A DNA stretch of 64,000 nucleotides. Origin: Arthrobacter sp. PvP023. Its GTDB lineage: Bacteria; Actinomycetota; Actinomycetes; Actinomycetales; Micrococcaceae. The position numbers were made by a program, and so were the translations under genes. Under the pieces are notes generated by a model. The model had not been told where the DNA came from and did not search any database. It was given only the letters and a program-made list of their open reading frames with translations. The stretch spans positions 1,240,001 through 1,304,000 of the forward strand of contig NZ_JAFIBI010000001.1 in the NCBI RefSeq assembly GCF_017832975.1. The letters are read 5' to 3'. Position 1 is the first letter of the stretch. Each line of letters opens with the position of its first letter. Shown piece by piece: positions 1-64,000 of the stretch.

Positions 1-78
1 GGATCCCCAGACCGCCACGAACAAGCCCAAAAACACAAAAGCGATGATGTTGAACAGCTGCTGGCGCAGGAAATCCAT
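1..78 (-). CDS. N-terminal fragment of a putative membrane protein
   Basis: Only the first 26 codons are inside the window; the gene continues past position 1. The reading frame begins at an ATG whose complement is at 76-78, with a purine-rich GAGGGGTGGG stretch just upstream on the minus strand. The peptide starts MDFLRQQLFNIIAF and continues as a hydrophobic helix (VFLGLFVAVW), so an N-terminal membrane segment is likely. The family cannot be named from this fragment. It is transcribed divergently from the ArsR-type regulator, which might control it. Confidence 0.5.
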   Translation of the reverse strand, partial: MDFLRQQLFNIIAFVFLGLFVAVWGS

Positions 79-244
79 GGCCACCCACCCCTCATGTTTG
101 AGCGGCCGCAGCCGGACAGCCCGGGGCAACCGTGAGTCCGTTGTAGCACTGCGGCAGGTGCGGGGCAATGGCCGTTGTGCGCGGGAGGTGCGCGGGAGGA
201 AATAGTGGATGCCATCCGGCGTATATGTCGCTAGGGTGGATCCC

Positions 245-802
245 ATGGTGACAGACGACGTATTTGCCGTCATTGCTGAGGCAACCCGGCGTGACATTCT
301 GGTATCCCTCCGCTCGGGGGACAAAGCAGTGGGGGAGCTGGTCGAGGAACTGGACGCCAGCCAGCCCACCATCTCCAAACATTTGAAAGTGCTCCGCGAG
401 GCCGATCTGGTCAGCATGCGCGCCCAGGGCCAGAAGCGCTACTACGCGCTGAATCCCAAACCGCTCGCCGGCGTCGCCAGCTGGCTGGAGACGTTCGACG
501 TCGGGCCGCGTGCCGCCGTCGTCGGCTCGCCGGCCGCGCAGATTCTGGAGGAAAAGACGGAGCAGGCGGCGGAAGCCGCAGCTTCCGCGCCCTCGCCGGT
601 GGCCGCGGCTGCAGGCATGGCCCGTCCGGCAGCGGTGCCCGGTGCCTCGGAAGGCGGTCAGTTGAGCCCTGCCGTGGCAATTCCGGTGGCCACGGCCGGG
701 GATGACACCGTCCCGCAGCAGATCGGGCGCACCGTGGGCCGGGCCGCCACGAAGGCCGCAGACCTCATCGCGAACCTGCCAAAGTTCGGCCGCAAGAAGT
801 AG
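245..802 (+). CDS. ArsR-family winged-helix transcriptional regulator
   Basis: A 185-residue DNA-binding regulator. The N-terminal ~85 residues are a clear ArsR/SmtB-type winged helix: EATRRDILVSL, then a recognition helix ASQPTISKHLKVLREADLV and the wing QGQKRYYALN. No cysteine or histidine metal-sensing cluster is visible, so it is unlikely to be a metal sensor. The C-terminal half (from about residue 105) is Ala/Pro-rich and low in complexity, an unusually long tail for a family whose members are usually 90-120 residues. I chose the ATG at 245, preceded by GGGTGGA, because it leaves a standard short N-terminus; an in-frame ATG at 209 would add 12 residues. It may regulate the divergent membrane gene at 1-78, but this is inference from position only. 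Confidence 0.85.
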   Translation: MVTDDVFAVIAEATRRDILVSLRSGDKAVGELVEELDASQPTISKHLKVLREADLVSMRAQGQKRYYALNPKPLAGVASWLETFDVGPRAAVVGSPAAQILEEKTEQAAEAAASAPSPVAAAAGMARPAAVPGASEGGQLSPAVAIPVATAGDDTVPQQIGRTVGRAATKAADLIANLPKFGRKK

Positions 803-809
803 CCACGAA

Positions 810-875
810 CCCAACTGACTCGCAGTTAACGCTGTGAAAACCCGTTTTGGGAGCGTTAACTGCCAGTCAGTTGGG
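810..875. repeat. Palindromic repeat family B, copy 1
   Basis: A 24-bp inverted repeat with one mismatch: arms at 810-833 (CCCAACTGACTCGC then AGTTAACGCT) and 852-875, around an 18-bp loop. A second copy with almost the same sequence is at 50833-50898. Here it lies between two convergent gene ends (ArsR regulator and lldD), so it could serve as a bidirectional terminator. Its conserved sequence over 50 kb suggests a REP-like dispersed element rather than an ordinary hairpin. Confidence 0.85.
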
Positions 876-903
876 CGAGGCGGCTGGTGGCCGGGCGTGC
901 AGG

Positions 904-2283
904 TTACCTGCCGAGGATCCGGACGTGGTCCGGGGTGAGCTCGGAGAGCTTGCTGACGCCCAGCAGCGCCATGGTGCGGGTCATGTCCTTTTCCAGGATC
1001 TGGATGGCGCGGTCCACACCGGCCCGGCCGCCGGCCATGAGGCCGTAGAGGTACGCGCGGCCGATCAGCGTGAAGTCGGCTCCCTGGGCCAGCGCGGCAA
1101 TGATGTCCGCGCCGCTCATGATGCCGGTGTCCAGGATGATGGCGGCGTCGGAGTTGTCCCTGGTGAAGGCCTCCTTGACGCCGGGCAGCAGGTGGAACGG
1201 GATGGGCGCACGGTCCAGTTGGCGTCCGCCGTGGTTGGACAGCACCACGCCGTCGGCGCCGTGGTCCACCACCTTGCGGGCGTCATCCACGGTCTGGATG
1301 CCCTTGACCACGAGCTTGCCCTTCCACGTCTCGCGCAGCCAGTCCAGGTCCTCGAACGTCAGGGTGGGGTCGAACATGGAGTTGATCAGGTCCGCCACGG
1401 TGCCGGTGTACCGCGAGAGCGATGCGAACGTCAGCGGCTCGTGGGTGAGGAAGTTGAACCACCAGGCCGGGCGGTAGGACGCGTCCAAAACGGTCTTGAT
1501 GGTCAACGCCGGCGGAATAGTCATGCCGTTGCGGACGTCGCGGAGGCGGGCGCCGGCGACGGCGGTGTCCACGGTGACCATGAGGGTGTCGTTTCCTGCC
1601 TTGGCGGCGCGCTCGATCAGTTCGAGGGAGCGGTCGCGGTCCGTCCACAGGTACAGCTGGAACCAGTTGCGTCCGTTGGGTGCCGCCTCGGCGACATCCT
1701 CGATGGACGCGGTGCCCATCGTTGAGAGGGTGTAGGGAATGCCGGCGGCTTCAGCGGCCTGGGACCCGGCGTACTCGCCTTCGGACTGCATCATCCGGGT
1801 GAAGCCGGTGGGCGCGATGCCGACGGGCAGGCGGGACGGCTTTCCCAGGATCTCGGTGCTCAGGTCGATGCTGGAGACGTTCCGGAGGATGCCCGGGCGG
1901 AACTCGATGTCCAGGAAGGCCTCACGAGCGCGCCGCAGGGTGATTTCGGCTTCGGCTGCGCCGTCGGTGTAGTCGAACGGTGCCTGCGGGGTGCGGCGCT
2001 TGGCCATGTCCCGCAGCTCCCAGATGGTGCTGGCGCGCTGCAGCTTCGCGGCGCGGCTGAACTCGGGCTTTTTGAACTGCATTAGCGGCGCGAGGTCCGA
2101 GTACTTCGGCACGCGGCGCTTGAGCGCGGCCGGGACTGCTGCTGCGGCCCGGTTCACTGCGCCGGACAACGTTGCGCCGGTCAGGGACGCTCCGTGTGCG
2201 GTGCCGGCGGCTGTGGACGGCACGTCCGTTGCGTCGGGGGCCGGGGTGGCCTCGGGGTTGTTGGGCTGGATGGTGTGCGTCAT
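904..2283 (-). CDS. lldD: FMN-dependent L-lactate dehydrogenase (alpha-hydroxy-acid dehydrogenase family)
   Basis: A 459-residue FMN-dependent alpha-hydroxy-acid dehydrogenase, expected to oxidise L-lactate to pyruvate and pass electrons to the respiratory chain. Visible family features are [13 protein letters not shown] near the N-terminal side of the barrel, VVKGIQ, and the active-site signature SNHGGRQLD followed by [13 protein letters not shown] and the FMN-phosphate region [10 protein letters not shown]. The first ~70 residues are Ala/Thr/Pro-rich and longer than in E. coli LldD. I chose the ATG at 2283 because GGAGG lies 7 bases upstream; longer starts would run through the operators at 2345-2384. 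The divergent GntR/FCD gene resembles LldR. Substrate is inferred from family and regulator; other 2-hydroxy acids are possible. The rhamnose enzymes further along should produce L-lactate. Confidence 0.85.
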
Positions 2284-2344
2284 TGCTGCCTCCGGGGCAT
2301 CGGGCTGAAGCGGCTCTGGACGGGTCGCTCCGGACAGGTGGCTC

Positions 2345-2384
2345 TGTGGTCTAACCACACTCTAAGGGATGTGGTCCAACCACA
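2345..2384. promoter_or_regulatory. Two GntR/FCD (LldR-like) operators in the lldD-regulator divergent region
   Basis: Two 15-bp sites, TGTGGTCTAACCACA (2345-2359) and TGTGGTCCAACCACA (2370-2384), with perfect TGTGGT/ACCACA arms and centres 25 bp apart. They match the TGGTCnnACCA type of operator bound by FadR/PdhR/LldR regulators. They lie between the starts of lldD and the regulator gene, so they probably mediate lactate-responsive control of both. Confidence 0.85.
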
Positions 2385-2401
2385 TCAAGTACCATTGGCC
2401 C

Positions 2402-3109
2402 ATGCGTACCCATCAATTGGTCCTGCAGTGGATCGAGAACCAGCTTTCCAGCGGCGAACTGGCACTGGGTGGCCGGCTGCCGGCGGAGCGGATGCTGGCC
2501 GAACAGCTGCAGGTCTCACGGACATCAGTCCGTGAAGCGATCCGGGTCCTGGAAGCCATGGGGGTTGTCCGCGCCGGCGTGGGATCCGGTCCTGACGCCG
2601 GCACGGTGGTTATCGCAGACCCGACGGCGGCGCTCGGCTCGGCGCTGCGACTCCACGTCGCCACCTCGCACCTGCCCGTGGCGGATATCGTGCAGACCCG
2701 AGTCCTGCTCGAATCCTGGGCCGTTGCCCGGGCCCGCACGGACTCCCCGGCGCTGGCAGAGGCCGCCGAACTGCTGGAAAAGATGGAGGCCTGCCCGGAC
2801 ACCGACGAATTCCTGGCCCTCGACGTCCGCTTCCATCTGGCCCTCGCCGAAGCTGCCGGCAACGCCGTGGTCAGCGCCATGATGGGCTCCCTGCGGGAAG
2901 CGATCCAAAGCTACGCCGGCAGGCTGACGGCAAACCTTCCCGACTGGGATGCCACCGCCGCCCGTCTCCGCACCGAACACCGTGAGATCCTGGCGGCCAT
3001 TAACCACCACGACGGCGGCAGGGCGGCCGGGCTCGTGGCAGCCCATATCGAGGGGTACTACAAAGAGGCCGGGCTGGATCCGAAAGATTCGGACCCGGCC
3101 CGGCCTTAG
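2402..3109 (+). CDS. GntR-family regulator with FCD ligand domain (LldR-like)
   Basis: A 235-residue regulator of the FadR subfamily. Residues 1-75 form the winged helix (LPAERMLAEQLQVSRTSVREAIRVLEAMGVV, typical GntR), and the rest is an all-helical FCD ligand domain with the expected Asp/His metal-binding positions (LDVRFHLALAEAAGN and TEHREILAAI). I chose the ATG at 2402 because the operators at 2345-2384 lie immediately upstream and would fall inside a longer reading frame starting at 2369. Divergence from an FMN lactate dehydrogenase and the TGGTCnnACCA-type operators make a lactate-responsive LldR role the best guess. The gene ends a few bases before palindromic repeat A. Confidence 0.85.
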   Translation: MRTHQLVLQWIENQLSSGELALGGRLPAERMLAEQLQVSRTSVREAIRVLEAMGVVRAGVGSGPDAGTVVIADPTAALGSALRLHVATSHLPVADIVQTRVLLESWAVARARTDSPALAEAAELLEKMEACPDTDEFLALDVRFHLALAEAAGNAVVSAMMGSLREAIQSYAGRLTANLPDWDATAARLRTEHREILAAINHHDGGRAAGLVAAHIEGYYKEAGLDPKDSDPARP

Positions 3110-3114
3110 CCCTG

Positions 3115-3177
3115 GAGTTTTTGTCCAGATAACGTGCCCAAAGGCCTGTTTATCTCACGTTATCTGGACAAAAACTC
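3115..3177. repeat. Palindromic repeat family A, copy 1
   Basis: A perfect 22-bp inverted repeat: arms 3115-3136 (GAGTTTTTGTCCAGATAACG...) and 3156-3177, loop 19 bp. The same GAGTTTTTGTCCAGATAA core recurs at 4201-4267 and 31148-31210. It lies between the convergent ends of the GntR gene and the GH3-domain gene. A terminator role is possible because both strands have a T run in one arm. Confidence 0.9.
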
Positions 3178-3204
3178 GGAAGGGAAGGATGGGGCGTGGG
3201 GGCG

Positions 3205-3492
3205 TCAGCGCAGTTCGATCTCCAAAACCTGGAAACCGTCAGCCGCGTGGCGGCCCACCAGCAGGCGGAACGTGCCCTGCTCGAACTGCCAGCCGCCGTC
3301 GTAATGCGCGAAGGCTTTTGCCGGGATGTGTACCTCGACGCTTTCCGTGCCTGCCGGTGCCAGGTGTGTTCCGGCGTAGCCGGCGAGCCAGCGGACCGGG
3401 CGTTCCACGGCAGAGTCCGCGCGGTCGAGGTACCCCGGGGTTCCGCTGGCCGGAGAAGCAGCGGAATCCTGGGGAATGGTCTTGACGGCCAC
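3205..3492 (-). CDS. Orphan fibronectin-III-like C-terminal domain of a GH3 beta-glucosidase
   Basis: A 95-residue protein consisting essentially only of the Fn3-like domain that normally closes GH3 beta-glucosidases: RPVRWLAGYAGTHLAPAGT, then VEVHIPAKAFAHYDGGW and a final GTFRLLVGRHAADG. The GH3 catalytic barrel and sandwich domain are absent. The start is convincing: GTG at 3490-3492 with AGGAGG five bases upstream, so the gene still has its own ribosome binding site. The simplest reading is an internal deletion that joined the start of a former GH3 gene to its last domain; a functional stand-alone domain is the alternative. The TetR gene next door, divergently transcribed, may be the regulator of the lost enzyme. 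Confidence 0.7.
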   Translation of the reverse strand: MAVKTIPQDSAASPASGTPGYLDRADSAVERPVRWLAGYAGTHLAPAGTESVEVHIPAKAFAHYDGGWQFEQGTFRLLVGRHAADGFQVLEIELR

Positions 3493-3601
3493 ATTGCCTC
3501 CTGACGAAAAGTGACCCTCCATTGGGTCCTGACAATGATGGTAGCGACAAAAACCAAGTCTGACTAGATTTTTGTGGAAAGAAGTGAAATACACTGACTC
3601 A

Positions 3602-4192
3602 ATGTCAACGTCGAAGCCACGCGGCCAGTACGCCAAGGGAGCGGAACGCCGCGAACAGATAATCCAGACGGCCACGGATGTTTTTGCAACAGAAGGCTTC
3701 GAGGGCACGGCGCTCAAACGCGTGGCCGAGCTGGTGGGGGTGAAGGAAGCCACCCTGTTCCATTACTTTCGCGGCAAGCAGGAACTGCTGACGGCTGTGC
3801 TCGCCGAACGGGACCGCCGGAGCCTGGCCGCCGGTGAAGACACGGAAGTGGGCCTGAGGCTGATGGCGCCGATCGCTGAGCGCAACCGCAGGGAGCCGGG
3901 GCTCACCACGCTCTATGCCGTGGCATCAGCGACGGCGAATGATCCGGGACATGATTCCCACTCCTATTTCCAGGAGCGCTACGCCCAGGTGGTGGCGGAG
4001 CTGGCCGAAGACATTGGCCGACGCCAGGAGGCCGGTGAAGTGCGCCGCGACGTGCCCGCGCAGAAGCTGGCGCGGCTGGTGGTGGCCGCCTTTGACGGCC
4101 TGCAGTTGCAGTGGCTTTATGACAAGAATGTGGACATGGCGGACGGCCTGACTCAGCTGATTGATGTCCTCCTGGCTCCACCCGTGGCCTAG
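3602..4192 (+). CDS. TetR/AcrR-family transcriptional regulator
   Basis: A 196-residue TetR-type repressor. The N-terminal helix-turn-helix is textbook: RREQIIQTATDVFATEGFEG, then ALKRVAELVGVKEATLFHYFRGKQELL. The C-terminal domain (from about residue 60) includes LTTLYAVASATANDPGH and a terminal helix FDGLQLQWLYDKNVDMADGL, similar to TetR_C regulators beside glycoside hydrolase genes. I chose the ATG at 3602 because it puts the HTH close to the N-terminus; the upstream in-frame ATG at 3572 overlaps the probable promoter. It is divergent from the orphan GH3 domain gene, which may be the remains of its target. Confidence 0.85.
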   Translation: MSTSKPRGQYAKGAERREQIIQTATDVFATEGFEGTALKRVAELVGVKEATLFHYFRGKQELLTAVLAERDRRSLAAGEDTEVGLRLMAPIAERNRREPGLTTLYAVASATANDPGHDSHSYFQERYAQVVAELAEDIGRRQEAGEVRRDVPAQKLARLVVAAFDGLQLQWLYDKNVDMADGLTQLIDVLLAPPVA

Positions 4193-4200
4193 GTCCGGCT

Positions 4201-4267
4201 GAGAGTTTTTGTCCAGATAATGGCCCCAAAAGGGGTCCCAGGTGCCATTATCTGGACAAAAACTCTC
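4201..4267. repeat. Palindromic repeat family A, copy 2
   Basis: A perfect 24-bp inverted repeat: arms 4201-4224 (GAGAGTTTTTGTCCAGATAA...) and 4244-4267, loop 19 bp. It lies between the convergent ends of the TetR and LacI genes. The GAGTTTTTGTCCAGATAA core is shared with the copies at 3115 and 31148, while the inner arm and loop differ. Confidence 0.9.
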
Positions 4268-4278
4268 CCGGGACGGGG

Positions 4279-5355
4279 CTAGCCCTTCGCCGCGCCCGTG
4301 CTGCCGCGGACTTCGAGCCTAGGCTGGAACACCGTGGGTCCTTCGGCGACTGCGTCGGAGGGGATGTGGCGGATCAGGTCCCGCATCCGGTGCCACGCCT
4401 GCTGGCCCAGTTCGGTGATGGGCACCGCCGCCGTGGTGAGCGTGGGGGTGGTGTAGCGGGCAAAGGGGATGTCGTCGAAGCCGGTGACGGAGATGTCCTC
4501 CGGGACCCTGACACCGCGCTCATGGAGCCCGCTCAGCAGGCCCATGGCCACGAGGTCGTTGAAGGCCAGGACGCCGGTGGCTCCGCTGGCAAGGACGGCA
4601 TCCACCGACTGGTGCCCTACCTCGAAGGTGGAGCCGCCGTCGAGCATTGTGAGGTCAATCTCCGGGTGGGCGGCTGTGAACTTTTCCAGTCCTACGAGGC
4701 GCAGGCCGTTCGACGCGCTCCGGGCCGGTCCGGCCAGGAAGGCGAGGCGCGTGTGGCCCAAGTCCACAAGGTGTTCGGCCAGTTCCTGGATGCCCTGGCC
4801 GTAGTCCACCATCAGGCTGGGCGTGTGCGTGTCCACGGTGGTGCGGTTGATCAGCACCATGGGCTGGAGTGACGGCGCGAGCTCTTCCAGCTCGGCGTCG
4901 CCCATGCGCGGCGCACAGAGCACCAGGCCGTCGCAACGCCGGCGGGCCTCGCCGGCGAGGATGGCCTCCTCGCTGGACACTTCGGAGGAGTCGGCGATGA
5001 GGACCCGGTAGCCATCCTGGGCGGCGGCCATGCTGAGGCCGCGGAGGATGGCCTGGAAGGTGGGGTTGGAGAGGTCCGGCACCACGATGCCGATGGTGTC
5101 CGTCTTTCCCAGCGCCAGGCTGCGGCCCACCGGGTTCGGCTGATAGTTCAGTTCGGTGGCTGCAGCCCTGACGCGCTCGGCGATGGCGGGGTCAACAGTG
5201 AAGTTGCCGTTCATCACACGCGAAACGGTCGCGTGCGAGACGCCGGCCTTGAGGGCGACATCGGCAATGCCGATTCGCCGGGTGGTGGCTCTCCTGCCCA
5301 AAGTGGCCCCTTTCCGGGCTTCTCCGACTCCTTCGCCGTCTTCCGCTACGGGCAT
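4279..5355 (-). CDS. LacI-family transcriptional regulator of the uronate/pectin genes
   Basis: A LacI/GalR repressor with an N-terminal HTH and hinge (IGIADVALKAGVSHATVSRVMNG, then LNYQPNPVGRSLALGKTDTIG) and a periplasmic-binding-like effector domain (GIVVPDLSNPTFQAILRGL; TGVLAFNDLVAMGLL; ISVTGFDDIPFARYTTPTLTT). With the ATG at 5355 it is 358 residues with a ~30-residue leader before the HTH. A TTG at 5301 preceded by AAAGGGG would give a more usual short leader, so the start is open. It is divergent from the uronate operon, and a near-perfect operator sits between them at 5418-5433. Matching sites at 19.85, 22.18 and 31.26 kb suggest it also controls the sugar-binding lipoprotein genes. Effector unknown; a uronate or oligogalacturonide is plausible. 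Confidence 0.85.
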   Translation of the reverse strand: MPVAEDGEGVGEARKGATLGRRATTRRIGIADVALKAGVSHATVSRVMNGNFTVDPAIAERVRAAATELNYQPNPVGRSLALGKTDTIGIVVPDLSNPTFQAILRGLSMAAAQDGYRVLIADSSEVSSEEAILAGEARRRCDGLVLCAPRMGDAELEELAPSLQPMVLINRTTVDTHTPSLMVDYGQGIQELAEHLVDLGHTRLAFLAGPARSASNGLRLVGLEKFTAAHPEIDLTMLDGGSTFEVGHQSVDAVLASGATGVLAFNDLVAMGLLSGLHERGVRVPEDISVTGFDDIPFARYTTPTLTTAAVPITELGQQAWHRMRDLIRHIPSDAVAEGPTVFQPRLEVRGSTGAAKG

Positions 5356-5417
5356 TCCCGTTCGGGGCGATGGTTGACGTGACCGCCAGAGTCTTGATAC
5401 AAAGCTTATAACGTTCC

Positions 5418-5433
5418 GAGAAAACGCTTTCTC
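5418..5433. promoter_or_regulatory. LacI-type operator upstream of the uronate operon
   Basis: The 16-mer GAGAAAACGCTTTCTC, palindromic at its outer six bases on each side, sits in the 149-bp divergent region between the LacI gene and the oxidoreductase gene. It is the exact reverse complement of the sites at 22184 and 31259. Autoregulation plus control of the uronate operon is the likely role. Confidence 0.8.
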
Positions 5434-5504
5434 ATAATTCTCACCGCACCGCCACCGGCCGTCAAGCGGCCGGATTTCCTGCCTTCCGAAAGGGTTACAC
5501 CGCA

Positions 5505-6992
5505 ATGGGCACCACAGCCAACACCGTCAATCCGGGCAGCAGTGCTGCCGTGGCCAGCACTGCCGCTGCCGCCGCCCCCGCCAACGCTGTCCATCCCGCC
5601 GGCGCAGCCCCCTCCAAACCGGTCCGCAAAGCGCGGATCGTCCTGATCGGCACGGGTGGCCGGTCCGAAATGTACATCCGCGCGATCTTCGGCAAGCACT
5701 CGGACACCGCCGAACTGGTGGCTTTCTCCGACGTCAACCCCGGCCGCGTGGAGTTCTACCAGAAGCTCATCCAGGAACTCGGGGCTCCCGGACCCGTCGC
5801 AGCGTTTGATCCCGCCGACCTGACCGCGTTCATCCGGGACAACGACATTGACCGCGTTGTGGTGACCACGCCGGACTACACCCACGCCGACTACATTGTG
5901 GAAGGCCTGGAAGCCGGTGCCGACGTGGTGGTGGAAAAGCCGCTGACCATCGATGCCGAAGGCTGCCGCCGGATCACCAGAGCCGTCGAAGAAACCGGCC
6001 GCAATGTGGTGGTGACCTTCAACTACCGCTACTCGCCGCGCAACAGCGCCCTGAAGGAAATTATCCAGAGCGGCGTGATCGGCAAGGTCACCTCCATCGA
6101 CTTCAGCTGGGTTCTGGACACCGTCCACGGGGCCGACTACTTCCGCCGCTGGCACCGTGAGAAGAAGAACTCCGGCGGGCTGCTGATCCACAAGGCGTCC
6201 CACCACTTCGACCTGGTCAACTGGTGGATCGACGACGTCCCGGAGCGTGTTTTCGCCTCGGGCGGCCTCAAGTTCTACGGCGACAAGAACGCCGCCGAGC
6301 GCGGCCTGGGCCCGCGCCCGGAACGCGGAACGCCCGACGCCGGTGCTTCCGCCGCCGTAACAGGCTCGGCAGAAAAGGACCCGTTCGCGCTGGACCTGCG
6401 CGAAGACGAACGCCTCAAGGCACTCTTCCTGGACAACGAACACTTCGACGGCTACCGCCGCGACCAGGACGTCTTCACGGCCGGCATCACCATCGAGGAC
6501 AACCTCGCCCTCGTGGTGGACTACCACGGCGGCCCCGTCCTCAGCTACTCGCTCAACGCCCACAGCCCCTGGGAAGGCTACCGCGTGGCCGTCAACGGCA
6601 CCGAGGGCCGGGCGGAACTTGAAGTGGTGGAACGCGCCGCTGTCCTGCACAGCACGGACAAGAAGACCGTGGTGGACCCCTCCGCGACGCCCGTCGAGGA
6701 AGAGGACGCGGTGCGCCGCAACGGTGAACGCCTGGTGGTCCAGCGGCACTGGGAGGCGGCCTACGAGGTGCCCATCGTCAACGGCGAGGGCGGCCACGGC
6801 GGGGGCGATGAGCTCCTCCTGTCCGATCTGTTCAACGGTCCCGGCGAGGACCCGCTGGGACGCCCCTCCGGCTACCTGGACGGACTTCGCTCCGTTTCGG
6901 TCGGCATCGCGGGCAACCGTTCGCTGGAATCTTCCCTCCCGGTCCGCATCCAGGATCTTGACCTCGGCGCAGACCTACGCCGCGGCGCCTAG
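5505..6992 (+). CDS. Gfo/Idh/MocA-family sugar oxidoreductase
   Basis: A 495-residue NAD(P)-dependent oxidoreductase, first gene of the uronate operon. After an Ala-rich leader of ~40 residues comes the Rossmann fold (ARIVLIGTGGRSEMYIRAI), the binding segment VVVTTPDYTHADY, and the signature VVVEKPLTID; the C-terminal alpha/beta domain carries HKASHHFDLVNWWID, with the usual conserved His/Asp of this family. It is longer than the ~350-residue norm because of the leader and an insertion around residues 260-310. The substrate is unknown; position suggests a sugar acid or glycoside oxidised at the entry of the pathway. A 32-bp gap with AAAGGAA separates it from the next gene. Confidence 0.8.
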   Translation: MGTTANTVNPGSSAAVASTAAAAAPANAVHPAGAAPSKPVRKARIVLIGTGGRSEMYIRAIFGKHSDTAELVAFSDVNPGRVEFYQKLIQELGAPGPVAAFDPADLTAFIRDNDIDRVVVTTPDYTHADYIVEGLEAGADVVVEKPLTIDAEGCRRITRAVEETGRNVVVTFNYRYSPRNSALKEIIQSGVIGKVTSIDFSWVLDTVHGADYFRRWHREKKNSGGLLIHKASHHFDLVNWWIDDVPERVFASGGLKFYGDKNAAERGLGPRPERGTPDAGASAAVTGSAEKDPFALDLREDERLKALFLDNEHFDGYRRDQDVFTAGITIEDNLALVVDYHGGPVLSYSLNAHSPWEGYRVAVNGTEGRAELEVVERAAVLHSTDKKTVVDPSATPVEEEDAVRRNGERLVVQRHWEAAYEVPIVNGEGGHGGGDELLLSDLFNGPGEDPLGRPSGYLDGLRSVSVGIAGNRSLESSLPVRIQDLDLGADLRRGA

Positions 6993-7024
6993 CCAGCGGC
7001 CGACAACCTAAAGGAATCACCACC

Positions 7025-7993
7025 ATGAGCAGGATTTTTGTCACCGGCGGCTCCGGCCGGCTGGGGCGCAGTGTTGTCGCCGGCCTCGCCGCCGCAGGCC
7101 ACCACGTCATTTCCGTGGACCGCGACGCTGTTCCCGCCGCCCAGCTGCCCGACGGCGTCGAGCAGCGCACTGCCGACCTCCTGGCGCCGGGGGAGGCGGA
7201 ACGCCTCCTGCGCGAAACAGCGCCCGACGCCGTCGTCCACCTTGCGGCGATCGCCGTGCCGTTCAGTGCGCCGGAAGACGTCATCTTCAGCACCAACACC
7301 AGGCTGGCGTACGCCGTCATCAGCGCGGCGACGGAACTGCGCATCGGCAGGATCGTCACGGCAAGCAGCCCCACGGTACTGGGCTACGGCTCGCCCGCGG
7401 GCTGGCTCCCGGAGAGCTTCCCGGTGGACGAGCGCACCACACCAAAACCCTGGAACGCCTATGCACTGTCCAAACTCATCGCCGAACAGACCGTGCAGAT
7501 GTTCGCCGCGGCGCAGGGTGATGCCATCCGCTACGCGGCGTTCCGCCCCTGCTATGTGATCTCGCCGGAAGAATGGGCGGGCGCGCCCACCCAGCAGGGC
7601 CACACCGTCCGTGAACGGCTGGATGATCCGGCGTTGTCCGCACCCGCACTCTTCAACTACGTGGATGCGCGGGACGTGGCGGACTTCCTGGACCTGCTGC
7701 TGGCCAAGATGGACAGCATCCCCAACGGACAGACCTTCTTCGTGGGGGCAGCCGACGCGCTGGCCACCGCACCGCTTGCGGAGCTCATGCCCCGGTTCCT
7801 GCCCGGCAGCTCGGAGCTTGCCGCCGGGCTCAGGGGTAACAGCCCGGCATTCTCGATCACCAAGGCCCGTGAACTGCTCGGCTGGGAACCCAAACGCAGC
7901 TGGCGGACCGAACTGAAGACTGAAACCGCCCTCAATGACGAGACCCCCGCCGTGCTGGTCGCGGCCGGCACAGGATCAAAGGAGACCCCATGA
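7025..7993 (+). CDS. NAD-dependent epimerase/dehydratase (extended SDR), possible uronate dehydrogenase
   Basis: A 322-residue extended short-chain dehydrogenase. The NAD-binding motif GGSGRLGRSVV is at the N-terminus, followed by an acidic end of the second strand (SVDRDAV), VVHLAAIAVPFSAPED, and the catalytic YALSK (Tyr/Lys pair) with TASSPTVLGYG supplying the serine. Because the next three genes convert an aldarate to 2-oxoglutarate, the missing step would be oxidation of a uronate to an aldarolactone, a reaction known for Udh enzymes of this superfamily. Udh proteins are shorter (~265 residues), so the assignment is inference. The gene overlaps kdgD by 4 bases (ATGA), showing tight coupling. 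Confidence 0.75.
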   Translation: MSRIFVTGGSGRLGRSVVAGLAAAGHHVISVDRDAVPAAQLPDGVEQRTADLLAPGEAERLLRETAPDAVVHLAAIAVPFSAPEDVIFSTNTRLAYAVISAATELRIGRIVTASSPTVLGYGSPAGWLPESFPVDERTTPKPWNAYALSKLIAEQTVQMFAAAQGDAIRYAAFRPCYVISPEEWAGAPTQQGHTVRERLDDPALSAPALFNYVDARDVADFLDLLLAKMDSIPNGQTFFVGAADALATAPLAELMPRFLPGSSELAAGLRGNSPAFSITKARELLGWEPKRSWRTELKTETALNDETPAVLVAAGTGSKETP

Positions 7994-8895
7994 AATTCGA
8001 CGGCGTACTGTTCTTCCCCGTCACACCCTTCACACCGGAAGGGACAGTTGATGTGGACCTCCTCAAGGAACACATCACCTCGCGTCTCCCGCACGGACCG
8101 GGCGGCGTGTTCCCGGCCTGCGGCACCGGCGAGTTCCATGCGCTGAGCATCGACGAGGTGCGCACCGTGGTGACCGCCGCCGTCGAAGCCGTGGCCGGCC
8201 AGGTGCCGGTGGTTGCCGGTGCCGGCGGGCCGCTGGGCCACGCGCTTGAAGCCGCCCGCATCGCCGAGGAAGCGGGCGCCGACGCCCTGCTGGTCCTGCC
8301 GCCGTATCTCGTGACCGGCCCCACCGACGGCCTGGTGGCGTACATTGAGGCGGTGGCCGCGGCCAGCAGCCTGCCGGTGATCGTCTACCACCGCGGGAAC
8401 GCCAAATACACGGCGGCCTCCATGTCACGGCTGGCCGCCAACCCCAAGGTGATCGGCTTCAAGGACGGGCTGGGCGACGTTGGCCTGGCCCAGGAGATTG
8501 TCAGCGCCATCAACGCCAGCGGACGCACGGACTTCCTGCTCTTCAACGGCCTGCTCACCGCGGAGCTGACCCAGGGCGCCTACCGCGGCCTTGGGATCCC
8601 GCTCTACTCCTCGGCCGCGTTCGCCATGGCCCCGGAAATCGCCAAGGCCTATTACGACGCCTACATCTCCGGGGACGAGGACCGCCGGCACGCGCTGCTG
8701 GACGGTTTCTACGCGCCGCTGGTGAGGCTCCGCGACCAGACCCCGGGTTTCGGCGTTTCCCTGATCAAGGCCGGGCTGCGCCTGGGCGGGCTGCCGGTCG
8801 GACCGGTGCGGGCTCCGCTGGTTGACCCCACCGAGGAACAGCTCGTCCAGCTCAAGTCCATCCTGGCCAAGGGCTACGAGCTGGCCGGCCGCTAA
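7990..8895 (+). CDS. kdgD: 5-dehydro-4-deoxyglucarate dehydratase
   Basis: A 301-residue class I aldolase-fold enzyme (DapA/NAL superfamily) that dehydrates and decarboxylates 5-keto-4-deoxyglucarate to 2,5-dioxopentanoate. Family features are the N-terminal FFPVTPFTPEG, GGVFPACGTGEFHALS (carboxylate-binding loop), the Tyr in IVYHRGNAKYT, and the Schiff-base lysine in VIGFKDGLGD. Sequence and context distinguish it from true DapA: it sits between a dehydratase and an aldehyde dehydrogenase, exactly where KdgD belongs. It overlaps the genes on both sides. Confidence 0.88.
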   Translation: MKFDGVLFFPVTPFTPEGTVDVDLLKEHITSRLPHGPGGVFPACGTGEFHALSIDEVRTVVTAAVEAVAGQVPVVAGAGGPLGHALEAARIAEEAGADALLVLPPYLVTGPTDGLVAYIEAVAAASSLPVIVYHRGNAKYTAASMSRLAANPKVIGFKDGLGDVGLAQEIVSAINASGRTDFLLFNGLLTAELTQGAYRGLGIPLYSSAAFAMAPEIAKAYYDAYISGDEDRRHALLDGFYAPLVRLRDQTPGFGVSLIKAGLRLGGLPVGPVRAPLVDPTEEQLVQLKSILAKGYELAGR

Positions 8896-10040
8896 TGGGC
8901 TCGCCAGTTGCCGAAGCGCCGGTCGCCGCAGCGGTGCGGACGCTGCCCCGGATCACCGGGCTCTCGAGCCGCCTGCTGACTGTTCCGCTCCTGCGGAGCT
9001 GGGGTGCGGAGGCACCGGAAAACCATGTGATCGTCACCGAAGTCCGGACGGACGACGGCGGCACGGGTCACGGGTTTTCCTGGACTCCCACCATCGGCCC
9101 GCAGGCGGTCCAGGCGCTCCTGGACTTCGACGTCGCGCCTTTCATCACCGGGCTCGAAGCGAACCCCGAGAGCGTGTGGGACCAGCTGTGGAAGCGGCTG
9201 CACGAAGCCGGCGGCGGGGGACTGACCACCATCGCCATGGCCGGGGCGGACCTTGCCCTGTGGGACCTGCAGGCCCGCCGCGCCGGAACCTCGGTCACCC
9301 GGCTGCTGGGCCAGCGGCAGGATTCCGTGGAGGTGTACGGTTCCGGCGTGAACCTGCACTACTCCATCGGGGAGCTCGTGGCCCAGGTGGAACGCTGGGT
9401 GGCTGCCGGGCACAACGCCGTCAAGATCAAGGTGGGCAAGCCGGACATCCGGGAAGACATGGAACGCGTGGCCGCTGTCCGTAAGGTCCTGGGCCCGCAC
9501 CGGAAGCTGATGATCGACGCCAACCAGCGCTGGGACCTGCCCGCCACGTTCCGTGCCCTGGAGGTGCTGGGCGAGTTCGGCCTCGAATGGCTGGAAGAAC
9601 CCCTCCGGGCTGATGACCTCTGGGCCTACCGCAGGCTGCGCCAGCACTCGCCGGTACCCATCGCGCTGGGCGAGAACCTGCACAACATCTACCGCTTCCG
9701 TGACTTCATCGAGGCGGGAGCGGTGGACATCATCCAGCCCAACATCATCCGCGTCGGCGGCATCACCCCGTTCCGCCGCATCGTGGAACTCGCCCGCACG
9801 CACAGCATCAGGGTCATGCCGCACCTGCTGCCGGAACTCTCCGGCCAGCTCGCGCTGACGATGGCCGAACCCACCATGGTGGAGGACGTCGAGGACGCCT
9901 CCTTCGAACAACTTGGCGTGCTGGACGCTCCCTCACCCGTACAGGTCCGTGACAGCCGGCTCACCCTCGCCGGCAGGCCGGGGCTGGGGTTCGCCTTCTC
10001 CGGGGCATCCGCCGATCACCAGAACAGGAATTCACTGTGA
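8895..10040 (+). CDS. Mandelate-racemase/enolase-superfamily sugar-acid dehydratase
   Basis: A 381-residue enolase-superfamily protein, probably an aldarate (glucarate or galactarate) dehydratase that yields 5-keto-4-deoxyglucarate for KdgD. Visible catalytic features are the KIKVGK motif on the second barrel strand, metal ligands in MIDANQRW, EWLEEPL and ALGENLHN, and the C-terminal general-base histidine in VMPHLLPEL, typical of the mandelate-racemase subgroup. The first ~18 residues are extra. It starts at ATG 8895 overlapping the kdgD stop by one base, and its own stop overlaps the next gene by 4. The exact substrate cannot be read from sequence. Confidence 0.82.
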   Translation: MGSPVAEAPVAAAVRTLPRITGLSSRLLTVPLLRSWGAEAPENHVIVTEVRTDDGGTGHGFSWTPTIGPQAVQALLDFDVAPFITGLEANPESVWDQLWKRLHEAGGGGLTTIAMAGADLALWDLQARRAGTSVTRLLGQRQDSVEVYGSGVNLHYSIGELVAQVERWVAAGHNAVKIKVGKPDIREDMERVAAVRKVLGPHRKLMIDANQRWDLPATFRALEVLGEFGLEWLEEPLRADDLWAYRRLRQHSPVPIALGENLHNIYRFRDFIEAGAVDIIQPNIIRVGGITPFRRIVELARTHSIRVMPHLLPELSGQLALTMAEPTMVEDVEDASFEQLGVLDAPSPVQVRDSRLTLAGRPGLGFAFSGASADHQNRNSL

Positions 10041-11515
10041 CAACAGCAACCCTCGAACTCACCGCCCTAACGGCCGCCGCCACCCGGGCGGCCAAAACCG
10101 CCGCAGCCGCGTCCGACGTCGAACGGGCCGCCTGGCTGAACGCCGTCGCCGATGCGCTGGACGCCAACGTGACGGAACTGGTGGCCCTTGCCGACGAGGA
10201 GACCCGGCTGGGCACCGCGCGGCTCACCGGGGAAGTGGCCCGCACTTCCGGGCAGCTGCGGCTTTTCGCCACGGTGATCACCGAAGGCTCCTACCTTGAA
10301 GCTGTCATCGACCACGCCGACCCGTCGTCCACTCCGCCCAAGCCTGACCTGCGGCGGCTGCTGAAGCCGGTCGGCCCGGTGGCTGTCTTCTCGGCGTCGA
10401 ACTTCCCGTTCGCGTTCTCGGTGGCGGGCGGCGACACGGCGTCGGCGCTCGCCGTCGGCTGCTCAGTCGTTGTGAAGGCGCACTCCGGCCACCTCAGGCT
10501 CTCCGAACGGACGGCGGAAATCGTCACGGATGCGCTGGCCGCGGCCGGCGCTCCCGACGGCCTGTTTGCGCTGGTCAGCGGACGGGACGCCGGCACCGCG
10601 CTGGTGCAGGATCCCGCCATCAAGGCCGTGGGCTTCACCGGGTCCATTCCCGGCGGCCGGGCGTTGTTCGACCTTGCGGTCTCCCGGCCCGAACCCATTC
10701 CGTTCTACGGCGAACTCGGCAGCCTCAACCCCGTGGTGGTCACGGCCGAGGCACTGAAGGCCCGTGCCGGTGATCTGGCTGCAGGTTTGGCGGGCTCCTT
10801 CACGCTCGGCGCCGGACAGTTCTGCACCAAGCCGGGGCTGGTGTTCATCCCCGCCGGCACCGACTTCCCGGCGCTGCTCGCGGAGGCGGCCAAGGAAAAG
10901 GGGGCCGCCCCGATGCTGACCGAGCGGATCGCCGATGCCTACCCGGACGGCCTCCGGGCGGTGGCCGCACTGACGGATGCGTCGGGCCGGCCCGCCGTGC
11001 AGGTGGTCAGCGGTTCGGTTGACCAGGACGCAACAGCGAACGGCGCGGCCCCGGTGATCTTCAGGACCACTGCCGCTAACGTCCTGGAGCGCCCGGCGGA
11101 ACTGCTGGAGGAGTGCTTCGGCCCCACCACGCTGCTGATCGAATACTCCGGCAACAAGGAGCTGGCCGAAGCACTTGCGCTGGTACCCGGCAGCCTGACC
11201 GCCACTGTCCACGCGCAGCCGGGCGAGGACGTGGCGGAGCTGGTGGAACAGTTGTCCGGCCTCGCCGGCCGGGTGCTGTTCGACGGCTGGCCCACCGGTG
11301 TCGCGGTGAACTGGGCCCAGCAGCACGGCGGCCCCTACCCGGCCACCACCTCGCTGTTCACCTCGGTGGGGGCGACGGCGGTGCGCCGCTTCCAGCGCCC
11401 GGTGGCCTACCAGGACGCTCCCGAAGCCGTGCTGCATCCCGCCCTCCGGGAAGCCAATCCGTTGGGAATCCCGCGGCGTGTGGACGGCGTCCTGGTGCTG
11501 CCCACAGTTCATTAG
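10037..11515 (+). CDS. Aldehyde dehydrogenase, probable 2,5-dioxovalerate dehydrogenase
   Basis: A 492-residue NAD(P)-dependent aldehyde dehydrogenase starting at a GTG that overlaps the preceding stop. The nucleotide-binding segment (SASNFPFAFSVAGGDTASAL, VGFTGSIPGG), the glutamate of YGELGSLNPVV and the catalytic cysteine of GAGQFCTKPGL are present. The FPFAFSVAGGD signature and operon position fit the 2-oxoglutarate semialdehyde (2,5-dioxovalerate) dehydrogenase group, making 2-oxoglutarate as the end of the oxidative uronate route. It is the last gene of the operon; a 104-bp gap follows without an obvious hairpin. Confidence 0.87.
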   Translation: MTTATLELTALTAAATRAAKTAAAASDVERAAWLNAVADALDANVTELVALADEETRLGTARLTGEVARTSGQLRLFATVITEGSYLEAVIDHADPSSTPPKPDLRRLLKPVGPVAVFSASNFPFAFSVAGGDTASALAVGCSVVVKAHSGHLRLSERTAEIVTDALAAAGAPDGLFALVSGRDAGTALVQDPAIKAVGFTGSIPGGRALFDLAVSRPEPIPFYGELGSLNPVVVTAEALKARAGDLAAGLAGSFTLGAGQFCTKPGLVFIPAGTDFPALLAEAAKEKGAAPMLTERIADAYPDGLRAVAALTDASGRPAVQVVSGSVDQDATANGAAPVIFRTTAANVLERPAELLEECFGPTTLLIEYSGNKELAEALALVPGSLTATVHAQPGEDVAELVEQLSGLAGRVLFDGWPTGVAVNWAQQHGGPYPATTSLFTSVGATAVRRFQRPVAYQDAPEAVLHPALREANPLGIPRRVDGVLVLPTVH

Positions 11516-11619
11516 GTCAGTTCACGGGCAGGCGACACAGGAAGATCACCGCCCGGAAACGTTGCCGCAATCTTGCTGGGGGAAGCTGTTCCCAGGAGCA
11601 TCGCCAGGGGAGGCACACA

Positions 11620-11955
11620 GTGGAAGCAAGCGGGAATTCAACCATCCGGACGTGTTCGGATTTGGCAGTCGGGGAGGAAATCGAGGCCTGGCACAAGGGC
11701 CGGTTGTTCCACCGGGGGAGCGTGACGGAAACAATTCCATCCACGGATCTGTTCTGGATCGTCGATTCCCGAACGGGGGCGCGCAAGCTGCTGGACGTGG
11801 AGGCGCTGGACATCGTCAGGGTCGAAAAGCGCGTCGCGGTTGAAGCGGCCCGGCCCGAGGCTGTCCACGTTGACCGGGCGGTCCGTGGGGAACATGCCAT
11901 TGCCCCTCGGGTGTCCCGGCGGGAACCGCACGTCGTATGGTTCTCCTCGGCCTGA
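11620..11955 (+). CDS. Small conserved-looking hypothetical protein
   Basis: A 111-residue protein with no family I can name. The GTG start at 11620 is well supported by GGGGAGG six bases upstream. The core (VGEEIEAWHKGRLFHRGSV, then LFWIVDSRTGARKLLDVEALDIVRV) looks like a small beta barrel of the SH3/Tudor type, followed by a basic, His-containing tail ending VVWFSSA. No membrane segment or signal peptide. Its stop codon is inside the left arm of the terminator hairpin at 11941-11989. Confidence 0.65.
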   Translation: MEASGNSTIRTCSDLAVGEEIEAWHKGRLFHRGSVTETIPSTDLFWIVDSRTGARKLLDVEALDIVRVEKRVAVEAARPEAVHVDRAVRGEHAIAPRVSRREPHVVWFSSA

Positions 11956-11989
11956 GGCGCAAAAGAACGCTGCGTCAGGCCGAGGAGAA
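11941..11989. terminator. Bidirectional terminator between convergent genes
   Basis: Perfect 15-bp arms TTCTCCTCGGCCTGA (11941-11955) and TCAGGCCGAGGAGAA (11975-11989) around a 19-base loop. The left arm contains the stop codon of the small hypothetical gene. The convergent SulP gene ends at 12008, so the hairpin can serve both transcripts. Confidence 0.8.
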
Positions 11990-12007
11990 GCTGCCGCCCC
12001 GTCCGGA

Positions 12008-13630
12008 TCAGCCCGCAGCGCGGTTATCGCTCCGCAGCGGGGTCCGAAGGGCGGAGCGTGAACTGCCGCGGCTCGGCGGGCCGGCCTGTGCGTCGTGGAG
12101 CGTGGCCGTGCCGCTTTCCTCGATAACCACCGTGCCGCCGTTGCCCACGTGCCGGTTGCGCCAGGCATCAAGGGTGTCGTGTACGGGATGGTCCAGGAAG
12201 TCCACCTCCAGCTCCACCGTGACGTGCGCTCCGGCCGGAACCGAGGCCAGCACGGCGCTCAGCCGCGGGAGCGAGAGGAAACTGCATGAGCCGTCGATCA
12301 CCACGCGCCAGCGGTTCCCGTCGCCGGTGCCCGCCGGTTCAGCGTGGATGCTGGCCCGCGCCACCCGCCAGAGAACCAGTGCCACGGCCAGGACCAGGCC
12401 GGTCAAGACTCCCACGAGCAGGTTGACGAACACCACGCAGAACAGGGTCACACCGTAGACGGTCAGGTCGCCGGTCCGCCGTGCCGTCCTGATGTCGGCC
12501 GCCCGGACCAGTCGGGAACCGATCACGATGAGCAGCCCCGCGAGGACGGCCTGCGGAATGAGCTGGATCAGGCCCGCCAGCAGCAGTGAGAAGACCAGCA
12601 CCCAGACACCGTGGAGGATTGCGGACTTGCGTGTCCGGGCACCGGCCTCAATGTTGGTGGCGCTCCGGACGATCACGCCGGTCACGGGCAGGCCTCCCAG
12701 CATCCCGGAGGTCACATTGGCCGCACCCTGCCCCAGGAGCTCGCGGTTGAAGTCCGTTCGCCGGCCATGGTGCATCTTGTCCACGGCCACGGCCGAGAGC
12801 AGGGATTCCACACTGGCGATCAGCGCGATGGTCACCACGCCCAGGACCACCGCGGTCCAGTTCCCGTCGGGCAGCTCGGGAAAGGCAAGCGCGCCCAGCA
12901 GGGAGCCGTCGAAGGTGATCCGGTCCACGTTGAAGGGCAAGGAGAGGGCGGTGGCCGCGATGACAGCGACAAGGGGCCCGGGGACCCGGCGGACAGCGGG
13001 AGGAAGGTGCTTCCAGCCGAGCAGCAGGGCGATGACCACGGCCCCAAGCACTGCGGCGGCGATGTCGACGGCAAGGAAGCTGCCCGGCATGGCCATGATG
13101 TTCTCCCAGGCCTCGCTGGCCGACTCGGCGCCGAGCATCACGTGAAGCTGCTGCAGCACGATGGTGATGCCGATGCCGGCGAGCATGGCATGGACCACCA
13201 CCGGTGCGATGGCCAGCGCAACGCGGCCCACCCGTGCCAGGCCGAGTAGTGCCTGGAGCACACCGGCTGCCACGGTGATGGCGCAGGTGACGGGCCAGCC
13301 GAACTGTTCGATCAGGCCGGCAACGATCACTGTCAGTCCGGCGGCGGGTCCACTGACCTGCAGCGGGGAACCACCCAGGCTGCCGGCGACGATCCCGCCC
13401 ACGGCGGCGGCGATCAGGCCGGCCATGACCGGGGCGCCGGAGGCGGCCGCGATTCCCAGCGACAGCGGGACGGCCACCAGGAACACCACCAGCGATGCCG
13501 GCAGGTCCCAGCGGATCCCGGTGGTCAGGAATGCCCGGAGGCTCCCGGGATCCTTCTCAGCGGGATTGCGGCCGGGTGGGGCGGTCCTGGGCGGGGCGGG
13601 CGGGTCCGTCTTGGCGGGTGCTGATGGCAT
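12008..13630 (-). CDS. SulP-family (SLC26) anion transporter with C-terminal STAS domain
   Basis: A 540-residue inner-membrane anion transporter. After a Pro-rich cytoplasmic N-terminus (~30 residues) come 10 or more hydrophobic segments carrying SulP motifs: RWDLPASLVVFLVAVPLSLGIA, PLQVSGPAAGLTVIV, and ESLLSAVAVDKMHHGRR followed by DFNRELLGQGAAN. The last ~110 residues form a reduced STAS domain (WRVVIDGSCSFLSLPRLSAVL). It lacks the carbonic-anhydrase fusion seen in some bicarbonate-type SulP proteins, so sulfate, bicarbonate or a dicarboxylate are all possible substrates. ATG at 13630 has AAGGAC upstream. Confidence 0.85.
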   Translation of the reverse strand: MPSAPAKTDPPAPPRTAPPGRNPAEKDPGSLRAFLTTGIRWDLPASLVVFLVAVPLSLGIAAASGAPVMAGLIAAAVGGIVAGSLGGSPLQVSGPAAGLTVIVAGLIEQFGWPVTCAITVAAGVLQALLGLARVGRVALAIAPVVVHAMLAGIGITIVLQQLHVMLGAESASEAWENIMAMPGSFLAVDIAAAVLGAVVIALLLGWKHLPPAVRRVPGPLVAVIAATALSLPFNVDRITFDGSLLGALAFPELPDGNWTAVVLGVVTIALIASVESLLSAVAVDKMHHGRRTDFNRELLGQGAANVTSGMLGGLPVTGVIVRSATNIEAGARTRKSAILHGVWVLVFSLLLAGLIQLIPQAVLAGLLIVIGSRLVRAADIRTARRTGDLTVYGVTLFCVVFVNLLVGVLTGLVLAVALVLWRVARASIHAEPAGTGDGNRWRVVIDGSCSFLSLPRLSAVLASVPAGAHVTVELEVDFLDHPVHDTLDAWRNRHVGNGGTVVIEESGTATLHDAQAGPPSRGSSRSALRTPLRSDNRAAG

Positions 13631-14002
13631 TGCAGTCCTTCGCTGGTACGTCGCGGTCCCGTGCCACGCTATTGACGCTCCAGTTCAGCCCGCAAGGGAA
13701 CCGATCGTGAGAAAGAACACGCCCGGAACTCGCTCCGGGCTGCGTAACGGAGGCTCAACATTGCCCCCGCGGCGGATTGTCGCGCCACCCGTTTGCCCGC
13801 TGCGGGGAGGCGGCGGGGCCCCACCGAACGGGACTCGGTTTTCAAGTCAAATCCAATCGATGGGGCACCTAATCGGCCCCCGGGCGGAAAAATATCCCCT
13901 GCTTTTCCCTCGAAACGGCCTGCCGGTCTATACCAGTGACGCCGTGTTGCGGCAGCAGTTTGGCGCTCATTCCATCGTGTGCCGGTGCTGGGAAGCGAGC
14001 GC
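13631..14002. other. Gene-free intergenic stretch
   Basis: 372 bases upstream of the SulP gene and downstream of the M24-like gene (both on the minus strand). I see no convincing reading frame, repeat or hairpin. It should contain the SulP promoter but I could not pick one with confidence. Confidence 0.5.
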
Positions 14003-15130
14003 TCACAGCTCCAGGGTCAGCGGCCGCCGGATGCCGTTCACGACCGCGGCCGGCCAGCGCGGGTCCACGCTGAGGACGCTAATCCCCGACTCGGTGAGCT
14101 GAACCGTGTCCTCGATCTTCACTCCGGGACCGGAAGGATTCCAGGTGAAGGTCTGGTTGAGGACCACGGCGTCGTCGGTGCCGGGCGTCGCCCGGGGGTC
14201 ACGGCCCGCATAGCCGGCCGGACCGCCTTGATGGTGGAGGGTCCACTGGTCTGCGCCGAAGCCGTGGCGGAGGTAGGCTTCCTGGATTTCAGCGAAGATG
14301 CCGTCCAGCCGTGCACCGGGAATAGTGGCGTCGAAAATGTCCGCTTCTACCGCCGCGATCCGGGCTTCCGCTTCGAGCTCGCCCGGGGTTCCGGCGTCGA
14401 ACCGCACCCAGCGGGTCACGTTGGCCACCAGCCCGTTGCGCCGCGCACACACCACTGCCATGGCCCGCCGGCCGATCGGCGCGTGCGTGGGCAGCGGGTG
14501 CCGGAACCCGGTGCGTCCGGCGCCGTTGCACAGGAGCACCAGCGGCTCGGCCCCCATCGCCACGATCCGTGCAGCCAGGGCGGAGGCCACAGCGAACTCG
14601 GTGGTTTCCGGCGTGGTGCCGGAAAGGACGTCTGTCATCGCGGCAGCGGCGTCGGCGCACAGCCGGGCGTACCGTGCGCTCTCCCCGGGCAGGAACGGCT
14701 GGCGGGCAGTCCTCAGCTCTGCGGCCACATCAGCCTCCGCGAGGGGCCTTCCGTCGGGGGCGAGCGTGGCTGCGGCGGAATGCAACTGCCCGTGCCAGGG
14801 CACCGTGTGGAGGTCCACGCCGTCGGGCAGTTCCTCCGCCGCGATCCGGGCGGCCTCGTTGTTGAAGGTGACCAGATGATCGCCGTCGCGGTCAACCAGC
14901 ATGGCCGCGACGGGGTCGCCGGCGAGGCTGATGTGCATCCGGCTCCCGTCCAGGTACCAGGTCAGCGCCGTGTTGGTGGTCAGGAGCAGCGAGTCCCGGC
15001 CCGCGGCATCCAGGATGTCCAGGACCCGCCGCCGCTTCACGGCCCGGTCGGAGAGGTTCCACGGTGTCGTCATGGACGTCCCGGCGGACGCCTGCGGTAC
15101 CTGCTGTGCCTGGTGGGTGGCAGTGTTCAT
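14003..15130 (-). CDS. M24 (creatinase/aminopeptidase fold) protein lacking metal ligands
   Basis: A 375-residue protein with the two-domain pita-bread layout: an N-terminal domain (DILDAAGRDSLLLTTNTALTWYLDG) and an M24 C-terminal domain. Metallopeptidases of this family have an Asp pair in a segment like DxGxxxxGYxSDxTR; here the equivalent is RRNGLVANVTRWVRF with no aspartates at those places, although the later LHHQGG histidine and KIEDTV glutamate remain. It is therefore probably not a dinuclear metallopeptidase and could be a creatinase-like hydrolase or a binding protein. ATG at 15130 overlaps the stop of the upstream fusion oxidoreductase by 4 bases, so the two are made together. Last gene of a four-gene minus-strand operon. 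Confidence 0.72.
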   Translation of the reverse strand: MNTATHQAQQVPQASAGTSMTTPWNLSDRAVKRRRVLDILDAAGRDSLLLTTNTALTWYLDGSRMHISLAGDPVAAMLVDRDGDHLVTFNNEAARIAAEELPDGVDLHTVPWHGQLHSAAATLAPDGRPLAEADVAAELRTARQPFLPGESARYARLCADAAAAMTDVLSGTTPETTEFAVASALAARIVAMGAEPLVLLCNGAGRTGFRHPLPTHAPIGRRAMAVVCARRNGLVANVTRWVRFDAGTPGELEAEARIAAVEADIFDATIPGARLDGIFAEIQEAYLRHGFGADQWTLHHQGGPAGYAGRDPRATPGTDDAVVLNQTFTWNPSGPGVKIEDTVQLTESGISVLSVDPRWPAAVVNGIRRPLTLEL

Positions 15131-17238
15131 TTGTATTCCCCCAAAGTGGTGATGAGCTGTTCGATATCGCTGGTGGACAGGAGGCCGTCGGCCACCAGGA
15201 CGGTGACGGTGCGGTGCAGCGGGCTGGCGTGGCGGGCTGTTGCCGGCTGCTCCCAGGCCAGGGACAGCCCGACGCCGGGATAGCCCGCTGCGCGGACAAA
15301 CCAGGGATCGCAGGGTTGCCCGGGCTCCGGCCGGGGCAGGAAGACGAGGGTGGCCGGGCCGCCGTCGGGCTCTCCGTTCCGGAAATTTCCGGACCACGCC
15401 AGCCACGGCGCCGCAGTGGAGGGGACGGCGCCGTGGACGGCGTCTTCCCCTTCCGCGGACGCTGTCCACACCTTTGCGCCGTCGACGGCGGGAAGGCGCC
15501 AGAAGAAGCCCCCGTACCCGCCCTGCGGCCGGCCGTTCGAGCCCGGGCTGCCCAGCGTGACCGGGGCCGGTCCGGACGGCGTCAGGGTGAAGTCCAGCGT
15601 GAGCTGCCACGTGGAGGAGCCGACGGCGGCCCAGCTCCACGTCCGGCGTTCGCTGAGGAGGGGAACCCCCGGCCCGGCGGAGCCCGCCGGTGCCAGCCAG
15701 CTCAGGGTTTCGGTCCGCGAGTCTCCGCGGGCGCCGTCTTCCACCGCGAGGGTGACGATCCGGCCATGGTCCTTCCGCCAGATGTAGGCCCCGGCGTCGC
15801 GGGTGTAGGTGCGGCCGCCCCAGAAATTGACGCCGTCCACGTCCTGGATGGCAACCCCCGCCCCAAGGTGCCACAGGTGGTCCTCGGGGAGATGATCGGT
15901 CACCACGGTGCCGGCCAGGGTGCTGACGGGATGGAGGTAGGGCCGGGGCGATGACGTGGGCGTTATCCGGCTGCCGTCTGCCGGCCTCGCCACCACAGCC
16001 CCGTTCACCGTGAATGCCGGTTGCGGCCCGGCTGAGGGCAGTTCGCGTGCCCACGGCGCGCCGAGCTCTGCGAAGGTGGCCTGCGCCGCGGCGGCCCGGC
16101 GCACCAGCTGGCGTATTCCGCTGACCACGGGGTGGGCGTCGTCGCCTTCACCTTCCCAGGCCACATGCGCTGCGCCGATCGCGCGGGGCTGCTCCGCCGT
16201 CCGGATTGCTTCCAGCACCGTCATGAAGGCGCCGTTCCCGGCCAGCGGGCTGAGCAGCTGGCTCGCGCTGCCAGGCGAGCGGCGGGCGGCCAGGAGGTTT
16301 TCCAGCAGATCGGTGCGGCCGAACGTCTCGGTGCGCTCGCCGTCGGGCGTGGTAACGGTCAGCCGGTCCTCTGTGTAGAAGAAGTCTGCCCGGCCCAGTG
16401 TGCCGTGGACAGTGACGGAGGGCGGGGTCTGTTCGTCGGCACACAGGGTCAGGGCGCAGAGGAGGACCGCGCCGCCGGCAGAGCGGACCCGGATCACCGA
16501 CGTGTCGTCGCTTTCGGTCGCGTGGGCACGGTACAGGTCCGTCTCCACGGACAGGACGTCGCGGGCCAGTTCCGCGCCGGCGATCTTCAGCCCGGTGGCC
16601 ACCGCGTGCGCCAGGGCATTGGTGGCTACGCCGTCCACCACATCGGTGCCGTCCAGGCTGCGTTTGCCCGCCCAGCGTGATCGCTTGAAATAGCCCTTGG
16701 TGCGCACCCACGTGCCGGCGGCGCTGACTCCGCGCACCTCGCCGATTTCACCGGCCCCCACCAGACGGTCCAGCGCCGGCAGGGCGTGGGAGCCCAGGCT
16801 CTGGAAGCCCACCTGGACCAGCCGGCCGGCCTCCTGCGCCGCGGCAAGCACGGCGTCGAACTGGGCCAGGGACGCCATGGGCGGTTTCTCCACGTAGACA
16901 TCGGCGCCGGCGGCGATCGCCGCAAGGGCAAGCGGAGCATGCGTCTGGATGGGTGTGGCCAGGATGACCACGTCAGGGGCCGGACCGGAGCCCAGCAGTT
17001 GTTCCAGGTCCCGGAAGACGGCCACGGAGTCCGAGAGCCTCCCGGGCTCAGGGGGAGCGGGGTCCGCTACGGCCACCAGTTCCAGGGCTCCGGCTTCCTC
17101 GAGCCGTGCGAGGTTGGCCAGGTGCCGCTCACCGAATCCGTGCACGCCCACCAGGGCGATGCGCGGGCGGGCGGGCGGATCTGCGGAGTCAGCAGTGGTG
17201 CGGCTGCCAAAATCCGCGGCGACGGATTGCTGAGTCAT
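15127..17238 (-). CDS. Gfo/Idh/MocA oxidoreductase fused to a DUF6807 (PmoA-like) domain, paralog 1
   Basis: A 703-residue two-domain protein. Residues ~25-400 are a Gfo/Idh/MocA oxidoreductase: RIALVGVHGFGERHL, VVILATPIQTHAPLA, and DVYVEKPPMASLAQF (the EKP motif). Residues ~430-703 resemble the DUF6807 domain, once misnamed PmoA: SPRPYLHPVSTLAG, VTDHLPEDHLWHLGAGVAIQ, NFWGGRTYTRD, and GGYGGFFWRLP. A paralog of equal length (702 residues) is at 32642-34750. The N-terminal half should oxidise a sugar or glycoside with NAD(P); the C-terminal half is of unknown function, rich in His/Asp in a pattern suggesting a catalytic or sugar-binding site. The operon order is binding protein, alpha/beta hydrolase, this gene, M24-like protein, so it probably acts on an imported oligosaccharide. 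Confidence 0.8.
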   Translation of the reverse strand: MTQQSVAADFGSRTTADSADPPARPRIALVGVHGFGERHLANLARLEEAGALELVAVADPAPPEPGRLSDSVAVFRDLEQLLGSGPAPDVVILATPIQTHAPLALAAIAAGADVYVEKPPMASLAQFDAVLAAAQEAGRLVQVGFQSLGSHALPALDRLVGAGEIGEVRGVSAAGTWVRTKGYFKRSRWAGKRSLDGTDVVDGVATNALAHAVATGLKIAGAELARDVLSVETDLYRAHATESDDTSVIRVRSAGGAVLLCALTLCADEQTPPSVTVHGTLGRADFFYTEDRLTVTTPDGERTETFGRTDLLENLLAARRSPGSASQLLSPLAGNGAFMTVLEAIRTAEQPRAIGAAHVAWEGEGDDAHPVVSGIRQLVRRAAAAQATFAELGAPWARELPSAGPQPAFTVNGAVVARPADGSRITPTSSPRPYLHPVSTLAGTVVTDHLPEDHLWHLGAGVAIQDVDGVNFWGGRTYTRDAGAYIWRKDHGRIVTLAVEDGARGDSRTETLSWLAPAGSAGPGVPLLSERRTWSWAAVGSSTWQLTLDFTLTPSGPAPVTLGSPGSNGRPQGGYGGFFWRLPAVDGAKVWTASAEGEDAVHGAVPSTAAPWLAWSGNFRNGEPDGGPATLVFLPRPEPGQPCDPWFVRAAGYPGVGLSLAWEQPATARHASPLHRTVTVLVADGLLSTSDIEQLITTLGEYK

Positions 17239-17248
17239 GAAGTGGTCC

Positions 17249-18424
17249 TCAAAGGCTAAGGGGGTGAAAGGTGGGACGGTTCTGTGGCCGCTGGCCCCCG
17301 GTGCCCAGGGCTGCCGACAGGAAACTGATCGCTTCCTGCTGCATCCGGGTGGTGAAGACGTGGCAGCCGGGCCAGAAACTGCCGGTGTAGGCGCCCGGGG
17401 AATGAAGTGACTTCAGCTTGTTGTGGGCGTCCCGCATGCCGGCCTCGGGGAAGAGCGGGTCCGCGAGGGCGTACTGGACCAGGAAGCTGCCGGCGCCGGA
17501 CCGGGTGGTGAGTTCCGGCCAGTCACCGAGCTTCCACAGCCCAGGGGTCTGCAGTAGCCAGGAATGCGCGTCCAGGTAGGCGGGCAGAAGGGATTGGAAG
17601 GTGGTCATCATGCAGGTCACCACGTAGGTCCGAATGCGGGGGCTCAGGGCGGCCAACGTCAGAGACCGGCCGCCGCCGCCGGAGAATCCGAGGCAGCCCA
17701 GCCGGTCCTGGTCGACGCCAGGCAGGCCCGCGAGCACTTCCAGGGCGGAGAGGTCGTCGTGCGCCGCCATTCCGGCCAGGCTGGTGCCAAGCAGTCCGGC
17801 CGCCTTGGCCACCGTATCCTCGTGGAAGCCCGCGGCGGCATTGTAGAGGTCCGCTTCGGAGGGCTCGACGCCGTCCTCCCGCCACTGCGCTTTGCGGGCG
17901 GCCAACGCGGAGGCTGTCCGCCACGGCGGATGCGCAAGGTCGAAGCGGCGGCTGCCCCAGGCGAACGTGTCATGTGCCAGGACCGCGAAGCCCCGCCGCG
18001 CCACGTCCGTCGCCAGCGCGTGCCCGTCATAGTGGCCCGCGCGGGCCGCCGCGGCGGAGGGGTGGGAGTGGGGGAGTTCCACGAGCCGGTCCGCCCCGCC
18101 GAACTTGTTTCCGCCGTGGCAGTGCAGGGCAAGAACGCCCGGCAGGGGCCCGGTGCTTCCGGCCGGGCGGACCAGCCAGCCGGTAGTCCGGGGACCGAAT
18201 CCCAACTGCCAGCTCAGCTGGGAGGTGGTGACGCCGTCGTGCGTGTCCTCCCGGTGGACCTGCAGGTCCTCCGGGGCGGATGGAACCGGCACGCCAAGGG
18301 CGTCGGAAAGTTCCTGCGCCGCGGGGCCGGACGCCTGGTGCCGCGGATGCTGCCGGACCCAGTCAGGCCAGTCCTCATAACCGGCGATCGCACTGGGCCG
18401 GACCGGCTGGATGGTTTCGTTCAC
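17249..18424 (-). CDS. Alpha/beta hydrolase, probable carbohydrate esterase
   Basis: A 391-residue alpha/beta hydrolase without a signal peptide, so probably cytoplasmic. The oxyanion region is LALHCHGGNKFGG, the nucleophile elbow is GCLGFSGGGGRSL (Ser in GFSGG), an acidic candidate is in YALADPLFPEAG, and the last histidine is in FWPGCHVF. The fold and length resemble the Abhydrolase_7/acetyl-xylan-esterase group. It begins at GTG 18422-18424 and ends 10 bases before the fusion oxidoreductase gene, so it is in the same operon. Deacetylation or demethylation of an imported pectin fragment is a plausible role, not shown. Confidence 0.72.
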   Translation of the reverse strand: MNETIQPVRPSAIAGYEDWPDWVRQHPRHQASGPAAQELSDALGVPVPSAPEDLQVHREDTHDGVTTSQLSWQLGFGPRTTGWLVRPAGSTGPLPGVLALHCHGGNKFGGADRLVELPHSHPSAAAARAGHYDGHALATDVARRGFAVLAHDTFAWGSRRFDLAHPPWRTASALAARKAQWREDGVEPSEADLYNAAAGFHEDTVAKAAGLLGTSLAGMAAHDDLSALEVLAGLPGVDQDRLGCLGFSGGGGRSLTLAALSPRIRTYVVTCMMTTFQSLLPAYLDAHSWLLQTPGLWKLGDWPELTTRSGAGSFLVQYALADPLFPEAGMRDAHNKLKSLHSPGAYTGSFWPGCHVFTTRMQQEAISFLSAALGTGGQRPQNRPTFHPLSL

Positions 18425-18503
18425 GGACCTGCCTACTGTTCAGGGAGGTGCTGTCCCGGAGGACAAGCGATGTTCGTTGGGTGGGGACGCCGGGCGATGA
18501 TGC

Positions 18504-19799
18504 TCACCCCAGGTTCTGGTTGACTTCGGCGATGAAGCCCTTCGCAGCGTCCTGCGGGGAAATCTTCCCGAACAAAACGTCGGTGTTGTAGCGGTTCAAC
18601 ACCTCAAGGGTGGCGGAGGAACCGGCCGGGAACGGCTTGGGCGGGGCCACATCCAACTCCGCGATCCGGTCCAGGTACGCTGCCTCCTTCTGTTGGCCTT
18701 CCTTCAGCAGGGGGGTGATGCCGGCCTTCAGATCCGTGTTGGCGGGCATGCCGCGGTCGCTCTTGATCTTGGTTGCGGCGTCCATGTTGTTCACCAGGTA
18801 GTTGATGAACAGTGCGGCTTCCTTGGACTGTGCGGATTTCGAGGAGATGGCGTATTCCATGGAGGAACGCAGCCAGGCTCCCGGCTGCTTGCTTTCACCG
18901 GGCATCTTCATCATGACCAGCGGGGAACCCGAATATGACGTCATCTGGTTGCTCCACGAAATCTTCATGGCCTGTTTGCCCTGGCCCATGAGGGTCAGCT
19001 CGGGCTGGGCCGAGCCGTCCTCCACGGTCTGGGATGCCGACGGGGCGCCGCCGGTGTCCATGAGCTTCTTGTTCAGTTCAAACCAGCGGGTCAAGGTACC
19101 TTCGCTGATACCCATCTTCTTGCCGTCATCCGTGTAGAGGGACTCGTTGTTCTGGCGTGCCCAGACGGCCAGGAACGAATCATTGGCCATGGGCGTGGTG
19201 CCGAACGTGCCCGCTGGCGACTTTTTCGCAATCTCCGCGGCGATGTCCACGTAGTCCTCCCAGGTCCAGGTTTCGTCATTCGGCAGCGGCACCCCGGCAG
19301 CCTCGAAGACCTGGGGGTCGATGACCATGGACATCGAATTCACGCCGGCCGTGATGGTGTACTGCTTGCCGTCGATCTTGCCCAGGTCCACGGTTCCCTC
19401 GGCGAACTTGGAAGTATCGATCTGCTCTTTCACCTTGTCCAGGTCCAGGAGCACGCCGCGGCTGGCGTATTCGCTGGGGTAGGCGCCGCTCATGGCGAAC
19501 ACGTCAGGAGTGGTTCCGCCGGCGATCTGAGTTGCCATCTTGTCCCAGTAGGAGCTGAACTCCGTGTTTTCACCCTGCACCTTGATGGTGGGGTTGGCAG
19601 CTTCGAAGTCCTTGATCACTTCCAGGGTGGTCTTGGCGCGGGAATCGTTGCCCCACCAGGCGAACCGGATGGTGACCGGGTCCTCCGCCGTTCCCACCTT
19701 CCCGGCCTGCGGGCTGTTGCCGCAGCCTGTCAGTACCAGCACCAGTGCAGCCGTGGCGCCGGCAACACCCATTACAGACTTCTTGAGAGCTAACCTCAT
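18504..19799 (-). CDS. Carbohydrate ABC transporter substrate-binding lipoprotein (SBP1)
   Basis: A 431-residue family 1 (MalE-like) extracellular sugar-binding lipoprotein. The signal peptide ends in the lipobox VLTGCGNS; IRFAWWGNDSRAKTTLEVI opens the mature protein, and YWDKMATQIAGGTTPDVF and TWTWEDYVDIA are family landmarks. I chose the ATG at 19799 because GAGGGG lies upstream and because a longer frame beginning MRKRFL starts inside the operator at 19848-19863. It heads an operon with the hydrolase, fusion oxidoreductase and M24-like genes and is divergent from a permease pair that presumably serves it. Confidence 0.88.
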   Translation of the reverse strand: MRLALKKSVMGVAGATAALVLVLTGCGNSPQAGKVGTAEDPVTIRFAWWGNDSRAKTTLEVIKDFEAANPTIKVQGENTEFSSYWDKMATQIAGGTTPDVFAMSGAYPSEYASRGVLLDLDKVKEQIDTSKFAEGTVDLGKIDGKQYTITAGVNSMSMVIDPQVFEAAGVPLPNDETWTWEDYVDIAAEIAKKSPAGTFGTTPMANDSFLAVWARQNNESLYTDDGKKMGISEGTLTRWFELNKKLMDTGGAPSASQTVEDGSAQPELTLMGQGKQAMKISWSNQMTSYSGSPLVMMKMPGESKQPGAWLRSSMEYAISSKSAQSKEAALFINYLVNNMDAATKIKSDRGMPANTDLKAGITPLLKEGQQKEAAYLDRIAELDVAPPKPFPAGSSATLEVLNRYNTDVLFGKISPQDAAKGFIAEVNQNLG

Positions 19800-19847
19800 T
19801 GTCCTGCCCCTCAGTTGTTTGCTACGGCGGGTGAGTGACCCGCGTAA

Positions 19848-19908
19848 CAGAAAGCGTTTTCTCAAAAACTAACAAAGGGCTATACAGGAGTCAAGAAAAC
19901 GTTTACTT
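19848..19908 (-). promoter_or_regulatory. SBP1 promoter with LacI-type operators
   Basis: Read on the minus strand: -35 TTGACT (complement of 889-894 in the 19.8-19.9 kb stretch), 17-bp spacer, -10 TAGTTT (complement of 19866-19871), then the operator at 19848-19863 (CAGAAAGCGTTTTCTC on the plus strand, one base off the site at 22184) placed on the expected transcription start. A second, weaker site AAGAAAACGTTTACTT (19893-19908) overlaps the -35 and faces the divergent permease operon. Confidence 0.75.
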
Positions 19909-20069
19909 TGGTACAAAGCCGCTGTTGTTCAGCACCGTCGAAAGATGCCGGAAGAGGCCGTTGCGGGAGATCCTGCAGAACGGCCGGATTGGCCACAAAG
20001 GCGGTGCATACACTGATCGCGCAGACGATCACCAAGACGTGGAGGGCCACGATGACCAAAGGAGACCAC

Positions 20070-20156
20070 ATGGCCGCTAAACACATCCCCAGGGCTACGC
20101 GCCCGGCAGGCATGCCGGCAGCGGGCCCGCTGTGCCGGACGGAGTTGACGCAGTGA
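20070..20156 (+). CDS. Possible 28-residue leader peptide coupled to the permease gene
   Basis: A short frame starting at ATG 20070 with AAAGGAGA six bases upstream, the best ribosome binding site in this leader. The peptide MAAKHIPRATRPAGMPAAGP... ends in TELTQ and a TGA (20154-20156) that overlaps the GTG start of the permease by 4 bases. This arrangement suggests translational coupling, especially as the permease GTG itself has a weak site. I see no homology or composition bias typical of an attenuator; chance remains possible. Confidence 0.4.
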   Translation: MAAKHIPRATRPAGMPAAGPLCRTELTQ

Positions 20157-21097
20157 GCGCCATTAGCGAACTCAGCTCGATCTCCCGCCGCAAGGGCAAA
20201 GCCACTGCTGAGGAGAAAAAGGCCAACGGCCGCGACAACAAGGCCGCATATATCTTCCTGCTGCCATGGCTGGTGGGGCTCGTCGCCATCACCATCGGCC
20301 CCATGCTGATGTCCCTGTACCTGTCCTTCACGGACTACAACCTGCTCCAGCCGCCGGAATGGACCGGCCTGGACAACTTCACCCGCATGCTCAGCGACGC
20401 CCGGCTGCACAATTCGCTGCGGGTGACGTTCACCTACGTCTTCGTTGGCGTACCGCTCCAGCTGGCCGTCGCGCTGTTGATCGCCCTGGTTCTTGATAAA
20501 GGCCTGCGCGGACTCCCGTTCTATCGTTCGGTGTTCTACCTGCCCTCCCTGCTGGGCGGCTCAGTCGCTGTTGCCATCCTGTGGAAGCAGATCTTCGGCA
20601 CCACGGGCCTGGTGAACCAGGTCCTGGCCATGTTCGGCATCCAGGGGCCCGGCTGGATCTCGGATCCCAGCACGGCCCTGGGCTCGATCATCCTGCTGCA
20701 CGTCTGGACGTTCGGCGCTCCCATGATCATCTTCCTGGCCGGTCTGCGCCAGATCCCGGTCATGTACTACGAAGCAGCCAAGGTTGACGGTGCGAGTACC
20801 CTGCAGCAGTTCCGGCGGATCACCATGCCGATGCTCAGCCCCATCATCTTCTTCAACCTGGTGCTCCAGATCATCGGCTCGTTCCAGTCATTCACCCAGG
20901 CGTTCATCGTCTCCGGCGGCAATGGCGGTCCTTCCGACTCGACCATGTTCTTCACGCTGTACCTCTACCAAAAGGGCTTCGGCCAGTTCGACATGGGCTA
21001 CGCCTCGGCGATGGCCTGGTTCCTGCTGGTCATCATCGGTGTGTTCACCGCCATCAACTTCATCGCTTCTAAGTATTGGGTTTTCTATGACGACTAA
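20153..21097 (+). CDS. Carbohydrate ABC transporter permease (MalF-like)
   Basis: A 314-residue inner-membrane permease with six predicted helices (first: AAYIFLLPWLVGLVAITIGP) and the EAA-type cytoplasmic loop YYEAAKVDGASTLQQFRRITMPML that docks on the ATPase. The GTG at 20153 overlaps a 28-codon frame upstream; a GTG at 20132 would add seven residues. It overlaps the next permease gene by 11 bases. No ATPase gene is present nearby, so a shared MsmX/MsmK-type ATPase encoded elsewhere is expected. Confidence 0.88.
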   Translation: MSAISELSSISRRKGKATAEEKKANGRDNKAAYIFLLPWLVGLVAITIGPMLMSLYLSFTDYNLLQPPEWTGLDNFTRMLSDARLHNSLRVTFTYVFVGVPLQLAVALLIALVLDKGLRGLPFYRSVFYLPSLLGGSVAVAILWKQIFGTTGLVNQVLAMFGIQGPGWISDPSTALGSIILLHVWTFGAPMIIFLAGLRQIPVMYYEAAKVDGASTLQQFRRITMPMLSPIIFFNLVLQIIGSFQSFTQAFIVSGGNGGPSDSTMFFTLYLYQKGFGQFDMGYASAMAWFLLVIIGVFTAINFIASKYWVFYDD

Positions 21098-22031
21098 GCT
21101 TGAGACGCTGCCCGCTCCGGACAAGAAGACACCCGGTGCCGGCAAGCCTACGAACCGCAAGCCCAAGGTGCGCGAGTCCCGGGGGACCCTGGCGTTCAGC
21201 CGGACGCAGCGCAGCAAGGCGCTGATGAAGCACGCCATCCTGATCGTCGCCGGCGGCCTGATGATCTATCCGCTCCTGTGGATGGTGGTGTCCTCGCTGC
21301 GGCCCAACGAGCTGATCTTCCGCGAGCCGGGACTGTGGCTTAACAGCCTGGAAATGGGCAACTACACCGATGGCTGGTCTGCCCTGACCCACCCGTTCGG
21401 CCACTACATGCTCAACTCGGCGATCGTGGTGCTGGGATCCATCCTGGGGAACCTGATCTCCTGCTCCATGGCGGCCTACGCCTTCGCCCGGCTGCAGTTC
21501 ACCGGCAAGAAGCTGTTCTTTGGCATCATGCTTTTGACCATCATGCTGCCATTCCACGTGATCATCGTTCCGCAGTACATCCTGTTCTCGCAGATCGGCT
21601 GGGTGAACACCTTCTGGCCGCTGATTGTGCCCAAGCTCCTGGCGACGGATGCGTTTTTCGTGTTCCTCATGGTGCAGTTCATCCGGGGCATTCCCAAGGA
21701 GCTGGATGAGGCCGCAAGGATCGACGGCGCGGGGCACCCCCGGATCTTCCTGCGGGTCATCCTGCCGCTGATGGTGCCGGCCCTGGCCACCACCACCATC
21801 TTCACGTTCATCTGGACGTGGAACGACTTCTTCGGGGCGCTCATCTACCTGACTGATCCGGACATGTTCACCGTTCCGGTGGCGTTGCGGGCCTTCGTGG
21901 ACTCGCAGTCCGCCACGAGCTGGGGTTCGCTCTTCGCGATGTCCATCGTGTCCCTGCTGCCGGTGTTCCTGGTGTTCCTGTTCGGGCAGCGCTTCCTGAT
22001 CAAGGGAATCGCGACGACGGGTATCAAATAG
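21087..22031 (+). CDS. Carbohydrate ABC transporter permease (MalG-like)
   Basis: A 314-residue partner permease with a ~50-residue basic cytoplasmic N-terminus, first helix AILIVAGGLMIYPLLWMVVSSL, AYAFARLQF, and the EAA loop ELDEAARIDGAGHPRIFLRVILPLM. The start at ATG 21087 lies inside the end of the preceding gene; the longer open frame upstream is only overlap. A rho-independent terminator follows at 22054, so the pair is separate from SBP2 downstream. Confidence 0.88.
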   Translation: MTTKLETLPAPDKKTPGAGKPTNRKPKVRESRGTLAFSRTQRSKALMKHAILIVAGGLMIYPLLWMVVSSLRPNELIFREPGLWLNSLEMGNYTDGWSALTHPFGHYMLNSAIVVLGSILGNLISCSMAAYAFARLQFTGKKLFFGIMLLTIMLPFHVIIVPQYILFSQIGWVNTFWPLIVPKLLATDAFFVFLMVQFIRGIPKELDEAARIDGAGHPRIFLRVILPLMVPALATTTIFTFIWTWNDFFGALIYLTDPDMFTVPVALRAFVDSQSATSWGSLFAMSIVSLLPVFLVFLFGQRFLIKGIATTGIK

Positions 22032-22053
22032 GCCTGCCGGCTCACGTCTGCGC

Positions 22054-22092
22054 GGGGTGGATGGGTGTTCGTCGCCCGTCCACCCCGTTTTT
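22054..22092 (+). terminator. Rho-independent terminator after the permease pair
   Basis: Twelve-bp stem GGGGTGGATGGG (22054-22065) with CCCGTCCACCCC (22075-22086), one G-T pair, 9-base loop, followed by GTTTTT. Confidence 0.85.
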
Positions 22093-22106
22093 GTCGGGCG
22101 GCCGTT

Positions 22107-22146
22107 TAAGTCAGCAGGCCAAACGTTAAATCAGCAGGCCAAACGT
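22107..22146. repeat. Tandem 20-bp direct repeat next to the SBP2 promoter
   Basis: TAAGTCAGCAGGCCAAACGT (22107-22126) is followed immediately by TAAATCAGCAGGCCAAACGT (22127-22146), one base different. The 20-bp period is close to two helical turns, and the second copy ends one base before the predicted -35 at 22148, a place where an activator would bind. No other copy seen in the window. Confidence 0.75.
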
Positions 22147-22147
22147 C

Positions 22148-22199
22148 TTGTAATACAAGTGGCTTGCTTGTATCATCAGTGATGAGAAAGCGTTTTCTC
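22148..22199 (+). promoter_or_regulatory. SBP2 promoter with LacI-type operator at the start site
   Basis: -35 TTGTAA (22148-22153), 17-bp spacer, -10 TATCAT (22171-22176), then the perfect site GAGAAAGCGTTTTCTC at 22184-22199 overlapping the expected transcription start. This layout predicts repression by the LacI regulator. Confidence 0.8.
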
Positions 22200-22265
22200 G
22201 TCAACTTTCCAGCCCACTTTTCGAACTCAATCAGCTTTCAAGATCAAAGAAGATCGGAGAATCCA

Positions 22266-23627
22266 GTGCCGCTATTTTCCCGCCCTGCCTCAGCCGCCAG
22301 TCGTGGCGCAGCAGAGGCCACATCCGCCCGGGCCGGGCGGAGGCTCCGCCGAACCGGCGCAGTTGCCGCAGCTGCCGCCGTCGTCCTTGCCCTCAGTGCC
22401 TGCGGCGGGGGAGCCGCCCCGCAAAGTGCCGACGGCAAGGTTGAGCTCCGTTTCTCCTGGTGGGGAGGAGACAAGCGTGCGCAACTGACGCAGGCTGCGA
22501 TCGCGGCCTTCGAAGCCGAGAACCCGAACATCAAGATCAAGCCGGAGTTCGGCGACTGGAGCGGTTACTGGGACAAGCTCGCCACGCAGGTTGCTGCCAA
22601 CGACGCCCCGGACATCATCCAGATGGACGAAAAATACATCACGGAGTACTCCTCCCGCGGCGCCCTGCTGGACCTTTCCAAATACGACATTGACACGTCG
22701 AAGCTTGACGAAGCCGCCCTTAACGCCGGGAAGAGCGAAGACGGCCTGACGGGCATTGCCGCCGGCATCAACGCTGCAACCATCCTGGCCAACCCGGCAG
22801 TCTTCAAGGCCGCAGGCGTTGCGCTGCCCGACGACAAGACCTGGACGTGGGAGGACTTCGAGCGCATCGCGGCCGAGGTCACCGCGAAGTCGCCGAAGGG
22901 TACGTATGGCGCTGCGGCCTACGGCACCGATGAAGCCTCGCTCGGCGTATGGCTCCGGCAGAACGGCAAGTCGCTGTACACCAGCGACGGGAAGCTGGGT
23001 TTTGAGCCGGGCGACATCGCCGAGTGGTGGGCTTTCCTGAAGGAACTCAGTGAGAAGAAGGCCGTGCCCTCCGCCTCGGAAGTGGTTGAGGCCGAGGCCG
23101 CAGCGCTGGACCAGAGCGGCCTGGCGACAGGCAAGAACGGACTCGCGTTCTGGTGGTCCAACCAGCTTCCCGCGCTGGAGAAGGCCGCCGGCGGAGAGCT
23201 CCAGATCCTGCGGTTCCCGTCCAAGACCGGCAGCTCAGCGGATGCCAAGCTTTGGTACAAGGCCTCGCAGTTCTGGTCAGCTTCGTCACGCACCAAGCAC
23301 CCGGAAGAAACCGCTAAATTCATCGACTTCCTGGCCAACAACACCAAGGCCGGCGAAGCGCTCCTGGCCGACCGCGGCGTTTACCCCAACTCCGATGTCC
23401 GGGCAGCAATCGCACCCAAGCTGACCCCCGCCGACATCAAGGTGGTCAAGTTCATCGACCAGATCAAGGGCGAACTCGGCGAGGCCCCGGCACCGCCGCC
23501 GAAGGGCGCGGGCGCCATCCAGGAAATCGTCAAGCGCTACACCTCGGAGGTTCTCTTCAACCGGCTGTCCACGGAGGAAGCCGGCAAGAAGGCAGTCGAT
23601 GAAATGAAGTCAGCCATCAGCAGCTAG
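22266..23627 (+). CDS. Carbohydrate ABC transporter substrate-binding lipoprotein (SBP2)
   Basis: A 453-residue sugar-binding lipoprotein with lipobox ALSACGGG, opening LRFSWWGGDKRAQLTQAAI, then WSGYWDKLATQVAANDAPDI and TWTWEDFERIA. It is closely related to SBP4 at 31320 (shared IIQMD, RGALLDL and VALPDD segments). I chose GTG 22266 with GGAGA upstream; a longer frame from 22164 would begin at or before the predicted transcription start and reads the operator as MRKRFL. No permease follows it, so it probably shares the pair at 20153-22031 or another. Confidence 0.87.
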   Translation: MPLFSRPASAASRGAAEATSARAGRRLRRTGAVAAAAAVVLALSACGGGAAPQSADGKVELRFSWWGGDKRAQLTQAAIAAFEAENPNIKIKPEFGDWSGYWDKLATQVAANDAPDIIQMDEKYITEYSSRGALLDLSKYDIDTSKLDEAALNAGKSEDGLTGIAAGINAATILANPAVFKAAGVALPDDKTWTWEDFERIAAEVTAKSPKGTYGAAAYGTDEASLGVWLRQNGKSLYTSDGKLGFEPGDIAEWWAFLKELSEKKAVPSASEVVEAEAAALDQSGLATGKNGLAFWWSNQLPALEKAAGGELQILRFPSKTGSSADAKLWYKASQFWSASSRTKHPEETAKFIDFLANNTKAGEALLADRGVYPNSDVRAAIAPKLTPADIKVVKFIDQIKGELGEAPAPPPKGAGAIQEIVKRYTSEVLFNRLSTEEAGKKAVDEMKSAISS

Positions 23628-23655
23628 CACGCAGGGCTGAGCAGCCGGAAAACCT

Positions 23656-23706
23656 AGGCCTGTCCGCAGATCCTGACCTTTTAGGCCAGGCTCTGCGGAC
23701 AGGCCT
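23656..23706. terminator. Bidirectional terminator between SBP2 and GH42
   Basis: Perfect 15-bp arms AGGCCTGTCCGCAGA (23656-23670) and TCTGCGGACAGGCCT (23692-23706), with a further CCTGACC/GGCCAGG pairing inside the loop. Lies between convergent genes. Confidence 0.8.
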
Positions 23707-23780
23707 CTGTCATGGTGCGGCGGGGCGGCCGGCGGGACGGCCCGGGCGGCCTAAGGCTGCCCGTGCCGCCCCGATCCAGG

Positions 23781-25796
23781 TCAGTCCTCCGCGATCACCG
23801 CCACGCCGCCGGCCGGAACCGTGCCGGTGAACCGCTCGCCGGACAGCAGCTCAGCCCCTGCCACGCGGACGCTGGCATCGGCGCGTGAGTGGTTGATGGC
23901 AAAGATGAAGCTGGTGCCGTCGCCGGTGCGGCGTCGCGATAATTCGACGCCGTGGTCCGCCTCCGCCACTGCGGAAACTCCCGACTCGGCGAGCAGCCGG
24001 TCCACCAGCGCCTCGATGCCGTCCCCGTCCGGGAAGGTTGCCAGGTACCAGGCTGAGCCCGCTCCGGCGGAGCGCCGCGTCAGGGCGGGGACTCCCTCCA
24101 GCGGGTATTCCGTGAACGTCTGTACCGATTCAGCCCCGGCCGCGTGCACGTGCTCGCTCCACACGCGCCCCACTCCGCCGTCGCTGAGCTTGGCCGTGGC
24201 ATCGGCCAGCAGTGGGTGGAATTCCTCCACCCGGATGCCCAGCAGGTCCCGGAACGCGCCCGGGTACCCGCCGAGGCGGATGTGGTCCTGTTCGTCAACA
24301 AGCCCGCTGAAGTAGCTGACCAGGACTGTTGCGCCGGCGCCGGCAGCCGCGGCGATGTTCTCCGCTGCGGCGTCGGTGACGTTGTACAGGGTGCACACCA
24401 GCACCAGGTCGTAATCCTCCAGGGAGGCGGAAGGGTGCACAAAATCCGTCGAAACCCCGCGCAGGAACAGGGAGCGGTGGAAGGCGCGCATCAGGTCCAG
24501 GTACTTCACATCCTGGCTGGGGTGGGAATCCAGTTCGCTGGCCCACCAGGCCTCATAGTCGAAGACGATGGCCACGCGCGACTCAACGCGCGATCCCCGC
24601 ACCGCGGCCAGCTTCCGGAGCGCGGCGCCGAGCCCCACCACCTCCTGGAAGATGCGCGTGTCCCGTCCGCCGTGGGGGACCATGGCGGAGTGGAACTTCT
24701 CCGAACCGGCGAAGCTCTGCCGCCACTGGAAGAACATCACGGCATCCGCGCCGCGGGCCACGTGTGACAGGGCGTTGCGCAGCATCTCGCCGGGCATCTT
24801 GGGCTGGTTGCGGGGCTGCCAGTTCACTGCCGACGTCGAATGTTCCATCAGGATCCACGGTTCGCCGCCCGCAACGCCGCGCGTGAGGTCCGCGCTGAAT
24901 GCGAGTTCGACCTGACGCTCCGGATCGGCGGCCACGAGGTAGTGGTCGTTGGCGATCACGTCCAGGTCCTTGGCCCAGTCAAAGTAGTCCATGGATTTGG
25001 TGGCGCTGGAAACCATGAGGTTGGTGGTGGCGGGCACCCCTGGCGTTACTTCGCGCAGCACTTCGAGCAGGGAGCGGTAATAATCCATCAGGGCCCAGGA
25101 GCTGAAGCGCTGGAAGTCCAGCTGCTGCCCCGGATTCAGCGTGGACGGCGCCACTGCGGGCGGCAGGACCTCCTCGAACGAGGCGTAATGCTGGGACCAG
25201 AATGCCGTTCCCCATGCCGCGTTCAGGGCTTCGATGCTCCCGTACCGACGCTCAAGCCAGCGGCGGAAGGCGGCCGCGTCCTCGTCGCCGTAAAACTCCG
25301 AAACGTGGCAGCCGAGTTCGTTGTCCACGTGCCACAGCGCCAGTGCAGGGTGGTCCTTGTAGCGCTCTGCCAGCACCCGGGTGATGCCGGTTGCGTAGCG
25401 CCGGTAAACGGCCGACGACGGCGTGTAGTGCCGCCGGGAGCCCGGTCCCAGCACGGTTCCGTCAGCGGTGACCGGGAGGATTTCCGGATGCTTGCGCACC
25501 AGCCATGCCGGGGGCGCGGCAGTTGCTGTCGCGAGGGCCACCTTGATGCCCGCTGCGGCCAGGTTGTCCAGGACGTCGTCCAGCCAGCCAAAGTCGTAGT
25601 CGCCTTCGGAAGGCTCCAGCAGGCCCCACGAAAAAATGCCCACGCTGAGGAACGTAACACCGGCTTCCTTCATGAGCTCCAGGTCCTCCAGCCGGGTGCT
25701 GGCCGGCCATTGCTCGGGGTTGTAGTCGCCCCCGTAGGCGATACCTTCGAGGCTGCTCCACACCGCTGGTGGAGTGGATATTTCCTGGGATGACAT
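23781..25796 (-). CDS. GH42 beta-galactosidase
   Basis: A 671-residue glycoside hydrolase of family 42, expected to release galactose from beta-galactosides such as the galactan side chains of rhamnogalacturonan I. The N-terminal barrel shows YGGDYNPEQWP and VGIFSWGLLEPSEG; the acid/base glutamate is in LWHVDNELGCH and the nucleophile glutamate in WILMEHSTSAVNWQ; the trimerisation domain (RVAIVFDYEAWWASELDSH) and C-terminal beta domain follow. No signal peptide, so it acts on imported oligosaccharides. ATG 25796 has AAGGAG five bases upstream; the longer frame to 25865 runs into the operators. Divergent from the SBP3 transporter genes. Confidence 0.92.
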   Translation of the reverse strand: MSSQEISTPPAVWSSLEGIAYGGDYNPEQWPASTRLEDLELMKEAGVTFLSVGIFSWGLLEPSEGDYDFGWLDDVLDNLAAAGIKVALATATAAPPAWLVRKHPEILPVTADGTVLGPGSRRHYTPSSAVYRRYATGITRVLAERYKDHPALALWHVDNELGCHVSEFYGDEDAAAFRRWLERRYGSIEALNAAWGTAFWSQHYASFEEVLPPAVAPSTLNPGQQLDFQRFSSWALMDYYRSLLEVLREVTPGVPATTNLMVSSATKSMDYFDWAKDLDVIANDHYLVAADPERQVELAFSADLTRGVAGGEPWILMEHSTSAVNWQPRNQPKMPGEMLRNALSHVARGADAVMFFQWRQSFAGSEKFHSAMVPHGGRDTRIFQEVVGLGAALRKLAAVRGSRVESRVAIVFDYEAWWASELDSHPSQDVKYLDLMRAFHRSLFLRGVSTDFVHPSASLEDYDLVLVCTLYNVTDAAAENIAAAAGAGATVLVSYFSGLVDEQDHIRLGGYPGAFRDLLGIRVEEFHPLLADATAKLSDGGVGRVWSEHVHAAGAESVQTFTEYPLEGVPALTRRSAGAGSAWYLATFPDGDGIEALVDRLLAESGVSAVAEADHGVELSRRRTGDGTSFIFAINHSRADASVRVAGAELLSGERFTGTVPAGGVAVIAED

Positions 25797-25847
25797 GTGA
25801 CTCCTTCGTCGAGGCCGGTGCACGATCATGGCATGAAAGCAGATGTT

Positions 25848-25896
25848 TGGAAAACGCTTGCCCAAATGTGTGAATGAGGATATTGTATCGTTTCAG
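25848..25896. promoter_or_regulatory. Divergent GH42/SBP3 promoter with two different LacI-type operators
   Basis: For the plus strand: -35 TTGCCC (25858-25863), 17-bp spacer, -10 TATTGT (25881-25886). The site TGGAAAACGCTTGCCC (25848-25863) covers the -35 and belongs to the GAGAAAGCGTTTTCTC-like group. The site TTGTATCGTTTCAG (25883-25896) covers the -10 to start region and belongs to the rhamnose-operon group (TTGAATCGTWWCAW). Confidence 0.7.
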
Positions 25897-25979
25897 AAAG
25901 CACGTGTAAGCCAGGTCACCACCCTCGTTGAAGAGAATCACAGGGAATCGCGCTTACACAACCGAGCAAGGAGGCTCTA

Positions 25980-27263
25980 ATGATCAGCAGAAGGAATTTC
26001 CTCACCACAGTGGCGCTGGGCACCGCATCTGCCGCAGCCCTGGCTGCGTGCGGACAGTCCGCCCCCGCACAGACCGGTTCGGCACAGAACCCGGTCACCA
26101 TCAATTACACCTGGTGGGGCAACGATGACCGCGCCACCCGCACCCGCAAGGCCATCGAACTGTTCGAGTCCAAGAACCCCGACATCAAGGTCAACGGCAA
26201 CTTCACCGACTTTGCCGGCTACTGGCAGAAGCGCGCCACCGAGGCTGCCGGCGGCGGCCTGCCGGACGTCATGCAGTGGGACCTCTCGTACCTGCGGGAC
26301 TATGGCCAGCGGAACCAGCTCCTGGACCTCAGCACCGTGAAGATTGACACCTCGGGCTTCGACAAGTCGCTGCTGCCGTCCGGCCAGATCAAGGGCAAGA
26401 CCTACGGCATCCCCACCAGCACCAACGCTTTCGCCGTCTACTACGATCCTGCCAAGCTCAAGACCCTCGGCGTTTCCGAGCCCGACGGCAGCTGGACCTA
26501 CGACGAATACAAGTCCTGGCTCAAGGAGGTCGGCGCCAAGGGCAACGGCACCTTCTTCGGTTCCACGGATTTCACCGGCATCTGGTGGCAGTTCAACATC
26601 TGGCTCCGCCAGAAGAACATCGAAGCCTTCACCGAGGACGGCAAGCTCGGCTTCAGCAAGGACGACCTGAAGACCTGGTGGAACATGGCTTCGGACCTGC
26701 GCGGTACCCCGGCCCTGGTCTCCGAGGAACGGACCACCCAGCTGGCACCCAAGTCGCCGTTCGGCTCCAACGTGACCGTCGCGGAAAACACCTGGGACAA
26801 CTTCATGGCCGGCTACCTCGCCGACAGCGGCGCCAAGGAACTGAAGATCGTCCCCGTTCCCTCCGACGACCCGGACAACCTGGGCCTGTTCCTCAAGCCC
26901 TCGATGCTCATGGTGGCCAGCGCCAAGACCAAGTTCAAGGACGCCTCCGCACGCTTCATCGACTTTATGATCAACGACCCCGAGGTGGGCCAGATCTTCA
27001 AGACCTCCCGCGGCGTTCCCGCCTCGAAGAAGCAGCGCGACGGCACCACCTTCGAGGGCACCGACAAGATCGTGGTGGACTACGAGAAGTCCATCGAAAA
27101 GTACCTCAAGGATGCTCCCGAGCCGCCCATCGTCGGTTTCGGCACCCTGGAGGCCTCGTTCAAGCGGATCAGTTCGGACCTGAACTTCGGCAAGCTGACC
27201 GTTGACTCGGCGGCCGACGCCTGGTTCAAGGAAGCCGAAGACCTCATCAAGCAGAACGCCTGA
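25980..27263 (+). CDS. Carbohydrate ABC transporter substrate-binding lipoprotein (SBP3)
   Basis: A 427-residue sugar-binding lipoprotein. The signal has a twin-arginine-like start (MISRRNFLTTVALG) and lipobox ALAACGQS. Mature landmarks are INYTWWGNDDRATRTRKAI, GYWQKRATEAAGGGLPDVM and WTYDEYKSWL. The start is supported by GGAGG six bases upstream. It heads a clear transporter operon with two permeases and a small membrane protein. Control by both LacI-type regulators is suggested by the promoter. Confidence 0.9.
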   Translation: MISRRNFLTTVALGTASAAALAACGQSAPAQTGSAQNPVTINYTWWGNDDRATRTRKAIELFESKNPDIKVNGNFTDFAGYWQKRATEAAGGGLPDVMQWDLSYLRDYGQRNQLLDLSTVKIDTSGFDKSLLPSGQIKGKTYGIPTSTNAFAVYYDPAKLKTLGVSEPDGSWTYDEYKSWLKEVGAKGNGTFFGSTDFTGIWWQFNIWLRQKNIEAFTEDGKLGFSKDDLKTWWNMASDLRGTPALVSEERTTQLAPKSPFGSNVTVAENTWDNFMAGYLADSGAKELKIVPVPSDDPDNLGLFLKPSMLMVASAKTKFKDASARFIDFMINDPEVGQIFKTSRGVPASKKQRDGTTFEGTDKIVVDYEKSIEKYLKDAPEPPIVGFGTLEASFKRISSDLNFGKLTVDSAADAWFKEAEDLIKQNA

Positions 27264-27308
27264 GCAGCGTATTGTCTGCCCGACGTTCACAACTGACGGA
27301 ATGAACTC

Positions 27309-28262
27309 GTGACTCAAAGCCCAACCCTGAGCAGGCGTTCGACGTCGTCCACCCCGCCGCTGCCGCGCAAGTCGCGGCAGCGGGGGGCGGATGCCCGCGC
27401 CGGCTACACCTTCCTGCTGCCCTGGCTGCTGGGATTCATCGCCCTGACCGTGGGCCCGATGATCTCCTCGCTCTACCTGTCCTTCACCAACTACAACCTC
27501 TTCGAGCCGCCCAAATGGATCGGCCTGGACAACTACACCACCCTGTTCCAGGACGAACGGTTCCTGCAGTCGGTGGGCGTGACCCTGTCCTACGTGGTCT
27601 TCGGCACCCCGCTCAAGCTCGCCGCCGCACTCGCGGTGGCCATGCTCCTGAACAGCAAGCGCAAGGGGCAGGGCTTCTACCGCTCCGCGTTCTACGCCCC
27701 GTCCCTGATCGGCGCGTCCGTGTCCATCGCGATCGTCTGGAAGGCGATGTTCGGCGACGCCGGCCCGGTGGACCAGGGCCTGTCCTTCTTCGGCATCAAC
27801 CTTGGCGGCTGGGTGGGCAACCCCTCCATGACCATGCCCATGATGATCCTTTTGACCGTCTGGCAGTTCGGCGCCCCGATGGTGATCTTCCTCGCCGGCC
27901 TGAAGCAGATCCCCGCGGACCTTTACGAAGCGGCGTCCATGGACGGCGCCGGTCCGGTGCGGAAGTTCTTCAACATCACCTGGCCCATGCTTTCGCCGGT
28001 GATCTTCTTCAACCTGCTGATGGAAACCATCCACGCCTTCCAGATCTTCGCCTCTGCCTACATCATCTCCAACGGTGAAGGCGGCCCGGCCGGCTCCACC
28101 CTCTTCTACACCCTCTACCTCTACCTCCGCGGCTTCTCCGACTTCCGGATGGGCTACGCCTCGGCGATGGCCTGGCTCCTGGTGATCGTGGTGGGCATCA
28201 TCACGCTCATCTTCTTCAAAACCTCCAAGTCCTGGGTCCACTACAGCGGTGATTCGAAATGA
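27309..28262 (+). CDS. Carbohydrate ABC transporter permease (MalF-like)
   Basis: A 317-residue permease starting at GTG 27309, 45 bases after SBP3. A basic N-terminus (SRRSTSSTPPLPRKSRQRG) precedes the first helix FLLPWLLGFIALTVGPMI; the EAA loop is LYEAASMDGAGPVRKFFNITWPML. Closely similar to the permease at 20153, showing duplication of the transporter module. Its stop overlaps the next gene by 4 bases. Confidence 0.9.
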   Translation: MTQSPTLSRRSTSSTPPLPRKSRQRGADARAGYTFLLPWLLGFIALTVGPMISSLYLSFTNYNLFEPPKWIGLDNYTTLFQDERFLQSVGVTLSYVVFGTPLKLAAALAVAMLLNSKRKGQGFYRSAFYAPSLIGASVSIAIVWKAMFGDAGPVDQGLSFFGINLGGWVGNPSMTMPMMILLTVWQFGAPMVIFLAGLKQIPADLYEAASMDGAGPVRKFFNITWPMLSPVIFFNLLMETIHAFQIFASAYIISNGEGGPAGSTLFYTLYLYLRGFSDFRMGYASAMAWLLVIVVGIITLIFFKTSKSWVHYSGDSK

Positions 28263-29188
28263 CAACCATGGCAACACCCACCCAGCCGAAAGCCGGCGGC
28301 ACCGCCCCCGCTCCGGCGCCCGAATACAACCCGAAGTCCGAGTCCGTCGGTGCCAAGCGCGCCAAGAGCCTCATTTTCCACATCGTGGCCCTCGCCCTCA
28401 CGGCCGTCGTCCTCTACCCGGCGCTGTGGATGGTGGCCTCGTCCTTCAAGCCGAACGCCGAAATCGGCGGCACCAACACCTCCCTGTGGTCCAGCAACTT
28501 CAGCTTCGACAACTTCGCCACCGCCATGGAGGGGATCGGCGGGGTGTCCACCTTGCAGTTCTTCACCAACTCCCTGGTCCTGGCCATCGGCGCCGTGGTG
28601 GGCACCATCCTCTCGGCCAGCGTCTCGGCCTACGCCTTCGCCCGGATCAAGTTCCCGGGCCGCAGCGCGCTGTTCGGCATGATGATTGCCACCCTGCTGC
28701 TGCCCTTCCACGTGGTGATCATCCCGCAGTACATCATCTTCCAGCAGCTGGGCCTCGTGGACACCTACATCCCGCTGCTGATCGGCAAGTTCCTGGCCGC
28801 GGACGCGTTCTTCGTGTTCCTGATGGTCCAGTTCATGCGCAACCTCCCTGCCGAACTCGACGAAGCGGCACGCATCGACGGCGCCGGCCACGTCCGGATC
28901 TTCACCTCCATCATGCTCCCGCTGATGAAACCCGCCCTGATCTCGACGTCGATCTTCTCCTTCATCTGGAGCTGGAACGACTTCCTCGGCCCCCTGCTCT
29001 ACCTCAACACCCCGGAAAAGTACCCGCTGCCGCTGGCCCTGCGACTCTTCGTGGACCAGACCCAGTCCTCTGACTATGGCGCCATGATCGCCATGTCCGT
29101 CCTGGCCCTGCTGCCGGTCCTGATCTTCTTCCTGGTCTTCCAGCGCTACATCGTCGAAGGCGTCTCCACCCAGGGCCTCAAGGGCTGA
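28259..29188 (+). CDS. Carbohydrate ABC transporter permease (MalG-like)
   Basis: A 309-residue partner permease starting at ATG 28259. Landmarks are LYPALWMVASSFKPNAEIGG, SAYAFARIKFPG, and the EAA loop ELDEAARIDGAGHVRIFTSIMLPLM. Similar to the permease at 21087. A 6-base gap leads to the next membrane protein gene. Confidence 0.9.
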   Translation: MTTMATPTQPKAGGTAPAPAPEYNPKSESVGAKRAKSLIFHIVALALTAVVLYPALWMVASSFKPNAEIGGTNTSLWSSNFSFDNFATAMEGIGGVSTLQFFTNSLVLAIGAVVGTILSASVSAYAFARIKFPGRSALFGMMIATLLLPFHVVIIPQYIIFQQLGLVDTYIPLLIGKFLAADAFFVFLMVQFMRNLPAELDEAARIDGAGHVRIFTSIMLPLMKPALISTSIFSFIWSWNDFLGPLLYLNTPEKYPLPLALRLFVDQTQSSDYGAMIAMSVLALLPVLIFFLVFQRYIVEGVSTQGLKG

Positions 29189-29194
29189 CAGGAT

Positions 29195-29821
29195 ATGAGC
29201 ATCATGGACAGCACCACGCCCGCCCCAGGCCGCGACGACCGCATCCCGGTAAACCGCTTTGCCCTGTTTTCCGAGACCCTCCTGGCCGGAGTGCTGGTGC
29301 TGGTGCTGTCCATTCCGATGGTCACCATCCCGGCCGCCTATGCCGCCGGGATCGCGCACCTTGAACGCCACCTCTCCGGCAGGGATGACTCCCTCCGCGC
29401 CCTCTGGGGCACGTTCCGCTCGGCGCTGCCGGGCAGCTGGAAGCTGGGAATCACGACGGCGGCAGCCGCCGTCGTGATTGTCCTTAACCTGTTGCTCGCA
29501 TGGGTGGGGCAGCTTCCGGGCAGGGAAGTGGTCCTGCCGGCAACCCTCATCCTGGCTGCCGCCGCAGCCGTCCTGCTCCTGCGCACCGCTGCTGCATGGT
29601 CTGACGTTACGGGCACCGCGGCTCCGGGCAGCGCCTGGACCGCAGCCTTTGGGACCGCCAAGACTATTTCGCTCCGCGACTGGACCGGTTCCCTCCTGCT
29701 GGCCGCCGCCCTCTTCGCGGGAGTGGTGTTCGTCTGGATGCTGGCAGCCCTGTTCGTTGTGGTTCCCGGGACCCTGATCCTGGCCTCGGCCGCCGTCAAG
29801 ATGCGCTCGGCGCGCGCGTAG
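29195..29821 (+). CDS. Small membrane protein, probable DUF624/YesL relative
   Basis: A 208-residue protein with about five hydrophobic segments. The N-terminal part (LSIPMVTIPAAYAAGIAHLE, then HLSGRDDSLRALWGTFRSAL) follows the DUF624/YesL pattern in which a loop with a Pro-Ala turn precedes a cytoplasmic FxxxF helix. YesL-type proteins accompany pectin-oligosaccharide ABC transporters. It directly follows the permease genes with a 6-base gap, so it is part of the same transcript. The family call is weaker than for the gene at 35056. Confidence 0.6.
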   Translation: MSIMDSTTPAPGRDDRIPVNRFALFSETLLAGVLVLVLSIPMVTIPAAYAAGIAHLERHLSGRDDSLRALWGTFRSALPGSWKLGITTAAAAVVIVLNLLLAWVGQLPGREVVLPATLILAAAAAVLLLRTAAAWSDVTGTAAPGSAWTAAFGTAKTISLRDWTGSLLLAAALFAGVVFVWMLAALFVVVPGTLILASAAVKMRSARA

Positions 29822-29881
29822 CACCACCAGCCCCCACACACCGTCCCAGCAGGTCCACTTCACTACCGAGTTGAGCCAGAC

Positions 29882-31165
29882 GTGTCTTCCGACCGCACCC
29901 CGTCCGCTGAGTCCCTCCAAGAACAAGCTTCAGAACGGCCGCTTCGCTGGTACCACCCCCTGGCGCAGCGCAACTACCGGCTCTTCATTGCCATTCAGCT
30001 CGCGGGCAGCACCGGGGTCTGGATGCAGCGCCTCGCCCAGGACTGGCTGGTCCTGCAACTGACGGGCAGCCCCGCTGCCGTGGGCGTGGCCGTGGCGCTC
30101 CAATTCCTGCCCATGCTGGTGGTGGGCCCGCTCAGCGGCATCCTGGTGGACCTGTTTCCGAAGCGCCGCATCCTGCTGATCTGCCAGTTCATCACCGCGC
30201 TGCTGGCCCTGGCCCTCGCGGTCCTGGACGCCGGCGGCGGCATCACCGTCTGGGCCGTGTACGCCTGTTGCGTGGCCCTGGGCATCACGTCCGCCGTCGA
30301 CGGTCCGGCCCGCCAGGTGTTCGTGAACGAGGTGGTGGGCGACGCCGCGTTGCGTCCCGCGATCGGGCTGAACAACGCGATCGGCCAGCTCGGCGCGATG
30401 GCTGGACCCGCCCTGGGCGGCCTGCTGATCGCCAAGGCGGGTTCCGCCGCCGCCTTTGCCGCGAACGCCGTCGTATGCCTGGCGGTGATTGGCCTGATCG
30501 CGGCGATCCGGACGTCCCGGCTCTACCCCGGCCCGCCGCCTCTCCGGGGCCGCGGGCAGATCCTCGCGGGGTTCCGCTACGTCCGCCGCCGGCCGTCCCT
30601 CCTGCTGGTAATGCTGCTGGCCGGGCTCCTCGGCGCGTTCGGCATGAACGGGCCGGTGGTACTGGCGGCATTCGCCGAAGATGTCTGGCACAGTGGCGCC
30701 GCCGGCTTCGGCATCTTCAACACGTTCAGCGCCGCGGGTGCCCTTGCAGGCGCGTTGCTGGCGGCGCGGCTCCGGACCCTGGGCCGGCGGGGGATCGTGG
30801 TGAGTGCCGGGCTGTTCGGGCTGACCCAGCTCGTGGCCGCGCTCATGCCCACGCAGGAACTGTTCGTGGCCATGCTGGTGCTGGTCGGCATCATGACGCT
30901 GCTCTTCCTGACCAGTGCGGCCACTACCGTCCAGCTGGAGGCCGGGGCGGACGTCCGCGGGCGCGTCCTGGCGCTCTACCTGCCGCTGCTGCTCGGCGGT
31001 CACGCCCTCGGCGGGCTGCTGGCCGGCTGGCTCACGGAAGAGTTCGGTGTGCGCACCGGCCTCGTGGTGACCGGAGCCCTCGGAATGCTGTCCGCCGCCG
31101 TCATCGGACTGCTGATGTGGCTGAACGCCCGACGGCGGTCCAGTACTGAGTTTTTGTCCAGATAA
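29882..31165 (+). CDS. Major facilitator superfamily transporter
   Basis: A 427-residue, 12-helix MFS protein of the MFS_3/EntS-like group. Landmarks are WMQRLAQDWLVLQLTGSPAAVG, the conserved loop SGILVDLFPKRRILL after helix 2, and DGPARQVFVNEVVGDAALR. The GTG at 29882 has only a weak ribosome site. Substrate unknown; export of a sugar or metabolite is possible. The last five codons and the TAA are supplied by palindromic repeat A copy 3 (from 31148), which suggests the repeat was inserted into the original gene end. Confidence 0.82.
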   Translation: MSSDRTPSAESLQEQASERPLRWYHPLAQRNYRLFIAIQLAGSTGVWMQRLAQDWLVLQLTGSPAAVGVAVALQFLPMLVVGPLSGILVDLFPKRRILLICQFITALLALALAVLDAGGGITVWAVYACCVALGITSAVDGPARQVFVNEVVGDAALRPAIGLNNAIGQLGAMAGPALGGLLIAKAGSAAAFAANAVVCLAVIGLIAAIRTSRLYPGPPPLRGRGQILAGFRYVRRRPSLLLVMLLAGLLGAFGMNGPVVLAAFAEDVWHSGAAGFGIFNTFSAAGALAGALLAARLRTLGRRGIVVSAGLFGLTQLVAALMPTQELFVAMLVLVGIMTLLFLTSAATTVQLEAGADVRGRVLALYLPLLLGGHALGGLLAGWLTEEFGVRTGLVVTGALGMLSAAVIGLLMWLNARRRSSTEFLSR

Positions 31166-31210
31166 CGCGAGCTAACCCTTGGGTATGTCCCTCGATCTGG
31201 ACAAAAACTC
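31148..31210. repeat. Palindromic repeat family A, copy 3
   Basis: Arms 31148-31163 (GAGTTTTTGTCCAGAT) and 31195-31210 (ATCTGGACAAAAACTC), perfect over 16 bp, with an additional CGAG/CTCG pairing inside. It shares its outer arm exactly with the copies at 3115 and 4201 despite being 27 kb away, and provides the stop codon of the MFS gene. Confidence 0.88.
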
Positions 31211-31225
31211 GGCAGCGCCGCCTTA

Positions 31226-31274
31226 TTGACTGTGACCGGGCGCACACTTAGGGTAGATGAGAAAGCGTTTTCTC
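31226..31274 (+). promoter_or_regulatory. SBP4 promoter with LacI-type operator at the start site
   Basis: -35 TTGACT (31226-31231), 17-bp spacer, -10 TAGGGT (31249-31254), then GAGAAAGCGTTTTCTC at 31259-31274. Spacing and operator position match the SBP2 promoter. Confidence 0.8.
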
Positions 31275-31319
31275 GCCGAGTCGAACCCCATCAAAACCCA
31301 GCCGTCAAAAGGACATCGA

Positions 31320-32609
31320 ATGATTTTTCGCGCCCTGAGATCCCGGACTCCCAAAATTGCGGCGGTGGCAGCAGCCCTCGCGCTGACCCTCTCAGGCTGC
31401 GGGGGCGGTGCGCAGTCCGATGCCGGCGGCCCGGTGACGCTGCGGTTTACCTGGTGGGGCTCGGACGTGCGGCACAAGATGACCCAGAAGCTCATTGACG
31501 CGTTCGAGGCCAAGAACCCGAACATCAAGATCGAGGGTGAATACGGGGAGTGGTCCGGCTACTGGGACAAGCTCGCCACCCAGGTGGCCTCCCAGAAGGC
31601 CCCGGACATCATCCAAATGGACCTGCAATATCTCGGTGAGTACGCCAAGCGCGGGGCGCTCCTGGATCTGAAGGACGTGGACCTGTCCAAATTCGACAAG
31701 GCTGCGGCCGACGCCGGCAAGACACCGGAAGGGCAGTTCGCCGTGACGGCCGGCATGAATGCGCTGGTGGTACTGGCCAACCCCGCGCTGGTCTCCGCCA
31801 GCGGCGTGGCCCTGCCGGATGACGAGTCCTGGACCTGGCAGGACTACGAGAAGACGGCTGCGGACATCACGGCCAACAGCAAGGCCGGCATCTACGGTTC
31901 CGGATCAATCACGGGTGACGCATCGTTCAATCTTTGGTTGCGCCAGCACGGGAAGTCCCTCTTCACCTCGGACGGGAAGCTGGGATTCGATGAGGCTGAC
32001 GCCACGAAATACTTCGAGTTCCAAGCCGGCCTCCGCGACGCGAAGTCGGTGCCGCCGGCTTCGGTCATGACCGAAGAGGCCACCGCCGCGCTGGACCAGA
32101 CAGGCCTGGCCACGAACAAGTTCGCCATGGGCTGGCTGTGGTCCAACCAGCTCGGCGCCCTCACCAAGGCTTCCGGCCAGCCGCTGGAAATCAAGCGGCC
32201 GCCGAGCACGGACGGTAACGCCAAATCGGCGCAGCAGTACTACAAAGCGTCCCAGCTCTGGTCCGCAAGCTCGCGCACCAAGCACCCGAAGGAAGCTCAA
32301 CAGTTCATCGACTTCCTGGCCAACAGCGTCGAGGCCGGTGAAATCGCGCTGGCTGACCGCGGCATCCCCGGCAATACCGAGGTGCGCGACGCCATCACGC
32401 CCAAGCTGAGCGCGGCGGACGCCGCCACGGCCGCCTTCATCAACGACATTGCGGATGAAGTGGGCGATGCTCCCGTTGTCCCGCCGGCAGGGTCCAGCCC
32501 GGCCTCGGAGATCCTGACCCGCTTCACCACCGAGGTCCACTTTGGCAGGGTGAGCCCGGAGGAAGCCGCGAAGAAGTCGATCGAGGAACTTAGGAGCGCA
32601 CTGGGCTAG
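31320..32609 (+). CDS. Carbohydrate ABC transporter substrate-binding lipoprotein (SBP4)
   Basis: A 429-residue sugar-binding lipoprotein, paralog of SBP2. Lipobox TLSGCGGG; LRFTWWGSDVRHKMTQKLI; WSGYWDKLATQVASQKAPDI; SWTWQDYEKTA. The ATG at 31320 has AAAGGA upstream; the longer frame from 31257 reads the operator as MRKRFL and begins at the predicted transcription start, so it is rejected. It is followed convergently by the second fusion oxidoreductase and has no permease of its own. Confidence 0.88.
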   Translation: MIFRALRSRTPKIAAVAAALALTLSGCGGGAQSDAGGPVTLRFTWWGSDVRHKMTQKLIDAFEAKNPNIKIEGEYGEWSGYWDKLATQVASQKAPDIIQMDLQYLGEYAKRGALLDLKDVDLSKFDKAAADAGKTPEGQFAVTAGMNALVVLANPALVSASGVALPDDESWTWQDYEKTAADITANSKAGIYGSGSITGDASFNLWLRQHGKSLFTSDGKLGFDEADATKYFEFQAGLRDAKSVPPASVMTEEATAALDQTGLATNKFAMGWLWSNQLGALTKASGQPLEIKRPPSTDGNAKSAQQYYKASQLWSASSRTKHPKEAQQFIDFLANSVEAGEIALADRGIPGNTEVRDAITPKLSAADAATAAFINDIADEVGDAPVVPPAGSSPASEILTRFTTEVHFGRVSPEEAAKKSIEELRSALG

Positions 32610-32641
32610 CGCGCTCGGCCAGTGCACCTCGCCAACGCGGG

Positions 32642-34750
32642 TTAGCGGTGATCGGCCAATTCCGCAGCTTCCGCCGGGGACAGCGTGCCTGCTGCGATCC
32701 ACACCGTGAAGGAGCGCCGGACGGATTCTCCCGCGGCGAGGATCACGGGCCGGTCCCACGCCAGGGCGGAGCCCACGCCGGGGTAGCCGGACAGGCGGAC
32801 GAACCAGGGGTCCGGCGCCTCGGCAGGGGCGGCGAACACCAGGCTGGCCGCGCCCCCGGGGAAGATTCCCGTCCACGCCAGCCAGGGCGAGGCGGAGCCG
32901 TGGACAGCTGCCTCGCCCTGCCGGTCGGCGGTAAAGACACTCGCGGCGGAGCACGCGGGCAGCCGCCAGAAGAACCCGCCGTAGCCGCTTCCGGCAGCAC
33001 CGTTGGAGCCGGGGCCGCCCAGCGAAGCGTCGACGACGGCGGTAAGTTCCGTTGCCAGGTCCAGCCGCCAGGTGCGGGCGTCCACCCGGCCGGCGCGGGT
33101 GGTGCGGAGCTCGCGGAGCAGTTCGCTGCCGTCCGGCGCCTGCCAGCTGAGTTCCTGATGGAGGGAGTCGCCGCCCGGCGATCCGGGCTCTGCCCTTGCG
33201 GACAGCTGCACGATCCGGCCGTGATCCGGGCGTTCCTCATATCTTCCGGCAGCGCGGGTGTAGGTTTTGCCGCCCCAGAAGTTCGTGCCGTTCACATCCT
33301 GCAGGGCGACGCCGGCGCCGAGGTGCCACGGGTGGTCCGCCGGAAGGTGGTCGGTGACGGTGACGCCGCCGAGCGAACGCACCGGATGCAGGTAGGGACG
33401 GGGTGAGAGCCGGGCTGCGACGCCGGAGCCGTTCCGCAGGGTGGCCAGCGCGGTGGCGCCGCTGTGCACGCCGGTTGCTGGGCCGCCGTCGTGCCCGGTG
33501 TCCTGCACGGAAAGTGACAACATGTCTGCGCCGCCGGCCGCCGGCAGGGCCCAGGGCAGGCCCAGCTCGCTGAAGGTGGCGTGCGCCGCCGTCGCCCGCT
33601 CCAGTGCATCTTCGATGCCGGAGACGACGGCGTGGGCCGAGTCGCCGTCGCCCACCCACTCCAGGTGCTCCCCGGCAATGAGAGCCGGGGCTTCGGCGGT
33701 GCGGATGGCTTCCAGTACCCGCATGAACGCGCCGCTGTCCGCAAGGGAGCTGATCAGCGGCGCGCGTCCGTGCTGGTCCTGGCGGCGGTGCCGCAGATGG
33801 TCCAGCAGGTTCTCTGTGAGGTCGTCCCGGCCAAACACCTCGTGGCGTTCGCCGGCGGCAGTGCTGACGCTGAGGCGGTCTTCGGTGTAGTGGAACACCG
33901 CGGTTCCTTCGCTGCCCTGCAGGGTGACGTACGGTTCCACGGACTCCTTGGCGCACAGGGTCAGCGCACAGGTCACGGGAAGGCCGGAGGCGGTGCGGAC
34001 ACGGATGACGGAGGTGTCGTCTGATTCGATGTCGTTGGCGCGGTAGAGGTCCGTTTCCACGGAGGCGAGGTCGTCCACGGTCCGTGCGCCGGCGATCCTC
34101 AAGGCGGTGGCGATGGCGTGCGCCAGCGGGTTGGTGGCCACACCGTCCACGACGTCGACGCCGTCCAGGCTTCGTTTCCCCGCCCAGCGCGACCGCGCGT
34201 AGTACGCGCGGTCCCGGACCCAGCGGCCGGTGGCGGAGATTCCCAGGAGGGTGCCGATTTCGCCGGCCTCGAGCAGGTCCTCGATGGCCTTCAGGGCATG
34301 CGAACCGAGGCTCTGGAAGCCGACCTGGACACTCCGTCCGGCAGCCGCGGCGGCGTCCTGCAGCCGGTTGAAGTCGGCCAGGGAAGCGACCGGGGGCTTT
34401 TCGAGGTAGAGGTCGGCATGGGGGAGGGCCGTGAGTGCCAAGGGTGCGTGCGTCTGAATGGGAGTGGCCACAATGACAAGGTCGAGCCCAGGCGTTGCGG
34501 CCAGGAGGTCGTCGAGATTGCCGAAGACTGCGGTTTCGGGAGGGAGCGCGCCGTCGGCCGGGGGATTCGGGTCGGCAACAGCCACGAGCGCGACCGCCCC
34601 GTCCTTCTGAAGCCTTTCGAGGTTGCGGAGGTGGTGGGTTCCGAAGCCGTGGACCCCTACCAGCGCCACCCTCGCCGCGGCGGAGGTGATCGTGACTTCT
34701 GTTGCCGGAATTCTGCCTTTTTCCGGGACGGGCGCGGACAGTGTGCCCAT
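32642..34750 (-). CDS. Gfo/Idh/MocA oxidoreductase fused to a DUF6807 (PmoA-like) domain, paralog 2
   Basis: A 702-residue paralog of the fusion at 15127. The oxidoreductase half shows RVALVGVHGFGTHHLRNLER, VIVATPIQTHAPLA and DLYLEKPPVASLADF; the DUF6807-like half shows SPRPYLHPVRSLGG, VTDHLPADHPWHLGAGVALQ, TNFWGGKTYTRAAG and GGFFWRLPACSAA. ATG 34750 has GAGGAG upstream; the frame open to 34885 crosses the operator at 34869-34884 and is rejected. It is monocistronic as far as seen, and divergent from the DUF624/SBP5 transporter genes. Two copies controlled by nearby LacI-type sites argue that the reaction is central to this locus. Confidence 0.82.
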   Translation of the reverse strand: MGTLSAPVPEKGRIPATEVTITSAAARVALVGVHGFGTHHLRNLERLQKDGAVALVAVADPNPPADGALPPETAVFGNLDDLLAATPGLDLVIVATPIQTHAPLALTALPHADLYLEKPPVASLADFNRLQDAAAAAGRSVQVGFQSLGSHALKAIEDLLEAGEIGTLLGISATGRWVRDRAYYARSRWAGKRSLDGVDVVDGVATNPLAHAIATALRIAGARTVDDLASVETDLYRANDIESDDTSVIRVRTASGLPVTCALTLCAKESVEPYVTLQGSEGTAVFHYTEDRLSVSTAAGERHEVFGRDDLTENLLDHLRHRRQDQHGRAPLISSLADSGAFMRVLEAIRTAEAPALIAGEHLEWVGDGDSAHAVVSGIEDALERATAAHATFSELGLPWALPAAGGADMLSLSVQDTGHDGGPATGVHSGATALATLRNGSGVAARLSPRPYLHPVRSLGGVTVTDHLPADHPWHLGAGVALQDVNGTNFWGGKTYTRAAGRYEERPDHGRIVQLSARAEPGSPGGDSLHQELSWQAPDGSELLRELRTTRAGRVDARTWRLDLATELTAVVDASLGGPGSNGAAGSGYGGFFWRLPACSAASVFTADRQGEAAVHGSASPWLAWTGIFPGGAASLVFAAPAEAPDPWFVRLSGYPGVGSALAWDRPVILAAGESVRRSFTVWIAAGTLSPAEAAELADHR

Positions 34751-34868
34751 GGCTCTCCTCTTCTGTCCCCGGGACGGGGTTTGACGTCGGTGTCGTTGCT
34801 GGAAATCGCCGGGCAGGGGCCCGTTGCCGCCGCTGTCAGAGTAGGCCGGTGCGGCCTGCTGACACTCG

Positions 34869-34991
34869 TGGTAAGCGCTTTCCATATTACTCTCGCCAAC
34901 AGTCTAACTCCGGCGGGTTCATTATGTAACGATTCAAAATTCACCTTGACCGGCGCTTCAAAAGCGTCTAGATTTTCGAGAAACCGCTTAC
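34869..34991. promoter_or_regulatory. Divergent control region with three LacI-type sites
   Basis: Minus strand: -10 TAATAT (complement of 34884-34889) followed by the operator TGGTAAGCGCTTTCCA (34869-34884) at the expected start. Plus strand: -35 TTGACC (34946-34951), 17-bp spacer, -10 TAGATT (34969-34974), then GAGAAACCGCTTAC (34978-34991) at the start. Between them, ATGTAACGATTCAA (34924-34937) is the reverse complement of TTGAATCGTTACAT, the rhamnose-operon type of site. Both operator classes therefore occur here. Confidence 0.72.
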
Positions 34992-35055
34992 TGACGTGAC
35001 GTGGACCACTGCGGCCCCCGTTTCTGCAACGATGGAGATCCGAAGGGGGCTAGCT

Positions 35056-35736
35056 GTGCTGGCTGGAAGTTTTAGCGCCAAGGCATATTCGTTCTTCGAC
35101 ACCCTGCTGTGGATTGCATGCCTGAATCTGCTGTGGATGGTGTTCTCGCTCGCCGGCCTGGGCGTACTGGGCGTAGGCCCCGCCACGGCTGCGGCGCAGA
35201 TTCTGGTGCGCCGCAGGGTCCGGGGCGAGGCCGCCCCGCTGCTTCGCTCCTTCACTAAGGAATACGGCCGCAACTTCGGACGCGGCAACGGCCTGGCGCT
35301 GCCGGTCCTGCTGGCCGGAGCGGCCCTGGCCCTGAACTGGAATTACTTCTCCCGCTCCGGCGACCTCCTGTCCCAGCTGATGGCTGCCGGCGCCTTCGTT
35401 GCCGCGATCTTCCTGGTGGCGGTGGCCTGCCACCTCTTCCCGATGTTTGCCCGCTATGAACTTCCCCTCCCGCAGTACCTCCTGATGTCCTCGCGGTTTG
35501 CGCTCAGGCACCTCGCGGGCACCGCAATCCTGCTCTTCGTGACCGCCGCCGCGCTGTTCGCCAGCCAGGCTCTCCCCGGACTGATCCCGTTCTTCAGTGT
35601 TGGAGCATGGCTCTACGTGACCGGCTGGCTATGCGACCGGTTCTTCGCTGCGAACGACGAATCCGTGACCGGTGATGCCGCGGACGCCTCGGACGCCGCG
35701 CGCCCGGCGGCAATGGTTGGAGCCCCCGCTGCGTGA
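35056..35736 (+). CDS. YesL-like DUF624 membrane protein
   Basis: A 226-residue membrane protein of the DUF624/YesL family with about five helices. Family landmarks are YSFFDTLLWIACLNLLWMVF, GLGVLGVGPATAAAQILVRR, and SFTKEYGRNFGRGN; a later helix pair flanks CHLFPMFARYELPLPQYL. YesL homologs sit beside ABC importers of rhamnogalacturonan oligosaccharides in Bacillus-type bacteria. GTG 35056 has AAGGGGG six bases upstream; an ATG at 35032 is possible but has no ribosome site. The SBP5 transporter operon follows after 137 bases. Confidence 0.82.
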   Translation: MLAGSFSAKAYSFFDTLLWIACLNLLWMVFSLAGLGVLGVGPATAAAQILVRRRVRGEAAPLLRSFTKEYGRNFGRGNGLALPVLLAGAALALNWNYFSRSGDLLSQLMAAGAFVAAIFLVAVACHLFPMFARYELPLPQYLLMSSRFALRHLAGTAILLFVTAAALFASQALPGLIPFFSVGAWLYVTGWLCDRFFAANDESVTGDAADASDAARPAAMVGAPAA

Positions 35737-35764
35737 GGAGCCGGGCACTGGGCGGAGCTATGAG

Positions 35765-35777
35765 TGAAACGTATCAA
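35765..35777. promoter_or_regulatory. Possible LacI-type operator upstream of SBP5
   Basis: TGAAACGTATCAA resembles the rhamnose-operon site TGAAACGATTCAA (42121-42133), with two adjacent bases interchanged. It lies 97 bases before the SBP5 start. I could not place a good -35/-10 pair around it. Confidence 0.45.
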
Positions 35778-35873
35778 TAGCCGGGCCGCCTCATGATGCC
35801 ACCTGAACTGCACCACCTGACCTGCAATGACTAGACCCGAACCAACCCCGAAGAAGTGGAAAAGGAAAACACT

Positions 35874-37403
35874 ATGACCCGTAGAAAACTCAGCCTGGCG
35901 GCCGCCGTCGTTACCGCCGCCGCCCTCACCCTCACAGCGTGCAGCGGGGGTGAAGCGCCGGCCGCGGATTCCTCGAAGATCAGCGTCATGGCGCCTTTCC
36001 TGGAGGCGCAGCCACCGTCCGCTGACGGCGCCGTGCAGAAGAAGCTCGAGGAGCTCACCGGCAAGGACGTGAACATCACGTGGACGCCGAACGCCTCCTA
36101 CGAGGACAAGATGAACATCACCCTGGCCTCCTCCGAAATCCCCCAGGTCATGGTGGTTCAAAGCAAGTCGCCGGGCTTCGTCAAGAACGCCGAGGCGGGG
36201 GCATTCTGGGACCTCACGGACAAGCTTGACGAGTACCCCAACCTGAAGACCACTTTCCCGGACGTCGAGAAGAACGCCAGCGTCAACGGCAAGGTCTACG
36301 GCGTGTTTCGGGCCCGCAACCCCATCCGCGCAGCCGTGATGTTCCGCCAGGACTGGCTGGACAAGCTGGGACTGAAGGCACCCGAAACCACCGAGGACCT
36401 CTACAACGTGGCCAGGGCCTTCACCGAGCAGGACCCGGACGGCAACGGCCAGAATGATACCTGGGGCATCACCATTCCCAAGTGGGGCGCCCTGGGCTCC
36501 AACAGCCCCTACGACATCATCGAGGAGTGGTACGGTGCCGGCAACCGCTGGACCGAAAAGGACGGCAAGCTGATCCCCAGCTTCGAAACCGAGGAGTTCC
36601 TGGAAGCCAACCGGTTCGTCAAGAAGATGGTGGACGAGAAGCTCATCAACCCGGACTTCGCCACCTTCGACGGCACCAAGTGGAACGAGCCGTTCTTCAA
36701 CGGCAAGGGCGGCATCATTGTCGACGTCGACTCCCGCGTCAGCGTGCTGATCAACCTGTTCAAGCAGGCCAACCCGAACGATTTCCAGAACAAGGTGGGC
36801 TTCGTCGGCAACCTGAAGGGACCGGACGGCGTACTGCACTCACACCCGACGGACGGCTACTCAGGGTTCCTTGCGGTCCCCAAGACCAGCGTCCGCACCG
36901 AGGCTGAGCTGAAGAACGTCCTGGAATTCCTGAACACCATGAACGGCAAGGACGTGGCCACGCTCCTCAATAACGGCATTGAAGGCGTGAACTTCACTGT
37001 GGAGGACGGCAAGGCAGCCACCATCAAGCCCGAGACCCCGGAGGGCAAGGCCGTAACCACGGACATCAAGAGCTACGCGCAGCTGGGCACCAACGTCACC
37101 GGCAACAACTTCTACCCGGTCAAACAGGCTTCGGACTATGAGCAGGAAGTCTTCGACAAGCGCGTTGAGGTCATGGCGGAGGACCTGAAGAGCGCTGTCT
37201 ACAACCCGGCCGCGGCCTTCGTGTCGCCCACCTACGTTGCCAAGGGCGCGCAGCTGGACAATATCGTGGCCGACGCCCGGATCAAGTACCTGGCCGGCCA
37301 GATCGACGAGCAGGGCCTGAAGGACGCCATCAAGCTGTGGAAGACCAGCGGCGGCGACAAGGTCCAGGAAGAGATCAACAAGCTCTGGCAGGACAGCAAG
37401 TGA
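35874..37403 (+). CDS. Oligosaccharide ABC transporter substrate-binding lipoprotein (SBP5, YtcQ/LipO-like)
   Basis: A 509-residue lipoprotein, larger than the other four binding proteins and of the YtcQ/LipO group. Lipobox TLTACSGG; NITWTPNASYEDKMNITLAS; VYGVFRARNPIRAAVMFRQDWL; DPDGNGQNDTWGI (the calcium-loop-like segment typical of this group). ATG 35874 follows AAGGAAAAC. Its relatives and the permeases downstream correspond to the YtcQ-YteP-YtcP transporter type linked to rhamnogalacturonan use. The TGA overlaps the next start by 3 of 4 bases (GTGA). Confidence 0.88.
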   Translation: MTRRKLSLAAAVVTAAALTLTACSGGEAPAADSSKISVMAPFLEAQPPSADGAVQKKLEELTGKDVNITWTPNASYEDKMNITLASSEIPQVMVVQSKSPGFVKNAEAGAFWDLTDKLDEYPNLKTTFPDVEKNASVNGKVYGVFRARNPIRAAVMFRQDWLDKLGLKAPETTEDLYNVARAFTEQDPDGNGQNDTWGITIPKWGALGSNSPYDIIEEWYGAGNRWTEKDGKLIPSFETEEFLEANRFVKKMVDEKLINPDFATFDGTKWNEPFFNGKGGIIVDVDSRVSVLINLFKQANPNDFQNKVGFVGNLKGPDGVLHSHPTDGYSGFLAVPKTSVRTEAELKNVLEFLNTMNGKDVATLLNNGIEGVNFTVEDGKAATIKPETPEGKAVTTDIKSYAQLGTNVTGNNFYPVKQASDYEQEVFDKRVEVMAEDLKSAVYNPAAAFVSPTYVAKGAQLDNIVADARIKYLAGQIDEQGLKDAIKLWKTSGGDKVQEEINKLWQDSK

Positions 37404-38374
37404 CAACGTCCACCGTTGACGTCAAAACCCCGGAGCAGGCGCCGCCACCGGCGCCTGCCCCGGGGCGGCGACGCCGCTTCGCCGTCCACTTCGCGCACTA
37501 CAAGTGGCTCTATCTTTTGCTGCTGCCGGGCGTGGTCTACTTTGCGGTCTTCCGGTACGCCCCGATGTACGGGGTCAGCATCGCGTTCAAGGACTACGTC
37601 CCGTTCCTGGGCGTCAATGCCAGCCCGTGGGTGGGTTTCCAGCATTTCCAGGACTTCTTCAGTAATCCTGATTTCGGCCGGCTGCTGGGCAACACCCTGA
37701 TCCTGGCGTTCCTGAACCTGGGGATCGCGTTCCCGCTGACCATCGTGCTGGCGCTGCTGCTGAACGAGGTCCGGCTCTCCATCCTCAAACGGACGGTCCA
37801 GACCCTGGTCTACATCCCGCACTTCTTGTCCTGGACCATCGTGGCGTCGCTGAGCTTCCTGTTGTTCGCCCTGGATTTCGGGCCGCTGTTCCTGTTCATC
37901 AATTCCGTGCTGGGCACCGACATCGACTTCCTGTCCGATCCGGCGTGGTTCCGGCCGCTCATTGTGCTGCAGGAGATCTGGAAGAACACCGGCTGGGGAA
38001 CCATCATCTTCCTGGCCGCCCTGGCCACGGTGGACCAGGACCAGTACGAGGCCGCGATCATCGACGGCGCGGGCAGGTTCCGCCGCGTCTGGCACATTAC
38101 GCTTCCGGGCATCCGGTCCACCATCATCGTGATGCTCATCCTGGCGATCGGGCAGATGCTGAACACCGGGTTCGAACAGATCTACCTCATGACCAACGCC
38201 CTCAACCGCGATGTGGCGGACGTCTTTGACACCTACGTGTACTTCGTCGGCATCACCCAGGGCGCCTACTCCTACTCCACCGCGGTGGGCCTGTTCAAAT
38301 CCCTGGTGGGCATCGTGCTGATTTTCGGCACCAACGCCCTGGCCAAGCGGTTCAACCAGAGCGGACTGTTCTAA
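37400..38374 (+). CDS. Oligosaccharide ABC transporter permease (YteP/LplB-like)
   Basis: A 324-residue permease. GTG 37400 overlaps the SBP5 stop. Landmarks are YKWLYLLLLPGVVYFAVFRY, APMYGVSIAFKDY, and the ATPase-contact loop QYEAAIIDGAGRFRRVWHIT; this LplB-type signature differs from the MalF-type permeases earlier in the window. It abuts the next permease by one base. Confidence 0.9.
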   Translation: MTTSTVDVKTPEQAPPPAPAPGRRRRFAVHFAHYKWLYLLLLPGVVYFAVFRYAPMYGVSIAFKDYVPFLGVNASPWVGFQHFQDFFSNPDFGRLLGNTLILAFLNLGIAFPLTIVLALLLNEVRLSILKRTVQTLVYIPHFLSWTIVASLSFLLFALDFGPLFLFINSVLGTDIDFLSDPAWFRPLIVLQEIWKNTGWGTIIFLAALATVDQDQYEAAIIDGAGRFRRVWHITLPGIRSTIIVMLILAIGQMLNTGFEQIYLMTNALNRDVADVFDTYVYFVGITQGAYSYSTAVGLFKSLVGIVLIFGTNALAKRFNQSGLF

Positions 38375-39246
38375 TGAAGATTCACAACACCACCGGCGGC
38401 AGGATCTTTGACGCCGCCAACTACGTCTTCCTGGTGCTGATCGGCGTCCTGACGCTGCTGCCCTTCATCTACGTGTTCGCCGGTTCCTTCGCCACCGAAG
38501 CGGAAATCACCCGCCGGGCCTTCTTCGTCTGGCCTGAGCAGTTCAGCCTGGGCTCCTACGAATACATCTTCTCCACCCAGGCCTTCATCCGCGCGCTCAT
38601 CACCACCGTGCTGGTCACGGCAGTGGGCACCGTCATCCAGCTGATCCTGACCGTCACCATGGCCTACCCGCTGGCCAAGCGGAACCTCCGCGGCCGCCAG
38701 CTGATCCTGTCCCTGGTGGTCTTCGCCATGGTGTTCTCCGGCGGCATGATCCCCACCTTCCTGCTGATCAAGGACCTTGGCCTGCTCAACAGCTACTGGG
38801 CGCTGATCCTGCCCGCGGCGATCAACCCGTTCAGCCTGATCATCATCAAGAACTTCTTCCAGGAACTCCCTGCCGAACTGGAAGAGTCCGCCAAGATGGA
38901 CGGCGCCACGGAAATCGGGATCCTCTGGCGCATCCTGCTGCCGCTGTCCAAACCCGTGCTGGCCACGTTCGCGCTGTTCTACGCCGTGGGTATCTGGAAC
39001 GACTTCATGTCGCCGCTGCTGTATCTGAGCGACAACTCCAAATGGACCCTGCAGATGTACCTGCGCCAGGTCACCGCCTCCTCCGACCTCCTCGGCACCG
39101 GCAACGTGGACCCGAACTACATCCCGCCGGAACAGGGCATCAAATTCGCCGTGATCGTGGTGGCCACCCTGCCCATCCTGATCTTTTACCCGTTCCTGCA
39201 GAAACACTTCGCCAAGGGCATGCTCATCGGCTCCGTCAAGGGCTGA
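38374..39246 (+). CDS. Oligosaccharide ABC transporter permease (YtcP/LplC-like)
   Basis: A 290-residue partner permease beginning at ATG 38374. Landmarks are FAGSFATEAEITRRAFFVWP, TMAYPLAKRNLRGRQ, VFSGGMIPTFLLIKDLGLL and the loop ELEESAKMDGATEIGILWRI. All typical of LplC/YtcP. The acetylesterase gene follows after 44 bases, consistent with one transcript for uptake and processing. Confidence 0.9.
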   Translation: MKIHNTTGGRIFDAANYVFLVLIGVLTLLPFIYVFAGSFATEAEITRRAFFVWPEQFSLGSYEYIFSTQAFIRALITTVLVTAVGTVIQLILTVTMAYPLAKRNLRGRQLILSLVVFAMVFSGGMIPTFLLIKDLGLLNSYWALILPAAINPFSLIIIKNFFQELPAELEESAKMDGATEIGILWRILLPLSKPVLATFALFYAVGIWNDFMSPLLYLSDNSKWTLQMYLRQVTASSDLLGTGNVDPNYIPPEQGIKFAVIVVATLPILIFYPFLQKHFAKGMLIGSVKG

Positions 39247-39290
39247 GCGGCCGAACCTCAGATGCCTGCCCCACCAACAGAAAGCACAGC

Positions 39291-39992
39291 ATGAAAATCC
39301 TGCTCGCCGGAGATTCCACGGTGGCCACCTGTCCCGCCCACGAGTACCCCATGAGCGGTTGGGGTGCGCAGCTGCCCCGGAACGTCTACACCTGGGCTGC
39401 GGTGCACAACTTCGCCAAAGGCGGGGCCAGCACGGAGTCGTTCCGCGAGGAAGGGCTCTGGGGCCGGCTCCTGGAAACAGCCGCGGCGGGGGACCTGGTG
39501 CTCATCCAGTTCGGCCACAACGACCAGAAGCGCCCTCACCTTGCCGCCAGGACCGGGTACGCAGCGAACCTGCGCCGCATGGCGGCGGATGTCCGCGCGC
39601 TCGGTGCGGTGCCGGTGCTGTGCACTTCGGTGGAGCGCCGGCACTTCCTGGACGGGACCGTGGAGGACAGCCTGGAGGACTATCCCGAAGTGGTCCGCGA
39701 GATCGCGCTCGAGCTGCACCTCGCCGTCGTCGACCTCAACACCTGGACCCGCGGCCTGTACACGGAGCTGGGCGTCGAGGAATCGAAATCCCTGTTCTGC
39801 CATTTCGCTCCCGGCGAGCACGCCCACTGGCCGGACGGGCTGGCGGACAACACGCACTTTTCCCTGCGCGGTGCGTCGCTGGTCGCCGAGGAAGTTGCCG
39901 GCAGGCTTGCGCTGCTTGGATTCGGCCGGGATGCCCTGCCGGACTCCCGAAAGGGCACGACGGCGGGACTCACGACGGCGGGAAGGGGCTAG
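39291..39992 (+). CDS. Rhamnogalacturonan acetylesterase (SGNH hydrolase, CE12-like)
   Basis: A 233-residue SGNH esterase that should remove acetyl groups from rhamnogalacturonan. Block I is ILLAGDSTVAT (Ser), the Gly is in NFAKGGASTESF, the Asn in LIQFGHNDQKRP, and the final Asp/His in ADNTHFSLRGA. The order and spacing match RhaE/RgaE-type enzymes. No signal peptide, so it acts on imported oligosaccharides. ATG 39291 is chosen because it gives the canonical short lead before block I. The stop is directly followed by the GTG of the DUF1961 gene. Confidence 0.88.
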   Translation: MKILLAGDSTVATCPAHEYPMSGWGAQLPRNVYTWAAVHNFAKGGASTESFREEGLWGRLLETAAAGDLVLIQFGHNDQKRPHLAARTGYAANLRRMAADVRALGAVPVLCTSVERRHFLDGTVEDSLEDYPEVVREIALELHLAVVDLNTWTRGLYTELGVEESKSLFCHFAPGEHAHWPDGLADNTHFSLRGASLVAEEVAGRLALLGFGRDALPDSRKGTTAGLTTAGRG

Positions 39993-40664
39993 GTGGGCAC
40001 GGCACGGCCCGGCACGGACCTGCTGTACTCCAACCCGCTTGCCGGCCCGCCCGACGTGTCCGACTGGGTGGCCGAAGGACCCCTGGGCCTGGGTACCCGC
40101 GACGGCGCCCTCGAACTATCCGGCCCGGCGGACGACGACGAGCTCGGGGACCATGCGCACTGGACGTTCTGGTGCCCGGTGGAGTTCCCGGACGGCATCC
40201 GGATCAGCTGGGAGTTCCTGCCCCTCGCCGAGCCGGGGCTGGCCATGCTGTTCTTTTCGGCAAGCGGCCACGCCGGCCGGGACCTCTTTTCGGCGGATCT
40301 CCCGCAGCGCACCGGTTACTACCCGCAGTACCATTCGGGAGACATCGACGCCCTCCATGTGTCCTACTTCCGGCACAAGTACGACTCCGAGCGGGCCTTC
40401 CGGACGTGCAACCTGCGCAAGAGTGCCGGCTTTGAACTGGTGGCCCAGGGCGCTGACCCGTTGCCGCCCGCGGAGGACGCCCGGGATTTCTACCGCATGG
40501 AACTCGTCAAGGACGGCCCGCATGTGGCGTTCTCCATCAACGGGCTGCCCCTTTTTGCGTGGACGGACACGTCGGACAAGGTGCTGGGCGGAGGCTATCT
40601 CGGCTTCCGGCAGATGGCACCGCTGCGTGCCGCCTACCGAAACCTCAGGGTCGAGAAGATCTGA
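39993..40664 (+). CDS. DUF1961-family protein
   Basis: A 223-residue protein whose landmarks (GIRISWEFLPLAEPGLAMLF, PQRTGYYPQYHSGDIDALHV, FRTCNLRKSAGFELVAQGAD and DGPHVAFSINGLPLFAW) match the DUF1961 family, predicted to have a concanavalin-like jelly roll. No catalytic assignment is known to me. The GTG at 39993 is set against the previous stop with GGAAGGGG upstream, so it is coupled to the acetylesterase. Many conserved Tyr/His residues in GYYPQYHSGD suggest a sugar-binding or hydrolytic site; rhamnogalacturonan fragments are the natural candidate substrate. Confidence 0.78.
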   Translation: MGTARPGTDLLYSNPLAGPPDVSDWVAEGPLGLGTRDGALELSGPADDDELGDHAHWTFWCPVEFPDGIRISWEFLPLAEPGLAMLFFSASGHAGRDLFSADLPQRTGYYPQYHSGDIDALHVSYFRHKYDSERAFRTCNLRKSAGFELVAQGADPLPPAEDARDFYRMELVKDGPHVAFSINGLPLFAWTDTSDKVLGGGYLGFRQMAPLRAAYRNLRVEKI

Positions 40665-40786
40665 CCGGCAGTGGACGGCCTCGTCGGCGGGCCATGGGCA
40701 TACCGGCGTCCGCCCCCAGCACCACCAAGGACGGCGGGTTCTTGCTTTCGGCGATGGCCGTGATGCCGAGGGGCTGCAGTTCCTTG

Positions 40787-40885
40787 TGGGGTGATCCGGA
40801 CGGCGCGTTCATCACCGGCAGCGACTTCCTCATGGACGGCGGCGTCACAGCGTCCTACTTCTATGGCGAACTCGCCCCCTGGTGA
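40787..40885 (+). pseudogene. C-terminal remnant of an SDR oxidoreductase
   Basis: The last 32 codons (WGDPDGAFITGSDFLMDGG, then VTASYFYGELAPW) match the C-terminal end of classical short-chain dehydrogenases, where ITGSDFLMDGG follows the active site. Upstream of it there is no Rossmann motif, Tyr-Lys pair or start signal in any frame before the DUF1961 gene. It is therefore a decayed gene whose front part has been lost. Confidence 0.7.
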
Positions 40886-40890
40886 TCGCC

Positions 40891-41934
40891 TCAGTGATCG
40901 CCCGGCAGGTCTGAAGAGCCCTCGGGGCCGGCGGTGCTTTGGCGCACCACCAGCTCCGGGGTGAAGATCACGGCCCGGTGCTTGGGTTTGTCGGCTTCCA
41001 GTTCCTCCGCCAGCAGCTCGATCGCCGTCCGGCCCAGCGCTTCCGTAGGCTGACGGATCGAGGACAGCGGCACCACGGCTGACACGGCAAAGTCGATGTC
41101 GTCATAGCCGATCAGGGCGATGTCCTCCGGAATCCGCAGCCTGTGCAGCATGGTCAGGGACTGCATCACGCCGAGGGCCAGCAGGTCGTTGGCGCAGAAC
41201 ACGCCGTCCGGCAGTTCGCCGGCGCTGCGGCGGACCAGCTGGTCGCCCACGCCCCGGCCGGCCAGGACGGTCTGTCCGGCCGAATCCAGAATTTCCAGTG
41301 AAGCGTCCGCAACCTCAGCGACGGCGCGTTGCGCCCCCTGGAGACGGTCCGCCACCTGGCGTATCGACGTCGGGCCTCCCACGAAAGCCAGCCGACGGCG
41401 GCCGATGTCCAGCAGGTGCCGTGCCGCGAGGTAACCCCCGGCGTCGTCGTCAACGGAAACTGAGCTGTACTTCGTCTCATCGGCCAGCCGGTCCACCAGG
41501 ACGGTGGGCACGCCGCGCTCACGCAGCTGGTCGAGGCGCTCGGTGACATCGCCCACGGGCGAGATCAGCAGGCCCTGGACCCGCTGCTCCTGGAAGAGGT
41601 CGATGTAGTTCGATTCGCGGCCCGCATCGTGCCCGCTGTCCCCGAGCAGGACCGCACTTCCCTGCAGGGCGGCGGCGTCCTCGGCGGCCCGGACCACGGA
41701 GGTGAAGAAGGGGTTGCCCACATCCAGCACAATCAGGCCGATGGTGCGGCTGTGCCCGGCCCGGAGCTGCCGGGCTGCGTCGTTGCGGACGAAACCGAGC
41801 TCGTCGATGGCCTGCAGAACGCGGTCCTTGGTCCGCTGTGAAACCCGGTCCGGGTAATTCAGGACGTTGGACACCGTTCCCACCGCCACGCGGGCATGGT
41901 TCGCAACATCCTTGATGCTGGCTGACCGTGACAT
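40891..41934 (-). CDS. LacI-family transcriptional regulator of the rhamnose operon
   Basis: A 347-residue LacI/GalR regulator. The HTH is SIKDVANHARVAVGTVSNVL with hinge ELGFVRNDAARQLRAGHSRT, followed by the effector domain (GLIVLDVGNPFFTSVVRAAE; FCANDLLALGVMQSL; IALIGYDDIDFAVSAVVPLS). ATG 41934 has GGAG upstream and gives the usual short lead. It is divergent from the rhamnose operon with two operator-like sites in between (42107-42133). A rhamnose-pathway effector such as rhamnose or a rhamnulose derivative is probable, though not visible in sequence. Confidence 0.88.
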   Translation of the reverse strand: MSRSASIKDVANHARVAVGTVSNVLNYPDRVSQRTKDRVLQAIDELGFVRNDAARQLRAGHSRTIGLIVLDVGNPFFTSVVRAAEDAAALQGSAVLLGDSGHDAGRESNYIDLFQEQRVQGLLISPVGDVTERLDQLRERGVPTVLVDRLADETKYSSVSVDDDAGGYLAARHLLDIGRRRLAFVGGPTSIRQVADRLQGAQRAVAEVADASLEILDSAGQTVLAGRGVGDQLVRRSAGELPDGVFCANDLLALGVMQSLTMLHRLRIPEDIALIGYDDIDFAVSAVVPLSSIRQPTEALGRTAIELLAEELEADKPKHRAVIFTPELVVRQSTAGPEGSSDLPGDH

Positions 41935-42078
41935 GTTTCTCCAAGCTCTCTCTTGCGGGGCGGCGTGTGCAACCGCCTGGATCAACCCCCGGCCCAATTG
42001 TCCTTGCCCGGTCCGCGTTCCCTGACTAGCGAAACGGCATACGGCCGGAAAAATGGCTTTCCACCCACTGACAATTGC

Positions 42079-42133
42079 TTGACACCCACTCGACTTCAAG
42101 AGTACTTTGAATCGTAACAATGAAACGATTCAA
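42079..42133 (+). promoter_or_regulatory. Rhamnose operon promoter with two LacI-type operators
   Basis: -35 TTGACA (42079-42084), 18-bp spacer, -10 TACTTT (42103-42108). Two oppositely oriented sites, TTGAATCGTAACAA (42107-42120) and ATGAAACGATTCAA (42120-42133, reverse complement TTGAATCGTTTCAT), cover the -10 and start. Together they form a larger inverted repeat with arms CTTTGAATCG/CGATTCAAAG. Confidence 0.82.
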
Positions 42134-42160
42134 AGAATCGGAATTTCAGGAGAGTCGCAG

Positions 42161-42517
42161 ATGAGGGTGTGTTTTCGCTCCTCAGTCCAGCCCGGACTGA
42201 TCGATGAGTACAGGCGCCGGCACGCCGCCGTCTGGCCGGAGATGCTCCGTGCGCTGAAGGATGCAGGCTGGCACAACTACTCGCTCTTCCTTGGCGCGGA
42301 CGGCCTGCTGGTGGGCTACGTGGAATGCGACGACTTCGACGCCGTCAGGGCGCGGATGGCGCTCACCGAAGTCAACGCCCGCTGGCAGGCGGAAATGGCC
42401 GCTCTTTTTGACAACCCGGAAAACCCGGACCGCGCACCCGATGAAGGGTTCCAGGTCCTCGGGGAAGTCTTCAATCTTGACGATCAGCTTGCGGCGGCGG
42501 AGTCCACCGCAAGCTGA
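42161..42517 (+). CDS. rhaM: L-rhamnose mutarotase
   Basis: A 118-residue RhaM/RhaU enzyme that interconverts alpha and beta L-rhamnopyranose before isomerisation. Family landmarks are the N-terminal VCFRSSVQPGLIDEYRRRHA and VWPEMLRALKDAGWHNYSLF with the active-site histidine and a late WQAEMAALF. Start ATG 42161 follows AGGAGAG; the longer frame from 42107 would begin inside the operator. First gene of the rhamnose operon. Confidence 0.93.
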   Translation: MRVCFRSSVQPGLIDEYRRRHAAVWPEMLRALKDAGWHNYSLFLGADGLLVGYVECDDFDAVRARMALTEVNARWQAEMAALFDNPENPDRAPDEGFQVLGEVFNLDDQLAAAESTAS

Positions 42518-42595
42518 ATCACCCGGGCTCCAGCAGCGGGGCCGCAGCACCACACCCAAATACCGCAGCAGCACAAGACATTGGAAAGAACCATC

Positions 42596-43762
42596 ATGAA
42601 TGACGTAGCAACGGCGCTGGGCAGGCTCGAGGAGCTTGCCATCGAGGTTCCCTCGTGGGCCTATGGAAATTCGGGTACCCGCTTCAAGGTGTTCGGCACG
42701 CCGGGCACTCCCCGGACCGTGCAGGAGAAGATCGCGGATGCCGCCAAGGTGCACGAACTGACGGGCCTGGCGCCCACGGTTGCCCTGCATATTCCGTGGG
42801 ACAAGGTGGATGACTACGCCGCACTGCGCGAGTACGCGGCGGGCCTGGGCGTGGGCCTGGGCACCATCAACTCGAACACCTTCCAGGATGACGAGTACAA
42901 GTTCGGTTCCCTGACATCCTCGAACGAATCGGTCCGCCGCCGCGCGATCGACCACCACCTTGAATGCATCGACATCATGCACGCCACCGGCTCCCGTGAC
43001 CTGAAGATCTGGCTGGCTGACGGCACCAACTACCCGGGCCAGGACGACATCCGCGGCCGGCAGGACCGCCTGGCGGAGTCCCTCCAGGAGATCTACGCCG
43101 GTCTCGGGGAGGATCAGCGCCTGGTGCTGGAGTACAAGTTCTTCGAGCCCGCTTTCTACCACACCGATGTTCCGGACTGGGGCACTTCCTACGCCCAGAC
43201 CCTGGCGCTGGGGGAGAAGGCGTACGTCTGCCTGGACACCGGCCACCACGCCCCGGGCACCAACATCGAATTCATCGTCATGCAGCTGCTGCGCCTGGGC
43301 AAGCTCGGTTCCTTCGACTTCAACTCGCGGTTCTACGCGGATGACGACCTGATCGTCGGCGCCGCGGATCCGTTCCAGCTGTTCCGCATCATGTACGAGG
43401 TCATCCGCGGCGGCGGCTTCGGCAGGAATTCCGGCGTGGCGCTGATGCTGGACCAGTGCCACAACCTGGAGGAGAAGATCCCGGGCCAGATCCGATCGGT
43501 GCTCAACGTCCAGGAAATGACGGCGCGTGCGCTCATGGTGGACACCGCGGCCCTGGGTGAGGCCCAGCGGAACGGCGACGTCCTGGCAGCCAACGCCGTC
43601 TTCAACGACGCCTTCTACACGGACGTCCGACCGGCCCTGGCCGCATGGCGTGAATCCCGCGGCCTGCCCGCGGACCCGATGGCCGCCTTCAAAGCCAGCG
43701 GCTACCAGAAACAGATCAACGAGGACCGCGTGGGCGGCCAGCAAGCCGGATGGGGCGCATAG
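42596..43762 (+). CDS. rhaI: L-rhamnose isomerase
   Basis: A 388-residue TIM-barrel isomerase converting L-rhamnose to L-rhamnulose, of the RhaI group found in actinobacteria and pseudomonads. Metal ligands are visible in LEYKFFEPAFYHTDVPDWGT (Glu), CLDTGHHAPGTNIE (Asp/His) and FDFNSRFYADDDLIVG (Asp); LHIPWDKVDDY is another landmark. ATG 42596 follows GGAAAG; 78 bases separate it from the mutarotase gene. Confidence 0.92.
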   Translation: MNDVATALGRLEELAIEVPSWAYGNSGTRFKVFGTPGTPRTVQEKIADAAKVHELTGLAPTVALHIPWDKVDDYAALREYAAGLGVGLGTINSNTFQDDEYKFGSLTSSNESVRRRAIDHHLECIDIMHATGSRDLKIWLADGTNYPGQDDIRGRQDRLAESLQEIYAGLGEDQRLVLEYKFFEPAFYHTDVPDWGTSYAQTLALGEKAYVCLDTGHHAPGTNIEFIVMQLLRLGKLGSFDFNSRFYADDDLIVGAADPFQLFRIMYEVIRGGGFGRNSGVALMLDQCHNLEEKIPGQIRSVLNVQEMTARALMVDTAALGEAQRNGDVLAANAVFNDAFYTDVRPALAAWRESRGLPADPMAAFKASGYQKQINEDRVGGQQAGWGA

Positions 43763-43765
43763 GGC

Positions 43766-45802
43766 ATGACTAACAAAACTGTTGAAGAACTAATTTCCCG
43801 GTCCAACCGCCTCGGAGCGGACAAACGGAACACCAACTTCGCCGGCGGCAACACCTCGGCAAAGGGCACGGAGAAGGACCCGGTCACGGGCGATGACGTC
43901 CAGCTCCTCTGGGTCAAGGGCTCCGGCGGGGACCTTGGCACGCTGAAGAAGGAAAACCTTGCCGTGCTCCGCCTGGACCGGCTGAACGCACTGAAGAACG
44001 TCTACCCCGGGGTGGACCGCGAAGACGAAATGGTGGCCGCATTTGATTACTGCCTGCACGGCAAGGGCGGCGCTGCACCCTCGATCGATACCGCCATGCA
44101 CGGGCTCGTGGACGCCGCGCACGTGGATCACCTGCACCCGGATTCGGGCATCGCGATTGCCACGGCCGTGGACGGGGAGGCGCTGACCACCAAGATTTTC
44201 GGTGACAAGGTGGTGTGGGTTCCGTGGCGCCGGCCCGGGTTCCAGCTGGGCCTGGACATCGCCGCGATCAAGGACGCCAACCCGCAGGCCGTGGGCACCA
44301 TCCTGGGCGGCCACGGCATCACCGCCTGGGGCGCCACCAGCGAAGAAGCCGAAGCCAACTCGCTGTGGATCATCGACCAGGCTGAAAAGTTCATCGCGGA
44401 AAACGGCCGCCCCGAACCCTTCGGTCCGAAGCTGCCCGGCTACGGCGCGCTTCCCGAAGCCGAACGCCGCGCCAAAGCTGCCGCGCTGGCGCCGGTGATC
44501 CGCGGGCTGGCGTCCACGGACAAACCGCAGCTGGGGCACTTCAGCGATGACGCCGTCGTCCTTGACTTCCTGGAAGCCGCAGAGCACCCGCGCCTGGGCG
44601 CCCTGGGCACGTCCTGCCCGGACCACTTCCTGCGCACCAAGGTCAAGCCGCTGATCCTGGACCTGCCCGCGGATGCGTCCGTTGAGGACTCGATCACCCG
44701 GCTGCAGGAACTGCACGCCGACTACCGCGAGGACTACCAGGCCTACTACGACCGCCACGCGGTTCCGGAGAGCCCGGCGTTGCGCGGTGCGGACCCGGCG
44801 ATCGTGCTGTTGCCGGGGGTGGGCATGTTCTCTTTCGGCGCGAACAAGCAGACCGCACGCGTGGCCGGTGAGTTCTACCTCAACGCCATCAACGTGATGC
44901 GCGGCGCGGAAGCAATCTCCACCTATGCCCCGATCGAGGAATCCGAGAAGTTCCGGATCGAGTACTGGTCTTTGGAGGAAGCCAAGCTGGCCCGGATGCC
45001 GAAGCCGAAATCGCATGCCACCCGCATTGCACTGGTGACGGGTGCGGCGTCGGGCATCGGCAAGGCGATTGCCACCCGCCTCGCCGCGGAAGGCGCCTGC
45101 GTGGTGATCGCGGACCTGAACCTGGAGAACGCGCAAGCCGTGGCCGCGGAACTCGGCGGCCCGGACGCGGCCATCGGCGTGCAGGCGGACGTCACGGACG
45201 AAGCCCAGGTCGCCGCCGCCATCCAGGAAGCGGTGCTGGCATTCGGCGGGCTGGACCTGGTGGTCAACAACGCCGGGCTGTCCATCTCCAAGCCGCTGCT
45301 GGAAACCACGGAGAAGGACTGGGACCTGCAGCACAACGTCATGGCCAAGGGCTCCTTCCTCGTCTCCAAGGCCGCGGCGAAGATCATGATTGACCAGGAC
45401 ATGGGCGGGGACATCATCTACATCTCCTCGAAGAACTCCGTGTTCGCCGGCCCGAACAACATCGCGTACTCCGCCACCAAGGCCGACCAGGCCCACCAGG
45501 TCCGGCTCCTCGCAGCCGAACTGGGCGAATACGGCATCCGCGTCAACGGCATCAACCCCGACGGCGTGGTCCGCGGCTCGGGCATCTTCGCCGGCGGCTG
45601 GGGCGCCAAGCGCGCCGCTGTCTACGGGGTGGACGAGCAGGAACTGGGCAAGTACTACGCCCAGCGCACCCTGCTCAAGCGCGAAGTCCTGCCGGAGAAC
45701 GTGGCCAACGCCGCGGCCGTGCTGACCAGCGCCGAACTGTCCCACACCACCGGGCTCCACATTCCCGTGGACGCCGGCGTGGCCGCTGCCTTCCTGCGAT
45801 GA
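43766..45802 (+). CDS. rhaEW: Bifunctional rhamnulose-1-phosphate aldolase / lactaldehyde dehydrogenase
   Basis: A 678-residue fusion. Residues ~1-410 are a class II aldolase (adducin-like): NFAGGNTSAKG, zinc histidines in AAHVDHLHPDSGIA and GGHGITAWG. Residues ~420-678 are a short-chain dehydrogenase: ALVTGAASGIGKAIA, NNAGLSIS, and the active-site YSATK. It cleaves L-rhamnulose 1-phosphate to dihydroxyacetone phosphate and L-lactaldehyde, then oxidises the lactaldehyde to L-lactate, matching the known RhaEW/YuxG enzymes. It starts 3 bases after rhaI and overlaps rhaB by 4. Confidence 0.92.
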   Translation: MTNKTVEELISRSNRLGADKRNTNFAGGNTSAKGTEKDPVTGDDVQLLWVKGSGGDLGTLKKENLAVLRLDRLNALKNVYPGVDREDEMVAAFDYCLHGKGGAAPSIDTAMHGLVDAAHVDHLHPDSGIAIATAVDGEALTTKIFGDKVVWVPWRRPGFQLGLDIAAIKDANPQAVGTILGGHGITAWGATSEEAEANSLWIIDQAEKFIAENGRPEPFGPKLPGYGALPEAERRAKAAALAPVIRGLASTDKPQLGHFSDDAVVLDFLEAAEHPRLGALGTSCPDHFLRTKVKPLILDLPADASVEDSITRLQELHADYREDYQAYYDRHAVPESPALRGADPAIVLLPGVGMFSFGANKQTARVAGEFYLNAINVMRGAEAISTYAPIEESEKFRIEYWSLEEAKLARMPKPKSHATRIALVTGAASGIGKAIATRLAAEGACVVIADLNLENAQAVAAELGGPDAAIGVQADVTDEAQVAAAIQEAVLAFGGLDLVVNNAGLSISKPLLETTEKDWDLQHNVMAKGSFLVSKAAAKIMIDQDMGGDIIYISSKNSVFAGPNNIAYSATKADQAHQVRLLAAELGEYGIRVNGINPDGVVRGSGIFAGGWGAKRAAVYGVDEQELGKYYAQRTLLKREVLPENVANAAAVLTSAELSHTTGLHIPVDAGVAAAFLR

Positions 45803-47274
45803 GCGGGCACGTTTCGGGTGTCGACGGCGGCCTGTCCGCCGGCAGTGTGTTTGCCGCCGTCGACATCGGCGCCTCTTCCGGGCGGGTCATCCTCGGCCGG
45901 GTCTCCGGCGGGGCCGGTTCGGAAAGTGCCAGGCTGCAAACCGTCCACCGCTTCCCGAACGGTGTGGTGGAGTCCGACGGCGGCCTGCGCTGGGATTTCG
46001 ACGCCCTCTTCGCCGAGGTCCTCACCGGCCTCGCTGCCGCGGCCCGCGCCGCCGGGGAGCGGGGCGAGACCATCAGCAGCATCGGAATCGACACCTGGGC
46101 GGTGGACTACGGGCTGGTCAACGCTGCCGGCAAACTCATTGCGCAGCCCTTCAGCTACCGGGATGACCGCAGCCGCGCCGCCGTCGCCCGGGTCCACCAG
46201 AAACTGGACCCGGCCCGGCTCTACGCCACCACCGGGCTGCAGTTCCTGCAGTTCAACACCCTCTACCAGCTGGCCAGCGAACCGGACCTGGACGGGCTGC
46301 AGGCCCTGCTCATCCCTGACCTGGTCGCGTTCCTGCTCACCGGGCAGCGCCGCACCGAGGCCACAAACGCCTCCACCACCGGGCTCTTCGACGCCGTTGC
46401 GGGGGAGTGGGCCACCGAATTCCTCACCGCCCTCGGGCTCCCGAAGAACCTGTTCCCGCCGCTGATCCAGCCCGGCGAAACCGTGGGTACCCTGCTGCCC
46501 GGCATCGCCGCGCGCACGGGACTGGCCCAGGCAACGACGGTGGTGGCCGTCGGCTCACACGACACCGCCTCCGCCGTCGCCGCCGTCCCCGCCGAACACG
46601 GGAATTTCGCCTACATCTCGTCAGGGACCTGGTCGCTGGTGGGCGTCGAACTCCGGAAGCCGGTGCTCACCGAGGCGAGCCGGCAGGCCAACTTCACGAA
46701 CGAACGCGGCGTGGACGGCAGCATCCGCTACCTCCGCAACGTCGGCGGGCTCTGGCTGCTCAGCGAATGCCAGCGGACGTGGGCGCAGCAGGGATACACG
46801 GCGACGCTGGACGAACTGCTGGCAGCCGCCGCCGCGCTGCCGTTCGGCGGACCCCAGATCAACGCGGACGATCCCTACTTCATCGCACCGGACAACATGC
46901 CCGAACGCATCCGCGCTGCTGTCCGCAACACCGGCGACGTCCTCACCGACAACCCCGCGGCGATCACCCGCTGCATCCTGGACAGCCTGGCTGCCGGTTA
47001 CGCCCGGACCATCGCCGACGCGGAACGCCTGGCGGACGTGCCCGTGGACGTGGTGCACATCGTGGGCGGAGGCTCGCAAAACCGGCTCCTGTGCCAGCTC
47101 ACGGCCGATGCCACCGGCAAGCGGGTCATTGCGGGCCCTGTCGAGGCCACTGCTCTTGGTAACGTGTTGGTCCAGGCCCGGGCGGCAGGTGTGGTGTCGG
47201 GCGGGCCCGGCGAGCTCAGGGCACTCGTGCGCGGCTCGCAGCCATTGGAAAGCTACCAGGCGGCGCTGGTCTGA
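45799..47274 (+). CDS. rhaB: Rhamnulokinase
   Basis: A 491-residue FGGY-family kinase phosphorylating L-rhamnulose at O1. ATP-binding landmarks are AAVDIGASSGRVILG (phosphate 1), YISSGTWSLVGVELRKP (phosphate 2) and VHIVGGGSQNRLLCQLTADAT (adenosine); IGIDTWAVDYGLV supplies the sugar-binding Asp. The sequence is closer to RhaB than to XylB or GlpK (SSGTWSLVG is distinctive). Starts inside the previous gene's stop (ATGA). Confidence 0.93.
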   Translation: MSGHVSGVDGGLSAGSVFAAVDIGASSGRVILGRVSGGAGSESARLQTVHRFPNGVVESDGGLRWDFDALFAEVLTGLAAAARAAGERGETISSIGIDTWAVDYGLVNAAGKLIAQPFSYRDDRSRAAVARVHQKLDPARLYATTGLQFLQFNTLYQLASEPDLDGLQALLIPDLVAFLLTGQRRTEATNASTTGLFDAVAGEWATEFLTALGLPKNLFPPLIQPGETVGTLLPGIAARTGLAQATTVVAVGSHDTASAVAAVPAEHGNFAYISSGTWSLVGVELRKPVLTEASRQANFTNERGVDGSIRYLRNVGGLWLLSECQRTWAQQGYTATLDELLAAAAALPFGGPQINADDPYFIAPDNMPERIRAAVRNTGDVLTDNPAAITRCILDSLAAGYARTIADAERLADVPVDVVHIVGGGSQNRLLCQLTADATGKRVIAGPVEATALGNVLVQARAAGVVSGGPGELRALVRGSQPLESYQAALV

Positions 47275-47296
47275 GCGGTGAAGGGAACAGCCTGAG

Positions 47297-49750
47297 ATGC
47301 CCGAAGACATCCTGCGCTACGACGCGTCCGCGTCCGACTGGCTCGAGGCACTTCCCCTGGGGAACGGCCGGCTCGGGGCCATGGTGTTCGGCGGTCCCGC
47401 GGAACACCGCTTCCAGCTGAACGACGGCACGGCATGGTCCGGGTCGCCGCACAGCCAGGAGAGGCCGCCGCACTTCAGTCGGGAGCAGGCTTCCGCGATC
47501 ATTGCGGATGCGCGCCGGCTTGTCGCGGCCGGGGAACACCATGCCGCCGAGGACGTGCTGAAGGCACTCCAGCACCGGCACTCGCAGGCATTCCTGCCGT
47601 TCGCAGACCTGTACCTCGGCACCAGTCCCGTTTCCGGTAACAATTCGCCCGGCAACAGCAGCGGCAGCACCGCGGGCGGCGCCGGCGAAATCTCCGGGTA
47701 CAGCCGCGCCCTGGACCTGTCCCGTGCCGTCGCCACCACCGCGTTCCAGGCAGCCGGCTCCGGCGTCCGGGTGGAGGCTTTCGCCAGCCACGACCCCTCC
47801 GTCCTGGTCATTTCCGTGGATACGGAGCTGCCGGCCGGCCTAGACCTGACCGTCCGGCTGGATTCGCCGCTGCGCGTGCTGCGGCGCACCGGCTCCTGCC
47901 TGGAACTCAAGCTGCCGTCCGACGTCGCACCTGTCCACGACGGCGGTGCGGTGGAGTACTCGGAGGACGATTCGCTCAGCCTGCACGGCGCCGTGTCCGT
48001 CACCTGGGAGCACGACGGCCAGGAAGCGGAAGCGTCCGACGTCGGAATGGCCGCCTCCGGCGTCCGGCACGCCGTGGTGTTCGTCACCACGGAGACAACA
48101 TTCAGCCGCCGGGGCGGGGAACCGCAAGCCGGCGGCACCGCGGCGACTGCCGCGGCGACGGCGGCCGGAAGGCTGGCCCAGGCCCAGGGAACCGGCCGTG
48201 CCGCCCTCCTGGCCCGGCACCTGCGGAGCCATGGCGAGCTCTACGGTAAGGCGCGGCTGCGGCTGGACGTGCCGGCCTGGACGGGGACCAACACCGCTGA
48301 GCGGCTGCTCCGGGCCAACGCCCATCCCGGCGGGCCGCTCGCTGCGGACCCCGGGCTGGCCGAACTCCTGTTCAACTACGGCCGCTACCTCCTGATCTCC
48401 AGCTCACGCGCCGGCGGCACACCCGCCACCCTGCAAGGGATCTGGAACAACGATCTCCCCGCACCCTGGAGCTCAAACTTCACCACCAACATCAATCTGC
48501 AGATGAATTACTGGGGCGCCGAGCCGACCGGTCTGGCGGAGTGCGCCGAGCCGCTGTTTGCGCTCATCGAGACCCTTCAGGTGACCGGTGCACGCACGGC
48601 ACAGGAGTACTACGGTGCACGCGGCTGGGCGGTTCACCACAACTCGGACATCTGGGGTTACAGCAAACCCGTGGGCCACGGCAGCCACTCACCGGCGTGG
48701 TCCTTCTGGCCCATGGCCGGGCTGTGGCTGGTCCGGCACCTGTGGGAGCACCTGCAGTTTGGCGGCGCCGGGGAGTTCGCCCGGGACAGGGCGTGGCCTG
48801 CCATTCGGGGCGCCGCCGCGTTCGCGCTGGATCTGCTGACCGTGCTGCCGGACGGCTCTGTGGGCACCAGCCCGTCCACGTCGCCCGAGAACAGCTTCGC
48901 AACGGATAGCGGGGAACGTGCCGCAGCAGGGGAGTCTTCCAGCCTGGACCTGGTCCTGGTCCGTGATGTCCTGACCATGCTGTGCACACTGGCTGAAGAC
49001 CTCGGGCTGGAAGGGGATCCCGTGGTTGCCGAGGCCCGGGAGGCGCTGCCCCGCATTCCCTGCCCGGGTCCGGGCAGGGACGGCCGCGTCCGGGAATGGC
49101 TGGCCGATCCCCCCGAATGGGAACCCGAGCACCGGCACGTCAGCCACCTGTACCCGGCTTACCCCGGCGACGCGCACCTAGGCCCGGAACTGGAAGCAGC
49201 CGTCGCTGCCAGCCTCGATTCCCGCGGCGACGAGTCCACCGGCTGGTCCCTGGCGTGGAAGATCCTGCTGCGCGCACGGCTGCGCCAGCCGGCAAACGTC
49301 AACGCCCTGCTGCGGCTCTTTTTTCGGGACATGGCCACGGACCGGGGAGGGCAGAGCGGAGGCCTGTATCCGAACCTCGTCGGCGCGCATCCGCCGTTCC
49401 AGATCGACGGAAACCTGGGCTACGTAGCCGGCATCGCCGAGTGCCTGCTGCAAAGCCACCGGATCCATCACAGCGCAACCCACGGAGCAGTCCGGGAGAT
49501 CGAGCTGCTGCCGGCTCTTCCGCCGGACCTGCCCGACGGCGGTGCTTCCGGCCTGCGGGCCCGTTTGGGCATCCGTGTCTCGTTGGAGTGGCGTGCGGGG
49601 CGCCTGGCAGGGGCCTCATTCTCAGCCGGGACGGACCAGGTCATTGCGGTCCGTTACGGTAACCGCGTCCAGGAACTTCACCTCCGGCCGCACTCGGACA
49701 CAGTCCTCAACCTGTCGCCGTGGCGGCTGGAAACTGCAGGATCCGCCTGA
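47297..49750 (+). CDS. GH95 glycoside hydrolase (alpha-L-fucosidase/alpha-L-galactosidase type)
   Basis: An 817-residue GH95 enzyme. The N-terminal beta domain begins with LEALPLGNGRLGAMVFGG; the (alpha/alpha)6 barrel carries NINLQMNYWGAEPTGLAE (the two catalytic asparagines), TSPSTSPENSF (acid glutamate) and HPPFQIDGNLGYVAGIAE (aspartate). No signal peptide is seen, so it works on imported material. In a pectin context, removal of 1,2-linked L-fucose or L-galactose caps is likely; the two cannot be told apart here. ATG 47297, 22 bases after rhaB, with AAGGGAA upstream, so it may be co-transcribed with the rhamnose genes. Confidence 0.87.
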   Translation: MPEDILRYDASASDWLEALPLGNGRLGAMVFGGPAEHRFQLNDGTAWSGSPHSQERPPHFSREQASAIIADARRLVAAGEHHAAEDVLKALQHRHSQAFLPFADLYLGTSPVSGNNSPGNSSGSTAGGAGEISGYSRALDLSRAVATTAFQAAGSGVRVEAFASHDPSVLVISVDTELPAGLDLTVRLDSPLRVLRRTGSCLELKLPSDVAPVHDGGAVEYSEDDSLSLHGAVSVTWEHDGQEAEASDVGMAASGVRHAVVFVTTETTFSRRGGEPQAGGTAATAAATAAGRLAQAQGTGRAALLARHLRSHGELYGKARLRLDVPAWTGTNTAERLLRANAHPGGPLAADPGLAELLFNYGRYLLISSSRAGGTPATLQGIWNNDLPAPWSSNFTTNINLQMNYWGAEPTGLAECAEPLFALIETLQVTGARTAQEYYGARGWAVHHNSDIWGYSKPVGHGSHSPAWSFWPMAGLWLVRHLWEHLQFGGAGEFARDRAWPAIRGAAAFALDLLTVLPDGSVGTSPSTSPENSFATDSGERAAAGESSSLDLVLVRDVLTMLCTLAEDLGLEGDPVVAEAREALPRIPCPGPGRDGRVREWLADPPEWEPEHRHVSHLYPAYPGDAHLGPELEAAVAASLDSRGDESTGWSLAWKILLRARLRQPANVNALLRLFFRDMATDRGGQSGGLYPNLVGAHPPFQIDGNLGYVAGIAECLLQSHRIHHSATHGAVREIELLPALPPDLPDGGASGLRARLGIRVSLEWRAGRLAGASFSAGTDQVIAVRYGNRVQELHLRPHSDTVLNLSPWRLETAGSA

Positions 49751-49801
49751 CACGATCACCACAACGTACCTATCAGCCCGCTTCACAGAACCGGAATACC
49801 G

Positions 49802-50812
49802 ATGCCCCTCTTCGACCTACCGCTTGAGCAGCTCCGTAACTACACTTCCGGCGTCACCGCACCCGCGGATCTTGACGCCTTCTGGGACCGCACCATCAGC
49901 GAAGCCCGGGAATACCCGCTGGACGCGGTCTTCGAACCCGTGGACAACTACCTGACGGTGATCGACACCTTCGACGTCACGTTCGCAGGCTTCGGCGGTT
50001 CCCGGGTGAAGGGCTGGCTGCACCTGCCGGCGACCAGGCCCGCGGACGAGCCGCTTCCCGTCGTCGTGCAGTACGTGGGGTATTCGGGCGGCCGCGGGCT
50101 GTCGAACCAGGACACCAAGTGGGCGCAGGCCGGCTACGCGCACTTCATCATGGATACCCGGGGGCAGGGCTACGGCGGACTCCTGGGCCACACGGCGGAC
50201 CCGCATCCCTCCGCGGGCGATGTGGCGCACGCGGGACTCATGACCCGCGGTGTCGGAAGCCGCGAGGACTACTACTATCGCCGGGTCTACGTGGACGCCT
50301 TCCGTGCGGTGGAAGCGGCGCAGGCCCATCCCGCCGTCGATGCCTCACGGGTTGTGGTGGCGGGAGTCAGCCAGGGCGGCGGTATCACCGTTGCCGTGGC
50401 CGGCCTCGCAGCCGGGAGGCTCGACGGCGTGATCGCGGCGCTGCCGGATGTGCCGTTCCTGCAGGACTTTCCCCGCGCCATCGACATCACGCCGCGCGGG
50501 CCCTATCCCGAAATCGCCGCGTTCTTGGCCCGCCACCGCGACCGCTACGAGCCGATCCTGGCCGTGCTGAACTACTTCGACGGCGTCAATCTGGGACGGG
50601 CGGCAACGGCCCCGGCGCTGTTCTCGGCCGCGCAGGCGGATGACATCTGCCCGCCGTCGACGGTCTTTGCCAGCTTCAATGCCTACGGAACAGCCGCTGG
50701 AAACGAGGCTCCGGCGAAGGAGATCGAGGTGTACCGCTTCAACAACCACGAGGGCGGCCAGGAACACCAGTGGAACCGCCAGCTGGAGTACCTGCGCAAG
50801 CTGCTCGGCTGA
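49802..50812 (+). CDS. Acetyl xylan esterase / cephalosporin-C deacetylase family (CE7)
   Basis: A 336-residue alpha/beta hydrolase of carbohydrate esterase family 7, a broad-specificity deacetylase of acetylated oligosaccharides. The family signature triad is complete: DTRGQGYGG, GVSQGGG (nucleophile Ser) and a C-terminal NNHEGGQEHQ (His), with Asp in FSAAQADDICPPST. Its N-terminal lead FDLPLEQLRNYTSGVTAPADLDAFWDRT is characteristic. No signal peptide. It follows the GH95 gene by 51 bases and probably ends the transcript; repeat B copy 2 comes next. Confidence 0.9.
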   Translation: MPLFDLPLEQLRNYTSGVTAPADLDAFWDRTISEAREYPLDAVFEPVDNYLTVIDTFDVTFAGFGGSRVKGWLHLPATRPADEPLPVVVQYVGYSGGRGLSNQDTKWAQAGYAHFIMDTRGQGYGGLLGHTADPHPSAGDVAHAGLMTRGVGSREDYYYRRVYVDAFRAVEAAQAHPAVDASRVVVAGVSQGGGITVAVAGLAAGRLDGVIAALPDVPFLQDFPRAIDITPRGPYPEIAAFLARHRDRYEPILAVLNYFDGVNLGRAATAPALFSAAQADDICPPSTVFASFNAYGTAAGNEAPAKEIEVYRFNNHEGGQEHQWNRQLEYLRKLLG

Positions 50813-50832
50813 GGTTCCGCTTCTCCGGCCCA

Positions 50833-50898
50833 CCCAACTGACTCGCACTTAACGCTGCGAAATCGCGTTTTCGGAGCGTTAACTGCCAGTCAGTTGGG
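50833..50898. repeat. Palindromic repeat family B, copy 2
   Basis: Arms 50833-50856 and 50875-50898 (CCCAACTGACTCGC / GCCAGTCAGTTGGG outer ends) around an 18-bp loop. It is nearly identical to the copy at 810-875, including much of the loop (GAAA...CGTTTT). It lies between the CE7 gene and the aroG leader. Confidence 0.85.
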
Positions 50899-50988
50899 GG
50901 AGGGCCGCGCGGTTAGGGCTCCGCAATATGAGGTCGCGAAATGAGCATGAATTTGCGGACGGTGCGTGCGGCGGTTATGGTCGTGGCT

Positions 50989-51048
50989 ATGACTAACCGT
51001 TGGTATGCGTATTTTTCGTTGGCTCTGGAGGGGCCCGCGTCTAACTGA
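50989..51048 (+). CDS. Aromatic-rich leader peptide of the DAHP synthase gene
   Basis: A 19-residue frame, MTNRWYAYFSLALEGPASN, ending at TGA 51046-51048. Trp, Tyr, Tyr and Phe within five residues (RWYAYF) is the hallmark of ribosome-mediated attenuation of an aromatic pathway gene. Upstream in-frame ATGs at 50941, 50947 and 50977 would lengthen it; the start is uncertain. Hairpins follow directly. Confidence 0.72.
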   Translation: MTNRWYAYFSLALEGPASN

Positions 51049-51100
51049 CACGCATCCAACTTTCCTTCAGAGCCAACAGGGCAGAGATCATTCTCTGCCC
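51018..51100 (+). promoter_or_regulatory. Attenuator hairpins upstream of the DAHP synthase gene
   Basis: Stem 1: GTTGGCTCTGGAGG (51018-51031, inside the leader frame) pairs with CCTTCAGAGCCAAC (51064-51077), 14 bp with one G-T pair. Stem 2: GGGCAGAG (51079-51086) pairs with CTCTGCCC (51093-51100), then TTCGCCATTT. The left arm of stem 1 can also pair weakly with CAGAG of stem 2 (51082-51086), a possible switch. A strong T run is lacking. Confidence 0.65.
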
Positions 51101-51167
51101 TTCGCCATTTCTCCGGCGGGTTCTGATCTGGGCCCGCTCCGCACCATCCGGAACAGGACCCGCACAC

Positions 51168-52340
51168 ATGAGCACCGCAGCAGCCACCGAAACACAGCCT
51201 TCCACTTCCCCGGAAACCAAAGGTTCCCCGGAAGGCCCTGCGTCCGCGCAGAAATCCACCTCGAACCTGCGCGTCAGCGAATTCCAGGCCCTGCCGTCGC
51301 CCCAGGACATGATCGCTGAACTGCCGCTGGACGCCCGGGTGGCAGACGTCGTCGAACGCGGCAGGGACGAAGTCCGGGCCATCATGGACGGCGTGGACGA
51401 CCGCCTGCTGGTGATCGTGGGACCCTGCTCCATCCACGACCCCAAGGCCGGCCTGGAATACGCCCGCCGGCTGGTGAGCCAGGCGGAGAAGCACAAGGAA
51501 GACCTGCTGATCGTCATGCGGACCTACTTCGAGAAGCCGCGCACCACGGTGGGCTGGAAGGGCCTCATCAATGATCCCCACCTGGATGGCAGCCATGACA
51601 TCGCCACCGGACTGCGTGCCGCCCGCCAGTTCCTGAAGCAGGTCACGTCGCTGGGCCTTCCCACGGCCACGGAGTTCCTGGAACCAATCAGCCCGCAGTA
51701 CATGGCAGACCTCGTCTCCTGGGGCGCCATCGGTGCCCGCACCACCGAAAGCCAGATCCACCGCCAGCTGGCCTCCGGACTGTCCATGCCCATTGGATTC
51801 AAGAACGGGACCGACGGCGACCTCCAGGTTGCGGTCGATGCCTGCAGCGCCGCCGCGGCATCCCAGGCCTTCCTGGGGATCGACGGCGATGGCCGGGCCG
51901 CACTCGTGGCCACCGCCGGCAACCCGGACACACACGTGATCCTCCGCGGCGGACGCAAGGGCCCCAACTACTCCGCGGCGGACGTCGAAGCGGCCTCGGC
52001 GAAACTGGCCGGCAAGCAGCTCAACCCCCGGCTGATCGTGGACGCCAGCCACGCCAACAGCGGCAAGAGCCACCACCGCCAGGCCGAGGTGGCGCTCGAA
52101 ATCGGCGCGCAGCTGGAAGACGGCGGAGCGGCGGCCGCGGCGATTGCCGGCGTCATGCTGGAGAGCTTCCTCGTGGGCGGGGCGCAGAACCTCGATGTGG
52201 CCGACCACGCGGCCGGCACTGACGCACTGGTCTACGGCCAGAGCGTGACGGATGCCTGCATGGAATGGGACGTCACGGCGTCGGTGCTGGGCCAGCTGGC
52301 AGCATCCGCGCGCAAGCGGCGTGGCGCGCTGGAGGGCTGA
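51168..52340 (+). CDS. aroG: 3-deoxy-7-phosphoheptulonate (DAHP) synthase, class I
   Basis: A 390-residue AroG/AroF-type DAHP synthase, condensing phosphoenolpyruvate and erythrose 4-phosphate as the first step of aromatic amino acid synthesis. Landmarks are LLVIVGPCSIHDPKAGLEYA, LIVMRTYFEKPRTTVGWKGL, IGARTTESQIHRQLASGLS, GFKNGTDG, ILRGGRKGPNY and IVDASHANSGK (metal-binding His). A ~30-residue Ser/Thr-rich lead precedes the usual start of the domain. ATG 51168 follows AGGAC. Expression is probably attenuated by the leader just upstream. Confidence 0.92.
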   Translation: MSTAAATETQPSTSPETKGSPEGPASAQKSTSNLRVSEFQALPSPQDMIAELPLDARVADVVERGRDEVRAIMDGVDDRLLVIVGPCSIHDPKAGLEYARRLVSQAEKHKEDLLIVMRTYFEKPRTTVGWKGLINDPHLDGSHDIATGLRAARQFLKQVTSLGLPTATEFLEPISPQYMADLVSWGAIGARTTESQIHRQLASGLSMPIGFKNGTDGDLQVAVDACSAAAASQAFLGIDGDGRAALVATAGNPDTHVILRGGRKGPNYSAADVEAASAKLAGKQLNPRLIVDASHANSGKSHHRQAEVALEIGAQLEDGGAAAAAIAGVMLESFLVGGAQNLDVADHAAGTDALVYGQSVTDACMEWDVTASVLGQLAASARKRRGALEG

Positions 52341-52508
52341 TTTTCCCCCGGATCCGCCGAAAACTGGTACCGCCCAATGACTTTCACAATGGCACCATCA
52401 GCCACTAGAGTAACTAGCACAGGGTAGGTTGATGGCTCAGCATCGGCACACCGCAATGGGGTTTCAATGGGGTTGCCTTTATCAGCTGTTAACAAAGGAA
52501 TAAGGGAA

Positions 52509-52721
52509 ATGTCCGCAGAGTCGAACTTCTCGAACGCTCAGTTCTTGACTGTGGCCGAAGTGGCCGAGCTCATGCGCGTTTCCAAAATGACCGTGTACCG
52601 CCTTGTCCATTCCGGAGAGATGCCGGCCGTCCGCTTCGGCCGGTCCTTCCGGGTGCCGGAGTCCGCCGTCGAACAGTACGTCAAGGGTGCTGTCGTGGAA
52701 GGCCAGTCGGACACCGCCTGA
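52509..52721 (+). CDS. BldC-like helix-turn-helix (excisionase-type) DNA-binding protein
   Basis: A 70-residue protein with a single MerR-type HTH: FLTVAEVAELMRVSKMTVYRLV, then HSGEMPAVRFGRSFRVPESA. Size and sequence are those of the BldC/excisionase-family regulators conserved in actinobacteria next to the bS22-like gene, as here. No mobile-element context, so it is a regulator rather than a phage excisionase. ATG 52509 follows AAAGGAATAAGGGAA; a longer frame from 52467 is less likely. Confidence 0.85.
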   Translation: MSAESNFSNAQFLTVAEVAELMRVSKMTVYRLVHSGEMPAVRFGRSFRVPESAVEQYVKGAVVEGQSDTA

Positions 52722-52884
52722 GCTGCCACAAACGGAGTGCGGTCAGTGGGTGCGCCGGATAAGCGGTACCCTGTTAGGGAACGTTTTTCGTTATTGTAAG
52801 AATCTGTTTGTTGTTTAGTCTGTTGCCTAGTCCACGGACCTCTTCCATCAGACAGGTACTCCATCTAGTTTGTAAGGAACTTTC

Positions 52885-52983
52885 GTGGGTTCAGTTATTA
52901 AGAAGCGTCGCAAGCGTATGGCCAAGAAGAAGCACCGCAAGTTGCTTCGTAAGACCCGCCACCAGCGCCGTAACAAGAAGTAG
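52885..52983 (+). CDS. bS22-like ribosomal protein (AURKAIP1/COX24 domain)
   Basis: A 32-residue, extremely basic peptide: MGSVIKKRRKRMAKKKHRKL, then LRKTRHQRRNKK. It matches the tiny actinobacterial 30S protein bS22 with the AURKAIP1/COX24 domain, a component of the small subunit near the decoding centre in mycobacteria. GTG start at 52885 with AAGGAA upstream. Its location beside a BldC-like gene is typical. A strong terminator follows at 53005. It is too short for most automatic gene finders. Confidence 0.9.
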   Translation: MGSVIKKRRKRMAKKKHRKLLRKTRHQRRNKK

Positions 52984-53004
52984 AGATACTTCCTACAGCG
53001 TGAG

Positions 53005-53035
53005 ATGCCCGTTGCCTTTGGCAGCGGGCATTTTT
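53005..53035 (+). terminator. Rho-independent terminator after the bS22-like gene
   Basis: Twelve-bp stem ATGCCCGTTGCC (53005-53016) and GGCAGCGGGCAT (53020-53031), loop TTT, then TTTTTC. Confidence 0.92.
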
Positions 53036-53110
53036 CTTTGGGCCGGGTGAATCCCTGCGACGTCCGCTGCAAGGGCAGGCCTGGAGCTGGGGCGGGCCGC
53101 GACTAGGCGA

Positions 53111-53929
53111 CTAGACCGTGGGGCCGCGGAAGCGCGTGAAGCCCCTCCAGAGGCCGTACACGGCCCCGCCAACCGTGGCCGCCTTCAGTCCGAGCGTGGC
53201 GGCGCGGCGTCCCGAGCGGAAGTCGTACACCGGCCAGTTGTTTTCGCGGGCGTGGCGGCGGAGCCGGGAGTCGGGGTTGATGGCCACGGGATGGCCCACC
53301 ATGCTTAGCAGCGGGATGTCATTGTGCGAATCGCTGTAGGCCCAGCACCGTTGGAGGTCCAGGCCCTCGGCATCAGCAATGCCTTGGACAGCCACCGCTT
53401 TGGCCTGGCCGTGCAGGATGTCGCCCACCAGCCGGCCGGTGTAGGCACCGTTCTCGATCTCGCCCACTGTTCCCAGGGCACCGGTCAGGCCCAGCCGGGT
53501 GGAAATCACCGTGGCCACCTCGATGGGGGTAGCGGTCACCAGCCACACCATGCGCCCCACACGGAGGTGCTGCTGGGCCAGTGCCTTGGTGCCGGGCCAG
53601 ATCCTGGACTCAATCATTTCGTCGAAGACTTCTTCGCCGAGGGCCTTGATGTCCTCCACCGTGATTCCGGCAGCCAGCGTCAAGGCCGAGTCCCGGACCG
53701 CGTGGACGTCATCCATGTTCTCGCCGCGGAGGACGAACTTGAACTGCTTCCAGGCCATCCCGGCCGCCTGCGGCAGGGTGAACGCGCCGCGCTGATGCAT
53801 TTTCCGGGCTACGTGGAAGAGGCTGGCGCCCTTCATGAGGGTGTTATCGACGTCGAAGAAGGCAGCCTCGCCGTGCTGCAACGCACCGGCCGGCTGCCGG
53901 ACTACGGCGACGTACTTCTCCTCGGGCAT
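53111..53929 (-). CDS. HAD-IB family phosphatase (SerB-like)
   Basis: A 272-residue haloacid-dehalogenase phosphatase. Motif I AAFFDVDNTLMKGAS, motif II WLVTATPIEVA, a Lys in HGQAKAVAVQG, and motif III YSDSHNDIPLL are all present, as in the IB (phosphoserine-phosphatase-like) subgroup. A C-terminal extension (SGRRAATLGLKAATVGGAV) may be a membrane anchor. Substrate unknown. Convergent with the bS22 gene, divergent from the glutaredoxin gene at 54014. Confidence 0.87.
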   Translation of the reverse strand: MPEEKYVAVVRQPAGALQHGEAAFFDVDNTLMKGASLFHVARKMHQRGAFTLPQAAGMAWKQFKFVLRGENMDDVHAVRDSALTLAAGITVEDIKALGEEVFDEMIESRIWPGTKALAQQHLRVGRMVWLVTATPIEVATVISTRLGLTGALGTVGEIENGAYTGRLVGDILHGQAKAVAVQGIADAEGLDLQRCWAYSDSHNDIPLLSMVGHPVAINPDSRLRRHARENNWPVYDFRSGRRAATLGLKAATVGGAVYGLWRGFTRFRGPTV

Positions 53930-54013
53930 GACTTGAGTCTAGTCAATGGGCCGGTCCAGGCTGTCACGGGCCTGCCGTCGCGGCGGAGCGGCGGCCCGGG
54001 CTACGGTTGAGGC

Positions 54014-54268
54014 ATGGCAAAACCCGACGTCGTCCTCATCACCAAAGCTGACTGCCACCTGTGCGAGGCGGCGCGCGACGCCGTCGAACGGGTCACTGCC
54101 GCCCTGGGACTTGAGTGGACGGAACAACTGGTGGACAACCATCCGGAGCTGCGCGAGCGTTACGCCGAAGAGATCCCCGTGGTCCTGGTGGACGGGATCC
54201 AGCGTGACTTCTGGAAGATCGACGAAACCCGCCTTGAGCGGATCCTTCGCCAGGCTGCGGCCAAATAG
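54014..54268 (+). CDS. Glutaredoxin-like thioredoxin-fold protein
   Basis: An 84-residue thiol-disulfide protein with the CxxC site in ITKADCHLCEAARDAVE and the cis-Pro in EEIPVVLVDG, followed by the terminal helix. It belongs to the DUF836/glutaredoxin-related group common in actinobacteria. It lies 78 bases before Rex, suggesting a shared redox theme. Confidence 0.88.
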   Translation: MAKPDVVLITKADCHLCEAARDAVERVTAALGLEWTEQLVDNHPELRERYAEEIPVVLVDGIQRDFWKIDETRLERILRQAAAK

Positions 54269-54346
54269 GCGCGGCGACTTCTGCTTTGTTGGCAGTGCGG
54301 ACGGGGCTCTAGAGTGGACTCACAACGCGACGCAATGGAGCAGATA

Positions 54347-55042
54347 GTGACTTCGCTGGATTCATCCCCCGAGGCTGTTCACGGGGACAGCGGAACTGCG
54401 GCCAAGCAGATTCCGCCCGCGGCCGTGGCACGGCTGACCATCTATTTGCGCGCCCTCACCACCATGCTGGCCGAAGGCGTCGAACGCGTCTCCTCAGAGT
54501 CCCTGGCCGAAGCCTCCGGCGTCAGCTCGTCCACCCTCCGGAAAGACCTCTCGCATGTGGGGTCCTACGGCACCCGAGGCGTTGGCTACGAAGTGCAGTA
54601 CCTCAGCCGCAACATCTCCGCCGCGCTCGGGCTCACCCGCGACTGGAAAGTGGCAATCGTGGGCGCCGGCAACCTCGGCAAGGCGCTTGCGCGGTACGGC
54701 GGCTTCGAATCGCGCGGATTCGACGTCGTGGCCATTTTCGATGCAGACCAGATGGTGGTGGGCAACGAGGTGGGCTGGCTGCGGGTCAGTGACGTCGCGG
54801 ACCTCGAACCGGTCCTCCAGCGGACCGGCGCCAACATGGTGGTGCTGGCGCTGCCTGCCGCCGTGGCGCAGGGCGTGTGCGACCGCGTCATCGCCGCAGG
54901 AGTGCGGAGCATCCTCAGCTTTGCGCCGGTCATGCTCCAGGTCCCGCCGGGCGTGAACCTGCGCAAGGTGGACATGGCCACCGAGCTGCAGATCCTGGCC
55001 TACCACGCCCAGCGGATCCAGGCCCCGGAGGACGGGGAGTAG
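54347..55042 (+). CDS. rex: Redox-sensing transcriptional repressor Rex
   Basis: A 231-residue Rex repressor that senses the NADH/NAD ratio and controls respiratory genes. The N-terminal winged helix is RLTIYLRALTTMLAEG followed by SSESLAEASGVSSSTLRKDL and SHVGSYGTRGVGYEV; the Rossmann domain has VAIVGAGNLGKALARYGGF and VVAIFDADQMVVG. I chose GTG 54347 because GGAG is five to six bases upstream; an ATG at 54335 and a GTG at 54314 are alternatives without such a site. Confidence 0.92.
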   Translation: MTSLDSSPEAVHGDSGTAAKQIPPAAVARLTIYLRALTTMLAEGVERVSSESLAEASGVSSSTLRKDLSHVGSYGTRGVGYEVQYLSRNISAALGLTRDWKVAIVGAGNLGKALARYGGFESRGFDVVAIFDADQMVVGNEVGWLRVSDVADLEPVLQRTGANMVVLALPAAVAQGVCDRVIAAGVRSILSFAPVMLQVPPGVNLRKVDMATELQILAYHAQRIQAPEDGE

Positions 55043-55050
55043 TACTGCCC

Positions 55051-55815
55051 TCAGCGGCCGTAGGGGTAGCCCGGCTGGCCGTACGGGCTTGCGAACGGGT
55101 GGTACTTCCTGAAATACGGCGCGGCGGAGGGTAGGTAGAGGAGCACCATTGCAGCCACTCCGGCGAGGATGGACGGCGTTCCGAGCCCCATTTGGAGAAC
55201 GCCCAGCAGTGAGAATGCCGCCAGGATGGTGCCGAGGATCCGGGCCCAGTTCCGGCCCTTCCGGATGTTGAACGCCACCAGCGCATACAGCAGCACTCCG
55301 ACGGCCGCGATCAGCATCACCATTCCAACGATGATGCCCTTGAGTGCCTCGAAATCCACGTCAGCCCGGCTGGCTGCCAGCCTGGCATCAAACGCCCGGC
55401 GCATGGCGGGGTCGTCGATGGAACCCAGCGAGAGGAGCACCGAGCCAACCCAGAGGAGGCAAGCAACGATTAACAGCCAGAAAGAGATGTTCACCAACGG
55501 GGGAGCGGCACTTGCCGCCGAGTTTCCCCGCTGCGGCAGCTCCGAGGGGTACACCGTGTACTGCTGGTTCCCGAACTGCTGCGGCTGCTGTGCCTGCGCG
55601 TACTGCGGCTGACTGTACTGTGGCTGACTGTTCTGTGGCTGCCCGTACTGAGCCGGTGCGCCGTACTGAGCAGGTTGGCCATACTGGGGCGCCTGAGCGA
55701 ACTGCGGTGCCTGCGCGAAGGGCGACGGGCCCTGCCCGTACTGCGGCTGCTGGCCGTATTGCCCGCCGGACGGGGAATCGCCGGGGTACGACGGCGGGAC
55801 GGGCGGAGTGCTCAT
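55051..55815 (-). CDS. Membrane protein with Q/Y/P-rich disordered N-terminus, paralog 1
   Basis: A 254-residue protein. Residues 1-~100 are low in complexity, with repeated PQYGQ/PQYSQ units and no hydrophobic stretch; residues ~105-235 contain four hydrophobic helices (ISFWLLIVACLLWVGSVLL; IVGMVMLIAAVGVLLYALVA; ILGTILAAFSLLGVLQ; LAGVAAMVLLYLPS). The core segment AFNIRKGRNWARILG is shared with the neighbouring paralog at 56064. A short C-terminal tail repeats PYGQPGYPYGR. Function unknown; the disordered arm probably faces the cytoplasm. ATG 55815. Confidence 0.78.
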   Translation of the reverse strand: MSTPPVPPSYPGDSPSGGQYGQQPQYGQGPSPFAQAPQFAQAPQYGQPAQYGAPAQYGQPQNSQPQYSQPQYAQAQQPQQFGNQQYTVYPSELPQRGNSAASAAPPLVNISFWLLIVACLLWVGSVLLSLGSIDDPAMRRAFDARLAASRADVDFEALKGIIVGMVMLIAAVGVLLYALVAFNIRKGRNWARILGTILAAFSLLGVLQMGLGTPSILAGVAAMVLLYLPSAAPYFRKYHPFASPYGQPGYPYGR

Positions 55816-55897
55816 GGTTGATCCTTTACGAGTCGGCTAACGGGCAATCAGCCACCGGGATCAGCCACGTCTTCCTGCCCCCAGCGTGATTTTGCTA

Positions 55898-55911
55898 ACA
55901 CGGTACCGTGT
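55898..55911. promoter_or_regulatory. Perfect palindrome upstream of paralog 1
   Basis: ACACGGTACCGTGT is a 14-bp perfect palindrome 83 bases upstream of the start. The corresponding segment upstream of paralog 2 (around 57016-57030) keeps CCGTACCG but is not palindromic over the full length. The flanking CTGCCCCCAGC is shared by both upstream regions. Confidence 0.45.
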
Positions 55912-56063
55912 GCGGGGGCTTTCTGTGCATAGTTTGCGGCTCAATTTCGGCTCAAGGAACATCCGGGCAAACGCAGAGGGCGCGGACTCCGGGGCCGGCG
56001 ACTGGTGTCGCCCGGGCCGTCCAAAGTCCACGCCCTCCGGCTGGAACTGTGGTGCTGGCAGGG

Positions 56064-56936
56064 TTAGCGGCCGTACGGGTTGCCCGGCTGCGAGTAGGGG
56101 CTGCCGAAAGGCTGCTGCTTCCGGAAGTACGGTGCGGACGCCGGGAGGTAAAGCATCACGATGGCGGCGATGCCAAGCAAAGCCGAGATGGTGCCGATGC
56201 TGAACGGAACCAGGCTGAAGATCGACAGGGCTGCGAAGACGGTGCCGAGGATGCGGGCCCAGTTCTTGCCCTTGCGCACGTTGAAGGCAACCAGGGCGTA
56301 GAGGCCGGCGCCGATGAGGCCGAAGACCACCATCATGCCGATCACAAGGCCCTTGATGGACTCAAAGTCGACGTCCGCACCGCTGGCCCTCATCTGGTCC
56401 TCGAACTGGTTCCGCATGGCGGGATCGTCCAAGGCAGGAATGGCTACCAGCATGGAAATGATGTACAGGACGCCCGCTGCGATGATCATCCAGAACGCGT
56501 TGTTGACCATTTTCGGCACACCGCCGGCGGCGACACCCTGTGGCTGTTCGGACGGGTACTGGGCATACGGGGACTGGCCGTACTGCTGCGGCGCCTGACC
56601 GAAGGGCGGCTGCTGCCCGTACTGCGGTGCTGCGGGGGGCTGCTGGCCGTACTGCTGCTGGCCGTACTGCGGTGCGTTCTGCCCGTACTGGGGCGCTGCG
56701 GGGGGCTGCTGGCCGTACTGCTGCTGGCCGTACTGCGGTGCGTTCTGCCCGTACTGGGGTGCTGCGGGGGGCTGCTGGCCGTACTGGGGAGCTGCCGGGG
56801 ATTCCGGCGCGTTCTGGCCGTACTGCGGCGCTGCGGGGGATTCCGGCGCGTTCTGGCCGTACTGGGGAGCGTCGGGGCCGGGCTTGCCGTTCTCAGGTTC
56901 GTTCGGGTTGGCCGGGTTTGCTGGAGGCGTGCTCAT
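56064..56936 (-). CDS. Membrane protein with Q/Y/P-rich disordered N-terminus, paralog 2
   Basis: A 290-residue paralog of the gene at 55051, in tandem with it. The disordered N-terminal ~150 residues are built from PQYGQ units, including two copies of a 22-residue block (DNA repeat at 56631). The four-helix core (NNAFWMIIAAGVLYIISMLV; LVIGMMVVFGLIGAGLYALV; ILGTVFAALSIFSLV; ALLGIAAIVMLYLPA) and AFNVRKGKNWARILG match paralog 1. The Q/Y/G-rich composition is like that of phase-separating low-complexity domains. Function unknown. Confidence 0.78.
   Translation of the reverse strand: MSTPPANPANPNEPENGKPGPDAPQYGQNAPESPAAPQYGQNAPESPAAPQYGQQPPAAPQYGQNAPQYGQQQYGQQPPAAPQYGQNAPQYGQQQYGQQPPAAPQYGQQPPFGQAPQQYGQSPYAQYPSEQPQGVAAGGVPKMVNNAFWMIIAAGVLYIISMLVAIPALDDPAMRNQFEDQMRASGADVDFESIKGLVIGMMVVFGLIGAGLYALVAFNVRKGKNWARILGTVFAALSIFSLVPFSIGTISALLGIAAIVMLYLPASAPYFRKQQPFGSPYSQPGNPYGR
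56631..56791. repeat. 66-bp coding tandem repeat in paralog 2
   Basis: A 66-bp unit starting TGCGGGGGGCTGCTGGCCG occurs at 56631-56696 and 56697-56762 with about one base difference, followed by a partial third copy. It encodes the 22-residue block PPAAPQYGQNAPQYGQQQYG plus two residues. It is inside the open reading frame, so not a CRISPR array. Confidence 0.85.
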
Positions 56937-57109
56937 AGTTGGTCCTTTGCGGGTCGACTACTGATTAAACGGGTACCGGGATCAGTAACGGTTCCCTGCC
57001 CCCAGCATGGTTTGGTTCAACCGTACCGCGCTCCGGCCCGGGGGTGGATCATTCGAAGGAGGTATTCTGGGCGGCCGATGGCGGCCGCCGGCGTCAGCGG
57101 CCGCCTTAA

Positions 57110-57154
57110 ACACAGCACCCCGCTCCGTCGCGGTGACGGAGCGGGGTGCTGTGT
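57110..57154 (-). terminator. Terminator downstream of the YceI gene
   Basis: A perfect 20-bp stem, ACACAGCACCCCGCTCCGTC (57110-57129) with its complement at 57135-57154, 5-base loop. On the minus strand it follows the YceI stop by 18 bases and ends in TTTAA. Confidence 0.85.
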
Positions 57155-57172
57155 ACCTACGAAGCGAAGAAA

Positions 57173-57721
57173 CTACGCGGCAGGTGCGATGAACGCGAGC
57201 TCGAGGTTGATGGCAACCTTGTCGCTGACCAGCACGCCACCGGCTTCGAGGACAGCGTTCCAGGTCAGGCCGAAGTCCTTGCGGCTGATGGTGGTTTCGG
57301 CGGTGAGGCCGGCGCGGGTGTTGCCGAAGGGATCCACGGCCACACCGTGGAGCTCGGTTTCGAGAGCCACAGGGCGGGTGACGCCCTTGATGGTCAGATC
57401 GCCCTGGAGTTCGTAAGCGTCGCCCTTGGGCACGATCGCGTTGGAAACGAAGGAGATTTCCGGGAACTTTTCGACGTCGAAGAAGTCTTCGCCGCGGACG
57501 TGGCCGTCGCGGTTGGCGTCGCCCGAGTCAAAGCTGGCGGTCTGGATGGTGGCGTTGACCTTGGAGTCGGCAACGTTCTCGGAAAGTTCCAGGGTCGCTG
57601 CGGCGTCCTTGAATTGGCCGCGGACCTTGCTGATGCCTGCGTGACGCACGGTGAAGCCGATTTCGCTGTGCGAGTTGTCGAGGGTCCAGGTGCCGGTGGT
57701 GGTGTTGGCGGGCAGTGCCAT
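57173..57721 (-). CDS. YceI-family protein
   Basis: A 182-residue lipocalin-like YceI protein, expected to bind a polyisoprenoid or similar lipid. Landmarks are GTWTLDNSHSEIGFTVRHAG, SKVRGQFKDAAATLEL, ASFDSGDANRDGHVRGEDFF and GDLTIKGVTRPVALETEL. No signal peptide, which is usual for the actinobacterial cytoplasmic version. ATG 57721 has AAGGAG upstream; the frame open to 57868 runs through the likely operator at 57795. Confidence 0.9.
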   Translation of the reverse strand: MALPANTTTGTWTLDNSHSEIGFTVRHAGISKVRGQFKDAAATLELSENVADSKVNATIQTASFDSGDANRDGHVRGEDFFDVEKFPEISFVSNAIVPKGDAYELQGDLTIKGVTRPVALETELHGVAVDPFGNTRAGLTAETTISRKDFGLTWNAVLEAGGVLVSDKVAINLELAFIAPAA

Positions 57722-57794
57722 GGTGTTGCTCCTTGTGATCTTGGATTGAAAGTCTCTTGCGGAAGGACATCTGATCGCCAGCCGAAACTTCTTG

Positions 57795-57808
57795 GTTGAA
57801 GTCTCAAC
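57795..57808. promoter_or_regulatory. Possible MarR-type operator upstream of YceI
   Basis: GTTGAAGTCTCAAC, 14 bp with GTTGA/TCAAC arms, 74 bases upstream of the YceI start in the divergent region with the phosphoglycerate-mutase-like gene. The arms look like sites of MarR-type regulators that often control YceI genes. No regulator gene is nearby. Confidence 0.4.
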
Positions 57809-57941
57809 TAACTGCTTCACCCAGTATAAACATGCATTTGCATCTTTTATTCCAACTCCAGGGAACATTTTTCAAAACGTCTCAGTTCTACTCTCTGTAG
57901 AAGATTTCAGATCACCCGACATCTTTGAGAAACTGGTACAC

Positions 57942-58607
57942 ATGCCCCAAGCCACTGTTCATCTCCTTCGCCACGGCGAGGTCCATAATCCGGACGGCAT
58001 CCTTTACGGACGGCTGCCGGAATTCCACCTCTCCGAACTCGGGCAGCAGATGGCCAAGACGCTCGCTGTGCACTTCGGTGAGCGCGTAGCCGGCGGGGCT
58101 AACATCGTGCACCTGGTGGCCTCGCCGCTCACTCGCGCGCAGGAAACCGCCCTCCCCATAGCGGAAGCGCTGAACCTCGAAATCCACACTGAGGCCCGCA
58201 TCATCGAAGCTGAGAACCACTTCGAAGGCCTCAAGGTCAACAAGGCCGAGCTCCGCAAGCCAAGGCACTGGCCGTACCTGCGGAACCCCTTCGTTCCGTC
58301 CTGGGGTGAGCCTTACAAGGACCAGGCCGCCCGCGTCATCGCCGCGGTGCAGGACGCCCGCCGCCGTGCCATTGAGCTGGGCGGCGACCACGCCGAAGCC
58401 ATCCTGGTCAGCCATCAGCTCCCCATCTGGTCCACGCGCCTGAGTGCCGAGGGCAAGCCCCTCTGGCATGATCCGCGCAAGCGCGAATGCACCCTGACGT
58501 CCATCACCTCGCTGGTGTTCGACGACGACGGCACCCTCCTCCGGGTCGATTACAGCGAGCCTGCTGCCGCGCTCCTGCCCGGCGCCTCGAACACTCCGGG
58601 GGCTTGA
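57942..58607 (+). CDS. Histidine phosphatase (phosphoglycerate mutase-like)
   Basis: A 221-residue histidine phosphatase. The phosphohistidine motif VHLLRHGEVHNPDG is at the N-terminus, SPLTRAQETALPIAEAL supplies the second arginine, and EAILVSHQLPIWSTRL the second histidine. Substrate unknown, small phosphate esters likely. ATG 57942 is the natural start just ahead of the RHG motif but has only a weak ribosome site. It leads into the cytochrome c maturation genes, 50 bases before TlpA. Confidence 0.9.
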   Translation: MPQATVHLLRHGEVHNPDGILYGRLPEFHLSELGQQMAKTLAVHFGERVAGGANIVHLVASPLTRAQETALPIAEALNLEIHTEARIIEAENHFEGLKVNKAELRKPRHWPYLRNPFVPSWGEPYKDQAARVIAAVQDARRRAIELGGDHAEAILVSHQLPIWSTRLSAEGKPLWHDPRKRECTLTSITSLVFDDDGTLLRVDYSEPAAALLPGASNTPGA

Positions 58608-58657
58608 GCGTGGCCGGATCCCCCTTCGAGAAGGCAAACAATGCAGGTGATGGCGTG

Positions 58658-59260
58658 ATGCGCTCCGCCTCGCGCCGCAGCGTCCTGGCCGCAGGCGGCC
58701 TGGGGCTGGCCGCCCTTACCCTGGGGCTTTCCGCGTGTGCCCAGGAGGACGCACTGGCCAAGCAGGCCAAAGCCGGGGACAACAAGAACTACGTGGCCGG
58801 GGACGGGTCCGTAACCGAATTCGCCGCTGCCGACCGGAAATCCGCCGTCACCATTAAGGGGACCCTCTTCGACGGCACCGCCGTGGAGTCCGCGGACTTC
58901 GTCGGCAAGGTGACCGTGCTCAACTTCTGGTTCGCTGCCTGTGCGCCGTGCCGCGTCGAGGCGCCGTCGCTGGAAGCCCTCCACCAGGAATTCAAGGAGC
59001 AGGGCGTGCAGTTCTACGGCGTGAACCTCCGCGATGAGAAGGCCGCCGCTGAGGCGTTCGACAAGACGTTCAACCTGACCTACCCCAGCTTCAATGACAA
59101 GGATGGCGGCGTACTCCTCGCTGTCTCCGGGCTGGTTCCTCCCGGGGCCGTCCCCACCACGCTGGTGCTGGATAAACAGGGCCGGGTTGCGTCCCGGGTC
59201 CTCGGCGAAATCCAAAAGGGCACGCTCAAGGCCCTCATTACCGCCGCCGTGGCAGAGTAA
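58658..59260 (+). CDS. TlpA/ResA-type thioredoxin-like lipoprotein
   Basis: A 200-residue membrane-anchored thiol-disulfide protein that keeps apocytochrome c haem-binding cysteines reduced. The signal SASRRSVLAAGGLGLAALTL with lipobox GLSACAQE precedes a thioredoxin fold with FWFAACAPCRVEAPSL (CxxC) and GLVPPGAVPTTLVLD (cis-Pro). ATG 58658 with AGGTGA upstream fits a short n-region; a GTG at 58610 would add 16 residues. Followed by CcdA after 16 bases, an expected partner. Confidence 0.9.
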   Translation: MRSASRRSVLAAGGLGLAALTLGLSACAQEDALAKQAKAGDNKNYVAGDGSVTEFAAADRKSAVTIKGTLFDGTAVESADFVGKVTVLNFWFAACAPCRVEAPSLEALHQEFKEQGVQFYGVNLRDEKAAAEAFDKTFNLTYPSFNDKDGGVLLAVSGLVPPGAVPTTLVLDKQGRVASRVLGEIQKGTLKALITAAVAE

Positions 59261-59276
59261 TGGCGGCGTCCACACC

Positions 59277-60032
59277 GTGAACAGCCCCTTCGCCGAAGCC
59301 ATTCTGAACGGTTCCCTGCTGCTTGCCATTCCCGTGGCACTGCTTGCCGGACTCGTCTCCTTCCTGTCACCGTGCGTCCTGCCGCTGGTGCCGGGCTACC
59401 TGGGCTATGTCACCGGACTGACCGGCGTGGACCTGGAGAAGCAGAAGCGCGGCCGGATGCTGGCCGGAATCGGCCTCTTCGTGCTCGGCTTCTCGGTGAT
59501 TTTTGTCCTGCTGGGCGGAGCGTTCGGACAGCTGGGATCCATGATCAGCGGCGGCCAGAACGCCTGGATCACCCAGGTGCTGGGCATCCTCGTGGTCGTC
59601 ATGGGCGTGGTGTTCATGGGCGGCTTCAGCTGGCTGCAGCGGGACGCCAAGATCCACGCCAAACCTCCCGCCGGGCTGTGGGGTGCACCGTTGCTGGGCA
59701 TCACCTTCGGACTGGGGTGGGCGCCGTGCATCGGGCCCACGTACTCCGCAGTCCAGCTGCTCAGCATGTCCGGGGGCTCCTCGGCCGCGAAGGGTGCGTT
59801 CCTTGCCTTCGTCTACAGCCTGGGCCTGGGCATCCCGTTCCTGCTGATTGCCCTGGCCGTGCGCCGCGGTGTCGGAGTGATGTCCTTCTTCCGCAAGCAC
59901 CGGCTCGCGATCCAGCGGATCGGCGGGGGAATCCTGGTGGTCCTGGGCATCCTGATGGCCAGCGGGGTGTGGGGTGCCTGGGTTGCCGGGCTGCAGTACT
60001 GGTTCCAAACCGATGTGAAATTGCCGATCTGA
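59277..60032 (+). CDS. ccdA: Cytochrome c biogenesis protein CcdA
   Basis: A 251-residue six-helix membrane protein that carries electrons across the membrane to TlpA-type thioredoxins. Landmarks are the cysteine-proline pairs VSFLSPCVLPLVPGYLGYVT and FGLGWAPCIGPTYSAV, the two redox cysteines of the DsbD-beta domain. GTG 59277 is the probable start; the longer open frame upstream overlaps TlpA. Its TGA overlaps the ResB start by one base. Confidence 0.92.
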   Translation: MNSPFAEAILNGSLLLAIPVALLAGLVSFLSPCVLPLVPGYLGYVTGLTGVDLEKQKRGRMLAGIGLFVLGFSVIFVLLGGAFGQLGSMISGGQNAWITQVLGILVVVMGVVFMGGFSWLQRDAKIHAKPPAGLWGAPLLGITFGLGWAPCIGPTYSAVQLLSMSGGSSAAKGAFLAFVYSLGLGIPFLLIALAVRRGVGVMSFFRKHRLAIQRIGGGILVVLGILMASGVWGAWVAGLQYWFQTDVKLPI

Positions 60033-61849
60033 TGAGCGAGCGAGTGAACGACAAGAAGAGACCTGCTCCTGCAGACAAAGCGGAGAACACTTCCCCCGAC
60101 AACGCGGCAGAAACCCCCGTGGCCAAGGCCAAGGCGGAAGCCGCGCTTCCGGCGCTGGGTCTCATGGGCATGCTGCGGTGGGCCTGGACCCAGCTGACCA
60201 GCATGCGCACCGCGCTGTTCCTGTTGCTGCTGCTGGCCGTTGCCGCGGTACCCGGGTCCCTGTTTCCGCAGCGTCCGGCGAACCCCTCCATCGTCACGCA
60301 GTACATCAAGGACCACCCCGAGTACGGCAAGATCCTGGACTCCCTCCAGCTCTACGACGTCTACTCCTCCGCATGGTTCTCCGCCATCTACATCCTGCTG
60401 TTCATTTCGCTGATCGGCTGCGTTGTTCCCCGCGCGATTGCCCACTACAAGGCAATGCGCTCCCAGCCTCCGCGCACCCCGGCCAGGCTCTCCCGCCTGC
60501 CCGAGTACGGCACACTGGTGATCCCCGCGGACGCCGGGATCCCGGCGTCGAGCGCTATTGCGGACGCTGCCGCGAAGCTGAAGAAGCGCGGTTACCGCGT
60601 GGATGTCAGGGACGACGGCGGCGCACGGCCCTCTTTGGGGGCCGAGCGCGGCTTCCTGCGGGAAGTGGGGAACCTGGTGTTCCACACCTCGCTGATCGGC
60701 GTGCTGGTGTCCGTGGCCGCCGGCGGCCTGTTCGGGTACAGCGGGCAGCGGATCCTGGTGGAGGGCGACACCTTCGTGAACACCCTGGTGGGTTACGACC
60801 AGTTCACCCCCGGCACCAACTTCCAGAGCAGCCAGCTCCAGCCCTACTCCATCCAGCTGGACAAGTTCCAGATCACGTTCGACCGTGAATCCAAGGGCAA
60901 GTTCGGCCAGCCTATCGACTTCAAGGCGGACGTAACCACCCGGGAAACCCCGGACGCGCCGGCGGAGAAACAGGTGCTCAAGGTCAACGATCCCGTCAGC
61001 CTGGGCGGCACCAGCATCTACCTCACCGGCAACGGCTACGCCCCCGTGGTGACCATCCGCGACGGCGCCGGCAACGTCGCCATGCAGGGCCCGGTGGTGG
61101 CCAAGCTGCAGGGGGACAACTACTACTCTTCCGTGGTGATCAAGGTTCCGGATGCCAAGCCGGATCAGCTGGGCTTCGCCGGCTTCTTCCTGCCCACCGC
61201 GTTCGTCACCGAGGAAGGCGTTTCCTTCAGCGGGGACCCCGAGCTGATCAACCCGCAGCTCACCCTGAACTCGTACTTCGGCGACCTCGGGCTGGACGCG
61301 GGCTCCCCGCAGAACGTCTTCGAGCTCGACGTGAAGAAGCTGACGCCGCTCAACGCCCGGAACCTCGACGCCGGCGGCATCACTCTCGCTCCCGGCAGCA
61401 CCTACACGCTGCCGGACGGCAAAGGCTCCATCAGCTTCGACGGCGTGAAGCGCTATATCGGCGTGGACATCCACCACAACCCGGGCCAGCTGTACGCCCT
61501 CATCTTTGCCCTGCTTGCCGTAGCCGGGCTGGTGACATCCCTGTACGTGAACCGCCGCCGGGTGTGGGTCCGCACGGGATCGCACCCGGACGGCCGCACC
61601 ATGGTGGAGTACGGGCTCCTGGCCCGCGGCGAAGACCACCGTCTCGCGGCCGAAGCGGAGACCATCCGCGGACTGCTGGCGGACGAATGGGGCCTGGACT
61701 CCCAGAAAGCTCACAGCGGGCCGGGGGATAATGGCCCCGCGGACAGTGCCTCTTCAGGCAATGTCCCCAACGAAGCCTCCACGGAATCGCGCACAGAAGA
61801 CTTCATCCAGTCAACAGCAGGCTCAGCCGAGTCGAAGAAGGACCAGTAA
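60032..61849 (+). CDS. resB: Cytochrome c biogenesis protein ResB (Ccs1)
   Basis: A 605-residue System II cytochrome c maturation subunit. After a ~45-residue charged cytoplasmic lead come helices TALFLLLLLAVAAVPGSLF and FSAIYILLFISLIGCVVP, then LIGVLVSVAAGGLFGYSGQR before a large extracytoplasmic domain (FGQPIDFKADVTTRETPDAP; LGGTSIYLTGNGYAPVV) and a last helix LIFALLAVAGLVTSLYV. It forms the haem-delivery synthase with CcsA next door. Overlaps both neighbours by one base. Confidence 0.92.
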   Translation: MSERVNDKKRPAPADKAENTSPDNAAETPVAKAKAEAALPALGLMGMLRWAWTQLTSMRTALFLLLLLAVAAVPGSLFPQRPANPSIVTQYIKDHPEYGKILDSLQLYDVYSSAWFSAIYILLFISLIGCVVPRAIAHYKAMRSQPPRTPARLSRLPEYGTLVIPADAGIPASSAIADAAAKLKKRGYRVDVRDDGGARPSLGAERGFLREVGNLVFHTSLIGVLVSVAAGGLFGYSGQRILVEGDTFVNTLVGYDQFTPGTNFQSSQLQPYSIQLDKFQITFDRESKGKFGQPIDFKADVTTRETPDAPAEKQVLKVNDPVSLGGTSIYLTGNGYAPVVTIRDGAGNVAMQGPVVAKLQGDNYYSSVVIKVPDAKPDQLGFAGFFLPTAFVTEEGVSFSGDPELINPQLTLNSYFGDLGLDAGSPQNVFELDVKKLTPLNARNLDAGGITLAPGSTYTLPDGKGSISFDGVKRYIGVDIHHNPGQLYALIFALLAVAGLVTSLYVNRRRVWVRTGSHPDGRTMVEYGLLARGEDHRLAAEAETIRGLLADEWGLDSQKAHSGPGDNGPADSASSGNVPNEASTESRTEDFIQSTAGSAESKKDQ

Positions 61850-62988
61850 TGCCATTTGGAATCAACGAAACCATGGGCCAGTACAGCGAGCTCTTTATGC
61901 TGCTGGCGGCCGGCACGTACACGGTTGCCTTTATCGCTTTCGCCTGGGACCTGGCGAAGAGCAGCAAAGCGCTCCGCGCCGTCGACCTCAAAGCTGCGGC
62001 CGCGGCGCAGGCGTCGGCGTCCGCCACGGCCAGAGTTCCGGTGGGCGCCGGCGTGGGGGCCGGAGGCTCCGTTGATCGTGCCGATGCCGACGTCGACCGC
62101 GCCGCTTCGGACGTCAGCGGACCGGCCGGCCGCGCCGAACGGCCGTCCTCGGCTACCGCCCGGGCGTCCAAGAGTGCCGGTTCAGGCGCCGGGCAGACGG
62201 CCGACGGCGACATGCGCTATGCCGCCGAACGCCGCGTTCCCGCCCGCGTTGCGGTTGCCCTGACGGTGCTGGGCGCCGTGATCCACGCTGCCGGTGTGGT
62301 CACGCGTGCCCTTGGCGCGGGCCGGGTGCCGTGGGGCAACATGTACGAATTCCTCACCACGGGTGCGTTCGTGGCTGTTGCCGTCTTCCTGCTGGTGCTG
62401 ATCCGCCGCGACCTGCGGTTCCTGGGAACGTTCGTGATCGGCTTGGCCATCATCATGCTCGTCGCGGCCTCCGTGGCCTACTGGACGCCCGTGGGTCACC
62501 TGGTGCCGGCGCTCCAGAGCTACTGGCTGATCATCCACGTGTCCATCGCCGTGATGTCCTCAGCACTCTTCACACTGACGTTCGCGATGTCCGCCCTGCA
62601 GCTGGTCCAGGCGCACCGGCAGAAAACCATCGCGGCCGGCGGCGCGGACAAGCTGGGCTTCATGCGCCTGGTACCTTCCGCCCTGAGCCTGGAAAACCTG
62701 TCCTACCGCATCAACGCGATCGCCTTCGTGGGCTGGACCTTCACCCTCATGTTCGGCGCCATCTGGGCCGAAAAGGCCTGGGGCCGCTTCTGGGGCTGGG
62801 ACACCAAAGAAGTGTGGACGTTCGTGATCTGGGTGGTTTACGCAGGCTACCTGCACGCCCGTGCCACCCGCGGCTGGACCGGCACCCGGGCCGCGTGGCT
62901 GTCGATCGTGGGCTACCTCTGCGTGATCTTCAACTTCACCATCGTCAACCAGTTCTTCAACGGCCTGCACTCCTACTCGGGGCTGTAG
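61849..62988 (+). CDS. ccsA: Cytochrome c biogenesis protein CcsA/ResC
   Basis: A 379-residue System II membrane subunit that presents haem for attachment to apocytochromes. The tryptophan-rich haem-handling motif WGRFWGWDTKEVWTFVIW is intact; haem-ligand histidine candidates lie in IIHVSIAVMSSA and LHARATRG. An Ala-rich linker of ~70 residues after the first helix (ATARVPVGAGVGAGGSVDRA) is an actinobacterial insertion. ATG 61849 overlaps the ResB stop. Confidence 0.92.
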   Translation: MPFGINETMGQYSELFMLLAAGTYTVAFIAFAWDLAKSSKALRAVDLKAAAAAQASASATARVPVGAGVGAGGSVDRADADVDRAASDVSGPAGRAERPSSATARASKSAGSGAGQTADGDMRYAAERRVPARVAVALTVLGAVIHAAGVVTRALGAGRVPWGNMYEFLTTGAFVAVAVFLLVLIRRDLRFLGTFVIGLAIIMLVAASVAYWTPVGHLVPALQSYWLIIHVSIAVMSSALFTLTFAMSALQLVQAHRQKTIAAGGADKLGFMRLVPSALSLENLSYRINAIAFVGWTFTLMFGAIWAEKAWGRFWGWDTKEVWTFVIWVVYAGYLHARATRGWTGTRAAWLSIVGYLCVIFNFTIVNQFFNGLHSYSGL

Positions 62989-63051
62989 CCGGGCACGGGG
63001 CTCGCGCCTGGCTCACGTGCCGCGCGGCCCGACCCACGATTTGCCACTTTT

Positions 63052-63078
63052 GGCCGCTAAGCCCCGGGCTTAGCGGCC
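63052..63078. terminator. Hairpin between convergent ccsA and the DUF559-type gene
   Basis: GGCCGCTAAGCCC (63052-63064) pairs with GGGCTTAGCGGCC (63066-63078); the outer flanks TTGCC (63041-63045) and GGCAA (63085-63089) also pair. It sits between two convergent stops and may end both transcripts. Not related in sequence to repeat families A or B. Confidence 0.65.
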
Positions 63079-63111
63079 ATTAGCGGCAAAAGGGCGATGA
63101 ACGAAGTCAGT

Positions 63112-64000
63112 TCAACGACGACGACGGCGGGCCGGTTCCGGTGTCCACCCCCGTTCCGCGAGCGCTTTGCGGACCCGGGTGACGGCGCGCGGCTCCAGGC
63201 CGGGCGCGGGCACGTCGAGGTCCGCCTGGGTCAACACCACCACCCGCCAACCTGCCTCCCGCGCATTCTCGTCGCGGAAGATATCACTCCGTCGCTGGAC
63301 AGCCGAGGCGTGATGCGCGCCGTCGTACTGGATGGCCACCCTCTCGCGCTCATAGGACATATCCGGGTCCTGGATCCAGCGGCCCATTTCATCGAACATG
63401 GGTACGTTGATGGCGGGCTCGGGAAGGCCGTAGCGGCGCAGCAGCAGCCTGACTTCCGTCTCCTTGGCTGAGTCTGTATTGGCCCGCAACAGAGCCCGGG
63501 CCCGCATGGACTTGCGGTAACCCGGCTTGCCCGCCTTGGCAGCCAGGAAGCCGTCCAGCTCGGCAAGGGTGGACAGCGGATTCCTCCGCCGAAGCAGGAA
63601 ATCGCCGGCGACTACCAGGTCCTCGAGCCCAAGCATTCCGGCAAGATCGAACCAGGTTCGCAGCGGAGAGGTGCATTGCACGTGTTTTCCCGCTGTGATT
63701 TCCGCGGGTTCCAGATCCAGTTGGTGGCCGACAACTCCCATGCGCCGGAGGGCTCGCCTGCCCACGGGTAAGGTCAGGTGGATCTCGTCCCTGTTTCGGC
63801 AGGCCAAGGGCAAGGGAAATCCCCAGAGCAGCGCCGCCGAGAGGTGGCTGACAATTGCACCCGTGACCGCGCTGACGGCAGCGACGCGGAGCAGCAGGGT
63901 TTCCTCTGCTGCTGCTGAAACCCGTGCCCCGGTGCAGGGCCGCATGAGGTCGCCGGCGCGCAATCGGCGCCGTGTCAGGCCTGCTGACCGGGCCTGCTCC
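63112..64000 (-). CDS. DUF559-type endonuclease-fold protein, truncated by the window
   Basis: The reading frame stays open from the window end to the stop at 63112, so the true start is probably beyond 64000; the TTG at 63961-63963 is only the first possible start inside. The C-terminal ~100 residues (PDMSYERERVAIQYDGAHHA, then RRSDIFRDENAREAGWRVVV) match the Vsr/DUF559-like restriction fold, with Glu/Asp/Gln-type residues in place. The middle part (VSHLSAALLWGFPLPLA) resembles the AbiEi-like domain found in these actinobacterial proteins. Biological role unknown. Confidence 0.7.
   Translation of the reverse strand, partial: EQARSAGLTRRRLRAGDLMRPCTGARVSAAAEETLLLRVAAVSAVTGAIVSHLSAALLWGFPLPLACRNRDEIHLTLPVGRRALRRMGVVGHQLDLEPAEITAGKHVQCTSPLRTWFDLAGMLGLEDLVVAGDFLLRRRNPLSTLAELDGFLAAKAGKPGYRKSMRARALLRANTDSAKETEVRLLLRRYGLPEPAINVPMFDEMGRWIQDPDMSYERERVAIQYDGAHHASAVQRRSDIFRDENAREAGWRVVVLTQADLDVPAPGLEPRAVTRVRKALAERGWTPEPARRRRR

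Follow-up and report, generated by a model that had tools for sequence, protein, structure and literature searches.

DAHP synthase (DAHPS) catalyzes the entry step in the synthesis of aromatic amino acids, and in the literature searched, RNA-level control of this step in Actinomycetes is represented by one species. In Corynebacterium glutamicum the attenuator aroR precedes aroF (Neshat et al. 2014, through PMC11802643 and PMC4046766), and aroF is up-regulated under Phe limitation (PMC11802643). Like the element analyzed here, aroR encodes an aromatic leader peptide and immediately precedes a DAHP synthase gene; the descriptions in these sources, by which the two are compared, concern a single species, Phe and Tyr codons, and control of transcription. 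Relative to aroR as so described, the form studied here adds a Trp codon and a downstream segment (d, below) and lacks a good terminator. The LEU element and other actinobacterial leader RNAs (Seliverstov et al. 2005, PMC1262725) likewise precede amino acid genes. In the same survey of actinobacterial leaders, the regions ahead of Phe/Tyr genes showed no conserved RNA structure (PMC1262725), and in two large screens for structured RNAs a DAHPS element is not mentioned.

Two better known classes of attenuator also offer points of comparison. With those of the trp type (E. coli trp and actinobacterial trpE) the element shares a short ORF of control codons, mutually exclusive helices and codon-specific sensing. 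It differs from them in that three amino acids would be sensed at once, in the hairpin lying between the third and fourth segments, in the lack of a U-tailed terminator in the window, and in first segments that exclude each other by crossing (r:r' versus a:a', as listed below). With translational attenuators of the ermC type it shares a leader stall that may govern access to the Shine-Dalgarno (SD) sequence; unlike these, its inducer would be uncharged tRNA rather than an antibiotic, and the polarity at segment a is probably reversed.

Leader ORF and promoter

The window, by which we mean the whole stretch of 64,000 nucleotides of Arthrobacter sp. PvP023 DNA, contains the following features, all on the forward strand.

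50953-50958 and 50976-50981, +, putative promoter: -35-like TTGCGG, 17-nt spacer, -10 TATGGT (from sequence)
50989-51048, +, leader ORF MTNRWYAYFSLALEGPASN, probably leaderless
50999-51010, +, r, partner of r' (swap test, 0/10000 permutations; constrained fold)
51001-51015, +, control codons UGG UAU GCG UAU UUU, W-Y-A-Y-F (from sequence)
51018-51031, +, a, left arm of the 14-bp stem (covariation, swap test)
51021-51026 / 51030-51035, +, p:p', predicted small hairpin within the leader (constrained fold)
51050-51060, +, r', partner of r, directly 3' of the stop codon (swap test, constrained fold)
51064-51077, +, a', right arm, partner of a or d (a:a' and a':d each 0/10000 permutations)
51079-51100, +, c, second hairpin and spacer between a' and d (99.3% of cells paired)
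51103-51106, +, x, CGCC, pairing with the first bases of d, 51115-51118 (p = 0.03)
51115-51125, +, d, GGCGGGUUCUG, mimic of a, pairing with a', d' or e (swap test, folds)
51130-51137, +, d', GGGCCCGC, pairing with d (d:d' p = 0.003; helix 3 of the covariance model)
51152-51163, +, e, SD region of the DAHPS gene, AGGA at 51155-51158 (folds, swap test)
51168-52340, +, class I DAHP synthase gene (PF00793, E 6.7e-88)

The short frame proposed in the initial annotation was borne out to the base: the ORF encodes MTNRWYAYFSLALEGPASN followed by a stop codon, which lies, as had been claimed, in the loop of the 14-bp stem. The DAHP synthase start at 51168 is located 3' of the leader and stems. The putative -10 hexamer ends 7 nt 5' of the leader ATG; a sigma-70 consensus scan of the window did not pick up this promoter (50953-50981). 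A TANNNT box was found 6-9 nt 5' of the leader start at all 88 of the 88 loci read, a spacing whose constancy is still far from chance although the box was one criterion in choosing leader starts. This suggests that the leader mRNA is leaderless, transcripts appearing to start at the leader ATG itself. Leaderless leader peptides have been described in S. lividans (PMC8079986) and in C. diphtheriae (PMC5784534).

Alternative helices of the leader RNA

The minimum free energy (MFE) of the leader region is -89.2 kcal/mol (z = -4.8), and none of 200 shuffled sequences folded as well. Searches with Rfam covariance models, at the gathering score and at a permissive threshold (E up to 5), gave no relevant match to the window element, whether to T-box RNAs or to known leader families such as the Trp leader. 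The 14-bp stem (51018-51031 / 51064-51077) pairs without mismatch and includes a single G-U pair. The second stem was also present as first annotated (51079-51086 / 51093-51100, extended by an A-U pair between 51078 and 51101), and a terminator scan agreed with the earlier remark on the lack of a good T run, since no terminator-like site was detected 3' of it.

An alternative fold, which the initial annotation had considered not obvious, was found beyond the second stem. The right arm a' fits either a or d, the latter being a copy of a. The letters copied from a into d vary among lineages, being GGCUCUG or GGUUCUG in Micrococcaceae and GCUCCGG, GGCUCGGGUG or GCCGGCUCGA outside this family, and in every case the copy matches its own a'. 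When a' is freed, most relatives are predicted to fold as a three-way junction in which a':d encloses hairpins c and x:d1. The last of these reads CGCC/GGCG in the window versus CGUC/GACG in other families, and the folds agree. Some relatives, of the type of locus L252, have no d, which suggests that the output of the element varies by lineage. In many relatives the 5' part of d' pairs with the SD region. A further helix, r:r', comprises 11 bp with one bulge and is mutually exclusive with a:a' by constrained folding and by the swap test described below. The small hairpin p:p' may hold a in the non-stalled state; its pairing is preserved in leader variants in which E-G-P is replaced by E-E-P, and its swap test was not significant. 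The pairing scheme first proposed stands as to its two stems and was incomplete in that r:r' and a':d had been missed.

Comparative evidence for the helices

Covariation analysis of the leaders, suggested earlier as a check, revealed compensatory changes in the three helices a:a', c and d:d' of a first covariance model built from 28 sequences. In an alignment of 76 elements, 94.2% of cells pair, and changes on both sides are seen in 21 of 30 pairs (7 of 8 in hairpin c); the covariation score is 0.409, column shuffles giving 0.155 and slid controls no more than 0.105, all of these figures being somewhat favorable because the alignment was fitted to the model.

We set beside them a swap test, which counts no pairs and ignores the structure of the model, its segments being drawn from the same 76-element alignment. 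Native partners were compared with partners exchanged between loci, for 32 loci below 70% identity and with 10000 permutations. For a:a', a':d, r:r' and c, no permutation in 10000 matched the native pairing. Weaker values were obtained for d:d' (p = 0.003), d':e (p = 0.004) and x:d1 (p = 0.03); as p = 0.004-0.007 was also reached by some of the control pairs, the evidence for d:d' and d':e is to be taken as moderate. Pairing of d with e was not conserved across the 32 loci (p = 0.36), and d:e was ruled out as a general sequestor. Compensatory change extends to helices that cannot coexist, namely a:a' with a':d and r:r' with a:a'. Comparison of the sequences shows the leader and the helices a:a', c, a':d and r:r', less strongly d:d' and d':e, and supports the view that this is a real regulatory RNA.

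Distribution among Actinomycetes

Of the 80 nearest DAHPS loci, which belong mostly to Arthrobacter and its relatives and also to Microbacterium, Brachybacterium and Pseudactinotalea, essentially all keep the leader and stems. The exceptions are single frameshifted or altered leaders, as in L001 and L069. Conservation, on which the initial proposal depended, reaches far beyond the genus. A sample of 395 genomes of the class gave 37 with the element by the first covariance model and 67 by a second, a few of them weak chance matches. Among the 78 genomes of this sample with a class I DAHPS, the element lies directly upstream and on the same strand in 45; for family f27 the figure is 19 of 20. 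Families f11 and f47 carry more diverged leaders, missed by the model, that were read upstream of DAHPS; an aromatic leader preceded by a TANNNT box was present at all 50 of the f11 loci read, the box being required by the search for these leaders. The leader with stems in the window is the Arthrobacter-group form of an element common to many families of Actinomycetes.

Nearly all the strong model matches read away from class I DAHPS precede chorismate mutase genes. Such loci are those of one large-genome family and L107 (L107-L110, L155, L156 and L208-L219). In family f24, also matched by the model, the gene that follows encodes chorismate mutase, in most cases as a fusion with a DAHPS-like domain. 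This domain is only a partial match to PF00793 (E 8e-16 for L107 and 1e-4 for L108) and may be degenerate. Many other genomes of f24, in genus g51 and elsewhere (e.g. L187-L189), possess a class I DAHPS with no recognizable aromatic leader upstream. Matches in G018, G262, G264, G367 and G034 and in other classes were set aside as chance, being weak or partial and adjoining neither DAHPS nor chorismate mutase.

Two small-genome members of f11, L252 and L253, have leaders beginning MRMWRFYFSKAPE and MRNWRFYFEWG, with an F-Y-F motif as in aroR, which suggests that aroR, known here by its description, is probably a distant member of the same family. Hairpin c is present with these two leaders (MRMWRFYFSKAPEAETS and MRNWRFYFEWGSGR), and no clear d was seen.

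Control codons and target genes

The leader sequences read are short ORFs rich in codons for the end products of the pathway, as is typical of attenuators. In DAHPS leaders the choice of Tyr and Phe codons, which favors the rare UAU and UUU, is the reverse of that in the genes they precede. DAHPS leaders contain 98 UAU and 3 UAC codons, 57 UUU and 11 UUC, whereas the DAHPS genes downstream contain 3 UAU and 358 UAC, 11 UUU and 484 UUC; the ratio of UAU/UUU to UAC/UUC is thus 155:14 in the leaders and 14:842 in the genes. Trp is present in 55 of 62 distinct DAHPS leaders, Tyr in all 62 and Phe in 58. The corresponding numbers for 16 chorismate mutase leaders, drawn largely from one family, are 0, 10 and 16. 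The difference in Trp gives p = 1.4e-11 by Fisher's test, with kinship ignored. This pattern fits the pathway, since DAHP synthase feeds all three amino acids and chorismate mutase lies on the route to just two of them, Phe and Tyr.

The residues ALEG of the window leader are replaced across the class by APGG, APAA, APLG or ARGG, with the RNA pairing kept by compensatory change. This argues that selection acts on the RNA and the aromatic codons, not on a fixed peptide; conservation of the peptide independently of the RNA, as in leaders of the TnaC or SecM type, was not found. The attenuation first suggested from the W-Y-A-Y-F codons is strongly supported by the choice of codons, the match of amino acids to target, the covariation, and the adjacency to DAHPS or chorismate mutase.

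Proposed mechanism and polarity

We consider it reasonably probable that the element is a ribosome-mediated attenuator in the mRNA leader of DAHP synthase, sensing the charged tRNAs of Trp, Tyr and Phe. Transcription would begin at the leader ATG, so that the 5' end could take up a ribosome immediately. If an aromatic tRNA ran short, this ribosome would stall on W-Y-A-Y-F, hiding r and halting before or at the edge of a; a:a', the 14-bp stem, would then form, keep a' from d and leave the DAHPS gene on. When charged tRNA is ample, the ribosome would cross a and the leader would refold behind it (r:r', p:p'), allowing a' to pair with d around hairpin c and turning the gene off. In the window, the off state would place the SD region in a hairpin and the on state would free it through d:d'; in some relatives the off state would be an intrinsic terminator. 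Of this scheme, we infer the polarity, the response to starvation and the level at which control acts in the window.

The polarity is suggested by relatives that have no hairpin c, in which a':d is a plain hairpin immediately 3' of the leader. In one of these, L264 (493-515), a':d is an intrinsic terminator with a U7 tail, so that there a':d is the off helix and a:a' the antiterminator; L264 is the one clear locus that supports the polarity in this way, a similar terminator in L267 being weaker, with a U6 tail. By comparison with this relative the 14-bp stem is a helix of the antiterminator type rather than a terminator, and in the window too a:a' is probably on and a':d off. The published response of aroF agrees in sign.

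Positions of the control codons bear on the same question. In the window these lie 20, 17, 11 and 8 nt 5' of the GGCUC core of a. Over all leaders, 55% of aromatic codons are at least 12 nt 5' of the core, so a ribosome stalled there leaves a free, and 43% are at 8-11 nt. In constrained folds, a stall at either of the first two codons is predicted to leave a:a' intact, and one at the last (usually Phe), where a ribosome would cover most of a and weaken a:a', leaves about one third of it. In the ribosome-free leader a:a' is already the more stable fold, which, like a stall at the last codon, counts against the scheme. Because r:r' covers the control codons and excludes a:a', its role would be to hold the leader when no ribosome is stalled.

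The terminator scan detected no U-tailed terminator at either a':d or c of the window. Output there is probably exerted at the ribosome-binding site, with d' (or d) holding the SD region in the off state, as the conservation of d:d' and d':e suggests. Segment e is predicted to be sequestered in the window: the region 5' of the DAHPS start is closed in both predicted states and costs about 7-10 kcal/mol to open. The cost is 7.0 kcal/mol with a' free versus 10.2 otherwise, opposite in sign to the favored polarity. Over 76 loci the mean difference in equilibrium SD accessibility was near zero with no consistent sign, and this measure was dropped as a test of polarity.

The lower cost with a' free in the window is what would be expected if the logic resembled that of ermC, with the stalled ribosome covering a, the freed a' pairing with d and releasing the SD region from d:e, and a':d as the on state. 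We regard this as unlikely. In the window d:e is a 10-bp helix of the MFE fold, the predicted cost of opening the SD region falls by 3.2 kcal/mol when a' is freed, and a ribosome halted at the last aromatic codon would lie over the core of a; but d:e is not conserved (p = 0.36), a':d of L264 is an intrinsic terminator and hence off, r:r' is left without a role, and more than half of the aromatic codons are too far upstream for a ribosome to cover a.

Classical transcription attenuation, with c an intrinsic terminator of poor U tract whose efficiency is set by the leader, is decidedly improbable for the window. It would account for c being the best conserved helix, for the strong U tracts that follow c in many f11 loci and in the chorismate mutase family, and for the description of aroF control in C. 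glutamicum as transcriptional. Against it, covariation of c with an upstream segment was not seen (mid:c5 p = 0.91, a:c5 p = 0.12), c lacks an adequate U tract in the window, the L264 type has no c, and d is transcribed later than c. Regulation of c by an upstream partner was dropped for want of covariation, leaving c with no visible regulation. Hairpin c is terminator-like with a U tract in other families and has U-rich tails in relatives, and termination at c is an alternative in lineages with a U tract after it.

An ordinary conserved 5' UTR that senses no amino acid, with stability hairpins or a chance ORF, is very unlikely: GC-rich leaders often have hairpins, but the codon bias, the dependence of Trp on the target, the constant TANNNT spacing and the covariation all argue otherwise. 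Arrest by a nascent peptide with an LEGP motif, sensing free aromatic amino acids as TnaC does, is barely credible and was rejected, since the peptide is nearly invariant in Micrococcaceae but ALEG, APGG, APAA, APLG or ARGG stand at the same position elsewhere with the pairing kept.

Returning to the attenuator that senses charged tRNA, we suggest tentatively, and with somewhat less than even confidence, that such leaderless attenuators occur class-wide. One stalled ribosome would read three amino acids through the exclusive pairings r:r', a:a', a':d, d:d' and d':SD, ending at the ribosome-binding site or at an intrinsic terminator according to lineage, and the element would have exchanged DAHP synthase for chorismate mutase as its target, losing the Trp codon. 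The element would explain DAHPS control in many families. It constitutes a natural set of variants in codons and structure, with leader codons matching the target enzyme and an output that seems to shift between transcription termination and the ribosome-binding site, and is of direct use in engineering strains for aromatic compounds.

Neighboring repeat and an anomalous record

The interval from the upstream esterase gene to the leader promoter contains a 66-nt near-perfect palindrome (window 50833-50898; CCCAACTGACT ... AGTCAGTTGGG). About a dozen diverged copies are present in the genome, one of them at window 809-880, and from its sequence it looks like a dispersed REP-like repeat or a bidirectional terminator. 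Among the loci compared, L061, from an assembly titled Sporosarcina beigongshangi, has an Arthrobacter-like DAHPS locus whose protein is 79% identical; this assembly is probably misnamed or contaminated.
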